Shown one piece after another: positions 1 to 44,477 of a stretch of 44,477 nt of DNA. Source of the stretch: Desulfitobacteriaceae bacterium (GTDB lineage Bacteria; Bacillota; Desulfitobacteriia; Desulfitobacteriales; Desulfitobacteriaceae). Where the stretch lies: the NCBI GenBank assembly GCA_028704155.1, contig JAQVLN010000007.1:1-44477 (forward strand). Reading direction: 5' to 3'. The first letter of the stretch is position 1, and each line of letters starts with the position of its first letter. The notes below the pieces were generated by a model. The model was given only the letters and a program-made list of their open reading frames with translations, was not told the origin of the DNA and made no database searches. The translations under genes and the position numbers were made by a program.

Positions 1-219
1 ATTGAACTAAATGATTCAGATAGTATTCCACCTGGTATTAAAGAAGCTCGACAAAAAGCCAAAGTTAATGAAAAAGGTATTTTACAGGAGGACGTTTTAT
101 TTAAGAGTCCTTCCTATGCTGCTGCTTTTGTTGTTGGTGGTCATGCAAACGGTCTTATAGAGTGGAAAACAAAAGACGGGACATCTTTGAAAGAAATAGA
201 AAACAGAGAAGATAATTAA
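1..219 (+). CDS. C-terminal fragment of a DUF4357-domain protein (5' end outside window)
   Basis: An open frame runs from base 1 to a TAA at 217-219, giving 72 residues with no start in the window. The segment FKSPSYAAAFVVGGHANG followed by LIEWKTKDG matches the DUF4357 signature (S-P-S-x-A-A-x-x-V-x-G, then N-G-x-x-x-W-K). That domain is usually found at the C-terminus of GIY-YIG-type or other nuclease/restriction-associated proteins. The catalytic part is not visible, so no function beyond the domain can be given. The gene points toward the 3' end of the oppositely oriented ssrA gene and is probably accessory DNA. Domain call is from pattern recognition; function is inferred only by association. 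Confidence 0.7.
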   Translation: MELNDSDSIPPGIKEARQKAKVNEKGILQEDVLFKSPSYAAAFVVGGHANGLIEWKTKDGTSLKEIENREDN

Positions 220-303
220 ACCCTGGGTAAAATCAGATATCAACCAATGAACCTTTTAATTTTTCATATACCTTTTAATTATTATCATCTCCGTAAAATT
301 AGG

Positions 304-314
304 GGGGTGCAATT
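304..314 (+). repeat. 11-nt copy of the ssrA T-arm core
   Basis: GGGGTGCAATT at 304-314 on the plus strand is identical to the T-arm core of the tmRNA, which lies on the minus strand at 516-526. The flanking bases TTCTCC at 315-320 could still pair with the run of G at 302-307. Possible degenerate remnant of an attachment site or tRNA-like 3' end. The copies are inverted relative to each other, which is not the arrangement expected for simple attL/attR. Confidence 0.3.
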
Positions 315-372
315 TTCTCCAGCAAACAATCCAAATCTTTAACAAGCTAAAAAAATTATCTCCACAAATAAA

Positions 373-418
373 AATAAGGGCTTTCAAAGTTATGCCTATA
401 ACCTCAAAAGCCCTTATT
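373..418 (-). terminator. Intrinsic terminator downstream of ssrA
   Basis: A 12-bp perfect stem (AATAAGGGCTTT at 373-384 with AAAGCCCTTATT at 407-418) has an inner GTTAT/ATAAC pairing at 389-393 and 398-402. In the minus direction the stem is followed by TTTATTTG, a usable U-tract. It lies about 80 nt beyond the mature tmRNA 3' end. The plus-strand side has no good U-run, so it most likely ends ssrA transcripts rather than the DUF4357 gene. Confidence 0.6.
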
Positions 419-499
419 CTATGCAGTTTCAAGTCTTTTCTAACTACGCATCTGCCATTTCCGGCAAATCATAATTGTATCAAAGACGAACTTTAGATT

Positions 500-849
500 T
501 GGTGGAGGCGAGGGGAATTGCACCCCTGTATCGAAGACCTGCTGCAAAAGCGTCTACGCGTGTATCCTTTACTTTAAATCTTACCTGTTTGACTCCTAAA
601 GGCAGGATTCAATTCAGGCCAGCTCGATAAATCTCCCCTGGCAACTCCGAGCATTGTTGTCAGAGCATCCTGCTGTTTTGACACCCTGGCCCTTCACCGC
701 AGGAACAGAAGGCAGGATGTTAGCTGCAATTAAGCTGCTAAAGCGTAATTTTTGTCTGCAATTATTAAGTCCACCGTTTAACGAGACCAGGTGGAATCTC
801 GACGCGCAACTCGTGCCACAGCTTCCCCGAGCGAGTCTAAAACGCCCCC
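500..849 (-). ncRNA. ssrA: tmRNA (transfer-messenger RNA)
   Basis: Acts with SmpB and alanyl-tRNA synthetase to rescue ribosomes stalled on non-stop mRNAs and to tag the nascent peptide for proteolysis. On the minus strand the RNA opens with GGGGGCG (849-843) followed by the conserved TTTTAGACTCGCTCGGGGAAG block. It ends with CGCCTCC then ACCA at 500, so both halves of the acceptor stem pair (one G-U). The CCA is genomically encoded. The tag frame starts at the GCA resume codon (759-757) and stops at TAA (732-730), giving ADKNYALAA after the charged alanine. The T-loop reads TGCAATT rather than the usual TTCAANN. Length 350 nt is typical of Firmicutes. It lies directly downstream of smpB, as in many Firmicutes. 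Confidence 0.97.
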
Positions 850-919
850 ATAATTATTTACTTATACAGTATATCATCATTTAGTTATGAATGATACAGA
901 ATTTATCTTATGCCAAAAT

Positions 920-950
920 ATAATGTTTAATATAACTTATTAAACATTAT
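920..950 (-). terminator. AT-rich hairpin after smpB, possible weak terminator
   Basis: A perfect 12-bp stem (ATAATGTTTAAT at 920-931, ATTAAACATTAT at 939-950) with a 7-nt loop, followed in the minus direction by ATTTTGG. It lies 40 nt beyond the smpB stop. The low GC content makes it a weak terminator; it may instead be an RNA-end or processing structure between smpB and ssrA. Confidence 0.4.
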
Positions 951-989
951 ATAAGCTAAACAATAAAATTAAAACTTATACACCTCATG

Positions 990-1457
990 TTAATATTTGT
1001 TTCGCTCCCGCAAATGTCTTTCAATCTCCCGTTTTGCATCTTTCTCGGCCATATCCTGTCTTTTATCATAGTTCTTTTTTCCACGGCATACAGCCAGTTC
1101 AATTTTTGCCAATCCATGTTTCAAATATATTTTTAACGGAATCAAGGTTAACCCCTGAAGTTGGATTTTACCAGTTAATTTTGCAATTTCCGCATGATGA
1201 AGCAAAAGCTTCCGTTTCCTCAAAGGGTCATGATTAAAACGGTTTCCCTGTTCATAGGGGCTGATATGCATCTGATAAAGCCATACTTCACCGTTTTCAA
1301 TGCGGGCATAACAATCTTTAAGATTTACCCGGCTATTACGGACTGATTTTATTTCAGTCCCGGTCAGAATAATTCCGGCTTCGATGCGTTCCTCAATGAA
1401 ATAATCATGGAATGCTTTGCGATTTTTTGCTATTACCTTAATTCCCTCAGAAGTCAT
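990..1457 (-). CDS. smpB: SsrA-binding protein SmpB
   Basis: Binds the tRNA-like part of tmRNA and delivers it to stalled ribosomes. The 155-residue length is normal for SmpB. Visible signatures are [20 protein letters not shown], the GTEIKSVR motif, NLKDCYARI and the basic C-terminal tail rich in K and R. I chose ATG at 1457 over the upstream ATG at 1478, because GAAAGGAAGG lies 5 nt before it and the family starts close to this point. The gene is immediately upstream of ssrA, its functional partner, which is the usual arrangement. The rnr gene (RNase R) that commonly precedes smpB is absent here; hppA is in that place. Confidence 0.97.
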
Positions 1458-1555
1458 TATTACCTTCCTTTCAACCATATTTTAGTATAGCATAAGATTA
1501 GGTCTAATACCATGTACATGAATTTCCTGACAAAGACAGGAAACTTTATTCCATT

Positions 1556-1605
1556 GATAGTGCAATAAGAACACTTCAGCAGTGAAGTGTTCTTATTGCA
1601 CTATC
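1556..1605 (-). repeat. Perfect 22-bp hairpin between hppA and smpB
   Basis: GATAGTGCAATAAGAACACTTC at 1556-1577 is the exact reverse complement of 1584-1605, with a 6-nt loop. It begins 35 nt after the hppA stop and lies about 100 nt before smpB. Neither strand has a good U-tract next to it, so it is not a textbook intrinsic terminator. It could be an RNA processing or stability element or a small inverted-repeat element. A second, smaller hairpin (TTTCCTG/CAGGAAA at 1523-1543) follows in the minus direction. Confidence 0.6.
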
Positions 1606-1640
1606 ATAATTTCCAATGTCTCTAATCCTTTAATTAGTTA

Positions 1641-3653
1641 TTACCTCAAAAAAGGAGCAATAAGTAAGGAAATCGTACCCATAACCTTAATCAAAGCATT
1701 AATTGAAGGTCCGGCAGCATCTTTAAAAGGATCACCTACAGTATCTCCAATTACCGAGGCAGCATGGGCAGGAGTACCTTTGCCGCCATAGTTATCATCT
1801 TCAATATATTTCTTGGCATTATCCCAGGCCCCACCGGAATTAGCCATAAATATAGCTAATAATAGTCCCGAAACTGTGCCACCCGCCATGTATCCACCCA
1901 TAGCATCTTTACCAAGGGCAAAGCCTACAATGATTGGGGTTAAAACAGCAAGGAGGCCAGGGACTATCATTTCGCGAAGGGCGGCCCTGGTAGAAATATC
2001 TACACATTTTCGATAATCCGGTTTACCTGTGCCTTTCATAATTCCGGGAATTTCATGAAACTGGCGGCGTACTTCCTCGATCATCTCATAAGCGGCATTA
2101 CCAACAGCCTCCATGCAAAATGCCGTGAATAGAAAAGGTACTGCAGCACCAAGCAAAACGCCGATAATTGTTGTAGATACCATGATATCAATTGATTGCA
2201 AATGAGCAAGTTCAGCATAAGCATTGAACAGGGCCAAGGCAGTTAAGGCAGCTGAACCAATTGCAAAACCTTTGGCAACAGCAGCTGTAGTATTGCCTAC
2301 TGAATCAAGTTTATCTGTAGTTTTACGGACATGTGGTTCAAGTTTAGCCATCTGGGCAATTCCACCGGCATTGTCAGCTACAGGGCCAAAGGAATCAATA
2401 GCAACAATCATACCTGCAGTAGACAACATTCCCATAGCTGCTATAGAAATTCCGAATATTCCCGCTGATTCAAAGGATACATAAATAGCCGCGCAAACAA
2501 CAATAACCGGCAGGGCAGTGCTTTTTAATCCAACAGATAGTCCGGCGATAATATTAGTAGCAGGTCCGGTTTGTGAAGCTTCGGCAATAAATCTTGTTGG
2601 TCCATAGCGATGCGATGTATAGTATTCTGTGATTAATCCAATAAAAACGTTTACAAGCAAACCTGCCACAATTGCGACAAATACCTTATTGGGAGTAATA
2701 ACCACATTATTAACTATTATGGATGGCGGTAATACCCAGTGAACGATCCCAAAAGCTGCAATAGCCATTATAATATTTGTTCCCCATAATCCCAAATTCA
2801 GGGCATGTTGAGGATTAGCATTCTCCCCGATACGCACAAAAAAACTGGCTATAATTGTAGCAATTAAACCTACGGCCCCTAACAGTAACGGCAGCATAAC
2901 ACCTGCTAAACCATTATTAATACTTTGATATGTAGTAAAACCCACCAACATGGCAGCAATCGCTGATGCAGCATATGATTCAAACAAGTCAGCGCCCATA
3001 CCGGCTGTATCCCCTACATTATCTCCAACATTATCGGCAATTGTCGCCGGGTTGCGCGGATCGTCTTCCGGAATCCCTGCTTCAACCTTACCGACTAAAT
3101 CAGCACCGACATCAGCAGCTTTAGTATAAATCCCGCCACCAACACGAGCAAAGAGAGCAACCATACTTGCCCCGAAAGCGAAAGATGTTATCACATCAAT
3201 ATTCTTAAATATCAGGTAAAGAATAGTTACCCCCAGAAGTCCGAGGCTTGCAACAGACAAACCCATTACTGCGCCACCATGAAAAGCAACACCCAAAGCT
3301 TGGTTCAAACTTGTTCTGGCAGCCTGGGTAGTTCGCGAGTTAGCTTGGGTAGTAATACTCATACCTACGTATCCGGCAACTGCAGATAAAAATGCGCCAA
3401 CGAGAAAAGATAAAGCAGTTGGCCAATCTTTGGCCAACCATAATACAGCAAAAATAACCAATACAATTGGAACTAAAGTACGATACTCCCGATTAAGAAA
3501 AGCCATAGCACCTTCTTGAATTGCCTTGGAAATCTCTTGCATCCGGTCATTGCCAGGGCTTTGATTCAAAACACTTCTGGCAAAATAAAACGCAAAAAAA
3601 AGTCCGATAATTCCCACTCCAACAGCCCAATATGGCATTGTAGTTAAACCCAT
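1641..3653 (-). CDS. hppA: K+-dependent membrane-bound pyrophosphatase (ion pump)
   Basis: Hydrolyses pyrophosphate and uses the energy to export H+ or Na+ across the membrane. 670 residues, almost entirely hydrophobic helices (about 16). The substrate-binding block lies at about residues 181-226, with the acidic signatures DVGADLVGKVEAG, DDPRNPATIADNVGDNVGD and GADLFESY. The region at 453-462 reads GNTTAAVAKG: alanine at residues 457 and 460, where K+-independent enzymes have lysine and threonine, so this belongs to the K+-dependent clade. Whether it pumps Na+ or H+ cannot be decided by eye. A GAGGAGGG ribosome-binding site precedes the ATG at 3653. It sits between secG and smpB, where rnr is usual. 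The gene fits an energy-limited anaerobe, which is inference. Confidence 0.97.
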   Translation of the reverse strand: MGLTTMPYWAVGVGIIGLFFAFYFARSVLNQSPGNDRMQEISKAIQEGAMAFLNREYRTLVPIVLVIFAVLWLAKDWPTALSFLVGAFLSAVAGYVGMSITTQANSRTTQAARTSLNQALGVAFHGGAVMGLSVASLGLLGVTILYLIFKNIDVITSFAFGASMVALFARVGGGIYTKAADVGADLVGKVEAGIPEDDPRNPATIADNVGDNVGDTAGMGADLFESYAASAIAAMLVGFTTYQSINNGLAGVMLPLLLGAVGLIATIIASFFVRIGENANPQHALNLGLWGTNIIMAIAAFGIVHWVLPPSIIVNNVVITPNKVFVAIVAGLLVNVFIGLITEYYTSHRYGPTRFIAEASQTGPATNIIAGLSVGLKSTALPVIVVCAAIYVSFESAGIFGISIAAMGMLSTAGMIVAIDSFGPVADNAGGIAQMAKLEPHVRKTTDKLDSVGNTTAAVAKGFAIGSAALTALALFNAYAELAHLQSIDIMVSTTIIGVLLGAAVPFLFTAFCMEAVGNAAYEMIEEVRRQFHEIPGIMKGTGKPDYRKCVDISTRAALREMIVPGLLAVLTPIIVGFALGKDAMGGYMAGGTVSGLLLAIFMANSGGAWDNAKKYIEDDNYGGKGTPAHAASVIGDTVGDPFKDAAGPSINALIKVMGTISLLIAPFLR

Positions 3654-4039
3654 TCAGAGATACCCTCCTCAAAATAACTTGCTTTGCGGTTCTTCTAGCA
3701 TTTACCGATTCTCGAGGATTAACAACAACCCCATGCTAAAATAATAACCTTAATAAATAATACTTGGCTTTGCCAAGTACAGCTGATGCCAGGTCGAACA
3801 AAGTTGTTCGATATACGATAATTGCAATAACTAAAAAAATGTTTCAGATTGCCATCCCCTGGATAGCATTTGTAACGGCAGTAATATAAATAGTACCGGA
3901 GGGCAGGCATGATCTGCTGTTAACGAAAAATAACCTCTGCTGACCGGAAACTTATTTGAAATGTTTAATTATAATTAAACATTTCAAAGCATCTAACCTT
4001 GACGAATAGCGAGAAAAGTCCTTAGGACCTCTTCCCTGT
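3654..4039. other. 386-bp intergenic region between secG and hppA
   Basis: No convincing gene. A 63-codon minus-strand frame at 3719-3910 has no recognisable domain and an odd Cys/Tyr-rich composition. The region holds several dyads: a 32-bp palindrome at 3956-3987, an 8-bp hairpin TACTTGGC/GCCAAGTA at 3761-3779, and TCGAACAA/TTGTTCGA at 3794-3811. The latter two lie in the leader of hppA and could be regulatory. I did not find a known riboswitch pattern. Confidence 0.5.
3956..3987. repeat. 32-bp perfect palindrome downstream of secG
   Basis: TTGAAATGTTTAATT at 3956-3970 and its reverse complement at 3973-3987 flank a central AT, giving a perfect dyad. As RNA it would form a long AU-rich hairpin 53-84 nt beyond the secG stop. 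The core ATGTTTAAT/ATTAAACAT is the same as in the hairpin at 920-950. It may be an operator or a weak terminator. Confidence 0.6.
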
Positions 4040-4261
4040 TTAGAGCAAAGAGATACCTAAGGAACTTAACAGAAAAAGCACTGCAAAACCTGCACTTAAT
4101 TTTCCAAATAATTCATCCATACCTTTTTTCTTACCAAAGAAGGATTCTCCAGCACCGGCAATTGCCCCTGACAAACCCGCACTTCGACCCGATTGGAGGA
4201 GAACAGTCGCAATTAAGCCGAGAGAACTAATCACCAAAATTACTACTAACGCAATTTTCAT
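4040..4261 (-). CDS. secG: Preprotein translocase subunit SecG
   Basis: Small subunit of the SecYEG channel. 73 residues with an N-terminal membrane helix (about 3-23: IALVVILVISSLGLIATVLL), then the conserved LLQSGRSAGLSGAIAGAGESFFGKKKG loop (parts at 21-47), and a second helix (about 53-72). A ribosome-binding AAGGGGGTG lies before the ATG. It follows eno in the minus direction with 202 bp between, the order seen widely in Firmicutes. In that gap I saw no clear terminator, so eno read-through into secG is possible. Confidence 0.93.
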   Translation of the reverse strand: MKIALVVILVISSLGLIATVLLQSGRSAGLSGAIAGAGESFFGKKKGMDELFGKLSAGFAVLFLLSSLGISLL

Positions 4262-4463
4262 CTTATTTTCTCACCCCCTTTGGAATAAATATTACTGTTA
4301 ATCTAATCCACTTGAAAACTTCCTTTAAGGAAACTCAACTAATTAGCATAAAACATTTTAACACAATTGAATGAATTTTTGTAACAAATTTAATAAAAAA
4401 GATATTCTTGAACACGAGGTTTATTTTTTAACTAAATGGTTGGAGGATTGCGAAGATTTTTAT

Positions 4464-5762
<1,299 letters not shown>

Positions 5763-5801
5763 CTATTAATAATGCGTTTAGCTGGACATTAAATGATACC
5801 C

Positions 5802-7343
5802 TTAAAGCTTAATAAGTGTTGTTCCGGTCATCTCCAATGGTTTAGGGACATTTAAGAGTTTCAAAATTGTAGGAGCAATATCACATAAGGCCCCGCCCTC
5901 GCGTAAAGTATGATTCCGGAAGCGCTCATCCACCAGTATGAAGGGTACTGGGTTAGTAGTATGTGCAGTCATAGGCAATCCTGTTGTTAAATCAAGCATG
6001 CTTTCAGCATTTCCATGATCAGAAGTTACCAGAAGTGTCCCTCCCGTTTCTTTGATAACTTCAGCAATCTGACCCAGACACTTATCGACTGTCTCTACAG
6101 CTTTAACCGTAGCATCGAAAACCCCGGTATGCCCCACCATATCAGGGTTTGCAAAACTAAGTATAATAACATCAAATGAATTCTTTCTTAGAATATCCAT
6201 TATCCTGCGGGTCAATTCAAAAGCGCTCATTTCCGGTTGAAGATTATAAGCCGCAACTTTAGGTGAAGGTATCAACAAGCGCTCTTCTCCTTGATTCGGT
6301 TCCTCTACACCGCCATTGAAGAAAAAGGTAACATGAGCATACTTTTCAGTTTCCGCTATCCGCAACTGTTTCAGGCCGGATTGTCCCAGGACTTCTCCCA
6401 AAGTATTCTCCAGGCTTTGGGGCGGATAGGCAACAGGTGCGGGAATAGTCACATCATACTCTGTCATACAGACAAAATGCACGTGAGGGCGTTCAGGACG
6501 CTTGAAACCCCTGAACTCCTCATCAACAAAGGCTCTGGTAATCTCACGGGCACGATCAGCACGGAAATTAAAGAAGATTATACTGTCCTCGTTCTCTATT
6601 TTTGCGACTGGTTTTCCTTCGGAATCAATAATTACGGTCGGTAGCACAAATTCATCGTTAACCCGCAGGTGATAAGATTTTTCAACTGCCGCCAGAGCCC
6701 CTGCAGCTTGCTCCCCTTCACCGCAAACAAGAGCCCTGTAGCTTTTTTCCAAGCGTTCCCACCGCTTATCCCGGTCCATTGCATAAAAACGTCCGCTGAC
6801 CGAGGCAATTTGGCCAACACCCAAATCCCGAAGTTTTTCCTCCAGCAATATAATATACTCTTTGGCACTCTGTGGCGAAACATCACGACCATCAAGAAAA
6901 GTATGAATATAAATTCTTTCAACCCCAAGGTCCTTGGCCATTTCCAGCAGGGCAAATAAATGATCCTGGTGGGAATGTACCCCTCCGTCTGAAAGCAAAC
7001 CCATAAAATGTAAGGCCTTACCATTATTTTTTACTCTGGTCATAGCTTCATTTAATATAGGGTTTGCAGCTAGTTCCTTTTCCTTAACAGCTTTAGAAAT
7101 CCGGGTCAGTTCCTGATATACGACTCTTCCTGAACCAATATTCAGATGGCCTACCTCTGAATTCCCCATTTGTCCGGCAGGAAGGCCTACTATTTCACCA
7201 GAGGCTTTAAGAAGAGTTCCAGGGTAAGAACTTTCCAAACTACGAAAATTAGGTAAAGAAGCTTGGGCAATCGCATTTCCTTCATAAGTCAGGCTATAAC
7301 CCCAGCCATCCATAATCATAAGAAGAATTGGTTTCACAGTCAC
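5802..7343 (-). CDS. gpmI: 2,3-bisphosphoglycerate-independent phosphoglycerate mutase
   Basis: Interconverts 3- and 2-phosphoglycerate with two Mn2+ ions; alkaline-phosphatase superfamily. 513 residues, normal length. It shows LMIMDGWGY (metal Asp), GQMGNSEVGHLNIGSGRVVY with the catalytic Ser at about residue 62, LLSDGGVHSH, HTFLDGRD, the LSFANPDMVGHTG block and TSDHGNAE near the C-terminus. The start is either GTG at 7343 (4 nt after GGAG) or the in-frame GTG at 7337 (10 nt after it); the protein differs by two residues. It lies between tpiA (50 bp upstream) and eno. Confidence 0.97.
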   Translation of the reverse strand: MTVKPILLMIMDGWGYSLTYEGNAIAQASLPNFRSLESSYPGTLLKASGEIVGLPAGQMGNSEVGHLNIGSGRVVYQELTRISKAVKEKELAANPILNEAMTRVKNNGKALHFMGLLSDGGVHSHQDHLFALLEMAKDLGVERIYIHTFLDGRDVSPQSAKEYIILLEEKLRDLGVGQIASVSGRFYAMDRDKRWERLEKSYRALVCGEGEQAAGALAAVEKSYHLRVNDEFVLPTVIIDSEGKPVAKIENEDSIIFFNFRADRAREITRAFVDEEFRGFKRPERPHVHFVCMTEYDVTIPAPVAYPPQSLENTLGEVLGQSGLKQLRIAETEKYAHVTFFFNGGVEEPNQGEERLLIPSPKVAAYNLQPEMSAFELTRRIMDILRKNSFDVIILSFANPDMVGHTGVFDATVKAVETVDKCLGQIAEVIKETGGTLLVTSDHGNAESMLDLTTGLPMTAHTTNPVPFILVDERFRNHTLREGGALCDIAPTILKLLNVPKPLEMTGTTLIKL

Positions 7344-7393
7344 TGAACTCCAGCCTCACTTTCAGTTTAAACCATTTAATATTTTTATCTAAA

Positions 7394-8161
7394 TCAAGCA
7401 ATACAGGCGTTTTTTATTAATTGCGCGAACCCCTCTGCAGTCAGGCTTGCGCCTCCGACCAAAGCACCGTCAATATCAGGCTGAGCCATAAGCTCTGCAA
7501 TATTATCAGGTTTAACACTTCCGCCGTAGAGAATTAGTATTTTCTCAGCTATTGAACCACTAATACCACTTAAGGTAGAGCGCATAGCAGCACACATTTC
7601 CTGAGCATCCTTACTGGAAGCAGTCTTACCGGTACCAATAGCCCAGATTGGTTCATAAGCAATAGTAATTTTCCGCAGATCATCTGCAGCCAATTCAAGT
7701 AAATCATGTTGTAGCTGGGCCCTGACCACTGCCAGGGCCTTACCTTCCTGGCGTTGACTTAAATTTTCGCCTACACAAAGAATCGGTTTTAAACCACTGG
7801 CAATTGCAGCCTTGACCTTCCTGGCAATATCCTCATCCGTTTCCCGAAAATGTTCCCGACGCTCGGAGTGCCCGATAATAACGTATGTACAGGCTACATC
7901 CAGGAGCATTCGGGGCGATATTTCCCCGGTAAAGGCCCCTTCATCGGCCCAGCACATATTCTGGGCCCCAAGATGAACAATAGTATCTTTCAATTCTTCT
8001 TTAAGAACAGGTAATGAAGTAAAAGGTGCACAAACTACAATATCCAGTTCACTAATTTCGCCGACCAGGCCAACTAAAGACTGTGCATAATTCCGGGCCT
8101 CGCTTGTGGTCTTGTACATTTTCCAGTTACCGGCAATCACCGGACGACGTTTTTTATCCAT
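7394..8161 (-). CDS. tpiA: Triosephosphate isomerase
   Basis: Interconverts dihydroxyacetone phosphate and glyceraldehyde 3-phosphate. 255 residues. Substrate Lys in AGNWKMYK (about residue 13), catalytic His in IIGHSERR (about 100), catalytic Glu in IAYEPIWAIGTG (about 171), and the phosphate-binding ILYGGSVKPDN and GALVGGASL loops are all present. GGGAG lies 8 nt before ATG 8161. It is 89 bp after pgk and 50 bp before gpmI in one operon. Confidence 0.98.
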   Translation of the reverse strand: MDKKRRPVIAGNWKMYKTTSEARNYAQSLVGLVGEISELDIVVCAPFTSLPVLKEELKDTIVHLGAQNMCWADEGAFTGEISPRMLLDVACTYVIIGHSERREHFRETDEDIARKVKAAIASGLKPILCVGENLSQRQEGKALAVVRAQLQHDLLELAADDLRKITIAYEPIWAIGTGKTASSKDAQEMCAAMRSTLSGISGSIAEKILILYGGSVKPDNIAELMAQPDIDGALVGGASLTAEGFAQLIKNACIA

Positions 8162-8250
8162 TGCTCAAACTCTCCCTTAACATATCTACTTCAAAGTATT
8201 CCAGTATCCAGTATTCCATTTATTCTTCACTGTTATTTTCAATGATTCAC

Positions 8251-9444
8251 TTATTCTGATTTCTTATCTTTCAAAGCTGCAACTCCCGGCAATATCCGTC
8301 CTTCCAGAAATTCCAGGGAAGCTCCGCCGCCTGTAGAGATATGGGTTAACTTGTCGCTTACCTGCAGCTTTTTGACAGCAGCAACTGAATCTCCGCCGCC
8401 CACAATGGTTGCTCCCTTGCAAAGGGCCATTGCCTGAGCAACCACCTGAGTCCCCTTGGCAAACGAGGGTATTTCAAAAACTCCCATGGGGCCGTTCCAG
8501 ACTACTGTCCCGGCATTAATAATATGTTTGCCAAATTTAGCGGCAGTAGCTACCCCAATATCCAGAATTATTTCATCTTCATCAATTCCCCAGACTTGCA
8601 CGTTTCGGAAAGGTACATCTGCTTCCATAACTGTGGCAACCAGGACATCATCAGGCAATTCCAAAAGAACTTCCCGTTCCTGGGCTTTAAGCATAATCAA
8701 TTGAGCCAGATCAAGTTTATCATCTTCAACGAGGGATTTTCCCAATTTATAGCCTTGCGCTTTAAGGAAAGTATTAGCCATACCCCCTCCAATCAGTAAT
8801 GTATCCACTTTTTCCAGAAGATTTTCAATAACCCCAATCTTGTCGCCAACCTTGGCACCGCCGATAATAGCCACAAAGGGACGTTCAGGGGACTGCAAGG
8901 CTTTACCCATGGTCTCGATTTCTTTTAGCATCAGAAAACCCGCAACTGCAGGAAGATAATGAGCTACCCCTTCCGTAGAAGTATGGGCACGGTGTGCTGT
9001 ACCAAAAGCGTCATTAACAAAAAGCTCAGCCAAGCCGGCCAATTCCTGAGCAAAGCCAGGATCATTTTTCTCTTCTCCGGGATAAAAACGTATATTTTCA
9101 AGAAGTAGTACCTGACCATCTTCCAGGCTGCTAACTTTTTGTTTGACAGCCTTACCTATACACTCATTGGCAAAATCGACTTTTTGCCCTAAAAGTTCTG
9201 CTAAACGCACTGCCACTGGAGCTAAAGAATATTTAGGATTAACTTGTCCTTTAGGACGGCCAAAATGGGATACCAGTATAATCTTGGCACCCTCCCGGAC
9301 AAGATATTGAATTGTCGGCAAAGCTGCCCTGATTCTGGTATCATCTGTGATATTACACTGTTCATCAACAGGCACATTAAAATCAACCCGTACCAAAACA
9401 CGTTTTCCCTGTACCGGTACCTCGTTAACACTCATTTTGTCCAT
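8251..9444 (-). CDS. pgk: Phosphoglycerate kinase
   Basis: Transfers phosphate from 1,3-bisphosphoglycerate to ADP. 397 residues. Motifs in order: [82 protein letters not shown] and [10 protein letters not shown] for the nucleotide. AGGGGAG precedes ATG 9444. It is the first gene of this glycolytic operon here, with an extended -10 promoter about 115 bp upstream. In most Firmicutes a gap gene lies directly upstream of pgk; here a phosphate transporter lies there instead. Confidence 0.98.
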
Positions 9445-9558
9445 TAATTACTCCCCTTTCATAGACATATGTGATCTGTATCTTTGTCCATATATAATAT
9501 CTACGTAGCTCACCTAATATTAATTAGTATTTTTTATATTATTAATTATCCAAAATTT

Positions 9559-9564
9559 ATTATA
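9559..9564 (-). promoter_or_regulatory. Extended -10 promoter for pgk-tpiA-gpmI-eno
   Basis: On the minus strand TGGTATAAT gives a perfect -10 hexamer at 9564-9559 with the TGn extension. The -35 position is poor. It lies in the gap between the phosphate transporter stop and pgk, so the glycolytic operon can be transcribed on its own. Confidence 0.6.
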
Positions 9565-9627
9565 CCATACCCAAACAATGCCCACTATATCATTTAGAAT
9601 AGGTGATTGTTATTTTTTGCTAGTTGG

Positions 9628-11262
9628 TCAGATATCTGAGATGACTCCGTGTACTTCAATAATCCCATGCACTTCCATAATTACCTGTGCAATATTCACA
9701 AGGTGTCCATCAATCCCATAAAACAGATTTATTAAATCAATCTTCGCATATATCATTTTTTCTTCGTTTCTGATATCAGTATTTTTAAAATTATCCCGGG
9801 GAGTCTGGGTTAAAATCGAAAATTGAAGGGCACGTTGAACACGGCTGATTTCCCTATGTTCTCTTAATGCTTGAACTGCCAATTCCACATTCCATTGTTT
9901 CAAAGCCTCAAGCACCCTGACAAAGTTATCCTTTATCTTTCCGTACAATTTTGCCAACTGGTCCCATTCCTTAGCGGACATAACCAAGGCCTCTCTGTGA
10001 ATTTTCAGGGCAATTCCAGCCATAGACACAAACGTGTCAGCAATATATTCGAATTCCTTCATGATAAATTGGGCATTTAATTTTTCGCTGATTTGTTCTT
10101 CGGTTAATCCTTTCATGGATAACATACAAAGCAGGTGAGATATATGGTCATAAAACCAGTCAACATCTTCTTCAGCCTGTATAACCCGGTTAGCAGGTTC
10201 ATCATTGCTCGCCAGGACAGCATCCGGCATCACCTGAACCATTTTGGTATAGATATATTGGCCAACATACCAGATCTCTTTAAAGGCATGCGCAAGGGCT
10301 ACTGTTGGTACTTCAAGTGAAGACTGATCAATAAATTTTAATCTTAAACGGGGATGATATTGGGGTCGACTGGGTAACAGCCTCACTAACCATTTGGCAA
10401 ATATTTTGTTTAAGGGCAGAAAAAGTATAATCATAAGAACTGCAAACAATAGGTGAGCATTTGCTACCTGCCGTTCTAAATTACCGGTTGAAAACTGAAT
10501 CAGTCTGGTAAATTGTGTAATAAAAGGAAATGCCAGAATAGCTGTAACAACCTTATATACTGTATTGGCAATCGCAGTCCGTTTAGCGTCCATCTGATTA
10601 GTAACCAGACTGGTAAACAATGCGGTTAGGGTCCCTCCTGTATGTACTCCCAGAATCAAGGGAACAATTGCGGTTGCCGGCAAGAGATGCTGTCCTGCCA
10701 AAGACATAATGATAGCCATAACCACAGTACTGTTTTGTGCTACAGTAGTTAGAATAATGCCGACAATTAAGGCTGTAACCGGATAGCTCCCTAATTGGGT
10801 TACAATTGTATATACCTGAGGATAGTTTTTCAGTGGTGCTGTAGCTCCGGACATATAATTCATACCGACAAAAATAATTCCAAATCCAACAAGAGCCTGG
10901 CCCAAGTATTTAGCCTGCTTTGCCCGGACAAAAAAATAGAGAATAGACCCTATGAAAATACAACCCAGAGCAAAGTTTAATATTTTAAAAGCAATAAGCT
11001 GGATAACAATAGATGTTCCCAAAGCCGAGCCTAAAACAATTCCTAAAGATTGCGCCAAATTCAATAAACCAACATTGACAAACTCAACAACCAGAACAGT
11101 TGTTGCTGCACTGCTTTGAAAAGCAATAGTCATAATAGTTCCGAAAACAACTGCTAAAAAAGACCGGTTTGTTAAGGACGAAAGGATGACTTTCAGTTTA
11201 TTGGCTGCAAACTTCTGCAATCCGCCTGACGTTACTTGTACACCAAACATAAATAGTCCCAA
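9628..11262 (-). CDS. Na+/phosphate cotransporter with PhoU-like C-terminal domain
   Basis: Predicted sodium-driven phosphate uptake protein of the NptA/PNaS family. The first about 310 residues are membrane helices carrying two family repeats: FQSSAATTVLVVEFVNVG (about 48-65) and VAQNSTVVMAIIMSLAGQ (about 170-187). From about residue 340 on it is soluble and helical, resembling PhoU. The annotated start is TTG 11262, but the family N-terminus continues upstream: in-frame codons back to 11307 read GKIEVIGLILTFLGG with no ATG, GTG or TTG. A rare start codon (ATT 11292 or CTG 11280) is possible. It lies between rpoN and pgk, where cggR-gap normally are, which suggests a role in supplying phosphate to glycolysis (inference). 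Confidence 0.9.
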   Translation of the reverse strand: MGLFMFGVQVTSGGLQKFAANKLKVILSSLTNRSFLAVVFGTIMTIAFQSSAATTVLVVEFVNVGLLNLAQSLGIVLGSALGTSIVIQLIAFKILNFALGCIFIGSILYFFVRAKQAKYLGQALVGFGIIFVGMNYMSGATAPLKNYPQVYTIVTQLGSYPVTALIVGIILTTVAQNSTVVMAIIMSLAGQHLLPATAIVPLILGVHTGGTLTALFTSLVTNQMDAKRTAIANTVYKVVTAILAFPFITQFTRLIQFSTGNLERQVANAHLLFAVLMIILFLPLNKIFAKWLVRLLPSRPQYHPRLRLKFIDQSSLEVPTVALAHAFKEIWYVGQYIYTKMVQVMPDAVLASNDEPANRVIQAEEDVDWFYDHISHLLCMLSMKGLTEEQISEKLNAQFIMKEFEYIADTFVSMAGIALKIHREALVMSAKEWDQLAKLYGKIKDNFVRVLEALKQWNVELAVQALREHREISRVQRALQFSILTQTPRDNFKNTDIRNEEKMIYAKIDLINLFYGIDGHLVNIAQVIMEVHGIIEVHGVISDI

Positions 11263-11423
11263 GCCCCCAAGAAATGTCAGGATTAGTCCAATTACCTCTA
11301 TCTTTCCTCACCCCTTAAAACTACCTGGCAGTGACAGTTAGATAAACGACATCTTTACAACTCCTGATAATATTATAATTTACGCATTAATTAACGGTAT
11401 ATGCAAAATTTCTACACAATCCC

Positions 11424-12821
11424 TCAGTACCGTTTTCGTACAGTAGTAGTTGGGATTCTCATTTCATCACGGTACTTGGCCACTGTCCTCCTGGAAATTT
11501 TTATACCCCTTTCTTCTAAAATAACTGAAATCTTCTGATCCGAATAAGGATTTTTGGGATCTTCACACGTAATAATTTCACGCACTACCTGTTTTATGCT
11601 CTCAGTCGTTACTCCCTGCTCCTTGCCTAAGCCATTGGCAAAGAAAAATTTCAACTGAAAAACACCCCTGGGCGTTTGAATATATTTATTGGAGGTTGCC
11701 CTGCTCACCGTAGACTCATGAACCCCAACCTGCTCAGCAATATTTCTTAAAGTTAAGGGTTTAAGAAATGAAATACCATACCGGAGAAAAGCAGTTTGCT
11801 GACGGACAATTTCCTTGGTAACCTTATAAAGGGTCATCCTTCTTTGCTCAATACTGCGAATCAGCCAGGCAGCCGAATTTAACTTTTGTTCAACAAATTT
11901 TCTGGTTTCCGTACCCTGTTCCTGACTAAGAGCCTTTCGATAAGCATCATTTATTCCTAAGCGAGGAACAATTGTATCATTAACCAAAATGATATATTCT
12001 CCTTCGATCTCTTCAACAACTACATCAGGAATAATCAGACGGATTTCATCTGGTCCGGAAAACCCGCGTCCGGGTTTGGGGTCAAGATTATTGCGAACTA
12101 AATCCGCAAGTTCCTGTATCCGGCTTGTGGACACCTTCAAGGTTTGAGCAATTTTCTGCAACCGTCCGGCAGCCAGATTCTCCAGTTGACCAAGAAATTG
12201 GTCCATCTCGGCAGGACAATCCTGAATTAAAGGAAGCTGCAAACGCAAACACTCTTCAAGAGAGCGCGCCCCTACCCCCAACGGGTCAAGCTCCTGGATT
12301 AATTTCAAGGCTTCGTCGGCTTTGTCTACAGTCACAGCTTGGTCTTTGGCAATATCTTCTATTGAAATTGTTAAATATCCATTATCATCAAGATTCCCGA
12401 CAATATATTCACACAGAGACAAAGCAAGCTTTAATGGTTGAACATGAAGCTGTTCCAATAAATGTTCCTGTAGAGTAGGTGCTGAGGTGATAAAAGGTTC
12501 ACTTTGTTGTTTCATTACATAATCAGAGTGTTCCTGACGAAGAAAAGGCCTTTCATCACGATCCTGAAAGTATTCCTGCCAGTCAAATTCCCATTTTTGC
12601 TCAGGGTAAGATTCATCGGGAACAGGTGGAATTTCTGCTTCCTCTTTACCAAGCAGAGTTTCCTCTGTTACTTCCAGTAATGGGTTCTCCAGCATTTGTT
12701 GATCGACATATGTAGTTAACTCCAGTGCGGATAACTGTAAAATTGTAATAGCCTGGCGCAATTCAGGTGTCATAATCAGCCTCTGAGTTTGCTCGAGACT
12801 AAGCCTGTAACTTAACCGCAC
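11424..12821 (-). CDS. rpoN: RNA polymerase sigma-54 factor RpoN
   Basis: Sigma-54 directs RNA polymerase to -24/-12 promoters and needs AAA+ activators. 465 residues. The N-terminal activator-interacting region (about 1-50) is Q/L-rich (LEQTQRLIMTPELRQAITIL). The core-binding region includes DPLGVGARSLEECL (about 170-190). A helix-turn-helix lies at about 350-385 (LRNIAEQVGVHESTVSRATS). The RpoN box RRTVAKYRDE is at 444-453. The start is GTG 12821 after GGGAGGAAATATT. It follows whiA by 62 bp, and a strong hairpin lies in that gap. No activator gene lies in the window. Confidence 0.98.
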   Translation of the reverse strand: MRLSYRLSLEQTQRLIMTPELRQAITILQLSALELTTYVDQQMLENPLLEVTEETLLGKEEAEIPPVPDESYPEQKWEFDWQEYFQDRDERPFLRQEHSDYVMKQQSEPFITSAPTLQEHLLEQLHVQPLKLALSLCEYIVGNLDDNGYLTISIEDIAKDQAVTVDKADEALKLIQELDPLGVGARSLEECLRLQLPLIQDCPAEMDQFLGQLENLAAGRLQKIAQTLKVSTSRIQELADLVRNNLDPKPGRGFSGPDEIRLIIPDVVVEEIEGEYIILVNDTIVPRLGINDAYRKALSQEQGTETRKFVEQKLNSAAWLIRSIEQRRMTLYKVTKEIVRQQTAFLRYGISFLKPLTLRNIAEQVGVHESTVSRATSNKYIQTPRGVFQLKFFFANGLGKEQGVTTESIKQVVREIITCEDPKNPYSDQKISVILEERGIKISRRTVAKYRDEMRIPTTTVRKRY

Positions 12822-12842
12822 AATATTTCCTCCCTAATTTCC

Positions 12843-12878
12843 GGTCTAAAGTAACCAGTTATGCTGGTTACTTTGACC
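12843..12878 (-). promoter_or_regulatory. Strong hairpin between whiA and rpoN
   Basis: AAAGTAACCAG (12848-12858) pairs perfectly with CTGGTTACTTT (12864-12874). GGTC (12843-12846) and GACC (12875-12878) extend it to 15 bp across one bulged base. In the minus direction it follows the whiA stop by about 6 nt and ends about 13 nt before the rpoN ribosome-binding site. There is no U-tract, so it is more likely an attenuating, processing or stability structure than a terminator. Confidence 0.6.
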
Positions 12879-12883
12879 TTAAT

Positions 12884-13819
12884 CTATTTTTTGTTTCTTA
12901 TCTTTTCAGCAAGTTTATCAATTTTACGCAGCCTATGATTAACTCCTGATTTCCCTACCTTAGGATCCAGCATTTCCCCCAGTTCCTTTAAACTGGCATC
13001 GGGAGATTCCAGCCGCAGTTCAGCAATTTCCCTTAAAGTTGCTGGTAACGCCGCCAAACCGATTGTCTTATCGATCAAGCCAATATTATTGATCTGGCGT
13101 ACTGACGCAACAACCGTTTTATTAAGATTGGCTGTTTCACAATTAACCAACCTGTTTACCTGGTTACGCACATCCTTTAAAACACGAACGTTTTCAAATT
13201 CCAATAAAGCATGATGTGCACCAATTAGGGCCAGAAACAAAACAATGTGTTCACTTTCTTTAATATAAACAACATAACAGTTTTTACGTTGGCTCACCTT
13301 AGCCCGTAATGAGAACTTATTAAGCAAACGACATAAATCTGCAGCATGCTGCGAATCGGAAGTAATAATCTCCAGGTGATAAGTCCCCTCAGGATTATTT
13401 ATCGAACCACTTGCTAAAAAAGCACCCCGTAAATAAGCTTTTTGATCACAGCGATATTTAATTAACTGTTTGGCTATCCCGAATTCGATTTGCATCAGTC
13501 TGCTAAACAATCCTAGTCTTTGAAGATCAGCCGGACCTAAAAAATAAATTTTCACAAAATAAGAGTTATTTTTCCGCAAGCGCATTTTGCGGCGAACAAT
13601 AATATCTACCTGACAGTCCAAAACACTTTTGGCCAAGCGAAAGACTTTGCGTGCGACCGGAGCACTTTCAGTTACTACATTTAGAATATATTGCTGATTG
13701 GCCTCAATTTGAAGGGTTCCATCCATACGAACCAAGGCAGCTAATTCAGCCAAATCACAACAAGTTTTTGGTTCGCTAAGCCGAGCTAACTCTTCCTTTG
13801 TAACCCCACTGAAGGACAT
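12884..13819 (-). CDS. whiA: DNA-binding protein WhiA
   Basis: WhiA is a LAGLIDADG-like plus helix-turn-helix protein linked to cell division and chromosome segregation in Bacillus and to sporulation in Streptomyces. 311 residues. The start MSFSGVTKEELARL is characteristic. The homing-endonuclease-like fold covers about 20-210 (for example AYLRGAFLASGSINNPEGTYHLE). The C-terminal HTH is at about 275-305 (LKELGEMLDPKVGKSGVNHR). AAGGAGG precedes ATG 13819. Sixteen bases separate it from yvcK, in the conserved rapZ-yvcK-whiA order. Confidence 0.97.
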   Translation of the reverse strand: MSFSGVTKEELARLSEPKTCCDLAELAALVRMDGTLQIEANQQYILNVVTESAPVARKVFRLAKSVLDCQVDIIVRRKMRLRKNNSYFVKIYFLGPADLQRLGLFSRLMQIEFGIAKQLIKYRCDQKAYLRGAFLASGSINNPEGTYHLEIITSDSQHAADLCRLLNKFSLRAKVSQRKNCYVVYIKESEHIVLFLALIGAHHALLEFENVRVLKDVRNQVNRLVNCETANLNKTVVASVRQINNIGLIDKTIGLAALPATLREIAELRLESPDASLKELGEMLDPKVGKSGVNHRLRKIDKLAEKIRNKK

Positions 13820-13835
13820 TACCTTCAGCCTCCTT

Positions 13836-15206
13836 TTAGGATTTCCTCCTTATTTTCCGATGAAGTAAATAGGTATCAACCAAAGCTATCCGTTCACCCA
13901 TAGGCTTTAACCTGAACAGCAGTTTAATTATTTCCCGTGCTAACCGGGCAGAATCATGCCGTACGGTATACCCTTCGGATGCAAGATCAGCTTCAAAATA
14001 TCGCACCCCCAAACCCTCAACTACCAGGGGATCTGTCTTGACCTGAGATGCTCCCTCCTCTGCATAAAGCTTCAAAACTGCAGAAGAAATCTCCTGCTTA
14101 TTGGCAAGCAGGGCATCTACAAAATTTGAACCACAGTGGTCCAGGATTGCCCTCAGATGATCTGAAGCTGTGAAATCATCTGTCTCTCCTTTTTCAGTCA
14201 TCACATTACAGACATATAAACAAGGTACCTTTACCTCCCGAATTTTTTCGCTTAATCCTTTAACTAAAAGGTTTGGTAGAACACTGGTATACAGGCTCCC
14301 GGGACCAAGCACAATCAAATCTGCTTCTTCGATCGCCAATAATGCCTCAGGAAGCGGTCGGCAATCTGCAGGTTCAAGGTTTACCCTTTTAATTTTGCCC
14401 CCGCTTTCCCGTATAGCTGTTTCACCTCTGATCGATTGGCCATTTACCTTATTTCCAACAAGGACCACTTGTTCCAGGGTTGAAGGATAAACATTTCCTC
14501 TCAGGGCAAAAACTTTACTCACTTGTTCAATACCCTTTTGAAAATCCCCAAAGATATCTATTAGTCCGGCTAAAAGCAAATTCCCCAAGCTGTGACCCTT
14601 CAGGGTCCCTGTTTCAAAACGATACGAAAATAGATCTTCCATGATATTTTCTCTATCGGCCAGGGCAACCAGACAATTTCGCACATCTCCGGGAGGCAGT
14701 ATTCCCATCTCCTGGCGCAACATACCGGAGCTGCCCCCATCATCAGCAACTGTAACTATAGCAGTTAAATTAAATGTATATTCCTTTAACCCGTGCAAGA
14801 GTGCCGAAAGCCCTGTTCCGCCGCCTATTACAACAATTCTGGGTCCTCTACGCAAATGACGCCGCGTATAGATAACATCAACAATACGACCTTCTATGTC
14901 TGGCAAAAGCACAGTAATCATAGACTGCAGCATTTTCTTAAAACCCAGAATAATTGCAATAACACCTATGCCGCTGATAAAAAAGCCCACCGGAATTGCA
15001 ACGCGTGCTGTATTCCCGGTAATCCTGTATACAATCTCCCTGAACTGAAGCTCTAAATAACCCAGGGCAACCCCATCATTCATAACTGCAAAGCCAGTGG
15101 CAAAAAGGAAAATTCCAACTACTGCCAACATAAACCAACGTTTTATTTTTAGATTAGGGTAAAGCCATTTAATATATCCCCCGGAACGAGACCATTTTTC
15201 TTTCAT
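13836..15206 (-). CDS. yvcK: Gluconeogenesis factor YvcK/CofD-like protein with N-terminal membrane anchor
   Basis: YvcK binds UDP-sugars and is needed for growth on gluconeogenic carbon sources and for normal cell shape in Bacillus. 456 residues. The CofD-like domain begins at about residue 123 with VVIGGGTGLSALLHGLKEY, then IVTVADDGGSSGMLRQ and ILPPGDVRNCLVALAD, and LIVLGPGSLYTSVLPNL later. The first about 120 residues form an extension absent from Bacillus subtilis YvcK (about 317 residues), with two likely membrane helices (about 24-44 and 68-90). The start overlaps the rapZ stop by 4 bp, so translation is probably coupled. Confidence 0.95.
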   Translation of the reverse strand: MKEKWSRSGGYIKWLYPNLKIKRWFMLAVVGIFLFATGFAVMNDGVALGYLELQFREIVYRITGNTARVAIPVGFFISGIGVIAIILGFKKMLQSMITVLLPDIEGRIVDVIYTRRHLRRGPRIVVIGGGTGLSALLHGLKEYTFNLTAIVTVADDGGSSGMLRQEMGILPPGDVRNCLVALADRENIMEDLFSYRFETGTLKGHSLGNLLLAGLIDIFGDFQKGIEQVSKVFALRGNVYPSTLEQVVLVGNKVNGQSIRGETAIRESGGKIKRVNLEPADCRPLPEALLAIEEADLIVLGPGSLYTSVLPNLLVKGLSEKIREVKVPCLYVCNVMTEKGETDDFTASDHLRAILDHCGSNFVDALLANKQEISSAVLKLYAEEGASQVKTDPLVVEGLGVRYFEADLASEGYTVRHDSARLAREIIKLLFRLKPMGERIALVDTYLLHRKIRRKS

Positions 15207-16165
15207 CGGGATAGTTCTCTCTTGCGGTTTCTGTCTTCATCACGATGTTTTATATTAATCAGATAATCGCTATCTTTAAAATGATGTCCTATTCGTTCTG
15301 CGATAGCCACTGATCTATGTTGACCTCCTGTACAGCCAACCCCGATTACCAGGTGGGATTTTCCCTCCCGCAGGTAATGAGGAAGAACGAAATCCAACAA
15401 ATCCAAATATTTTCTCATAAATCCCTGGGCAATTGAATTTTCAAAGACATAGTTTTGAACCAGAGTATGCTGACCTGTTAATGGCCTAAGTTCATCCATG
15501 TAAAAAGGATTAGGCAAAAACCGCACATCAATTAGCAAATCGGCATCTAAAGGTATTCCGTATTTGAAACCAAAAGAAATCACTAATACAGTCATCTGGG
15601 CCATACCCTGTTTCTGACCAAACAATTCAGCTACCTGCTGCCTTAATTGTTGGGCCTTAAGATTTGAAGTATCGAGAATTTTGTGGGATTGGCCGCGGAG
15701 TTCCTCAAGTTGCTGCCTTTCAGTCTGAATACCCTCCAGGATACGTCCCTGGGGTGAAAGCGGATGCCGACGTCGTGATTCCTTGTACCTGCGCACCAGT
15801 GTTTCATCAGATGCCTCTAAAAACAGGATTTCATAAGGAAACCCTGCTTTCTCCAAATTATTTAAAGCTTCATTTAACGTGGAAAAGAAGGCTCCCCCGC
15901 GCAAATCACAGACAATTGCTGCTTTAGATATTTTTCCCCGGGACTGGGCACAAAGTTCGGCGAATTTAATGATAAAAGCCGGAGGCAAATTATCTATACA
16001 AAAAAAACCCTGATCCTCCAAACTCTGCATAGCCTGAGTCCTGCCGGCCCCTGACATTCCGGTAATAACAATAAAATGTACTCCTCTGTGTTGGTCTATT
16101 TTCTTCACCACCTTTTGATCTATAACGAAAAATTCCTCCTGTTCTATTAAATTAAGTCTCCCCAA
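15203..16165 (-). CDS. rapZ: RNase adapter/nucleotide-binding protein RapZ
   Basis: Family of P-loop proteins; in E. coli RapZ guides RNase E to GlmZ RNA, and Firmicutes YvcJ hydrolyses nucleotides. Up to 320 residues. Walker A is in VITGMSGAGRTQAMQSLEDQGFFCIDNLPP (parts at about 34-55). The middle shows FLEASDETLVRRYKESRRRHPL, and the C-terminal domain ends with VIGVGCTGGQHRSVAIAERI. The start is unclear: TTG 16165 overlaps the upstream lipoprotein gene by 14 bp. A GTG at 16111 would fit the usual N-terminal length better, but the good CAGGAGGAA site is 20-25 nt before it. Overlaps yvcK by 4 bp. Confidence 0.95.
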   Translation of the reverse strand: MGRLNLIEQEEFFVIDQKVVKKIDQHRGVHFIVITGMSGAGRTQAMQSLEDQGFFCIDNLPPAFIIKFAELCAQSRGKISKAAIVCDLRGGAFFSTLNEALNNLEKAGFPYEILFLEASDETLVRRYKESRRRHPLSPQGRILEGIQTERQQLEELRGQSHKILDTSNLKAQQLRQQVAELFGQKQGMAQMTVLVISFGFKYGIPLDADLLIDVRFLPNPFYMDELRPLTGQHTLVQNYVFENSIAQGFMRKYLDLLDFVLPHYLREGKSHLVIGVGCTGGQHRSVAIAERIGHHFKDSDYLINIKHRDEDRNRKRELSR

Positions 16166-17321
16166 TTATTCTGACAGCCTCAGTCTGCGCTCTATCAAGA
16201 GCTTCAAGGGGCAACATACCAGCAAAGGCATTTTTCCATGCCGAATCCTGTAAGGAAAACAATTTCCACTCTACGGCACCTCCTTCCAGTGGCCAGGCTC
16301 CTGTTAAGACTTGGTTTACCTGAGTCTCAATGCCTTGCAATTTGTCTGCAGCACTGTAATAAAGAGGATTTGCCGGAAAACGATGTCCGGCCTGGGCAAC
16401 TGCCCCTTCAACCGCCGGATTTAATAAGGCTTGTTCGATAATTTGAATAGAGGAATTAAGTGGTTTGATAGTTTTAGTAGTAGAATTGGCTATTCCCAAT
16501 GTTGGTCCCAAGAGTGCCTGTCCCTTACCCCCAAGCAGATCAGACATAGGTATGCTATCCCAGGGAATATTCAATTGTGTCAAAACCTTAGCCTGACTGG
16601 CCCAGCCTATAGTATAACTGGCTTGACCTTTAGCAAATTGGTCCATGGCATTAGGGGTTACCTGCAAAGCATTGGAAATCCGCCAACTTTTCAGTTGTTG
16701 AAGAAAACTTAAGTTAGCCTGATAATTTAACGTTGGCTTACCATCTTTCGCTAATTGTCCGCCCTGACCATTCCACCAGGTACTTAGAAGTAATGAATTT
16801 ATTTCAGGCAAAACAAATCGCCCTTTGGTTATTGAAAAACTGGTTAGATCAGCTGGAATTGGTACTTTATCTTTCCGAAAATAAAGTAATGGAACATCAG
16901 TCAGCCATGGTTGGGCATATAAGTTGCCACTGAAACGGAATTGAGCCACAGCAGCCGGAAAACCTTCCGAAGCAACCTCTACGACAGGTGCCAACAACCC
17001 TTGGGCATAAAGCTGCAATAATATATCCTTTGGCGCAAGAAAAATTTCCGGACCTTCTCCCCCTGCCTCAGCCTGATAAGCCCGGTTAACAAAGATTTGT
17101 TCAGGAACATAAACGAGCTTAACAAAAACTTCAGGCTTTGCCTTGCTTAAGTCCTGCATTTTCACCTGTAATGCTTCAGCCTCGGCTCCTGTCAGGGTAT
17201 GCCATACTGCAACTACTGCAGGTGCTTCTTCTCCGCCTTCACCCTTCGGTACAGCTTTCAGACATCCGCTTAAAGTAAATAAAATAAGCAATGAAATAAT
17301 CAATAAATATCTTTTTTTCAT
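16152..17321 (-). CDS. Orphan extracellular solute-binding lipoprotein (family 1)
   Basis: A lipoprotein signal peptide with lipobox LSGC puts the modified cysteine at residue 20. The mature part resembles family-1 (carbohydrate-type) ABC solute-binding proteins: VAVWHTLTGAEAEALQVKM, PEVFVKLVYVPEQ, then GEGPEIFLAPKDILLQLYAQGLLAPV. The fold is bilobed, 389 residues in all. No ABC permease or ATPase gene for such a ligand is nearby, so it may be a sensor or partner rather than part of an uptake system (inference). GGAGGGTAG lies just before ATG 17321. It starts 13 bp after the radical SAM gene and its end overlaps rapZ if the TTG start is used. Confidence 0.85.
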   Translation of the reverse strand: MKKRYLLIISLLILFTLSGCLKAVPKGEGGEEAPAVVAVWHTLTGAEAEALQVKMQDLSKAKPEVFVKLVYVPEQIFVNRAYQAEAGGEGPEIFLAPKDILLQLYAQGLLAPVVEVASEGFPAAVAQFRFSGNLYAQPWLTDVPLLYFRKDKVPIPADLTSFSITKGRFVLPEINSLLLSTWWNGQGGQLAKDGKPTLNYQANLSFLQQLKSWRISNALQVTPNAMDQFAKGQASYTIGWASQAKVLTQLNIPWDSIPMSDLLGGKGQALLGPTLGIANSTTKTIKPLNSSIQIIEQALLNPAVEGAVAQAGHRFPANPLYYSAADKLQGIETQVNQVLTGAWPLEGGAVEWKLFSLQDSAWKNAFAGMLPLEALDRAQTEAVRIIGET

Positions 17322-17334
17322 CTACCCTCCACAA

Positions 17335-19203
17335 TTAATTATTCCATGCATTATTGATCTGGAAAGCCCAAACCTTGTTCTTTTGGTATAAAAACAGATA
17401 TAAGACCGGATCATATTTTATATTATATCCAGAACCATCAATTTCTTGTTCCAGCTCAATAGCATCACACAGCTCATTCCTTACAGGCGCAGAAAAATAT
17501 GCTACAGCAGTACACCTGGACCATTGCTGCCTACTCATTGATTCAACCAAGGACACCAGAATATCCTCAGAATCTTCCGTCAGTTTCTTGACCAACAAAC
17601 TTTTATACTCCTCAAAAGACCGTCGTTTTACTTCATTTAATGCCTTACCCGCTTCTTCAAGACTCCCAAAAGGCATTTTTGCCGCAGGCCAAAGATAATC
17701 CGGTACAACACCCGGCCTTTCCCGGTAAAAATAATCAAAACGCAAAGCATCCCTCAGGCATTCTATCTTTTCCTCCCCAAGTAATTTATTTTTAGAGAAG
17801 TAATCAATATAAAGCCACAATCTCTCAAACAAGGCTTTCTCCTTCCACAATGAGCCGAACCAGTTTTGCTCATCCCAAAAGCCGGCAAGCGAATCGTAAA
17901 AATCAAATGCTGTAGGAAATAATGGGATTATTCTGCAAAGTGATCTTGAGAATCTAGCGGAATTATAGTATTTATCCAGAATTGTTTCTATGCGTTTTAA
18001 CCGTAATATCTCTGAATAACTAAGATCTTTTGTTTGCAGGATAGAATAGGGTGCACCAGACTGGTAAACAAACCCAAGTTGTTTAGCCTTGTGCCGCAGA
18101 CCGGACCCTTTAAGAACCTTCAGGAAACCAAGTTGCAGCATATTTGGTTGGACTTGATAAACATCATTGAACGAACTGCGAAAATCCTCCCAGTTTTCAC
18201 CGGGAAGACCTGCTATCAGATCCAAATGCAACGGAATTTCGGTAGTCAATCTTAGTTTTCTTATGAACTCGCACCAAAATTCAAAATTTTGACACCGGCT
18301 AATACTTTCTAAAGTAAACTGATTAGTTGATTGTACTCCAATTTCCAACTGCAACAAGCCCTGAGGATAATTTGTTAAATATGCCAGCCATTCTTCGTCC
18401 AAAAGTTCACCAGACATCTCGCAATGTATTCTGATTAACTGTGGATCAGCGGCATTAACATATTCTTCCCGAACAATATTCAAAATACAAAAAGCATGTT
18501 CTTTGCGCACATTAAAAGTCCGGTCGATAAATTTGATTGTCCGGGCACCATATTTTAATAATCTGATAAAAACATGGCGGAACCGTTCAGGTTCTAAAAA
18601 ACGCACCCCGGATTCAACAGAAGATAAACAATATTGGCAATTAAAAGGACAACCCCTCGATGTCTCTACATACACAAGCCGGTTTTCCAGTTGTTCCTCT
18701 GTCAGATAAGGATCAGGCAACTTGTTTAAATCCCTTAAAGGGCTTCTTTTAGGATTACTGATTATCTCGTTCCGGCAACGCCAAACAATCCCCGGGATGT
18801 TATCCGGTTCCCGACCGGCTTTCCAACTCTGTAAAAGTTCTAAAAAAGCGATTTCACCCTCACCCTGAATAACCGCATCCAACTCGGAATTATTATGTAT
18901 CAATTCCTGCGTTTCAAAACTCACTTCCGGTCCGCCTAAGACAAAACGGACCTTTGGCAAAACTAAACGCAAATCCCGAGTAATTTTCAGAATCTCAGAT
19001 ATATTCCATATATAACATGAAAAACAGATGATGTCTGCCTTGCATTCGAATATTTCCCCAACTATAGCACTTAGAGACTCATTAATTGTAAATTCTTTTA
19101 GCATTATATCAGGAAACTCATTTCTAACAGCCTCTCGTAAGTAACGAACTGCCAAGTTTGTTTGCACATACGAGGCATTAATAGCCACTAGCAGGACACG
19201 CAA
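17335..19203 (-). CDS. B12-binding-domain radical SAM protein with DUF4080 C-terminus
   Basis: Predicted iron-sulphur radical SAM enzyme. Residues about 1-130 form a cobalamin-binding-like domain (VLLVAINASYVQTNLAVRYL, then FVLGGPEVSFE and IQGEGEIAFLELL). The radical SAM domain starts with ETSRGCPFNCQYCLSS, whose three cysteines (about residues 185, 189, 192) ligate the 4Fe-4S cluster. The last about 200 residues match the DUF4080 type. The classical DxHxxG motif is not seen in the N-terminal domain, so base-on or atypical cobalamin binding, or none, is possible. TTG 19203 is chosen because AAGGGG lies 8 nt upstream; an earlier TTG at 19224 has no such site. Substrate unknown. Confidence 0.9.
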   Translation of the reverse strand: MRVLLVAINASYVQTNLAVRYLREAVRNEFPDIMLKEFTINESLSAIVGEIFECKADIICFSCYIWNISEILKITRDLRLVLPKVRFVLGGPEVSFETQELIHNNSELDAVIQGEGEIAFLELLQSWKAGREPDNIPGIVWRCRNEIISNPKRSPLRDLNKLPDPYLTEEQLENRLVYVETSRGCPFNCQYCLSSVESGVRFLEPERFRHVFIRLLKYGARTIKFIDRTFNVRKEHAFCILNIVREEYVNAADPQLIRIHCEMSGELLDEEWLAYLTNYPQGLLQLEIGVQSTNQFTLESISRCQNFEFWCEFIRKLRLTTEIPLHLDLIAGLPGENWEDFRSSFNDVYQVQPNMLQLGFLKVLKGSGLRHKAKQLGFVYQSGAPYSILQTKDLSYSEILRLKRIETILDKYYNSARFSRSLCRIIPLFPTAFDFYDSLAGFWDEQNWFGSLWKEKALFERLWLYIDYFSKNKLLGEEKIECLRDALRFDYFYRERPGVVPDYLWPAAKMPFGSLEEAGKALNEVKRRSFEEYKSLLVKKLTEDSEDILVSLVESMSRQQWSRCTAVAYFSAPVRNELCDAIELEQEIDGSGYNIKYDPVLYLFLYQKNKVWAFQINNAWNN

Positions 19204-19306
19204 AAGGACAACCCCTTTATTCAAACGTTATACAATATTCTCCTCCCATTAAACAAATAAACAAAACGGGAGTCTTTAGTTTCATAAAAATCGCTTTTTC
19301 GTTAAT

Positions 19307-19335
19307 AGTATATCGTTTTCTGCTCCATCGTGCAA
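19307..19335 (-). promoter_or_regulatory. SigA-type promoter for the radical SAM-lipoprotein-rapZ run
   Basis: On the minus strand TTGCAC (19335-19330), a 17-bp spacer, then TATACT (19312-19307). The -10 matches five of six consensus bases. It lies 104 bp before the TTG start of the radical SAM gene and after the Cof phosphatase stop, so this is a likely operon head. Confidence 0.5.
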
Positions 19336-19415
19336 TTCTTATGCCATGATCAGCTTTGTTTCCAACTTAGATTAATAAATCCTGGCAACTTGATGGTTCT
19401 TATTTCCAACTGTTA

Positions 19416-20222
19416 CTACAAGTGCAGGACATACCGTTCCAAAGCTTGGGCAACTCCCTCTTCCTGATTGGTTCCTGTAATTACATCAGCTTTCGTCTGA
19501 ACTTCAGATCTAGCATTGCCCATAGCAACTCCTAAGCCGGCATACTCTATCATCTCAATATCATTATAACTATCACCTATAGCCATTACCTCTTCCCTGG
19601 AAATACCATATAGTTCTGCCAGGCTGGCTAAAGCCACCCCTTTATTTACAGTAATTTCGGTTAACTCCAGGAACATCGGCTTGGACTTTGCAATATGAAG
19701 CAAACCGCCGTGACGCTGGTTAAGAATATCCGCCAAGCTGTTTAATTGATATTCTTCACTGATCACCAGCATCTTTTCTACACCTTCAGGTTCTTCTTTT
19801 AAAAGCTGAAGCAAGTCTCTTTGTTCAATCCTTACACTGGCTATGCGTTTATAAATATCAGAACATTGATTTAGCTCCCGGGTAAAAACCCGGTCTCCCA
19901 GATAAACCTGTACATAAAGCTCTTGCTTGTGCAGGAATTCAACAATTTCTACAGCCAAATTTACAGGGATAACCCGGCGATAAAGCACTTCCCTGCTTAA
20001 GGCATTTTGAATCATAGCTCCATGGTAATTAATCACAGGAACATCCAGACCCAATTGTTCTGCATAAGGACGAGCCGAACCAGGCATACGCCCGGTTGCC
20101 AAAGTAATCTTGACTCCTGATTCCCGGGCCATTCTCACTGCAGCAAGTGTCCGCTTAGAAATTGTAAAGTCATCACACAGTAAAGTATCATCAAGATCTA
20201 TTGCTACTAATCGTATTGCCAA
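19416..20222 (-). CDS. Cof-type HAD-IIB family phosphatase
   Basis: Haloacid-dehalogenase superfamily hydrolase that probably dephosphorylates a sugar phosphate or cofactor precursor. 268 residues. Motif I is LVAIDLDDTLLCDD (nucleophile Asp), motif II is in ITLATGRMP, motif III is the Lys of ITVNKGVALASLAELYGI, and motif IV is AIGDSYNDIEMIEYAGLGVAMGNA. The cap domain between about 85 and 185 is of the Cof type. Start TTG 20222 follows GGGAG and AAAGG. It lies 77 bp downstream of uvrA and may be cotranscribed with it. Substrate cannot be predicted. Confidence 0.93.
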   Translation of the reverse strand: MAIRLVAIDLDDTLLCDDFTISKRTLAAVRMARESGVKITLATGRMPGSARPYAEQLGLDVPVINYHGAMIQNALSREVLYRRVIPVNLAVEIVEFLHKQELYVQVYLGDRVFTRELNQCSDIYKRIASVRIEQRDLLQLLKEEPEGVEKMLVISEEYQLNSLADILNQRHGGLLHIAKSKPMFLELTEITVNKGVALASLAELYGISREEVMAIGDSYNDIEMIEYAGLGVAMGNARSEVQTKADVITGTNQEEGVAQALERYVLHL

Positions 20223-20299
20223 ACCTTTCTCACTCCCACTTGATAATGAATAAGGATTTTCGTTTATGCCTTATTTTCCGGCTTGATCCAATCGAACTG

Positions 20300-23131
20300 T
20301 TATGAATTAGGCATTGATTTCAAGTATCTTTGTAAAAATTGTCCTGTATAAGATCGGCGGCAGGCAGCAACCTCTTCGGGAGTTCCCGCTACAATTACTT
20401 CTCCGCCCCGATTACCGCCTTCCGGACCAAGATCAAGCAAGTAATCTGCAGTTTTGATAACCTCCAGATTGTGCTCGATTACCAGGACTGTGTTACCGGC
20501 ATCCACCAGTCTGTGGAGGACCTTTAATAAACGTTCGATATCAGCCATATGCAGCCCTGTTGTTGGTTCATCAAGGATATAAATTGTTTTACCGGTACTG
20601 CGGCGGCTTAATTCTGCTGCCAATTTAATACGCTGGGCCTCGCCCCCGGAAAGGGTAGTTGCCGGTTGCCCCAGATGAATATAGCCTAAACCAACATCCT
20701 GCAAGGTTAGTATTTTTCGGGCTATTTTAGGAATTGCCTTAAAAAAATCGGCAGCTTCATCAACTGTCATATCGAGTATGTTGGCAATATGTTTACCCTT
20801 GTAGCGAACTTCCAGGGTCTCACGATTATAACGTTGTCCCCGGCAAACTTCGCAGGGAACATAGACATCCGGTAGAAAATGCATCTCGATTTTAATAATG
20901 CCGTCACCACGACAGGCCTCACAGCGTCCGCCTTTTACATTAAAACTGAAACGTCCTGTCTTATATCCCCGAATTTTTGCTTCGCCTGTTTGGGAAAAAA
21001 GTTCCCTGATAAAATCGAAAACCCCCGTATAAGTAGCGGGATTCGAACGCGGGGTCCTCCCTATCGGTGATTGGTCGATATCAACAACCTTCTCCAGGTA
21101 TTCCAAACCGGTTATTTCACGATGAATACCAGGACGATGCCTGCCCTTATAAAAACGGGCTGCCAAACCTTTATAGATAATTTCATTAACTAAAGTACTC
21201 TTACCGGAACCGGAGACACCGGTCACACAAGTAAACAGACCCAACGGAATTCGGACATTGATATTTTGGAGATTGTTTTCTTCTGCCCCCCAAACCTCTA
21301 ACCACTTGCCGTTGGGCAAGCGCCTCGACTTGGGAACGGCTATTTGCTTTTTCCCGCTTAAATATTGTCCAGTCAAAGACAAAGGATTATTTTTTATTTC
21401 AGATATAGTTCCCTGGGCAACAACCTCTCCGCCATGTATGCCTGCTCCAGGTCCTATATCGATTATTTGGTCTGCAGCAAGCATTGTAGCCTCATCATGC
21501 TCGACAACCAGTAATGTGTTGCCAAGATCCCGTAAATGGCACAGAGCAGCAAGTAAGCGGGCATTATCTCTCTGATGAAGTCCGATACTTGGTTCATCAA
21601 GAACATATAACACTCCCATCAGGCTGGATCCTATTTGAGTTGCCAGACGGATACGCTGGGCCTCCCCACCTGAAAGTGTCCCTGCCGTTCTCCCCAAAGT
21701 AAGATAATCCAGGCCGACATTGATCAAAAATCCTAAACGTTCACGGATTTCTTTTAAAACCTGCCGCCCGATTATTTGTTCCTTCTCAGTCAGATCGAGA
21801 GAATTCAAAAAGTCCAAAGCCTCAGTAATTGAGAGATTGGTTACACTGTCAATAGCCAGATTGCCCACAGTAACTGCCAAAGCCTCCGGTTTTAAACGCC
21901 GTCCCCTGCAAGCTTCACAGGTATATTCGCTCATATATTGTTCGATCTCTGTTCTGACCGCTTCAGAGGTTGACTCCCTATGACGGCGTTCCATATAGGG
22001 AATCAAGCCCTCAAAGGGAGCAATATGGATTTTGGGTTGGTTAAAAATATTATTGTAGTAAAAACGAACAGGTGTTTTAGTTCCATATAATAATCCTTCC
22101 CACTGCTCTTCAGAAAGCTGGTTCAAAGGAGTATCCATCTCAAAAACAAGGTTCTCGGATATCGCTTTCATCATCTTGGGATAGTAATTTGAAGTGGATC
22201 TGGCCCATGGTCGGATTGCTCCTTCTGCCAAGGATTTGCTGCGATCATAAATAATCAGGTCGATGTCAGCTTTAAGGGTTGCCCCCAGACCGGTACATGC
22301 CGGACAAGCTCCGAACGGACTATTGAAAGAAAAAAATCTGGGAGATATTTCTTCCACAGCAATTCCGCAATCCGGACAAGCAAAGTTCTCACTAAAAAGA
22401 GTCTCCTCTGTCCCGATTTGGTCAATAATTACATTGCCTTCTCCAAGTTTAAGGGCAATCTCAATTGAATCTGCCAAACGGGCTGCACTATCCTCTTTCA
22501 GAGAAATCCGGTCAACAACAACTTCAATAGAATGTTTTTTAGTCTTGGTAAGAGATATTTCTTCGCCAAGGTCCCTTGTTTCTCCATCGATTCTGGCCCG
22601 GACATAGCCTTTTTTGCGTATTCCCTCCAGTACCCTGGAGTGTTCGCCTTTTTTGCCTTTGATTAAAGGTGCTAAAATTTGAATGCGCGTTTTTTCGGGA
22701 AGAGCCATTACTTGGTCCACCATCTGCTGGATGGTCTGCTGACTAATCTGACGTCCGCACTTTGGACAATGAGGACGCCCAATACGGGCATACAAGAGAC
22801 GCAAATAGTCATATATTTCAGTAACAGTACCCACTGTAGAACGCGGATTACGGCTAGTTGTCTTTTGATCAATTGAAATTGCCGGTGACAGACCTTCTAC
22901 ATAGTCAACATCGGGTTTATCCATTTGCCCCAAAAACTGACGGGCATAGGCAGACAAAGATTCAACATATCGCCGCTGTCCTTCTGCATAAATTGTATCA
23001 AAAGCCAATGATGATTTGCCCGAACCGGATAAACCGGTAATAACCACCAGTTTGTCCCGGGGAATATTAATATCAATATTTTTGAGATTATGAACCCGAG
23101 CCCCACGTACTTTTACATATTCCTGGGTCAT
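20300..23131 (-). CDS. uvrA: Excinuclease ABC subunit A
   Basis: DNA-damage-sensing ATPase of nucleotide excision repair; loads UvrB. 943 residues, two ABC modules. The first Walker A is [14 protein letters not shown] (about 33), the second [14 protein letters not shown] (about 640). Zinc-finger cysteines occur at [28 protein letters not shown] and [16 protein letters not shown]. Signature LSGGEAQRI occurs twice (about 490 and 830). AGGAGGTTAAG precedes the ATG. uvrA lies 176 bp downstream of uvrB in the same direction, the usual Firmicutes order. Confidence 0.99.
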
Positions 23132-23152
23132 CTTAACCTCCTTTCGAAGTTC

Positions 23153-23185
23153 GATGTTTGAGATTCGAATTCGAAATCAAATATC
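23153..23185. repeat. Imperfect inverted repeat with TTCGAATTCGAA core in the uvrB-uvrA gap
   Basis: A perfect 12-bp dyad TTCGAATTCGAA is centred at 23164-23175. The flanks GATGTTTGAGA on the left and AATCAAATATC on the right extend it with a few mismatches to about 16 bp per arm. TTCGAAGTTCG occurs again just before it (23143-23153). The rest of the 176-bp gap holds only a weak CACAG/CTGTG dyad. It may be an intergenic repeat family or an operator. Confidence 0.5.
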
Positions 23186-23307
23186 ACCAAACATTAGTAA
23201 ATCTCATACAGTAAACAATCTATTCTCAAGAGTTCCACTCTATTATCGCCACAGCCTTAAGCCTGTGCTTCCTAAACTTCTTGCTAAGATTCACCTGTCC
23301 GCATCGA

Positions 23308-25347
23308 TTATGATTTCCTCCTCCGCGTCTTATAGCCCGAACCCCTAACCTCGCGCTTTGAGCCTCTATTTCGGGGTATTCTCAGCTTGTTTTCCTCACC
23401 CTTAAGCTCTATGATTGCATCCCTGATTTCGGCGGCTCCTTCAAAATCCAAATCTTTAGCTGCCAGAAGCATTTCTTTCTCCAAATTCTTAAGGAGTTCA
23501 GCCAACTCTTCCTTTGTTGAAGTCTTCTCGTAAGATACCTTGGTTTCAGCAACCAAGGTCGCTTCGGGAACTTTATTGATCTTTTTGCAAATTGTTTGGG
23601 GAATTATTCCCATTTTTTGATTGTGCTCATTCTGTATCTTGCGACGGCGGTTCGTTTCATTAATAGCTACCTGCATCGATTCAGTTATTTTGTCAGCATA
23701 CATGATAACCTGACCATGAGCATTGCGGGCTGCCCTTCCAATTGTCTGAATTAAAGAACGTTCTCCCCGTAAAAAGCCCTCTTTATCAGCATCCAAGATT
23801 ACCACAAGAGAAACTTCCGGTAAATCCAGTCCTTCGCGTAACAGATTGATCCCGACAACTACTTCAATCTCACCAAGCCGAAGCTCTCTAAGGATTTGAC
23901 TGCGTTCCAGAGTCTTTATATCGGAATGCAGGTATTTGACTTTAATAAAAAGGTTTTTCAAATAATCGGTTAAATCTTCTGCCATTTTTTTAGTTAAAGT
24001 TGTTATTAAAACTCTTTCCTGAGACTCCAAACGTTTATTAATTTCGCCTATTAAATTATCAATCTGTCCCTTAGACGGCCTGACAAAAACTTCAGGGTCC
24101 AAAAGTCCTGTTGGCCGGATAAGCTGCTCAATGATTACCGGACAATGGGCAATTTCATAAGGGCCGGGGGTGGCACTGAGGTAAATCTTCTGTGGTACAT
24201 ATTTTTCAAATTCATCAAAACGCAAAGGCCGGTTATCCAAAGCAGACGGTAAGCGAAAACCATAGTCAATCAGAGTAGTTTTACGGGATCTGTCCCCCTC
24301 ATACATACCTCGCAGTTGGGGGAGGCTCACGTGTGATTCATCAATAAATAACAGGAAATCCTTGGGAAAATAATGCAATAGGGTGAAAGGAGTTTCCCCA
24401 GGCTTTCTGAATGTTAAATGACACGAATAATTTTCAACTCCATTACAAAAACCCATTTCCCTCAGCATTTCTAAATCATAATTAGTACGCTGTTCCAAAC
24501 GTTGGGCTTCCAGAAATTTGTTCTGACTTCGCAAAAAAGCCAAGCGTTCCTTAAGTTCTGCTTCGATATTATCAGCAGCTAACTTAATCCTTTCCTGAGC
24601 AATAACATAATGGGAAGCAGGAAAAATCGAGACATGTCGGCGTTTTGCCAAAATTTCACCTGTTAAAATATTTATTTCGTAAATATTTTCAATTTCATCG
24701 CCGAACATTTCCACCCTTATGGCCTGTTCACTTGCAGAAACAGGATAAATCTCCACAATATCGCCCCGAACACGAAAAGTCCCACGGATAAAGGCCATAT
24801 CATTCCGGTCGTATTGGATTGATACAAGTTTACGTAATATCTGATTACGGTCAATTATCTGCCCCTGGCGCAGGGATAAACTCATATTGTAGTATCCCTC
24901 CGGTGAACCCAAGCCATAAATACAGGAGACGCTGGCAACTACAATAACATCCCGTCTTTCAAATAACGAAGCTGTTGCTGAATGTCGCAATTTTTCAATC
25001 TCTTCGTTGATGGAGGCATCCTTTTCGATATAAATGTCACTGGAAGGCACATAAGCCTCCGGTTGATAATAATCATAGTAACTCACAAAATATTCTACAG
25101 CGTTTTCCGGAAAAAACTCTTTAAACTCACTGTACAATTGAGCTGCCAGAGTCTTGTTGTGAGCTAGAATTAAGGTTGGTTTTTCAACCTGTTCAATAAC
25201 ACTTGCCATTGTAAAAGTCTTACCCGAACCTGTAACTCCAAGAAGAGTTTGATGTTTGAGGTTGTTTTGAACGCCGTTAACCAGGGCCTCAATTGCCTGA
25301 AGCTGGTCCCCGGCAGGTTTAAATGGTGCTTTCAAATGAAATTCCAT
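23308..25347 (-). CDS. uvrB: Excinuclease ABC subunit B
   Basis: Helicase-like damage verification subunit; recruits UvrC. 679 residues. Walker A is [17 protein letters not shown] (about 36), the DNA-probing beta-hairpin contains [12 protein letters not shown] (about 93-104), motif II is [13 protein letters not shown], and motifs V/VI are [17 protein letters not shown] and QTIGRAARN. The C-terminal UVR motif (about 620-655) is [23 protein letters not shown] short basic tail follows. An extended -10 promoter lies just upstream. I did not find a GAAC-N4-GTTC SOS box in front of the gene. Confidence 0.99.
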
Positions 25348-25378
25348 GTTTTTTTCTCCGTTATTGTATATTTTCTTT

Positions 25379-25384
25379 ATTATA
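25379..25384 (-). promoter_or_regulatory. Extended -10 promoter for uvrB
   Basis: On the minus strand TGTTATAAT gives a perfect -10 (25384-25379) with the TGn extension. The -35 is poor. It lies 32 bp before the uvrB ATG, and directly follows the terminator of the lipoprotein gene, so uvrB has its own transcription start. Confidence 0.55.
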
Positions 25385-25414
25385 ACACCAACTCCCTCTA
25401 AAATTTAAATGAAA

Positions 25415-25439
25415 AAGACCGGAAGATTCTCCCGATCTT
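25415..25439 (-). terminator. Intrinsic terminator of the periplasmic-binding lipoprotein gene
   Basis: Stem AAGACCGG (25415-25422) with CCGATCTT (25432-25439), 8 bp with one G-U pair in the minus-strand RNA, then TTTTTC in the minus direction. It begins 23 nt beyond the gene's stop codon. A T-run on the other side would allow it to work in both directions. Confidence 0.75.
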
Positions 25440-25461
25440 TTTTATATTTCTATTTTTCCCC

Positions 25462-26889
25462 TTATTTACCCTGATTCGATTGGGAATCTTGGTCTTTTTT
25501 ATCCTTCTGGTCATTCTGCTGGGATGATTTTTTCTGAATTTGATTTTCCTGATTAATCATTTCAGGTGGTATAGTTTTGATTTCTTCATTGGTACTTCTC
25601 TCTGTTCCTATAACCTTTCCTTGGGAATCATGATATTCCCTGATTGTTTCGGTTCTGATCTTTTCGGTAATTTTGCTAACTCCTGAGGGTATTGAAGCGG
25701 ATCCGGAACTATCCTCTGTTTGCTGATTACTTTCTGAATTCTGACTTTTCTGGTTTTCCTTGTTCTGTTCTGAATCACTGGTTCCTTTATTAGTCCCAGC
25801 TTGATTAGCAGAATTTTGTTCTGTTTGTTTTTCTTGCTCAGCTAAACTGATTGCTTTTGTATAGTTCTTTTGGATAATATTCAAGTTCTCATTATTAATT
25901 ATCTTAACAGGAATTACTTTGGCAGGTAGTTCACCCTGATCTCCTGTTACTGAAGCATTTACATCCAATGCTTCTTTTTTCAGAAGTTTCTGTGCCCATT
26001 GATAGGCATTAACCCCTTGTAAATAAGGTAAAGTATCTATATCACCGAGTTGCTCTCCCTTAGCCATTCGTTGCATAGACTGAATACTGGCTTGTCCTCC
26101 GATCAAGATAACTTTTCTTTCTGCCTTGATACTTTTAAGGATCTCGTAAGCCTGGGTTGTCAATTTTTCTGTTTGAGCCAGTACCGCTTGAACATTACCA
26201 GGATTTTTATGCAAATACTCGGTAAACGTTTTTCCTGCAGCAGATTCCGAAGAGCCGCTTATGGTTTGAATAGTTATTTTAGGATATTTACTAAGGACTG
26301 TCCGAATTCCGGCCGTCATTTTCTCTGAGTTAGGATTATTAGTATCACCCTCCAGAATTATAACCTGGCCTTCACTAAGTTTACCAGTTAAAGTCTGGGC
26401 CATTAGTTCACCTGTTTGCTCCTGGTCAGAAAGAACAATTCCGTCAGGTTTAGTTCCTTCCGGAACGAGTCCAAGTGCTAAAATAGGAATTTTATTTCCC
26501 TGGGCTTTTTGCAGAACACTTGGGTTGCCTCCTTGATAGATTAAAGCCTTGCTGCCTTGAAGCTGGTCAGAATCTGAGGACTTTCCATTAGACTGGTTAC
26601 CATCTAATTTATTTCCCTGAGCAGAGGAATCAGCTTTTTCAGTTCCGGGCTGGGAAAGATATTTTATATTTACCTCATCTTTCTTAGCCATATCTTCGAT
26701 GCCTTTAAGTATTAAAGCTTTATTGGGATCATCCTCATTTAAGATTACACTTATTGTCTGTTTTTGAGTCTCTTTGTCGGTATCAGCTGCCTTGTTCTTT
26801 CCAAAAAGGTCTTGCAGTCCACAGCCAGTTATGGTTAAGCTTAAACAAATAGTAAAAACTATCAGAAGGAACCGCATTCTCCCAAACAT
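25462..26889 (-). CDS. Periplasmic-binding-type lipoprotein with hydrophilic Q/N/E/K-rich tail
   Basis: A signal peptide with lipobox ITGC places the lipid-anchored cysteine at residue 23. Residues about 45-350 resemble a sugar-type periplasmic binding fold (Peripla_BP_4/LacI-like): VILNEDDPNKALILKGIEDM, DGIVLSDQEQTGELMAQTL, VIILEGDTNNPNSEKMTAGI and VILIGGQASIQSMQRM. From about 355 to the end (475) it becomes low-complexity, rich in Q, N, E, K and S, with one ordered-looking stretch (KIRTETIREYHDSQGKVIG). A low-complexity stretch also lies at about 85-110. No transporter genes are next to it. Start ATG 26889 has AAAGGAG. It diverges from the YvlD-type gene. Ligand unknown. Confidence 0.85.
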   Translation of the reverse strand: MFGRMRFLLIVFTICLSLTITGCGLQDLFGKNKAADTDKETQKQTISVILNEDDPNKALILKGIEDMAKKDEVNIKYLSQPGTEKADSSAQGNKLDGNQSNGKSSDSDQLQGSKALIYQGGNPSVLQKAQGNKIPILALGLVPEGTKPDGIVLSDQEQTGELMAQTLTGKLSEGQVIILEGDTNNPNSEKMTAGIRTVLSKYPKITIQTISGSSESAAGKTFTEYLHKNPGNVQAVLAQTEKLTTQAYEILKSIKAERKVILIGGQASIQSMQRMAKGEQLGDIDTLPYLQGVNAYQWAQKLLKKEALDVNASVTGDQGELPAKVIPVKIINNENLNIIQKNYTKAISLAEQEKQTEQNSANQAGTNKGTSDSEQNKENQKSQNSESNQQTEDSSGSASIPSGVSKITEKIRTETIREYHDSQGKVIGTERSTNEEIKTIPPEMINQENQIQKKSSQQNDQKDKKDQDSQSNQGK

Positions 26890-26968
26890 GAGACACGCTC
26901 CTTTCTGTTTTTAAAGTTTGATGTTATTTTTCCCTAAGATCTATTAATAATACTAAGGAGAAAGCTTT

Positions 26969-27307
26969 ATGTTTGATCTGTTATTAAAATTAATTATTAA
27001 TTGCTTAGCCTTGTTCATAACAGCGTTTGTTGTTCCAGGCTTTGATTTAGCACGGTTTTCAACAATTATTTGGGCTGCTTTAGTTTTAGGATTAGTTAAT
27101 ACGCTTATCCGCCCAATACTTTCTTTTTTCACAATTCCATTGCAGTTGCTCACCCTGGGACTCTTTACCCTTATTATTAATGCTTTAATGCTGTTCCTTA
27201 CTTCCAGAATTGTCCCAGGCTTTAGTATTCACAGCTTCTCCAGCGCTATCATCGGCGCTTTAGTTTTAAGTATTACCAGTTTAATTCTGAATAAGGTTAT
27301 TAAATAG
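26969..27307 (+). CDS. YvlD-type phage-holin-4-superfamily membrane protein
   Basis: 112 residues, four predicted membrane helices (about 5-25, 30-50, 58-80, 88-108). VVPGFDLARFSTIIWAALVLG and LVNTLIRPILSFFTIPLQ are typical of the family (Phage_holin_4_2; B. subtilis YvlD). The second half repeats the motif as IVPGFSIHSFSSAIIGALVL, so the protein looks like an internal duplication. AAGGAG lies 8 nt before the ATG. It is the only complete plus-strand gene here, divergent from the lipoprotein and ending 19 bp from a convergent gene. In Bacillus, yvlD also lies near uvrBA. Function in envelope stress is suggested for Bacillus, not shown here. Confidence 0.9.
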   Translation: MFDLLLKLIINCLALFITAFVVPGFDLARFSTIIWAALVLGLVNTLIRPILSFFTIPLQLLTLGLFTLIINALMLFLTSRIVPGFSIHSFSSAIIGALVLSITSLILNKVIK

Positions 27308-27326
27308 GTTCTTGGGGTTTTTAGCC

Positions 27327-28358
27327 TCATTCCCCGAAAATATCCAGGTCGCGCAGTAGGCGATTTAAGAATTCTCCTCTGAATTCATCAACTTGAGTAA
27401 AATTGACTGTCTCCATATAATATGACTTGAGAAGAGACTTTCGTTTGTGCCAGGCAACCAGTGTCTCTTTTAAACTTGTATTGAAGACTTGGTCAAGCCC
27501 TTGATCATGTAAATTTTTCGGGTTACCCTGCCAAATAGCCAAATTACGTTGAGGAAACACGATCCCAATTATATCATCCGGATTTAAGGGATGCAAAACA
27601 AGCTCCACAATCTGACCAAGTTGCTGTGTTTCCCTTAATACCCAATTCAGGGCCTCCGTTGTTTCTTTACCTTCCAAACGTATTTGGTCAAAATCACTTA
27701 AATAATGAGGTGCAAGATTCAGCCAGCCTTCAGTTGTCAAACCATGCAAAAAACATGGAACTATTACACTTTTCTGAAGTTTTTCCAAGGCATGCTCAAC
27801 TAAAGGCCAAGGAGCCGCCTGACCTTTAGCGACCCAGCGTTTTGAACCACAGTTAACTATGGAGGTATCTTCACTTTCATTTAAATTATTGGCATGAATC
27901 TTTTTACTATATCCTTCAACAGATACTAATATTTCATTAAGATGTGTTTGTAGAACAGACAATTCCTGCTCAACATTTAAAATCTTTGTCCTTAGTTGAA
28001 GCAATTTATGTTCATCACAGAAGATAGTAAAATCTGAAAAGTTTTCTATTACTCCGGGGGCCCGCATACGCAGCGGGGATATTTCCTGAACATTCAATAT
28101 GACAAAAGCAGCTTCGCGAATAATGAAACCCGCCAGCGAATCAGGTTCATTCGCCGAGCGTAAAAAGTCAACTTCATATCCACGTTCTAACATTTCCAGG
28201 CCCAACACCTTAATTACTGTTGATTTACCTGTTCCCGGCCCGCCCAGAAGCATATATATCCGCCGACAACCTGAAACTATATTAGGCAACAAGGATATGT
28301 ACCCTTTTGAAGTTAGGCCTTCAGCAAAATAATGACGAACCCCGGCTTTGTTGCCCAT
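27327..28358 (-). CDS. P-loop ATPase of the PRK06851 type
   Basis: 343 residues of unknown function. Walker A is in MLLGGPGTGKSTVIKVLG (about 36-53), followed by a segment with FLRSANEPDSLAGFIIRE. A coiled-coil-like stretch lies at about 118-150. A second half (about 185-343) has the look of a degenerate ATPase domain (VPCFLHGLTTEGWLNLAPHYL), without an obvious second Walker A. The family is common in endospore-forming Firmicutes, but its role is not established. It lies 130 bp upstream of nothing related and follows ctpA in the minus direction. GGGGG precedes ATG 28358. Confidence 0.75.
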   Translation of the reverse strand: MGNKAGVRHYFAEGLTSKGYISLLPNIVSGCRRIYMLLGGPGTGKSTVIKVLGLEMLERGYEVDFLRSANEPDSLAGFIIREAAFVILNVQEISPLRMRAPGVIENFSDFTIFCDEHKLLQLRTKILNVEQELSVLQTHLNEILVSVEGYSKKIHANNLNESEDTSIVNCGSKRWVAKGQAAPWPLVEHALEKLQKSVIVPCFLHGLTTEGWLNLAPHYLSDFDQIRLEGKETTEALNWVLRETQQLGQIVELVLHPLNPDDIIGIVFPQRNLAIWQGNPKNLHDQGLDQVFNTSLKETLVAWHKRKSLLKSYYMETVNFTQVDEFRGEFLNRLLRDLDIFGE

Positions 28359-28488
28359 AATACATAACCCCCATCTGATGCGTTGTATGACATAGTCTAT
28401 GCAACAAACCGAACAGGGGTCACAATCTTATTTTTTAACTCACTAAATAGTCTTATCTTCCTTGTTTCCAGACCATATCGAGTCGCAA

Positions 28489-29673
28489 TTATCTGATTTT
28501 GGACCTAAGGACTTGGTAGGCTTTTTCTAATTGGGGATCGAAATCTGTATCCACAGGAAATAAAGTGGCTTCTTCATCCTTAGACAGTTCTACCTTAATA
28601 TCAGGTTCGATTCCTATCATATGAATATCTAATTTATTTGGTGTTAAATACTTGGCAGTTGTCAACTTTACACTTGTTCCTCTATCCAAAGGGAAAATGG
28701 TTTGGACAATACCTTTGCCGAATGTTTTAACCCCTATTAGGGTCCCGGTGCCTTTGTCCTTTATGGCCCCTGCTACAATTTCCGCTGCAGAAGCACTTTC
28801 TTCATTAATTAAAACAACCAAAGGCAGTCCCAAATAAGTTTCTGTGACAGAGCTTTTTGTTTCCATATTACCTTTTTTATCAACTATATACACTACCGGT
28901 CCCGGTGTTGTAAAGTAACCGGCAACCTGTACCGCTGCATTTAATTCACCGCCATGGTTATAACGCAAGTCCAAGATTAGTCCTTTGTATTTATGAATAT
29001 CCATAGATTTAAGGACTTCTGCAAGTTCCTTGCCTGTATCAGAGGAAAATTGGGATACATCAATATAGGCTATATCGGAATGACCGGGTAAAGCTTTGCC
29101 ATCTACTGTCGGAACTACAATTTTTTCACGGGTTAAAGTGATTGTAACATCCTCCTTCAAACTTTCACGATAGAGTATCAGGGTGACCTTCGTTCCGGGA
29201 TCACCCCTCATAAGTGACACCGCTTTTTCCTGGTCAATTGTGGAAGTATCTACATTGTCAATTTTCTTAATAATATCTCCCATTTGAACTCCTGCTTTAT
29301 CAGCCGGAGTATTTTTAATAGGTCGCAAAATTACCAATTTTGTTGGATCTTTTAAACTTAAAATAATCCCGACTCCGCCAAATTTACCCTCAATAACCTC
29401 CATAAGTTGTTGATATTCAGAGGCATTCATATATGTAGAGTATGGATCACCCAAAGAGTCTACAATTCCCTGTGTTGCCCCTTCAAAAAGTTGATTTCTA
29501 TCAACCACCTCCAAATATTGACTGTTGATAAGGTTTAACACACTAAAAAAGCGGCTGATATGATTAAAATTTGTAATTGTAACCCAGCCAACAATAATTG
29601 TTGTAAGTAAGCAAAAAATAAGTAACACTGTTCCAACACGTTTTAGGAACCGCTTCCCAGACAACTCCTGCAA
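28489..29673 (-). CDS. Carboxy-terminal processing protease, S41 family
   Basis: Serine protease of the CtpA/CtpB type, membrane-anchored and facing outside. 394 residues. One N-terminal helix (about 12-34), a PDZ domain at about 95-178 (KFGGVGIILSL, ADKAGVQMGDIIKKIDN), and the S41 core at about 195-360. The Ser-Lys dyad is probably S295 (in EESASAAEIV) and K320 (in KTFGKGIVQT), 25 residues apart as in Prc. The start is TTG 29673 after AAGGGG. It follows the M23 protein by 82 bp, in an ftsE-ftsX-M23-ctpA block, suggesting control of wall hydrolysis (inference). Confidence 0.95.
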   Translation of the reverse strand: MQELSGKRFLKRVGTVLLIFCLLTTIIVGWVTITNFNHISRFFSVLNLINSQYLEVVDRNQLFEGATQGIVDSLGDPYSTYMNASEYQQLMEVIEGKFGGVGIILSLKDPTKLVILRPIKNTPADKAGVQMGDIIKKIDNVDTSTIDQEKAVSLMRGDPGTKVTLILYRESLKEDVTITLTREKIVVPTVDGKALPGHSDIAYIDVSQFSSDTGKELAEVLKSMDIHKYKGLILDLRYNHGGELNAAVQVAGYFTTPGPVVYIVDKKGNMETKSSVTETYLGLPLVVLINEESASAAEIVAGAIKDKGTGTLIGVKTFGKGIVQTIFPLDRGTSVKLTTAKYLTPNKLDIHMIGIEPDIKVELSKDEEATLFPVDTDFDPQLEKAYQVLRSKIR

Positions 29674-29755
29674 TATGCCTAACCCCTTCCCAATTCCTTT
29701 TGTTCAGGTAAGTTTAACCAGTACGCATTGTTCACTGTTATTATATGCTTGTCTC

Positions 29756-30901
29756 TCAACGAAAATACCGCATAGGATCAGAGGTGTTTCCATTAATGCG
29801 TACTTCAAAATGCAGATGGGGACCGGTACTAAATCCAGTTGAACCTACATATCCGATAACCTGCCCTTTAGAAACTTTTTGTCCATCACTTACGGCTAAG
29901 CGAGACAGATGACCGTATAAGGTGGAAGTTCCCCCTCCATGGTCAATAACTATTGCATTGCCGTAACCTCCATACCAACCGGCAAGAATTACATCACCGG
30001 CTCCAACAGCGCGTAGTGCTGCTCCTGTAGGAGCAGCAACATCAATGCCGGAATGCATCGTTCTCCTGCCTGTTATCGGGTGAGTACGCCAACCATAAGG
30101 AGAGCTTATTTCATAATAGCCCGGCAAAGGCCAGTTACTTACCGTTCCAACTGTACCACCTTTTCTTCCGGCTTGAAGCTGGCGAATTTTTTCCCTAAGT
30201 GCATTGGATTCTGCTTCAAGTTTTTCATTTTCATCAATGATAGCTTGCTGGGATTTTTTATTCTGTTCAAGAATAATATTATGTTGCCGTTTCTTAGCTT
30301 CGAGTTCAGCCTCTGCAGCCTTTGCTTCAGCCAGCAGTTGGGCACTGCGGTCACGTATCCTTTCGAGTTCTTCCCTTTTTTCGACCATTTCTTCTTGCTG
30401 TTTCTTAATATCATCCAGAAGTTTTTGATCATTGGCAATTAATGTACCTAAATACTCCATTCGGGAAATGAAATCACCCAAATCTGTTGATTGAAAAAGC
30501 AAACCAAGGTAACTCATTTCACCGTCTTCATAAATCCCTTTGATCCGTAGTCCCAAGACTTCTCTTCGGGCATCCAACTCCTTCTGCTTCTTATCGATTT
30601 CCATCTGGACAGTTTTAATTTGAGCCTCAGCACGGGAATATTCTGCTTGCTTTTCGTTTAAGACCTTATTTGCGATATTTATTTGCACTTGCAGTTCTTT
30701 AAGCTGAGCATTGATTTTATCAGCAGTATAGGTCAAATTATTAAGTTTTCCCTGACCTTCCTTTTGTTTGGCGGTAATTGCATTTTGTCTCCGAACAATA
30801 TCTTCGAGGCTACCAGCCCGTAAAGGGATTACTGTTACACCCAGAAAAGCAACACTTAGAAAACAAACTATGCCGAAACGAAAAAACTTCTTTTTAAACA
30901 A
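29756..30901 (-). CDS. Secreted coiled-coil M23 (LytM) murein hydrolase/activator, EnvC/PcsB-like
   Basis: 381 residues. A signal peptide spans about 1-30 (ends near RAG). A long coiled coil (about 32-250) is followed by the LytM domain (about 275-375). The zinc ligands are intact: HSGID (His and Asp) and HLHFE (two His), so it may cut peptidoglycan itself rather than only activating amidases as EnvC does. Start TTG 30901 follows GGAGG by 7 nt; an ATG nearby is out of frame. It lies 32 bp after ftsX, which fits FtsEX-driven regulation of a coiled-coil hydrolase. Confidence 0.94.
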   Translation of the reverse strand: MFKKKFFRFGIVCFLSVAFLGVTVIPLRAGSLEDIVRRQNAITAKQKEGQGKLNNLTYTADKINAQLKELQVQINIANKVLNEKQAEYSRAEAQIKTVQMEIDKKQKELDARREVLGLRIKGIYEDGEMSYLGLLFQSTDLGDFISRMEYLGTLIANDQKLLDDIKKQQEEMVEKREELERIRDRSAQLLAEAKAAEAELEAKKRQHNIILEQNKKSQQAIIDENEKLEAESNALREKIRQLQAGRKGGTVGTVSNWPLPGYYEISSPYGWRTHPITGRRTMHSGIDVAAPTGAALRAVGAGDVILAGWYGGYGNAIVIDHGGGTSTLYGHLSRLAVSDGQKVSKGQVIGYVGSTGFSTGPHLHFEVRINGNTSDPMRYFR

Positions 30902-30933
30902 ACCATTACCTCCCTCCGAATTTTAACTGGAAC

Positions 30934-31818
30934 TTAAACTTGTAAAAATTTACGCAGGGAAATTGCACTACCTATTGCCCCGATTGCCATTCCTGACAGG
31001 AACAAACCGGTTATTACCTGCCAAAAAATCAAATTGTTATGAACAACCGGCAAAAATGCCACAGTAGCTTGAATATACAAGACCAGCCATTGATAAGCAA
31101 AACCTACTATAATTGCAGCCAACCCCCCTCCAATTAAACCAAGAATCATTCCCTCAGTAAAAAAAGGCCAGCGAATAAAACTATTACTTGCTCCAACTAA
31201 TTTCATTATTTGAATTTCACGTCTACGAGAAAAGACATTCATTTTAATATTAATAGAAATCAAGACAATTGAAGCTACTGCAAAAGCAATAATTACAACA
31301 ATTCCCACCCAACGAAGCCACTCGGTAAACTTCAACAGTTGTTCAATAAATTCTTGACCATAACGAACTTTATTTACTCCCGGAAGTGCCAACTGCCCGG
31401 CTACATTCGGAACATCCTGAGCTTCTATGACCTTAACTGTGAATTTATCCGGTAAAGGATTTGTTCCTCCTAAATCTGCAATAATATTGCTTTGGTCACC
31501 ACCCAATATTTGACTAATCTCAACTAAAGCCTGGTCTTGGGAAATGAACAAAACAGAAGCTACTCCCGGAAGTTGTTCTATTTTAGCCTGCAGATCTTTT
31601 ATTTGTTGAACGGTCATGTTCTTCTGCAAAAAAACAGCTATCTCCAATTCTGATTCAAATGTTTTGGCTAAATTCGAAGCGTTAATTAAAAAGAAAGTAG
31701 AAAACCCTAAAATTACCAAGGAAACCATTACTGTCAGGATAGAGGCCATACTTAGCCAGGGATTCCTTTTGACAGAATTAAAAGTTTCGCGCAAGATATA
31801 GCGCAGAGTGTTAAGCAT
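30934..31818 (-). CDS. ftsX: Cell division ABC transporter permease FtsX
   Basis: Transmembrane partner of FtsE; transmits ATPase-driven change to wall hydrolases outside. 294 residues from ATG 31818: one helix at about 24-45, an extracellular domain (about 46-165, with FKSELEIAVFLQ-like acidic start ESELEIAVFLQKNMT), then three helices with VFSRRREIQIMKLVGASNSFIRWPF, the typical coupling segment. A longer frame to 31941 is rejected, because it only covers ftsE in another frame and the family begins near LNTLRYILRETF. It overlaps ftsE by 8 bp. Confidence 0.96.
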   Translation of the reverse strand: MLNTLRYILRETFNSVKRNPWLSMASILTVMVSLVILGFSTFFLINASNLAKTFESELEIAVFLQKNMTVQQIKDLQAKIEQLPGVASVLFISQDQALVEISQILGGDQSNIIADLGGTNPLPDKFTVKVIEAQDVPNVAGQLALPGVNKVRYGQEFIEQLLKFTEWLRWVGIVVIIAFAVASIVLISINIKMNVFSRRREIQIMKLVGASNSFIRWPFFTEGMILGLIGGGLAAIIVGFAYQWLVLYIQATVAFLPVVHNNLIFWQVITGLFLSGMAIGAIGSAISLRKFLQV

Positions 31819-32497
31819 AGTTTCCGTAGACCCCCTTTTCCTCATCCCTAACCATACGCCCACTCTCAATGGCAATAACTCTTTTTTGCATCTTATTGAC
31901 AATTTCCCGGGCATGGGTAGCCATAATGACTGTAGTACCAAGTTTATTTATGCTTTTAAGCAAATCCATAATCCCCCATGCCGTATCATGATCCAAATTG
32001 CCTGTCGGTTCATCAGCTATAAGCAAAGCCGGATTGTTAACGATTGCCCGTGCTACGCAAACCCGCTGTTGTTCGCCCCCGGATAGCTGATGCGAAAAAG
32101 ACTTCTCTTTTTCTGCTAAACCCACCATTTCTGTAGCTTCACGGGAACGTCTTTGTACTTCCCGCCGAGAAACGCCTATTACTTCGAGAGCAAAAGCTAC
32201 ATTTTCCAGAACAGTTTTATTAGGTAAAAGTTTAAAATCCTGAAATATAACCCCGATATTACGACGATGATAAGGAACTTCTCTATCTTTTAAACGCACT
32301 AGATTTTTGTTATTAATAACAACCTGGCCCCTGGTTGGAGCTTCTTCCCGATAAAGCAAACGAATCAGGGTTGATTTTCCGGCCCCACTTGGTCCTACCA
32401 AAAAAACAAACTCCCCCTTGCCAATATTGATAGTAATATCGACCAGGGCCCTGGCACCATTGGGATAAATCTTAGATACATTGGTTAACTGAATCAT
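31811..32497 (-). CDS. ftsE: Cell division ATP-binding protein FtsE
   Basis: ABC ATPase that drives FtsX. 228 residues. Walker A is FLVGPSGAGKSTLIRLLYRE (about 33-52), Q-loop VIFQDFKLLPNKTVLENV, signature LSGGEQQRVCVARAIV (about 137-152), Walker B LLIADEPTGNLD and His-switch TVIMATHAREIV. GGGAGG lies 5 nt before ATG 32497; an in-frame ATG at 32533 gives 12 extra residues outside the family and is rejected. It starts 232 bp after the transketolase genes; I saw no clear terminator or promoter in that gap. Confidence 0.97.
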   Translation of the reverse strand: MIQLTNVSKIYPNGARALVDITINIGKGEFVFLVGPSGAGKSTLIRLLYREEAPTRGQVVINNKNLVRLKDREVPYHRRNIGVIFQDFKLLPNKTVLENVAFALEVIGVSRREVQRRSREATEMVGLAEKEKSFSHQLSGGEQQRVCVARAIVNNPALLIADEPTGNLDHDTAWGIMDLLKSINKLGTTVIMATHAREIVNKMQKRVIAIESGRMVRDEEKGVYGNYA

Positions 32498-32729
32498 TTT
32501 TTCCTCCCTGACTTGTACCTGACCTTTTCGCATAATCTATATTAAATTCGACACGGAAAAAGAATTTCCTGTTAATAAACGTTCTCCACGTAAACAAAAC
32601 CTTGGCTTGTTACCACTATTTAAAAAAGAAAAGGCCCCCTAAACTATAGAAGACCTGCAATCCAGGATTTTAAATATTTTCGCCGGTTCTCTCATGCCAA
32701 CTTCCATCTTCTTACTCTTGCATAATTAG

Positions 32730-33674
32730 CTATTTCTTTTTCCGGATTAAAACCTTATGCACCGCTTCAATCAGGGATGCCTTTGTTAAGCCGTACTTTT
32801 CCATAAGTTCCTGTGGCCGGCCGGATTCTCCAAAAGTATCAGAAATACCTACCCTTACCATGGGGGTAGGAGCATTCTCCGCTAAAACTTCGGCTATTGC
32901 ACTTCCCAGCCCGCCAATAATGTTATGCTCTTCAGCTGAAACGACTGCTTTCGTCCTTTGGGCCACTTGAATAATCGTCGAAACATCAAGGGGTTTAACC
33001 GAAGCAACATTAACAACACTTACCTTAATCCCGGTTGCCAATAACTCCTCAGCCGCTTCCACCGCTATGGCTACCATTGTTCCGTTAGCCATTATGGCAG
33101 CATCAGTACCGTCACGCAGGATATTGGCCTTACCAATTTCGAAATGATAATCTTCCCCGAAAAGTAAAGGAACATCCAGGCGCCCCATACGGATATAGAC
33201 AGGTCCCTTATACTGGGCTGCAGCTTTAATAACCTGCCGTGTTTCTTCACCGTCTGCCGGGACCAGGACAGTCATATTGGGGATCGAGCGCATCACTGCA
33301 ACATCTTCCACAGCCTGATGTGAACTTCCGTCTTCTCCAACAGTTATTCCGGCATGAGTAGCCGCTATTTTAACATTTAATTCGGGATAGGCAATTGAAT
33401 TCCTGATTTGTTCAAAAGCGCGTCCGGTCGCAAAAATTGCAAAAGTACTTGCAAAAGGTATCTTTCCGGCAGCAGCCAAACCTGCGGCAGTTCCCATCAG
33501 GTTTTGTTCAGCCACACCCATATTAAAAAAACGTTCAGGATAATGCTTGGCAAAATCAGCTGTTTTTGTAGATTTGGATAAATCGGCATCCAAAACTACA
33601 ACATCCGGGTTTTCCGCCCCCAGGGACACCAGGGCTTTACCATAAGCCTCACGGGTTGCTTGTTTCTCAGCCAA
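32730..33674 (-). CDS. Transketolase C-terminal subunit
   Basis: Second half of a split transketolase. 314 residues containing the pyrimidine-binding domain (FNMGVAEQNLMGTAAGLA, the conserved Glu of the TPP site within it) and the C-terminal transketolase domain (about 190-310, AVVSAEEHNIIGGLGSAIAEVL). GSSHQAVEDVAVMRSIPNMTV is characteristic. Start TTG 33674 overlaps the N-terminal subunit by 8 bp and has GAGGAGG before it, so the pair is translationally coupled. Role: non-oxidative pentose phosphate pathway or precursor supply. Confidence 0.96.
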   Translation of the reverse strand: MAEKQATREAYGKALVSLGAENPDVVVLDADLSKSTKTADFAKHYPERFFNMGVAEQNLMGTAAGLAAAGKIPFASTFAIFATGRAFEQIRNSIAYPELNVKIAATHAGITVGEDGSSHQAVEDVAVMRSIPNMTVLVPADGEETRQVIKAAAQYKGPVYIRMGRLDVPLLFGEDYHFEIGKANILRDGTDAAIMANGTMVAIAVEAAEELLATGIKVSVVNVASVKPLDVSTIIQVAQRTKAVVSAEEHNIIGGLGSAIAEVLAENAPTPMVRVGISDTFGESGRPQELMEKYGLTKASLIEAVHKVLIRKKK

Positions 33675-34497
33675 GATTTGCCGCCTCCTCTTTTAAGTCC
33701 TTCAGAGCTTGCTCAGACTGTTCGGCATTCGGGGCATTTCCGTGCCAGCCTGCCTGATTTTCCATAAAAGATACTCCCTTACCTTTAATTGTACGGGCAA
33801 TAAGCATGGTTGGTTTCCCCTGCACCTTTTGGGCCTCTTCAAAAGCAGCCATGAGTTTTTTGATATCATGTCCGTCTGCCTCAATCACATGCCAGCCAAA
33901 AGCCTGCCATTTGGCAGACAAGGGCGCCGAAGACATTACATCATCAGTACGTCCATCAATTTGCAGGCCATTATAGTCAATAATGGCAGTCAGGTTATCC
34001 AATTTGTAATGGGCGGCAGCCATGCCGGCTTCCCATACCTGGCCTTCTCCCATCTCTCCATCCCCTAATAAAGCATATACCCTATAGTCTTTGCCATCGA
34101 GCCTGCCGGCCAGAGCCATTCCGTTAGCTGCAGAAAGCCCCTGTCCTAAAGAACCCGTCGACATATCTACGCCAGGGGTTTTCTTCATGTCCGGATGGCC
34201 TTGCAACATACGTCCGGTTTGACGTAAACCCAATAACTCTTCTTTGGGGAAATAACCCTTCTCTGCAAGCGCTGCATAGAGAACCGGGGCTGCATGTCCC
34301 TTACAAAGAACAAAGCGGTCACGTTCCGGCCAATTCGGCTCCTGGGGATTAACACGCATTACCTGAAAATAGAGAGTCGCCAAAATATCCGCAGCTGAAA
34401 GACTGCCTCCGGGATGCCCGGATTTTGCTGGTATCAGCATTTTGATAATATTCTGACGGATTATGTTAGCCGTCAGCTTTAGTTCGCCAATCCTCAA
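33667..34497 (-). CDS. Transketolase N-terminal subunit
   Basis: First half of a split transketolase, carrying the TPP diphosphate and Mg2+ site. 276 residues. KSGHPGGSLSAADILATLYF (about 25-44), KGHAAPVLYAALAE, and LLGDGEMGEGQVWEAGMAAA with the GDG...N motif (the Asn is in IIDYNGLQIDGRT) are clear. Start TTG 34497 has GGAGGG upstream. It is followed by its partner with an 8-bp overlap. The pair lies between prfB and ftsE, an insertion relative to the common Firmicutes order. Together they match the two-gene transketolases of many anaerobes. Confidence 0.96.
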   Translation of the reverse strand: MRIGELKLTANIIRQNIIKMLIPAKSGHPGGSLSAADILATLYFQVMRVNPQEPNWPERDRFVLCKGHAAPVLYAALAEKGYFPKEELLGLRQTGRMLQGHPDMKKTPGVDMSTGSLGQGLSAANGMALAGRLDGKDYRVYALLGDGEMGEGQVWEAGMAAAHYKLDNLTAIIDYNGLQIDGRTDDVMSSAPLSAKWQAFGWHVIEADGHDIKKLMAAFEEAQKVQGKPTMLIARTIKGKGVSFMENQAGWHGNAPNAEQSEQALKDLKEEAANLG

Positions 34498-34516
34498 TAC
34501 TCTTCCCTCCGTTTTT

Positions 34517-34590
34517 AATAATTAGCATGGAAAATGCAAAATTCATAATCATTAATTGTATTTTCCATTATTAATTGTGCCTTATGAATT
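34517..34590. repeat. AT-rich inverted repeats between prfB and the transketolase genes
   Basis: ATGGAAAATGCAA (34527-34539) is inverted, with one mismatch, as TTGTATTTTCCAT (34556-34568). AATTCATAA (34540-34548) is inverted as TTATGAATT (34582-34590). The 104-bp gap between the two genes is made almost wholly of these AT-rich dyads. In RNA they could form a hairpin after prfB, but there is no classical U-tract. Confidence 0.45.
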
Positions 34591-34601
34591 ATAGATTGTT
34601 T

Positions 34602-35706
34602 TTACCTTACAGCTTTGGTGGCTTGTAAATAAGCCGCAATGAAAACATCTATCTCCCCATCCATTACTGCTGAAATATTACCTGTTTCCACATTGGTCCG
34701 GTGATCCTTAACTAAACTGTAAGGATGAAAAACATAGGACCTGATTTGGCTTCCCCAGGCGATGTCCTGCTGTTCCCCCCTGATTTCAGTCAATTCATCC
34801 TCTTGTTGCTTTTGCTTTAGTTCCAATAATCTGGACTGCAAAATTCTCATTGCAGCAGCCCGGTTCTGAATCTGGGAACGTTCGCTTTGACACTGCACAA
34901 CGATTCCTGTCGGTAAATGGGTTATCCGGACAGCCGAATCGGTTTTATTAACATGCTGTCCTCCGGCACCGCCGGAACGAAAAGTATCCACCCGCAAATC
35001 TTCCGGATCAATCGTAATTTCATTATCCTCAGTTACTTCTGGAATAACATCAACCGAAGCAAATGAGGTGTGTCGGCGTCCTGAGGCATCGAAAGGAGAA
35101 ATTCGTACTAAACGATGCACCCCTTTTTCTGATTTGGCGTATCCATAGGCCTTTTCACCGGCAACAGAAAAGGTCACACTTTTTATTCCTGCTTCATCTC
35201 CGGGAAGAAGGTCAAGGGTCTCTACTTTATACTGATGCCTTTCTCCCCAACGCACAAACATTCTATAGAGCATTTGGACCCAATCCTGGGCTTCTGTTCC
35301 GCCGGCTCCGGCATGGAGAGTAAAAATTGCATTATTTCGATCATAAAGACCACTGAGTAAAATCTCCAGTTCCATGTGATCAAAACGTTCTTTAATATTT
35401 TTTACTCCTTGCTCAATTTCCGGCTCCAAACTGCCGGCATCCTCTTCCAGGGCCAATTGCCAGAGGGTTGCCTGATCCTCAAGCTCCAGTTGTAATTCCC
35501 GATAAAGTTTTACCCTTCTTTGTTGATAAGCTAATTCCTGCATTGTCTTCTGCGCTTCTGCCGGATTATCCCAAAAGGCAGGCCGTTGTAATTCCTGCTC
35601 TAAAGAATGAATTGTTTCTTCTCGGCGGGCAACGTCAAAGTGAAACCCTCAAATCTGCCAAACGCATTTCTAACAGCTCAAATTCCTTTTTCCATTCTGT
35701 TAACAT
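34602..35706 (-). CDS. prfB: Peptide chain release factor 2 (with programmed +1 frameshift)
   Basis: Terminates translation at UGA and UAA. Reading starts at ATG 35706 (AAAGGATG upstream), gives 23 codons (MLTEWKKEFELLEMRLADLR, VSL), then meets TGA at 35637-35635. A +1 shift at CTT-TGA-C continues with DVARREETIHSLEQEL and the rest, 367 residues in all, the normal RF2 length. The SPF anticodon-mimic is in RISPFDASGRRH, and the GGQ motif is in SGGAGGQHVNKTDSAVR. The gene follows secA by 20 bp, the standard Firmicutes order. Confidence 0.97.
35634..35649 (-). promoter_or_regulatory. prfB programmed +1 frameshift site
   Basis: On the minus strand AGG-GTT-TCA-CTT-TGA-C (35649 to 35634). The AGG core of the internal Shine-Dalgarno-like sequence (GAGGG) sits at the same distance from CTT-TGA as in the classic AGGGGG-TAT-CTT-TGA-C. 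Low RF2 lets the ribosome slip at CTT and bypass the in-frame UGA, giving autoregulation (established for prfB; the site is seen here). Confidence 0.93.
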
Positions 35707-35725
35707 TTCTAATCATCCTTTTTTC

Positions 35726-38233
35726 TTATTTTCCAAAGCCACAGCATTTTTTATATTTTTTTCCGCTTCTACAAGGACAGGGATCATTACGTCCCGGCTG
35801 TTGTTCAATCTGAATAGGTTTTTTTACCTGTTCTTCCCCCTCGGAACGGTTTTCAGCAATATGCTGAGGCTGCGCAGGTGTCTGAACACGTACCTGAGGA
35901 GTAACCCTCATCATATAACGAATAATATCTTCCTGAATAGCGTCGATCATATCATTGAACATTTCTAACCCTTCGTGTTTGTATTCAACTAAAGGATCTT
36001 TTTGTCCATATGCCCTCAAACCAATACCTTCACGCAGCATATCCATCGCATCAAGATGATCCATCCATTTGTTATCAACAACCTGCAGCATAACTGCCCT
36101 CTCTATCTCCCGCATAAGCTCCGAGCCAAACATTTCTTCCCTGCGGTTATAAAGATCGGTTGCCTGGTCATACAATAATTGCTGTACTTCTTCCTTAGCA
36201 AGCCTGGACAGTTGTTCAACTGTCAATTGACTACCGGGCAGGAATAAATTTTCACAGTATTCTATTAGGCTCGGCAGGTCCCATTCCTCAGCATATGGAC
36301 TTTCACCGCTGAATGTCTCAATAGTATCTTCAACAACTTTAGCCAACATATTCATAATATTGGAGCGCAAGTCCTCACCCGTAAGCACAGCTCTCCTTTG
36401 GGCATAAATAACCTCACGCTGCTGACTCATAACATCGTCATATTCCAGGACATGTTTACGAATATCAAAATTACGGCTTTCCACCCGTCTTTGAGCTGTC
36501 TCAATGGAACGGGAAATCATTTTCGAAGCAATGGGGACAGAGTCATCCATTCCTAACTTGTCCATAATTCCCATAATATTTTCCGAACCAAATAAACGCA
36601 TTAGATCGTCTTCCAAAGAAATGAAAAATTGCGATGACCCCGGGTCACCCTGACGCCCCGACCGGCCGCGCAGCTGGTTGTCAATTCGCCGTGACTCATG
36701 TCTCTCTGTACCAATAATATGAAGGCCACCCGAATAGGCAACACCTTCACCGAGAACAATATCTGTTCCCCGGCCTGCCATGTTGGTAGCAATAGTTACC
36801 ATTGACTGTTGCCCTGCCCCTGAGACTATTTCAGCTTCCTTTTCATGAAATTTGGCATTAAGCACCTGATGCTTGATCCCCCGCTTCAGCAGCATATCAC
36901 TTAACAATTCAGACTTTTCGATCGAAATAGTCCCGACAAGTATAGGCTGGCCTTGGGCATGCCTTGCGACAATATCTTCGATAACTGCCACAAATTTCCC
37001 TTTTTCTGTCCGGTATACAACATCAGGCATATCTACCCTGATCATGGGCATATTCGTAGGTATTTCTACTACGTCAAGCTTATATATCTTTTGAAACTCC
37101 GGTTCCTCTGTCAGGGCAGTACCCGTCATACCGGCAAGCTTTTGATATATCCGAAAATAATTTTGAAAAGTAATTGTCGCTAAAGTCTGGGATTCCCTTT
37201 CTATTTTAACATTTTCCTTAGCCTCTATTGCCTGATGCAGCCCTTCACTATAACGGCGTCCGAACATCAGGCGACCGGTAAACTCATCAACAATGATTAC
37301 CTGTCCATCCTTAACAACATAATCCCGGTCCCGTTTAAAGAGGGCGGCTGCTTTCAGGGCCTGGTTAACATGGTGGGCCAGTTCAGTATGAATATCCTCA
37401 TAAAGATTATTCACTCCCAACATGCTTTCAACCCGGCTCACTCCATGTTCCGTTAAAGTAACAACTCTATCTTTTTCATTGACATGAAAATCTTCTTCCT
37501 TCTTCAGCCGGGGAATAACTCTGGCAACTCTGTAGTAAAGTTCAGTAGGCTTGTCAGCTTCTCCGGAAATTATCAAAGGGGTCCGGGCTTCATCAATTAA
37601 AATTGAATCCACTTCGTCAACAATAGCGAAATTCAGGCGACGCTGCACCAAGCCGTCCGGTCTGGTCATCATATTATCTCTTAAATAATCAAACCCAAAT
37701 TCATTATTAGTTCCATAAGTAATATCTGCCTCATAGCCTGTCCGACGTTCCACATAAGACAAGCCATGTACAATCAATCCTACGGATAATCCTAAAAAAC
37801 GGTGAATTTGTCCCATCCATTCACTGTCCCTGCGGGCCAGGTAATCGTTAACGGTAATAATATGCACTCCTTGTCCGGTTAAAGCATTCAGATAGGAAGG
37901 CAATGTTGCAACCAGTGTTTTACCTTCACCGGTACGCATCTCCGCGATCCGCCCATCATGGAGGACCATTCCGCCAATCAGCTGCACATCATAATGTCTT
38001 TGCTTTAAAACCCTCTGGGATGCCTCTCTGACCACTGCAAAAGCCTCCGCCAATAAATCTTCCAGGGTTTCACCATTTACCAGGCGCTTACGAAATTCTT
38101 CGGTCTTTGCACGCAACTGTTCATCGTCTAAAGCCTGAATACTATTTTCCAAAGAGTTGATAATTTGAACCTTTTTATAATATTTTTTGATCTCCCGTGC
38201 ATTATCATCCAGAAGATTCCGTAAAAACCCCAT
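35726..38233 (-). CDS. secA: Preprotein translocase ATPase SecA
   Basis: Motor for protein export through SecYEG. 835 residues. Walker A is [20 protein letters not shown] (about 99-118), DEAD-like box is [24 protein letters not shown], then [28 protein letters not shown] and [15 protein letters not shown]. The C-terminal SEC-C zinc motif is [14 protein letters not shown] (Cys-x-Cys...Cys-Cys). AAAGGTGG precedes ATG 38233. A separate promoter and the hpf terminator lie upstream, so secA-prfB form their own transcript. Confidence 0.99.
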
Positions 38234-38270
38234 ATCGTACCACCTTTCCCCTTCCTCAAACCATCATTTA

Positions 38271-38299
38271 ATTGTACCATCGGCAAACATGGGCTGCAA
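38271..38299 (-). promoter_or_regulatory. Predicted secA promoter
   Basis: Minus strand TTGCAG (38299-38294), 17-bp spacer, TACAAT (38276-38271) with a TGn extended -10. It lies 38 bp before the secA ATG and just past the hpf terminator. Confidence 0.5.
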
Positions 38300-38325
38300 C
38301 CTGAGCCCGGGAAAACGGAAGCATC

Positions 38326-38350
38326 AAAAAGGGTCCGCTTACGCGAACCC
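38326..38350 (-). terminator. Intrinsic terminator of hpf
   Basis: Minus strand GGGTTCGC, GTAA tetraloop, GCGGACCC, then TTTTTGATG. The 8-bp stem has one G-U pair. It begins 7 nt after the hpf stop. Confidence 0.9.
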
Positions 38351-38356
38351 CTGAGT

Positions 38357-38878
38357 TTATCTTTCGGGCTCCAACAGCCCATAATCTCCATATTTGCGTT
38401 TATAAACTACATTCATTTCCTGAGTTTGATCATTTCTAAAAACATAAAAATTATGTCCAATGAGATTCATCTGCATCAAAGCCTCATCAACCGACATTGG
38501 TTTGGCCGGGAATTTTTTAATTCTTACTAAATTTTGTTCTTCTTCAACTTCAAATTCTGCTGGTTCCGGTTCTTTAAAAACTTTTGTGCGAATGCGTTTA
38601 TTAATACGGGTGCGATATTTCTCAATTTGACGTTCCAACTTTTCCAAGACCAAGTCTATTGAAGCATACATATCCCCTGTCTCTTCTTCACCACGCAAAA
38701 TTATACCATGAATTGGGGCTGTTACTTCTACCCGATGACGACCACGTTCAACAAGCAAAGTAACTTGTACATCCGTAAAATCATCAGAGAACTTTTCCAA
38801 TTTGCTTACCCTTTTTGTTACATAGCTCTTCAGGGCATCGGTAACTTCAATGTGTTTACCTCGAATAATTATATTCAT
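38357..38878 (-). CDS. hpf: Ribosome hibernation promoting factor, long form
   Basis: Dimerises ribosomes into inactive 100S particles in stationary phase. 173 residues: the S30AE/YfiA domain at about 1-100 (MNIIIRGKHIEVTDALKSYV, then HRVEVTAPIHG and GDMYASIDLVLEKLERQIEK) and the long-form C-terminal dimerisation domain at about 115-173 (VDEALMQMNLIGHNFYVFRN, VVYKRKYGDYGLLEPE). GGGGGG lies 8 nt before ATG 38878. A SigH-type promoter lies just upstream, as for Bacillus hpf (yvyD), which is under SigB and SigH. Confidence 0.97.
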   Translation of the reverse strand: MNIIIRGKHIEVTDALKSYVTKRVSKLEKFSDDFTDVQVTLLVERGRHRVEVTAPIHGIILRGEEETGDMYASIDLVLEKLERQIEKYRTRINKRIRTKVFKEPEPAEFEVEEEQNLVRIKKFPAKPMSVDEALMQMNLIGHNFYVFRNDQTQEMNVVYKRKYGDYGLLEPER

Positions 38879-38912
38879 TAATACAACCCCCCTTTTTATG
38901 TGGTATAAATTA

Positions 38913-38941
38913 ATATTCCCTCTTTAGCCGAAAAATCCTTC
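38913..38941 (-). promoter_or_regulatory. Predicted SigH promoter for hpf
   Basis: Minus strand GAAGGATTT (38941-38933), 11-bp spacer, AGGGAATAT (38921-38913). Both halves match the Bacillus SigH consensus (RnAGGAwWW, 11-12 bp, RnnGAATww) at every specified position. The transcript would start about 27 nt before the hpf ATG. Confidence 0.65.
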
Positions 38942-39127
38942 ATAGATAAAAAAGAATTTATGGAAAACTTTGCTGACTGACTTTTGAATATCCGGTTTAT
39001 TTCGGAAGATTAAACAGGGTAAGTATACTTTACCCATAATATTTAAGATTGACTCTATTTTACAAATAATTCCGGAACATTCGACATCGGCCATAATAAT
39101 TTGAAATATAAGTTAATAACATGACCT

Positions 39128-39145
39128 TGTGGATAGTGTGGATAA
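39128..39145 (+). promoter_or_regulatory. Two abutting DnaA-box-like 9-mers
   Basis: TGTGGATAG (39128-39136) is followed without gap by TGTGGATAA (39137-39145). The second is a perfect complement of the DnaA box TTATCCACA; the first differs at one base. No dnaA or dnaN gene is near, so this is not oriC by context. It could be a DnaA-titration or DnaA-controlled site. Confidence 0.5.
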
Positions 39146-39282
39146 CTCTCAAAAAGTAGTTTTTTCGCGCTTTATTCTTGTGAACAATCCCTAAAAGTAT
39201 TGTCGTTTAAATTTATGAGGGCAATCATTATATCTCATTCCTTTTGATGGTTATACGGAGAAATTCTGCTCAAATATATCAA

Positions 39283-39325
39283 AACAGGAAGTCTCTTGCT
39301 TTGATAGAAGAAGAAACTTCCTGTT
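39283..39325 (-). terminator. Hairpin terminator after the zinc-ribbon gene
   Basis: AACAGGAAGT (39283-39292) pairs perfectly with ACTTCCTGTT (39316-39325). In the minus direction TTTTGATAT follows. It lies 31 nt past the stop of the zinc-ribbon gene. Confidence 0.6.
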
Positions 39326-39356
39326 CATAATTGATCCGGGAACATGTTTCGTTATC

Positions 39357-39650
39357 TTAGTCCCTGGAAGGCCGATGATGTTGGTAACACTCGCGGCAAT
39401 AGACCGGGCGGTCTGAAGTCGGCTGAAACGGAACTTGAGTTTCAATTCCACAGTCTGCACAAACCACTGTAAACATTTCGCGTGGTCGGCCTTCCATACC
39501 ACGACTTGCTTTGCGTGCATTACGACAATCACGACAACGCAGGGGTTCATTTTCAAATCCCTTTTCTGCATAAAACTCTTGCTCACCGACCGTGAAAACA
39601 AATGTGACACCGCAGTCCTTACATACTAGATCTTTGTCTTGAAATGCCAT
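39357..39650 (-). CDS. Small zinc-ribbon protein (zf-trcl type)
   Basis: 97 residues with three or more CxxC knuckles: CKDCG (about 10-14), CRDCRNARK (about 39), CADCG (about 64) and CRECYQHH (about 85). The first motif with VCKDCGVTFVFTVGEQEFYAEKG resembles the probable zinc-ribbon domain zf-trcl, common in Clostridia and Chloroflexi. Function unknown; nucleic-acid or protein binding is a guess. AAGGGG precedes the ATG. It has its own promoter inside the comF 3' end and its own terminator, so it is a one-gene unit. Confidence 0.88.
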   Translation of the reverse strand: MAFQDKDLVCKDCGVTFVFTVGEQEFYAEKGFENEPLRCRDCRNARKASRGMEGRPREMFTVVCADCGIETQVPFQPTSDRPVYCRECYQHHRPSRD

Positions 39651-39704
39651 TAAGAAATTCCCCTTACCTATCTAATGTGACAGGATCTAAACCTATCCTC
39701 TTAT

Positions 39705-39733
39705 ATTATACCGTTATTTCCTGTAAGGAACAA
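39705..39733 (-). promoter_or_regulatory. SigA-type promoter for the zinc-ribbon gene
   Basis: Minus strand TTGTTC (39733-39728), 17-bp spacer, TATAAT (39710-39705). It overlaps the last codons of comF. The -10 is perfect; the -35 matches four of six bases. Confidence 0.7.
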
Positions 39734-40460
39734 GACCTTTTTCTGCCCCGGCTGCCAGAGATAATCCATAAACGTGTCTGGCACCATTCTCTAACAAAGT
39801 TCGGGCACAAGCTTCCATGGTCGATCCAGTTGTAATAACATCATCAACCAGCCATAAACTCAGACCCCAAAAACTCTGTGGCTCTTTTACTGCAAAAACA
39901 TTCTCAAGATTTTGCATGCGATCCCAGCGTGTAAGCTGAATCTGAGGTACCGTTAACTTTTTCCGTTCCAGCCCCTTGATTAAAGGTAACCCAAATTCCC
40001 ATTTCAGTAATGAGGCAATTACTTCGGCCTGATTAAAACCACGTTCCGCAAGCCGGTCAGGATGCATTGGAACAGGAACTATTCCGTCAACCGGCGGTAA
40101 ATGGCCCATTACCCATTGGGATAAGGGACGCCTAATTTGAATCAATCTCCTGGGTTGGGCTTTAAACTTGACTTCCCAAATAAACTTTTTCCAGTCACCA
40201 CTGTAATGCCCCCAGGCCCAAACTCTTGTTAAACTTTCAGGACCCTTATTTCTAAGACAATCCTGGCAATAGTCCAGTTCAAGGGAAATCAGTTTTCCAC
40301 AGGAGTAACAACGTCCTAATTCCGGATGAAAATAAACATTCTCACAGTTTAAGCAAATCGGTCCGGGGTTTTCTCCACACAGACAACATTCAGGTTCATT
40401 TTCGTACCAAACAGAACTCAGCCCTTCTTTAATTCGGGACCACAAGGTTCCCATAAACAC
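39714..40460 (-). CDS. ComF family phosphoribosyltransferase-like protein
   Basis: 248 residues. The N-terminus has a zinc-ribbon set CCLCG, CLNC, CYSCG and CQDC (about 24-65), then a phosphoribosyltransferase fold. PVPMHPDRLAERGFNQAEVI (about 128-148) and the PRPP loop LWLVDDVITTGSTMEAC (about 203-219) are typical of ComF/ComFC/GntX. ComFC is needed for DNA uptake in competent Firmicutes. Start GTG 40460 has GGGGG 10 nt upstream; ATG 40454 is an alternative. It lies 80 bp after the ComFA-like gene, the usual pair. Confidence 0.93.
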   Translation of the reverse strand: MFMGTLWSRIKEGLSSVWYENEPECCLCGENPGPICLNCENVYFHPELGRCYSCGKLISLELDYCQDCLRNKGPESLTRVWAWGHYSGDWKKFIWEVKFKAQPRRLIQIRRPLSQWVMGHLPPVDGIVPVPMHPDRLAERGFNQAEVIASLLKWEFGLPLIKGLERKKLTVPQIQLTRWDRMQNLENVFAVKEPQSFWGLSLWLVDDVITTGSTMEACARTLLENGARHVYGLSLAAGAEKGLVPYRK

Positions 40461-40540
40461 AACTACTTTTCCCCCTTGAATTCAATTCATTAGATCTTTT
40501 CTCCCCGCGAAAAAATAATCTGAACCTTAATAATTATGAA

Positions 40541-42205
40541 TTAATCTATCAAACCTAAGTTATCGGCAAAAGAATTTTGTTCCTTTATCCAGTTTATTGC
40601 TTTAAAAACAGCCGGGATTTTACGCCCAGAGACAAATAAAACCATTCCAACAGGATGTTCCTTCGTCCGTCCGGCCCGTCCGGCCATTTGAACCAAAGCC
40701 CGCTCATCAAAAACAGGATGATCGGCAGCTAAAACAATAACCTGGGCATTAGGTATTGTTACACCTCTTTCCAAAATAGATGTACAAATAAACAAACAAT
40801 AGTTGCCCTTAACTAAACCCTCTATTTTTTGCTTCCTTGCCGGATCAGAACTATAACTGCCCTCAATTCTCCATCCCGGATACTTTATTCTCAGGTAATT
40901 AACCAGAGGCAAAACCCAGGATATTTTAGGCACAAAAATTATAGTCACTCCCTGGGAAACCATGTTTTGCAACCAGACTATCAAATTCTCGGTTAATTTC
41001 GGTTTTTCCGGTAAGAAACGGAATTTAAGCCATTCAGGGACCGGTAGAGGATATCTGTGATAACGTGCCGGCAAGCGTATTAAATTTTTGCCTTCTTCAT
41101 TATTCCTTCTGAGCACTGCTTCCGAGGGAGTAGCTGTCAAATAAAGAATTTTACCCCCTGCTGACAAGGCCTGTTTCAGTCCCCACTGCAGTATTCTGCT
41201 CCCTTTATAGGGAAAAGCATCCATTTCGTCTAGAAAAACCAGATCAAAAGCCTGATAAAAACGCAGTATTTGATGAGTCGTAGCCAAAACCAGGGTTCCT
41301 TTCTGATATTTAACCGGGTTCCTGCCCGAAAGAACCTGAAATTGGAGCCCAGGAAAATTTCTTTGGAGGCGTGGTGCCACATCATGAATCACATCTTGAC
41401 GCGGTGCTGCGAAAAGTACAGACTTGCCTTCCTTCAAAGCCCAGGCAGCAGAAGTAAAACATACTTCAGTTTTTCCTGCCCCGCAAGCAGCCCAAAGCAA
41501 GGCCTCGTTTAATTGGCTATGTCGAACAAACTCCAATACCTGGGAGCTTGCCCGCTTTTGAGCCAAGGTCAAACTGGGTTGAAGGTCAAAACATACCGGT
41601 TCAGTTTCCTTTCCCAAACCTCGTTTATCCCTGTAAGATACTTGCTGGGAACTGCTTGCACCCAAACTTGAACAACTGCGGCAGGTTTCCATCATTCCCC
41701 ATACTCCCGGCCATTCCTCTAATTCCGTCTCCCCACAACGCTGGCACCTCCACCTTTTGCCTTCCAGACGCACCGCCGGAATCCATTCACCCCATCCCAT
41801 CAAAACTCTCATATGTACCAAACGTTTGATAGCTTCTGGATCTGCCTTGATCTGTACTGCCAGCCTTTCAAGTTCGTTTTCGGTTATTTGGTGCCCACGA
41901 ATATAAAGATCAAAATCCCCAGTTTTGTCTCCGCCCTCAAAATCCACACTACCTGTCATGTTCCCGGCCTTCTGCCATTCACAACCCCTTAAACCTGAAG
42001 AATTCCCTTGAAATTTAAATTTCTTGTTTAACTTTTCCTTAATGTTATGTTTAGACATAGTTTTCGGAACAATAGTTTCCAGGAAAGCCAGAGGAAGTCC
42101 AATATTTAAAAACTCTGTATCCTTTTTAAAAAAGTGCTTGTCCATTTCCGGAAAAGGAGAAAACCTGAATCCGATTTCCTCCACATAGGTCAGAAAAAAA
42201 TGCAT
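40541..42205 (-). CDS. ComFA-type DNA helicase/translocase
   Basis: Predicted ATPase that drives single-stranded DNA import with ComEC. 554 residues. A long N-terminal region (about 1-145) of unclear structure is followed by a four-Cys zinc knuckle (C154, C157, C175, C178). Walker A is CGAGKTEV (about 241-248) and the Walker B box is LDEMDAFP (about 325-332), DEMD rather than DEAD, as in ComFA (DEVD). The C-terminal helicase domain has TSILERGVTIPNAQVIVL and QMAGRAGRTKEHPVG. GGGTGG lies 10 nt before ATG 42205. Stop to comF: 80 bp. Confidence 0.92.
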   Translation of the reverse strand: MHFFLTYVEEIGFRFSPFPEMDKHFFKKDTEFLNIGLPLAFLETIVPKTMSKHNIKEKLNKKFKFQGNSSGLRGCEWQKAGNMTGSVDFEGGDKTGDFDLYIRGHQITENELERLAVQIKADPEAIKRLVHMRVLMGWGEWIPAVRLEGKRWRCQRCGETELEEWPGVWGMMETCRSCSSLGASSSQQVSYRDKRGLGKETEPVCFDLQPSLTLAQKRASSQVLEFVRHSQLNEALLWAACGAGKTEVCFTSAAWALKEGKSVLFAAPRQDVIHDVAPRLQRNFPGLQFQVLSGRNPVKYQKGTLVLATTHQILRFYQAFDLVFLDEMDAFPYKGSRILQWGLKQALSAGGKILYLTATPSEAVLRRNNEEGKNLIRLPARYHRYPLPVPEWLKFRFLPEKPKLTENLIVWLQNMVSQGVTIIFVPKISWVLPLVNYLRIKYPGWRIEGSYSSDPARKQKIEGLVKGNYCLFICTSILERGVTIPNAQVIVLAADHPVFDERALVQMAGRAGRTKEHPVGMVLFVSGRKIPAVFKAINWIKEQNSFADNLGLID

Positions 42206-42222
42206 TGAACTAAATCCACCCT

Positions 42223-42585
42223 TCAGCCTTGCAGGTTTTCTAACTTAAGTTTAATCTCTATGTCGGGAAAACGTCTTTGCAAACAAGACAAATAGGTATC
42301 CATATTAAATAAATTATTTTGACCCCTGCCAGGATTTATGTAGCATCTTATGGGAATTTTTCTGTCTGCCAGGGGCATAAATTTGCGAAAACGCCAAATA
42401 TACCATTCAGCCAGAGGATTTTCAGGGTTAATTTGCCAAAAGCATTCGTAAATCGGGTTACAAGATTTTCTTTCTGCAAGAGAAGCCATACGAACCTGCC
42501 AATTTATAGGTACAGACCATTCCCAATAACCGGCTAATATCCAGATCAATGAGCTGAGACAAACCCAAATTGCCAACCAACCCAT
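42223..42585 (-). CDS. Small membrane-anchored protein of unknown function
   Basis: 120 residues from ATG 42585, chosen because AAGGTGGTG lies 6 nt upstream; an in-frame GTG at 42597 overlaps that site and is rejected. One N-terminal hydrophobic segment (about 3-22, WLAIWVCLSSLIWILAGYW) suggests a signal anchor; the rest is Trp- and Arg-rich with two cysteines in KSCNPIYECFW and one each later (IRCYINP, YLSCLQRR). It resembles no family I recognise. It starts 29 bp after the ligase gene and ends 17 bp before the ComFA-like gene, so all three are probably on one transcript. Confidence 0.7.
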   Translation of the reverse strand: MGWLAIWVCLSSLIWILAGYWEWSVPINWQVRMASLAERKSCNPIYECFWQINPENPLAEWYIWRFRKFMPLADRKIPIRCYINPGRGQNNLFNMDTYLSCLQRRFPDIEIKLKLENLQG

Positions 42586-42614
42586 AAAATTCACCACCTT
42601 ATAACACCCTATGA

Positions 42615-44411
42615 TTAGGGACCCTGTTTGGTGAATTGTCTTTGTCGGGCATAGTCAGCCAGAAGTATAATATGTGGAGTTGGCCGAAAACTGGCGCTCC
42701 CCTGCCATAGCCAGCGTTTGTTTTCATTGACAGACAGACGTTTCGACTCTATGCGCGCCGGGACATTCTCCACCCAATCATATAGCCCTGCGGAATTGTT
42801 AAAACCTGAATTATCCTGCAATTCAGCGGTCTGCCAAACAAGGCTCTGAGCCCATTCATATGCTCCTAAATCAAAGCCTTGCCAAATCAAGGCATTTTCC
42901 GTTTGCTTGATACCCTCGCCAATATTTCCCTGTTGAAATTCCAATTCAGCCAGTTGCCTCTGCCATGCAGCCCTGGTCTTATCCCAAAATAAGCTCTTAT
43001 GATAGAGAGTTATACTCAGGGAGGGGTCTTCTCCACTTAAACTTTTCGCCTTTAAACTCCAATGTTCCCCTAAGTTCAATAAGTTTGGTCTTAAAGCCAA
43101 ACTTAAACTGCCGGTTAACAAAAGAGTAGCAAAAACCAAGGGAACCAGGCGCTTTAAGGGCTTCAAGAACTTTAAGGGCTTAAAATAACTTTGCTTGATT
43201 TCAGTTGAGGAAAATTGTTCAGATTCCAAACCAAACAATATCCAGAAAAGAATTCCCAATATACCAAAAGAAAAATCCGCATCTACAAGACTATGTAAGA
43301 CTAAAAATACCAACGGAGCAAAGAGATTCGCGGATTTCAGCACAGTCTTGGAACTTCCGAGAAATTTGTTTCTCAAAACAAGTATGATCCAAAGTAATAT
43401 ACTTAAGAAACCAGGAATCCCCTGATTTAATAAAATAGTTATAAAGCTTGAATGAGGATCTGCTGTCCAATAGGGAATTTGCTGAACAGTAGGAAAAGCA
43501 CTCCAACCACCGGCATGCGGTAACCCCCGAAAAATCCAGGCAAGTTTAAAGCCATCCTGATAATATAATAAACGTGCTCCCCAACTGGAATTTCCAAAGC
43601 CCCATTCAGCTAAATGTACCCAGGCAGGTTTAAAAAGCAAGGCACTTAAGGCTAACCCTGCAGCTATAATTAAAATCCATTTCCCAAGCACATAGGACCA
43701 ATTTCTGCCTGAAAAAACTCCATAAAAAAATTCCTGAGGCTTATACTTTTTTTTATTTCGAAAAAATCTTACTAAATAATCAAGTATACTGACAAAAACA
43801 TATAAGCCAATGGCAGACCTGGATCCTGTACTAAGGAGTGAAATTCCCAAAAACAAACACAAAGAAAAACTACGCGGTTTCAATAATAAAACTGCACCTA
43901 AAAAGGCTGCCGCTGAATTAGAGTAACCTAACCAGGAGCTCAGCCTGCCTAAAACATCTTCCGGCCTTCCCAAAACATTAACTATTTCTATAAACCAACC
44001 TGCCCCGGCTAACAAAACAGCGGTTATTTGAATCCAATAAATTAACCTGTGGCCCGCTTGCGAATCATAGCTTATTTCCCTGGCCCAGCGGTAGACATAC
44101 CATAATGTTGACCAACGGCATATTCCCAATAACCCTTCAGCAACTTTTACTGGCTGCCATAATCCCCAAATTGTTAAACCCAACATTACCATAAAGAAAG
44201 TGTCCGTGATTGTCCAGACAACAGGTCTGGCCGCCTCTCGAAATGACCCTTTCTGCTGCCAGAGAGCATACGCAAAAATCAGAACCCCAAAACCTAACCA
44301 CTCATGAGTAAAATAAATACCATGTGCCAAAGAAGCTAAAAAGATAGCGAAAGCCAGGATACGCTCTTTGCTGCTCCCGGCTTTGCTGATTCCTTTTGCA
44401 ATTGTATCCAT
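42615..44411 (-). CDS. O-antigen ligase/Wzy-type polytopic membrane protein
   Basis: 598 residues. The first about 410 residues are about 12 membrane helices; a larger extracytoplasmic loop includes YWTADPHSSFITILLNQGIPG (H-S near the family motif). VFLVLHSLVDADFSFGILG (about 363-381) matches the Wzy_C/O-antigen-ligase signature. From about 440 a soluble tail resembles TPR repeats (AWQRQLAELEFQQGNIGEG). Such proteins ligate or polymerise lipid-linked glycans, sometimes onto pilins. Neighbours are a small anchored protein and ComFA/ComF, which raises a link to the competence machinery (inference). ATG 44411 has no good ribosome-binding site; a hairpin lies directly upstream. Confidence 0.9.
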   Translation of the reverse strand: MDTIAKGISKAGSSKERILAFAIFLASLAHGIYFTHEWLGFGVLIFAYALWQQKGSFREAARPVVWTITDTFFMVMLGLTIWGLWQPVKVAEGLLGICRWSTLWYVYRWAREISYDSQAGHRLIYWIQITAVLLAGAGWFIEIVNVLGRPEDVLGRLSSWLGYSNSAAAFLGAVLLLKPRSFSLCLFLGISLLSTGSRSAIGLYVFVSILDYLVRFFRNKKKYKPQEFFYGVFSGRNWSYVLGKWILIIAAGLALSALLFKPAWVHLAEWGFGNSSWGARLLYYQDGFKLAWIFRGLPHAGGWSAFPTVQQIPYWTADPHSSFITILLNQGIPGFLSILLWIILVLRNKFLGSSKTVLKSANLFAPLVFLVLHSLVDADFSFGILGILFWILFGLESEQFSSTEIKQSYFKPLKFLKPLKRLVPLVFATLLLTGSLSLALRPNLLNLGEHWSLKAKSLSGEDPSLSITLYHKSLFWDKTRAAWQRQLAELEFQQGNIGEGIKQTENALIWQGFDLGAYEWAQSLVWQTAELQDNSGFNNSAGLYDWVENVPARIESKRLSVNENKRWLWQGSASFRPTPHIILLADYARQRQFTKQGP

Positions 44412-44413
44412 AA

Positions 44414-44439
44414 CTATCGGGAGCTCTTTGGCCCGATAG
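44414..44439 (-). promoter_or_regulatory. Hairpin directly upstream of the O-antigen ligase start
   Basis: CTATCGGG (44414-44421) pairs perfectly with CCCGATAG (44432-44439), 10-nt loop. It ends 2 nt before the ligase ATG and would cover any ribosome-binding site. No U-tract follows, so translational control or stop/start coupling is more likely than termination. Confidence 0.5.
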
Positions 44440-44477
44440 CAAACATTATCTTTCCTTTAGCTGCTAATTCATCCCCT
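44414..44477 (-). CDS. Possible C-terminus of an upstream gene (partial)
   Basis: From the window edge a minus-strand frame reads GDELAAKGKIMFAIGPKSSR then TAG at 44416-44414. It would end 2 nt before the ligase ATG, which would explain the missing ribosome-binding site by translational coupling. Twenty open codons can also occur by chance, and no family can be recognised. Confidence 0.3.
   Translation of the reverse strand, partial: GDELAAKGKIMFAIGPKSSR

Follow-up and report, generated by a model that had tools for sequence, protein, structure and literature searches.

What is the function of a short membrane-anchored protein whose gene lies between that of an O-antigen-ligase-like enzyme and the competence gene comFA, and which of the two neighbours does it serve? 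The question arises from a stretch of 44,477 nucleotides from a Desulfitobacteriaceae bacterium (the whole stretch analysed, referred to as the window). Near its end, the minus strand carries successive genes in the order typical of the window's family, fabZ - ligase - small protein - comFA - comF - zinc protein. Of fabZ, the last 20 codons and the stop lie in the window (44414..44477), ending 2 bp upstream of the ligase gene (42615..44411, 598 aa). The small protein (42223..42585, 120 aa), a member of an unnamed family, starts with ATG behind the ribosome site AAGGTGG, which a longer GTG open reading frame (to 42597) would overlap. It is followed by comFA (40541..42205, 554 aa; helicase-type ATPase), by comF, also termed comFC (39714..40460, 248 aa; phosphoribosyltransferase-like; GTG start, ribosome site AAGGGGG), and by a double treble-clef zinc protein of the zf_Tbcl type (39357..39650, 97 aa; PF13451 4.7e-26, PF23477 2.5e-21), which many loci of that family have 3' of comF. 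The tandem of ligase, small protein, ComFA and ComF, given in a preliminary description with gaps of 29, 17 and 80 bp, was confirmed. Separate promoters in these gaps, which that description held to speak against its proposal, did not appear: a consensus scan of the minus strand returned neither promoter- nor terminator-like sites in any of the three gaps. The locus is probably transcribed as a single unit.

The upstream context is continued on contig C93 of the same genome (G000), which shares 275 bp with the end of the window (273 positions identical). There, fabZ runs on (L112:212-670) as a FabA-like open reading frame (PF07977, 1.8e-31), and past it a GT4 glycosyltransferase, MurJ, a second Wzy_C protein and WecG/TagA are encoded. 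By eye only, a second glycosyltransferase-like and an Mbl-like open reading frame were noted on this contig.

The comFA assignment is based on ResIII/Helicase_C matches and on residues invariant in 12/12 sequences, namely GAGKTE 242-247 (Walker A), D326, E327 and D329 (DExD) and cysteines 154, 157, 175 and 178. ComF, encoded directly 3' of comFA, matches TIGR00201 at 1.7e-27 (96.6 bits, under the family cut-off of 233.55). The comEA and comEC genes, for which a check had been proposed, were found side by side on contig C104, ComEA over its cut-off and ComEC over its own with its neighbours included in the frame. A PilB-type ATPase of pilus or pseudopilus assembly is encoded on contig C59 (584-aa frame, 1.2e-132), among others. 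Across genomes, ComEC exceeds its cut-off in 54/61 and T2SSE in 61/61. ComFA is known to be membrane-localised and to bind ComFC in Bacillus. An HMM of the first 98 ComFA residues, built from carriers of the small protein only, matched the ComFA proteins of carriers in families f1 and f3 and gave weak matches at most outside the order. The N-terminal extension was considered as an order-specific docking domain for the small protein and rejected, other ComFA N-termini being similar by eye (SPxPExD-like, then LTPPLPL).

The ligase is an O-antigen-ligase-like protein without PglL motifs. Its match to Wzy_C (PF04932) is sub-threshold (1.2e-4, 22.3 bits, cut-off 31.7); of two homologues, one scores below it and the other has no match to this model. 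R194, R269 and H309 (L028 numbering) are invariant in 33/33 ligase homologues, and judging by order and spacing we take them to be equivalent to R215, R288 and H338 of WaaL. By eye, the protein ends in a TPR-like C-terminal extension. PglL_A (PF15864) and Wzy_C_2 gave no Pfam match to the window's ligase at E ≤ 1 and none to the two homologues at E ≤ 0.01. The sole other Pfam match at E ≤ 1, CEP63, was attributed to chance.

The small protein represents a real family, as indicated by purifying selection (omega < 1 in 13/13 close pairs, 0.16-0.69), invariant residues, and a predicted anchor and domain. The family has no curated model in Pfam (six models hit, each by a single member, best E 0.0083) or in NCBIfam (five models hit, each by a single member, best E 0.019). 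The predicted layout comprises a transmembrane helix (residues 2-23), an EWxxP motif, a second helix, a beta-alpha-beta-alpha-beta domain and a C-terminal CLQRRFP motif. Structure models of two members that are 18% identical, obtained from the same 11 sequences, agree on this order of elements, which suggests a small alpha/beta fold. The domain is predicted to lie in the cytoplasm (N-out, C-in) by the charge rule, because in 25 sequences only 2 K/R residues precede the helix and 102 are found in the 25 residues after it; in L090-like sequences read from the earliest start codon, arginines ahead of the helix weaken this call. A prepilin leader was not found, the most hydrophobic stretch beginning at residue 1-6 in 25/25 members (chosen starts), and pilin models of Pfam and NCBIfam gave no match. 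In a PDB fold search the model reached a best Z of 6.3 with SbcD, tied with unrelated entries and within the range of common arrangements; Foldseek returned nothing below 0.1 (best E 0.11). A match of 1/25 members to ExbD at 0.05 was put down to chance.

In the genomes searched, the small protein turned up solely in the window's order, in 47/82 genomes of the class and in 9/398 of a phylum sample; three of 12 phylum matches, at E 0.004-0.005, lie inside frames of 554-612 aa and were not counted as members. All 47 carriers of the class also encode comFA. In 8 genomes that lack a strong comFA match the small protein was not found; some of the 8 are incomplete, and one (G034) has a fragment of comFA where a contig ends. 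The gene lies immediately 5' of comFA on the same strand, within 140 bp, in 42/47 carriers, and its frame even overlaps the comFA start by 26 nt (L093) and 23 nt (L108), comFA having an MLFY start there. Exceptions are G007, in which ligase and small protein are adjacent but 4.9 kb of other genes lie between them and comFA, and the four genomes of genus g5, with an opposite-strand gene in between. Among 63 genomes with a readable region upstream of comFA, both genes are present in 37, the small protein alone in 10, the ligase alone in 6 and neither in 10. Nine of the 10 ligase-less carriers have no ligase homologue anywhere in the genome at E ≤ 1e-3; in the tenth (G036), a single weak match lies elsewhere (1.1e-5). 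The co-conservation of the two genes with comFA, whose lack had been expected to count against a link, is thus seen, but it is limited to a single order and some genomes depart from it. On the comFA tree (57 rows; 4 of the 6 ligase-only genomes are missing from it), at least 8 changes of state are needed for the ligase and at least 5 for the small protein.

The order ligase - small protein - comFA occurs in two families of the window's order, a recurrence that is more than chance. Among ligases of the window's family that are close to full length, identity is 38-45%; small proteins are 12-30% identical. A cultivable organism with the complete locus is Desulfosporosinus metallidurans (L156). 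In family f3, fabZ was not found upstream although ligase and small protein adjoin, so the fabZ-ligase coupling of f1 does not explain the position of the ligase. Parts of the wider region recur as well: tagA, mbl and an antiparallel GT4 gene in L243, tagA and GT4 in L244, similar open reading frames by eye in L090 (f3), and, on the downstream side of some loci, hpf and secA.

The leading reading, held tentatively and with slightly less than even confidence, is that the locus is a comF operon in a lineage-specific form, in which the small protein is most likely an accessory to ComFA, perhaps a membrane tether, and the ligase is a passenger on the transcript. It is favoured because the small gene lies directly upstream of comFA in nearly all carriers with overlapping starts in some, because it persists with comFA in the 10 ligase-less genomes, because the protein's domain is predicted to lie on the side where ComFA works, and because selection, concordant models, the competence genes of the genome and the membrane localisation of ComFA fit together. 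The single N-terminal helix would hold the small alpha/beta domain at the cytoplasmic membrane face, where the protein might dock and position the ComFA/ComFC motor at the site at which single-stranded DNA leaves ComEC. The ligase would act independently as a separate envelope-glycan enzyme. Several observations count against the small protein as an accessory: comFA is kept without it in 16/63 genomes, so not every ComFA needs it; G007 and g5 depart from the arrangement; mirror-tree distances over 29 genomes do not favour comFA over the ligase as partner; and the conservation extends to parts of the wider region.

The last point leads to the alternative that survives best, although it is rather doubtful: the region rearranges slowly, and ligase, small protein and comFA are unrelated in role and share a promoter only. 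The position beside comFA may be inertia, since genes elsewhere in the region have been kept as well (tagA, mbl, GT4; hpf, secA), and the independent losses of ligase and small protein would fit as well. Insertions and losses are frequent, yet the small gene has stayed next to comFA, which is present in all carriers.

It is unlikely that the small protein instead assists or regulates the ligase (e.g. as a chain-length or assembly factor), both acting with the upstream glycan genes (GT4, MurJ, second Wzy_C, WecG/TagA), and that comFA is adjacent by chance. The adjacency of the two in G007 and the presence of the small protein in 37/43 ligase genomes are consistent with such a role, as is the slightly higher partial correlation of mirror-tree distances with the ligase (0.57, against 0.49 with comFA) in the 29 genomes in which each of the four proteins exceeded its score limit. 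Within 18 f1 genomes the lean is reversed (comFA 0.22, ligase 0.10), and the mirror-tree does not discriminate between partners because the species signal is common to all genes. The 10 carriers without a ligase at the locus, the 6 ligase genomes without the small protein and the overlap with the comFA start argue against it. Ligation in the Wzy_C/ligase superfamily takes place outside, whereas the domain is predicted to be cytoplasmic.

The preliminary description had proposed the small protein as a competence or glycosylation component: as a comFA companion, unnamed in the libraries, in a genome with competence genes it holds up, while the glycosylation part does not. That the ligase is a PglL-type pilin O-oligosaccharyltransferase acting on competence pseudopilins, with the small protein as helper or substrate, is very improbable despite the pilus-type ATPase and the invariant R, R and H, as neither PglL_A and Wzy_C_2 matches nor a prepilin leader were found, the domain of the small protein is predicted to face the cytoplasm, the ligase is missing in 20/63 comFA genomes (ComEC and T2SSE are more constant) and changes state more often than the small protein, and the latter stays with comFA in ligase-less genomes. 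A precedent is the pglL-comP pair of Acinetobacter baylyi, in which comP encodes a pilin-like protein that is needed for transformation and glycosylated, and PglL genes lie near pilin genes in 21/31 cases (PMC3643930). The PglL hits of that study are reported from Gram-negative bacteria (PMC3643930), so the motif may not reach to the present lineage. No pilin match occurred among the scanned neighbours, many neighbouring genes of other loci being unannotated.

A more specific version of the accessory role, possible but on balance doubtful, makes the small protein a tether dedicated to keeping the DNA-import motor ComFA/ComFC at the membrane, one that evolved in a single order. A shrunken copy in G009, which retains only the anchor with EWxxP and the C-terminal RRF stretch, suggests these as the two working ends. 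To our knowledge, no such competence component has been described. If true, an anchored partner encoded with comFA would offer a direct way to study the motor's attachment to the membrane. The role of ComFA/ComFC at the cytoplasmic mouth of ComEC is described as poorly understood (PMC12455585). In any case, the family defined here lies outside the searched Pfam and NCBIfam coverage. Titles and abstract openings, with larger result sets covered in part, yielded no literature treating this gene arrangement.

Compared with known systems, the ligase resembles the WaaL/Wzy superfamily (PF04932) as a membrane protein whose invariant R, R and H (33/33) are similarly spaced but scores under the Pfam cut-off. 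The Bacillus subtilis comF operon has the order comFA-comFB-comFC. In both loci, comFC/comF comes after comFA on the same strand; here, in contrast, an 80-bp gap without a gene separates comFA and comF, the genes upstream of comFA are fabZ and those of a ligase-like enzyme and an unnamed anchored protein, and comF is followed by the gene of a zinc protein. A. baylyi pglL-comP likewise places a Wzy_C-superfamily gene beside a competence gene (PMC3643930); its neighbour there is a pilin-like substrate, whereas here it is a predicted cytoplasm-facing anchored protein and a helicase, and the search for PglL motifs gave no match. A ligase beside a competence gene therefore need not be a pilin glycosylase.

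The locus lies on the minus strand at the end of the window, one of the 185 contigs (C46) that make up a 2.26-Mb assembly. In translation order it runs from the end of fabZ (44414-44477, the window's last bases) through the genes of an O-antigen-ligase-like membrane protein (42615-44411; the ligase) and a 120-aa anchored protein (42223-42585; the small protein) to comFA (40541-42205), comF (39714-40460) and a small zinc protein (39357-39650). The gaps of 29, 17 and 80 bp reported in the preliminary description were exact on recount. Separate promoters in each gap, named there as evidence against a common locus, did not appear: a consensus scan placed no promoter- or terminator-like site in the gaps on the minus strand (whole stretch: 11 promoter-like sites observed versus 12.3 expected, 10 terminator-like versus 6.7). 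The window end overlaps contig C93 of the same genome by 275 bp, 273 of them identical. Beyond the overlap, C93 encodes fabZ and a second, strongly scoring Wzy_C protein (L112:4722-5948, L112 being C93; 408 aa, 2.6e-19, over the cut-off), situated some 4.5 kb upstream of the ligase and clustered with MurJ, a GT4 glycosyltransferase and WecG/TagA; a second glycosyltransferase-like ORF and an Mbl-like ORF were judged by eye. Ten more ORFs were scanned in the window (990-32533). Nine match common families (SmpB, H+-pyrophosphatase, enolase, TIM, Na/Pi cotransporter, solute-binding protein, UvrA, ABC transporter, radical SAM/B12 with DUF4080), and one (27327-28358) has no match at 1e-5.

Of 61 genomes searched with a single sequence, 25 (the window's own among them) have the small protein, and divergent copies in a second family were recognized when the regions around comFA were read. 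An alignment of 25 sequences hand-picked from these regions detected it in 47 of the 82 class genomes. All 47 belong to f1 and f3, two families of the window's order; the other families f2 (3 genomes) and f4 (9 genomes) gave no match. Three f4 loci (L240-L242) encode comFA-comF without ligase or small gene. In a phylum sample of 398 genomes, 12 match the alignment at E ≤ 0.01: nine (E ≤ 5e-13) belong to f1 or f3, and three are weak and embedded in much longer frames. comFA is present at E ≤ 1e-40 in 74 of the 82 class genomes. The phylogenetic profile proposed earlier thus places every carrier with comFA (47/47), yet confines the small protein to f1 and f3; it is found in 0 of the 8 class genomes without comFA at this threshold, a set that includes several incomplete genomes and G034, in which a piece of comFA lies at the edge of a contig. 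Strong ligase matches (E ≤ 1e-30) occur in 36 genomes, and in 35 the same contig bears comFA or a piece of it; in the exception, G008, the ligase lies apart from the comFA contig and comFA is at a contig edge. Among 80 named comFA loci, the 12 from the order (L149-L160) comprise eight with ligase and small gene, two with the small gene only, one with the ligase only (Desulfosporosinus fructosivorans) and one with neither (UBA2264). Neither gene was found in the other 68. One of these, L161, is identical with the contig of L104 (f3), and in at least four (L170, L172, L177, L213) the sequence upstream is no longer than about 1 kb.

Typically, the small gene lies on the same strand within 140 bp upstream of comFA (42/47 carriers). 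In G007 it is 4.9 kb from comFA but adjoins the ligase, and in the four genomes of genus g5 it is 573-785 bp away with an opposite-strand gene in between. The latter (L035, L041, L042, L083) encodes a secreted-type protein of about 120 aa with a LLKKFAVSLLTLAFL-like start. In 13 of 46 fetched loci, the small-gene frame runs into the comFA start as called mechanically; the overlaps of 26 and 23 nt in L093 and L108 are sound, since comFA begins there with the MLFY start common to relatives. A 4-base overlap joins fabZ to the ligase gene in 18 of the 24 loci in which both could be located; these all belong to f1, and no fabZ was found upstream in f3 loci. The overlaps suggest translation pairs, fabZ with ligase in f1 and small gene with comFA in parts of f1 and f3. 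In the window itself there is no overlap (fabZ-ligase 2 bp apart, small gene-comFA 17 bp).

Co-conservation with comFA holds in part. Among 63 f1/f3 genomes whose upstream region could be read (counting the window and eight genomes fetched later; leaving out L078 and L109, whose contigs stop at comFA; ligase counted above 100 bits), 37 have both genes, although three of these rows are doubtful (in L079 the small gene is shrunken, in L094 it is broken, and in L082 the contig end truncates the ligase), 10 the small gene only, 6 the ligase only and 10 neither. The eight later genomes test gene order rather than frequency, because they were picked by the prior small-protein result: five carriers (L235-L239) are all ligase-small-comFA, and three non-carriers (L243-L245) all ligase-comFA without the small gene. 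A quick comFA tree with 57 rows (36 with both genes, 10 with the small gene only, 2 with the ligase only and 9 with neither) requires at least 5 state changes for the small protein and at least 8 for the ligase, so either gene can be absent where the other is kept. The shrunken gene (G009; 60-64 codons, between ligase at 6690 and comFA at 6467) keeps in frame the anchor, WEWRVP (WEWxxP) and the ERRF end but lacks the middle. In G028 (L087), a ligase remnant of about 47 residues (34 bits) lies between fabZ and comFA, 32-175 bp upstream of the latter, which suggests gene loss.

No Pfam or NCBIfam model fits the small protein, and PDB sequences gave no convincing match. Across 25 sequences a W in the helix, the E of EWxxP and an E in the middle helix are invariant, and RF near the C-terminal end is nearly so. 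Omega is below 1 in 13/13 close pairs (0.16-0.69; several with low dS) and above that of comFA in 11/13. The AlphaFold model of the window's protein (pLDDT 80, pTM 0.50, 11 sequences) comprises a transmembrane helix (2-23), a helix (27-41) and beta-alpha-beta-alpha-beta; its matches to known structures are at background level. An f3 member with 18% identity gave the identical element order at lower confidence (pLDDT 70), although the two models share the same 11 sequences and are not independent. Summed over 25 sequences, lysine and arginine number 2 before the helix versus 102 in the first 25 residues behind it, which predicts a cytoplasmic domain. This call depends on the chosen starts, and in L090-like rows an in-frame start further upstream would place arginines before the helix.

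The small protein fits best as an accessory of ComFA, because it is predicted to face the cytoplasm, was never found without comFA, is usually adjacent and persists in 10 genomes that lack the ligase at the locus. Tethering ComFA would be the simplest job for such an accessory. Against this stand comFA without the small protein in 16 of 63 genomes, the G007 arrangement, distance correlations that do not discriminate partners and a wider region that is partly conserved too. The window's genome encodes adjacent ComEA and ComEC (C104), as the preliminary description had proposed to check, a T2SSE ATPase of PilB size (C59; the name is our own label) and a second, shorter one (C36); among the 61 genomes searched, ComEC exceeds the family cut-off in 54, ComEA in 58 and T2SSE in 61. 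The earlier suggestion of a link to pilin glycosylation has a precedent in the pglL-comP pair but found no support here, and neither PglL_A nor Wzy_C_2 matches the ligase.

The small-protein family is new to the libraries searched, and its setting, a comF operon, is already known. The ligase, complete copies of which have about 580-660 residues in f1 and 400-440 in f3, matches Wzy_C below threshold only. Its R194, R269 and H309 (L028 numbering), invariant in 33/33, are ordered and roughly spaced like those given for WaaL (R215, R288, H338) and PglL in PMC3643930. PMC8262900 describes ComFA of B. subtilis as a membrane-localised protein that binds ComFC, and what the two do with incoming ssDNA is termed poorly understood in PMC12455585. 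In genus g16, ComFA and ComF form one fused protein of 775-824 aa (L101:72-2546; L104:4606-7044, the contig of L161, a Gracilibacteraceae MAG; L109:1570-3897); its ComF part scores 271-281 bits and falls within residues 545-820. This fusion is a natural joining of two proteins reported in PMC8262900 to bind each other.
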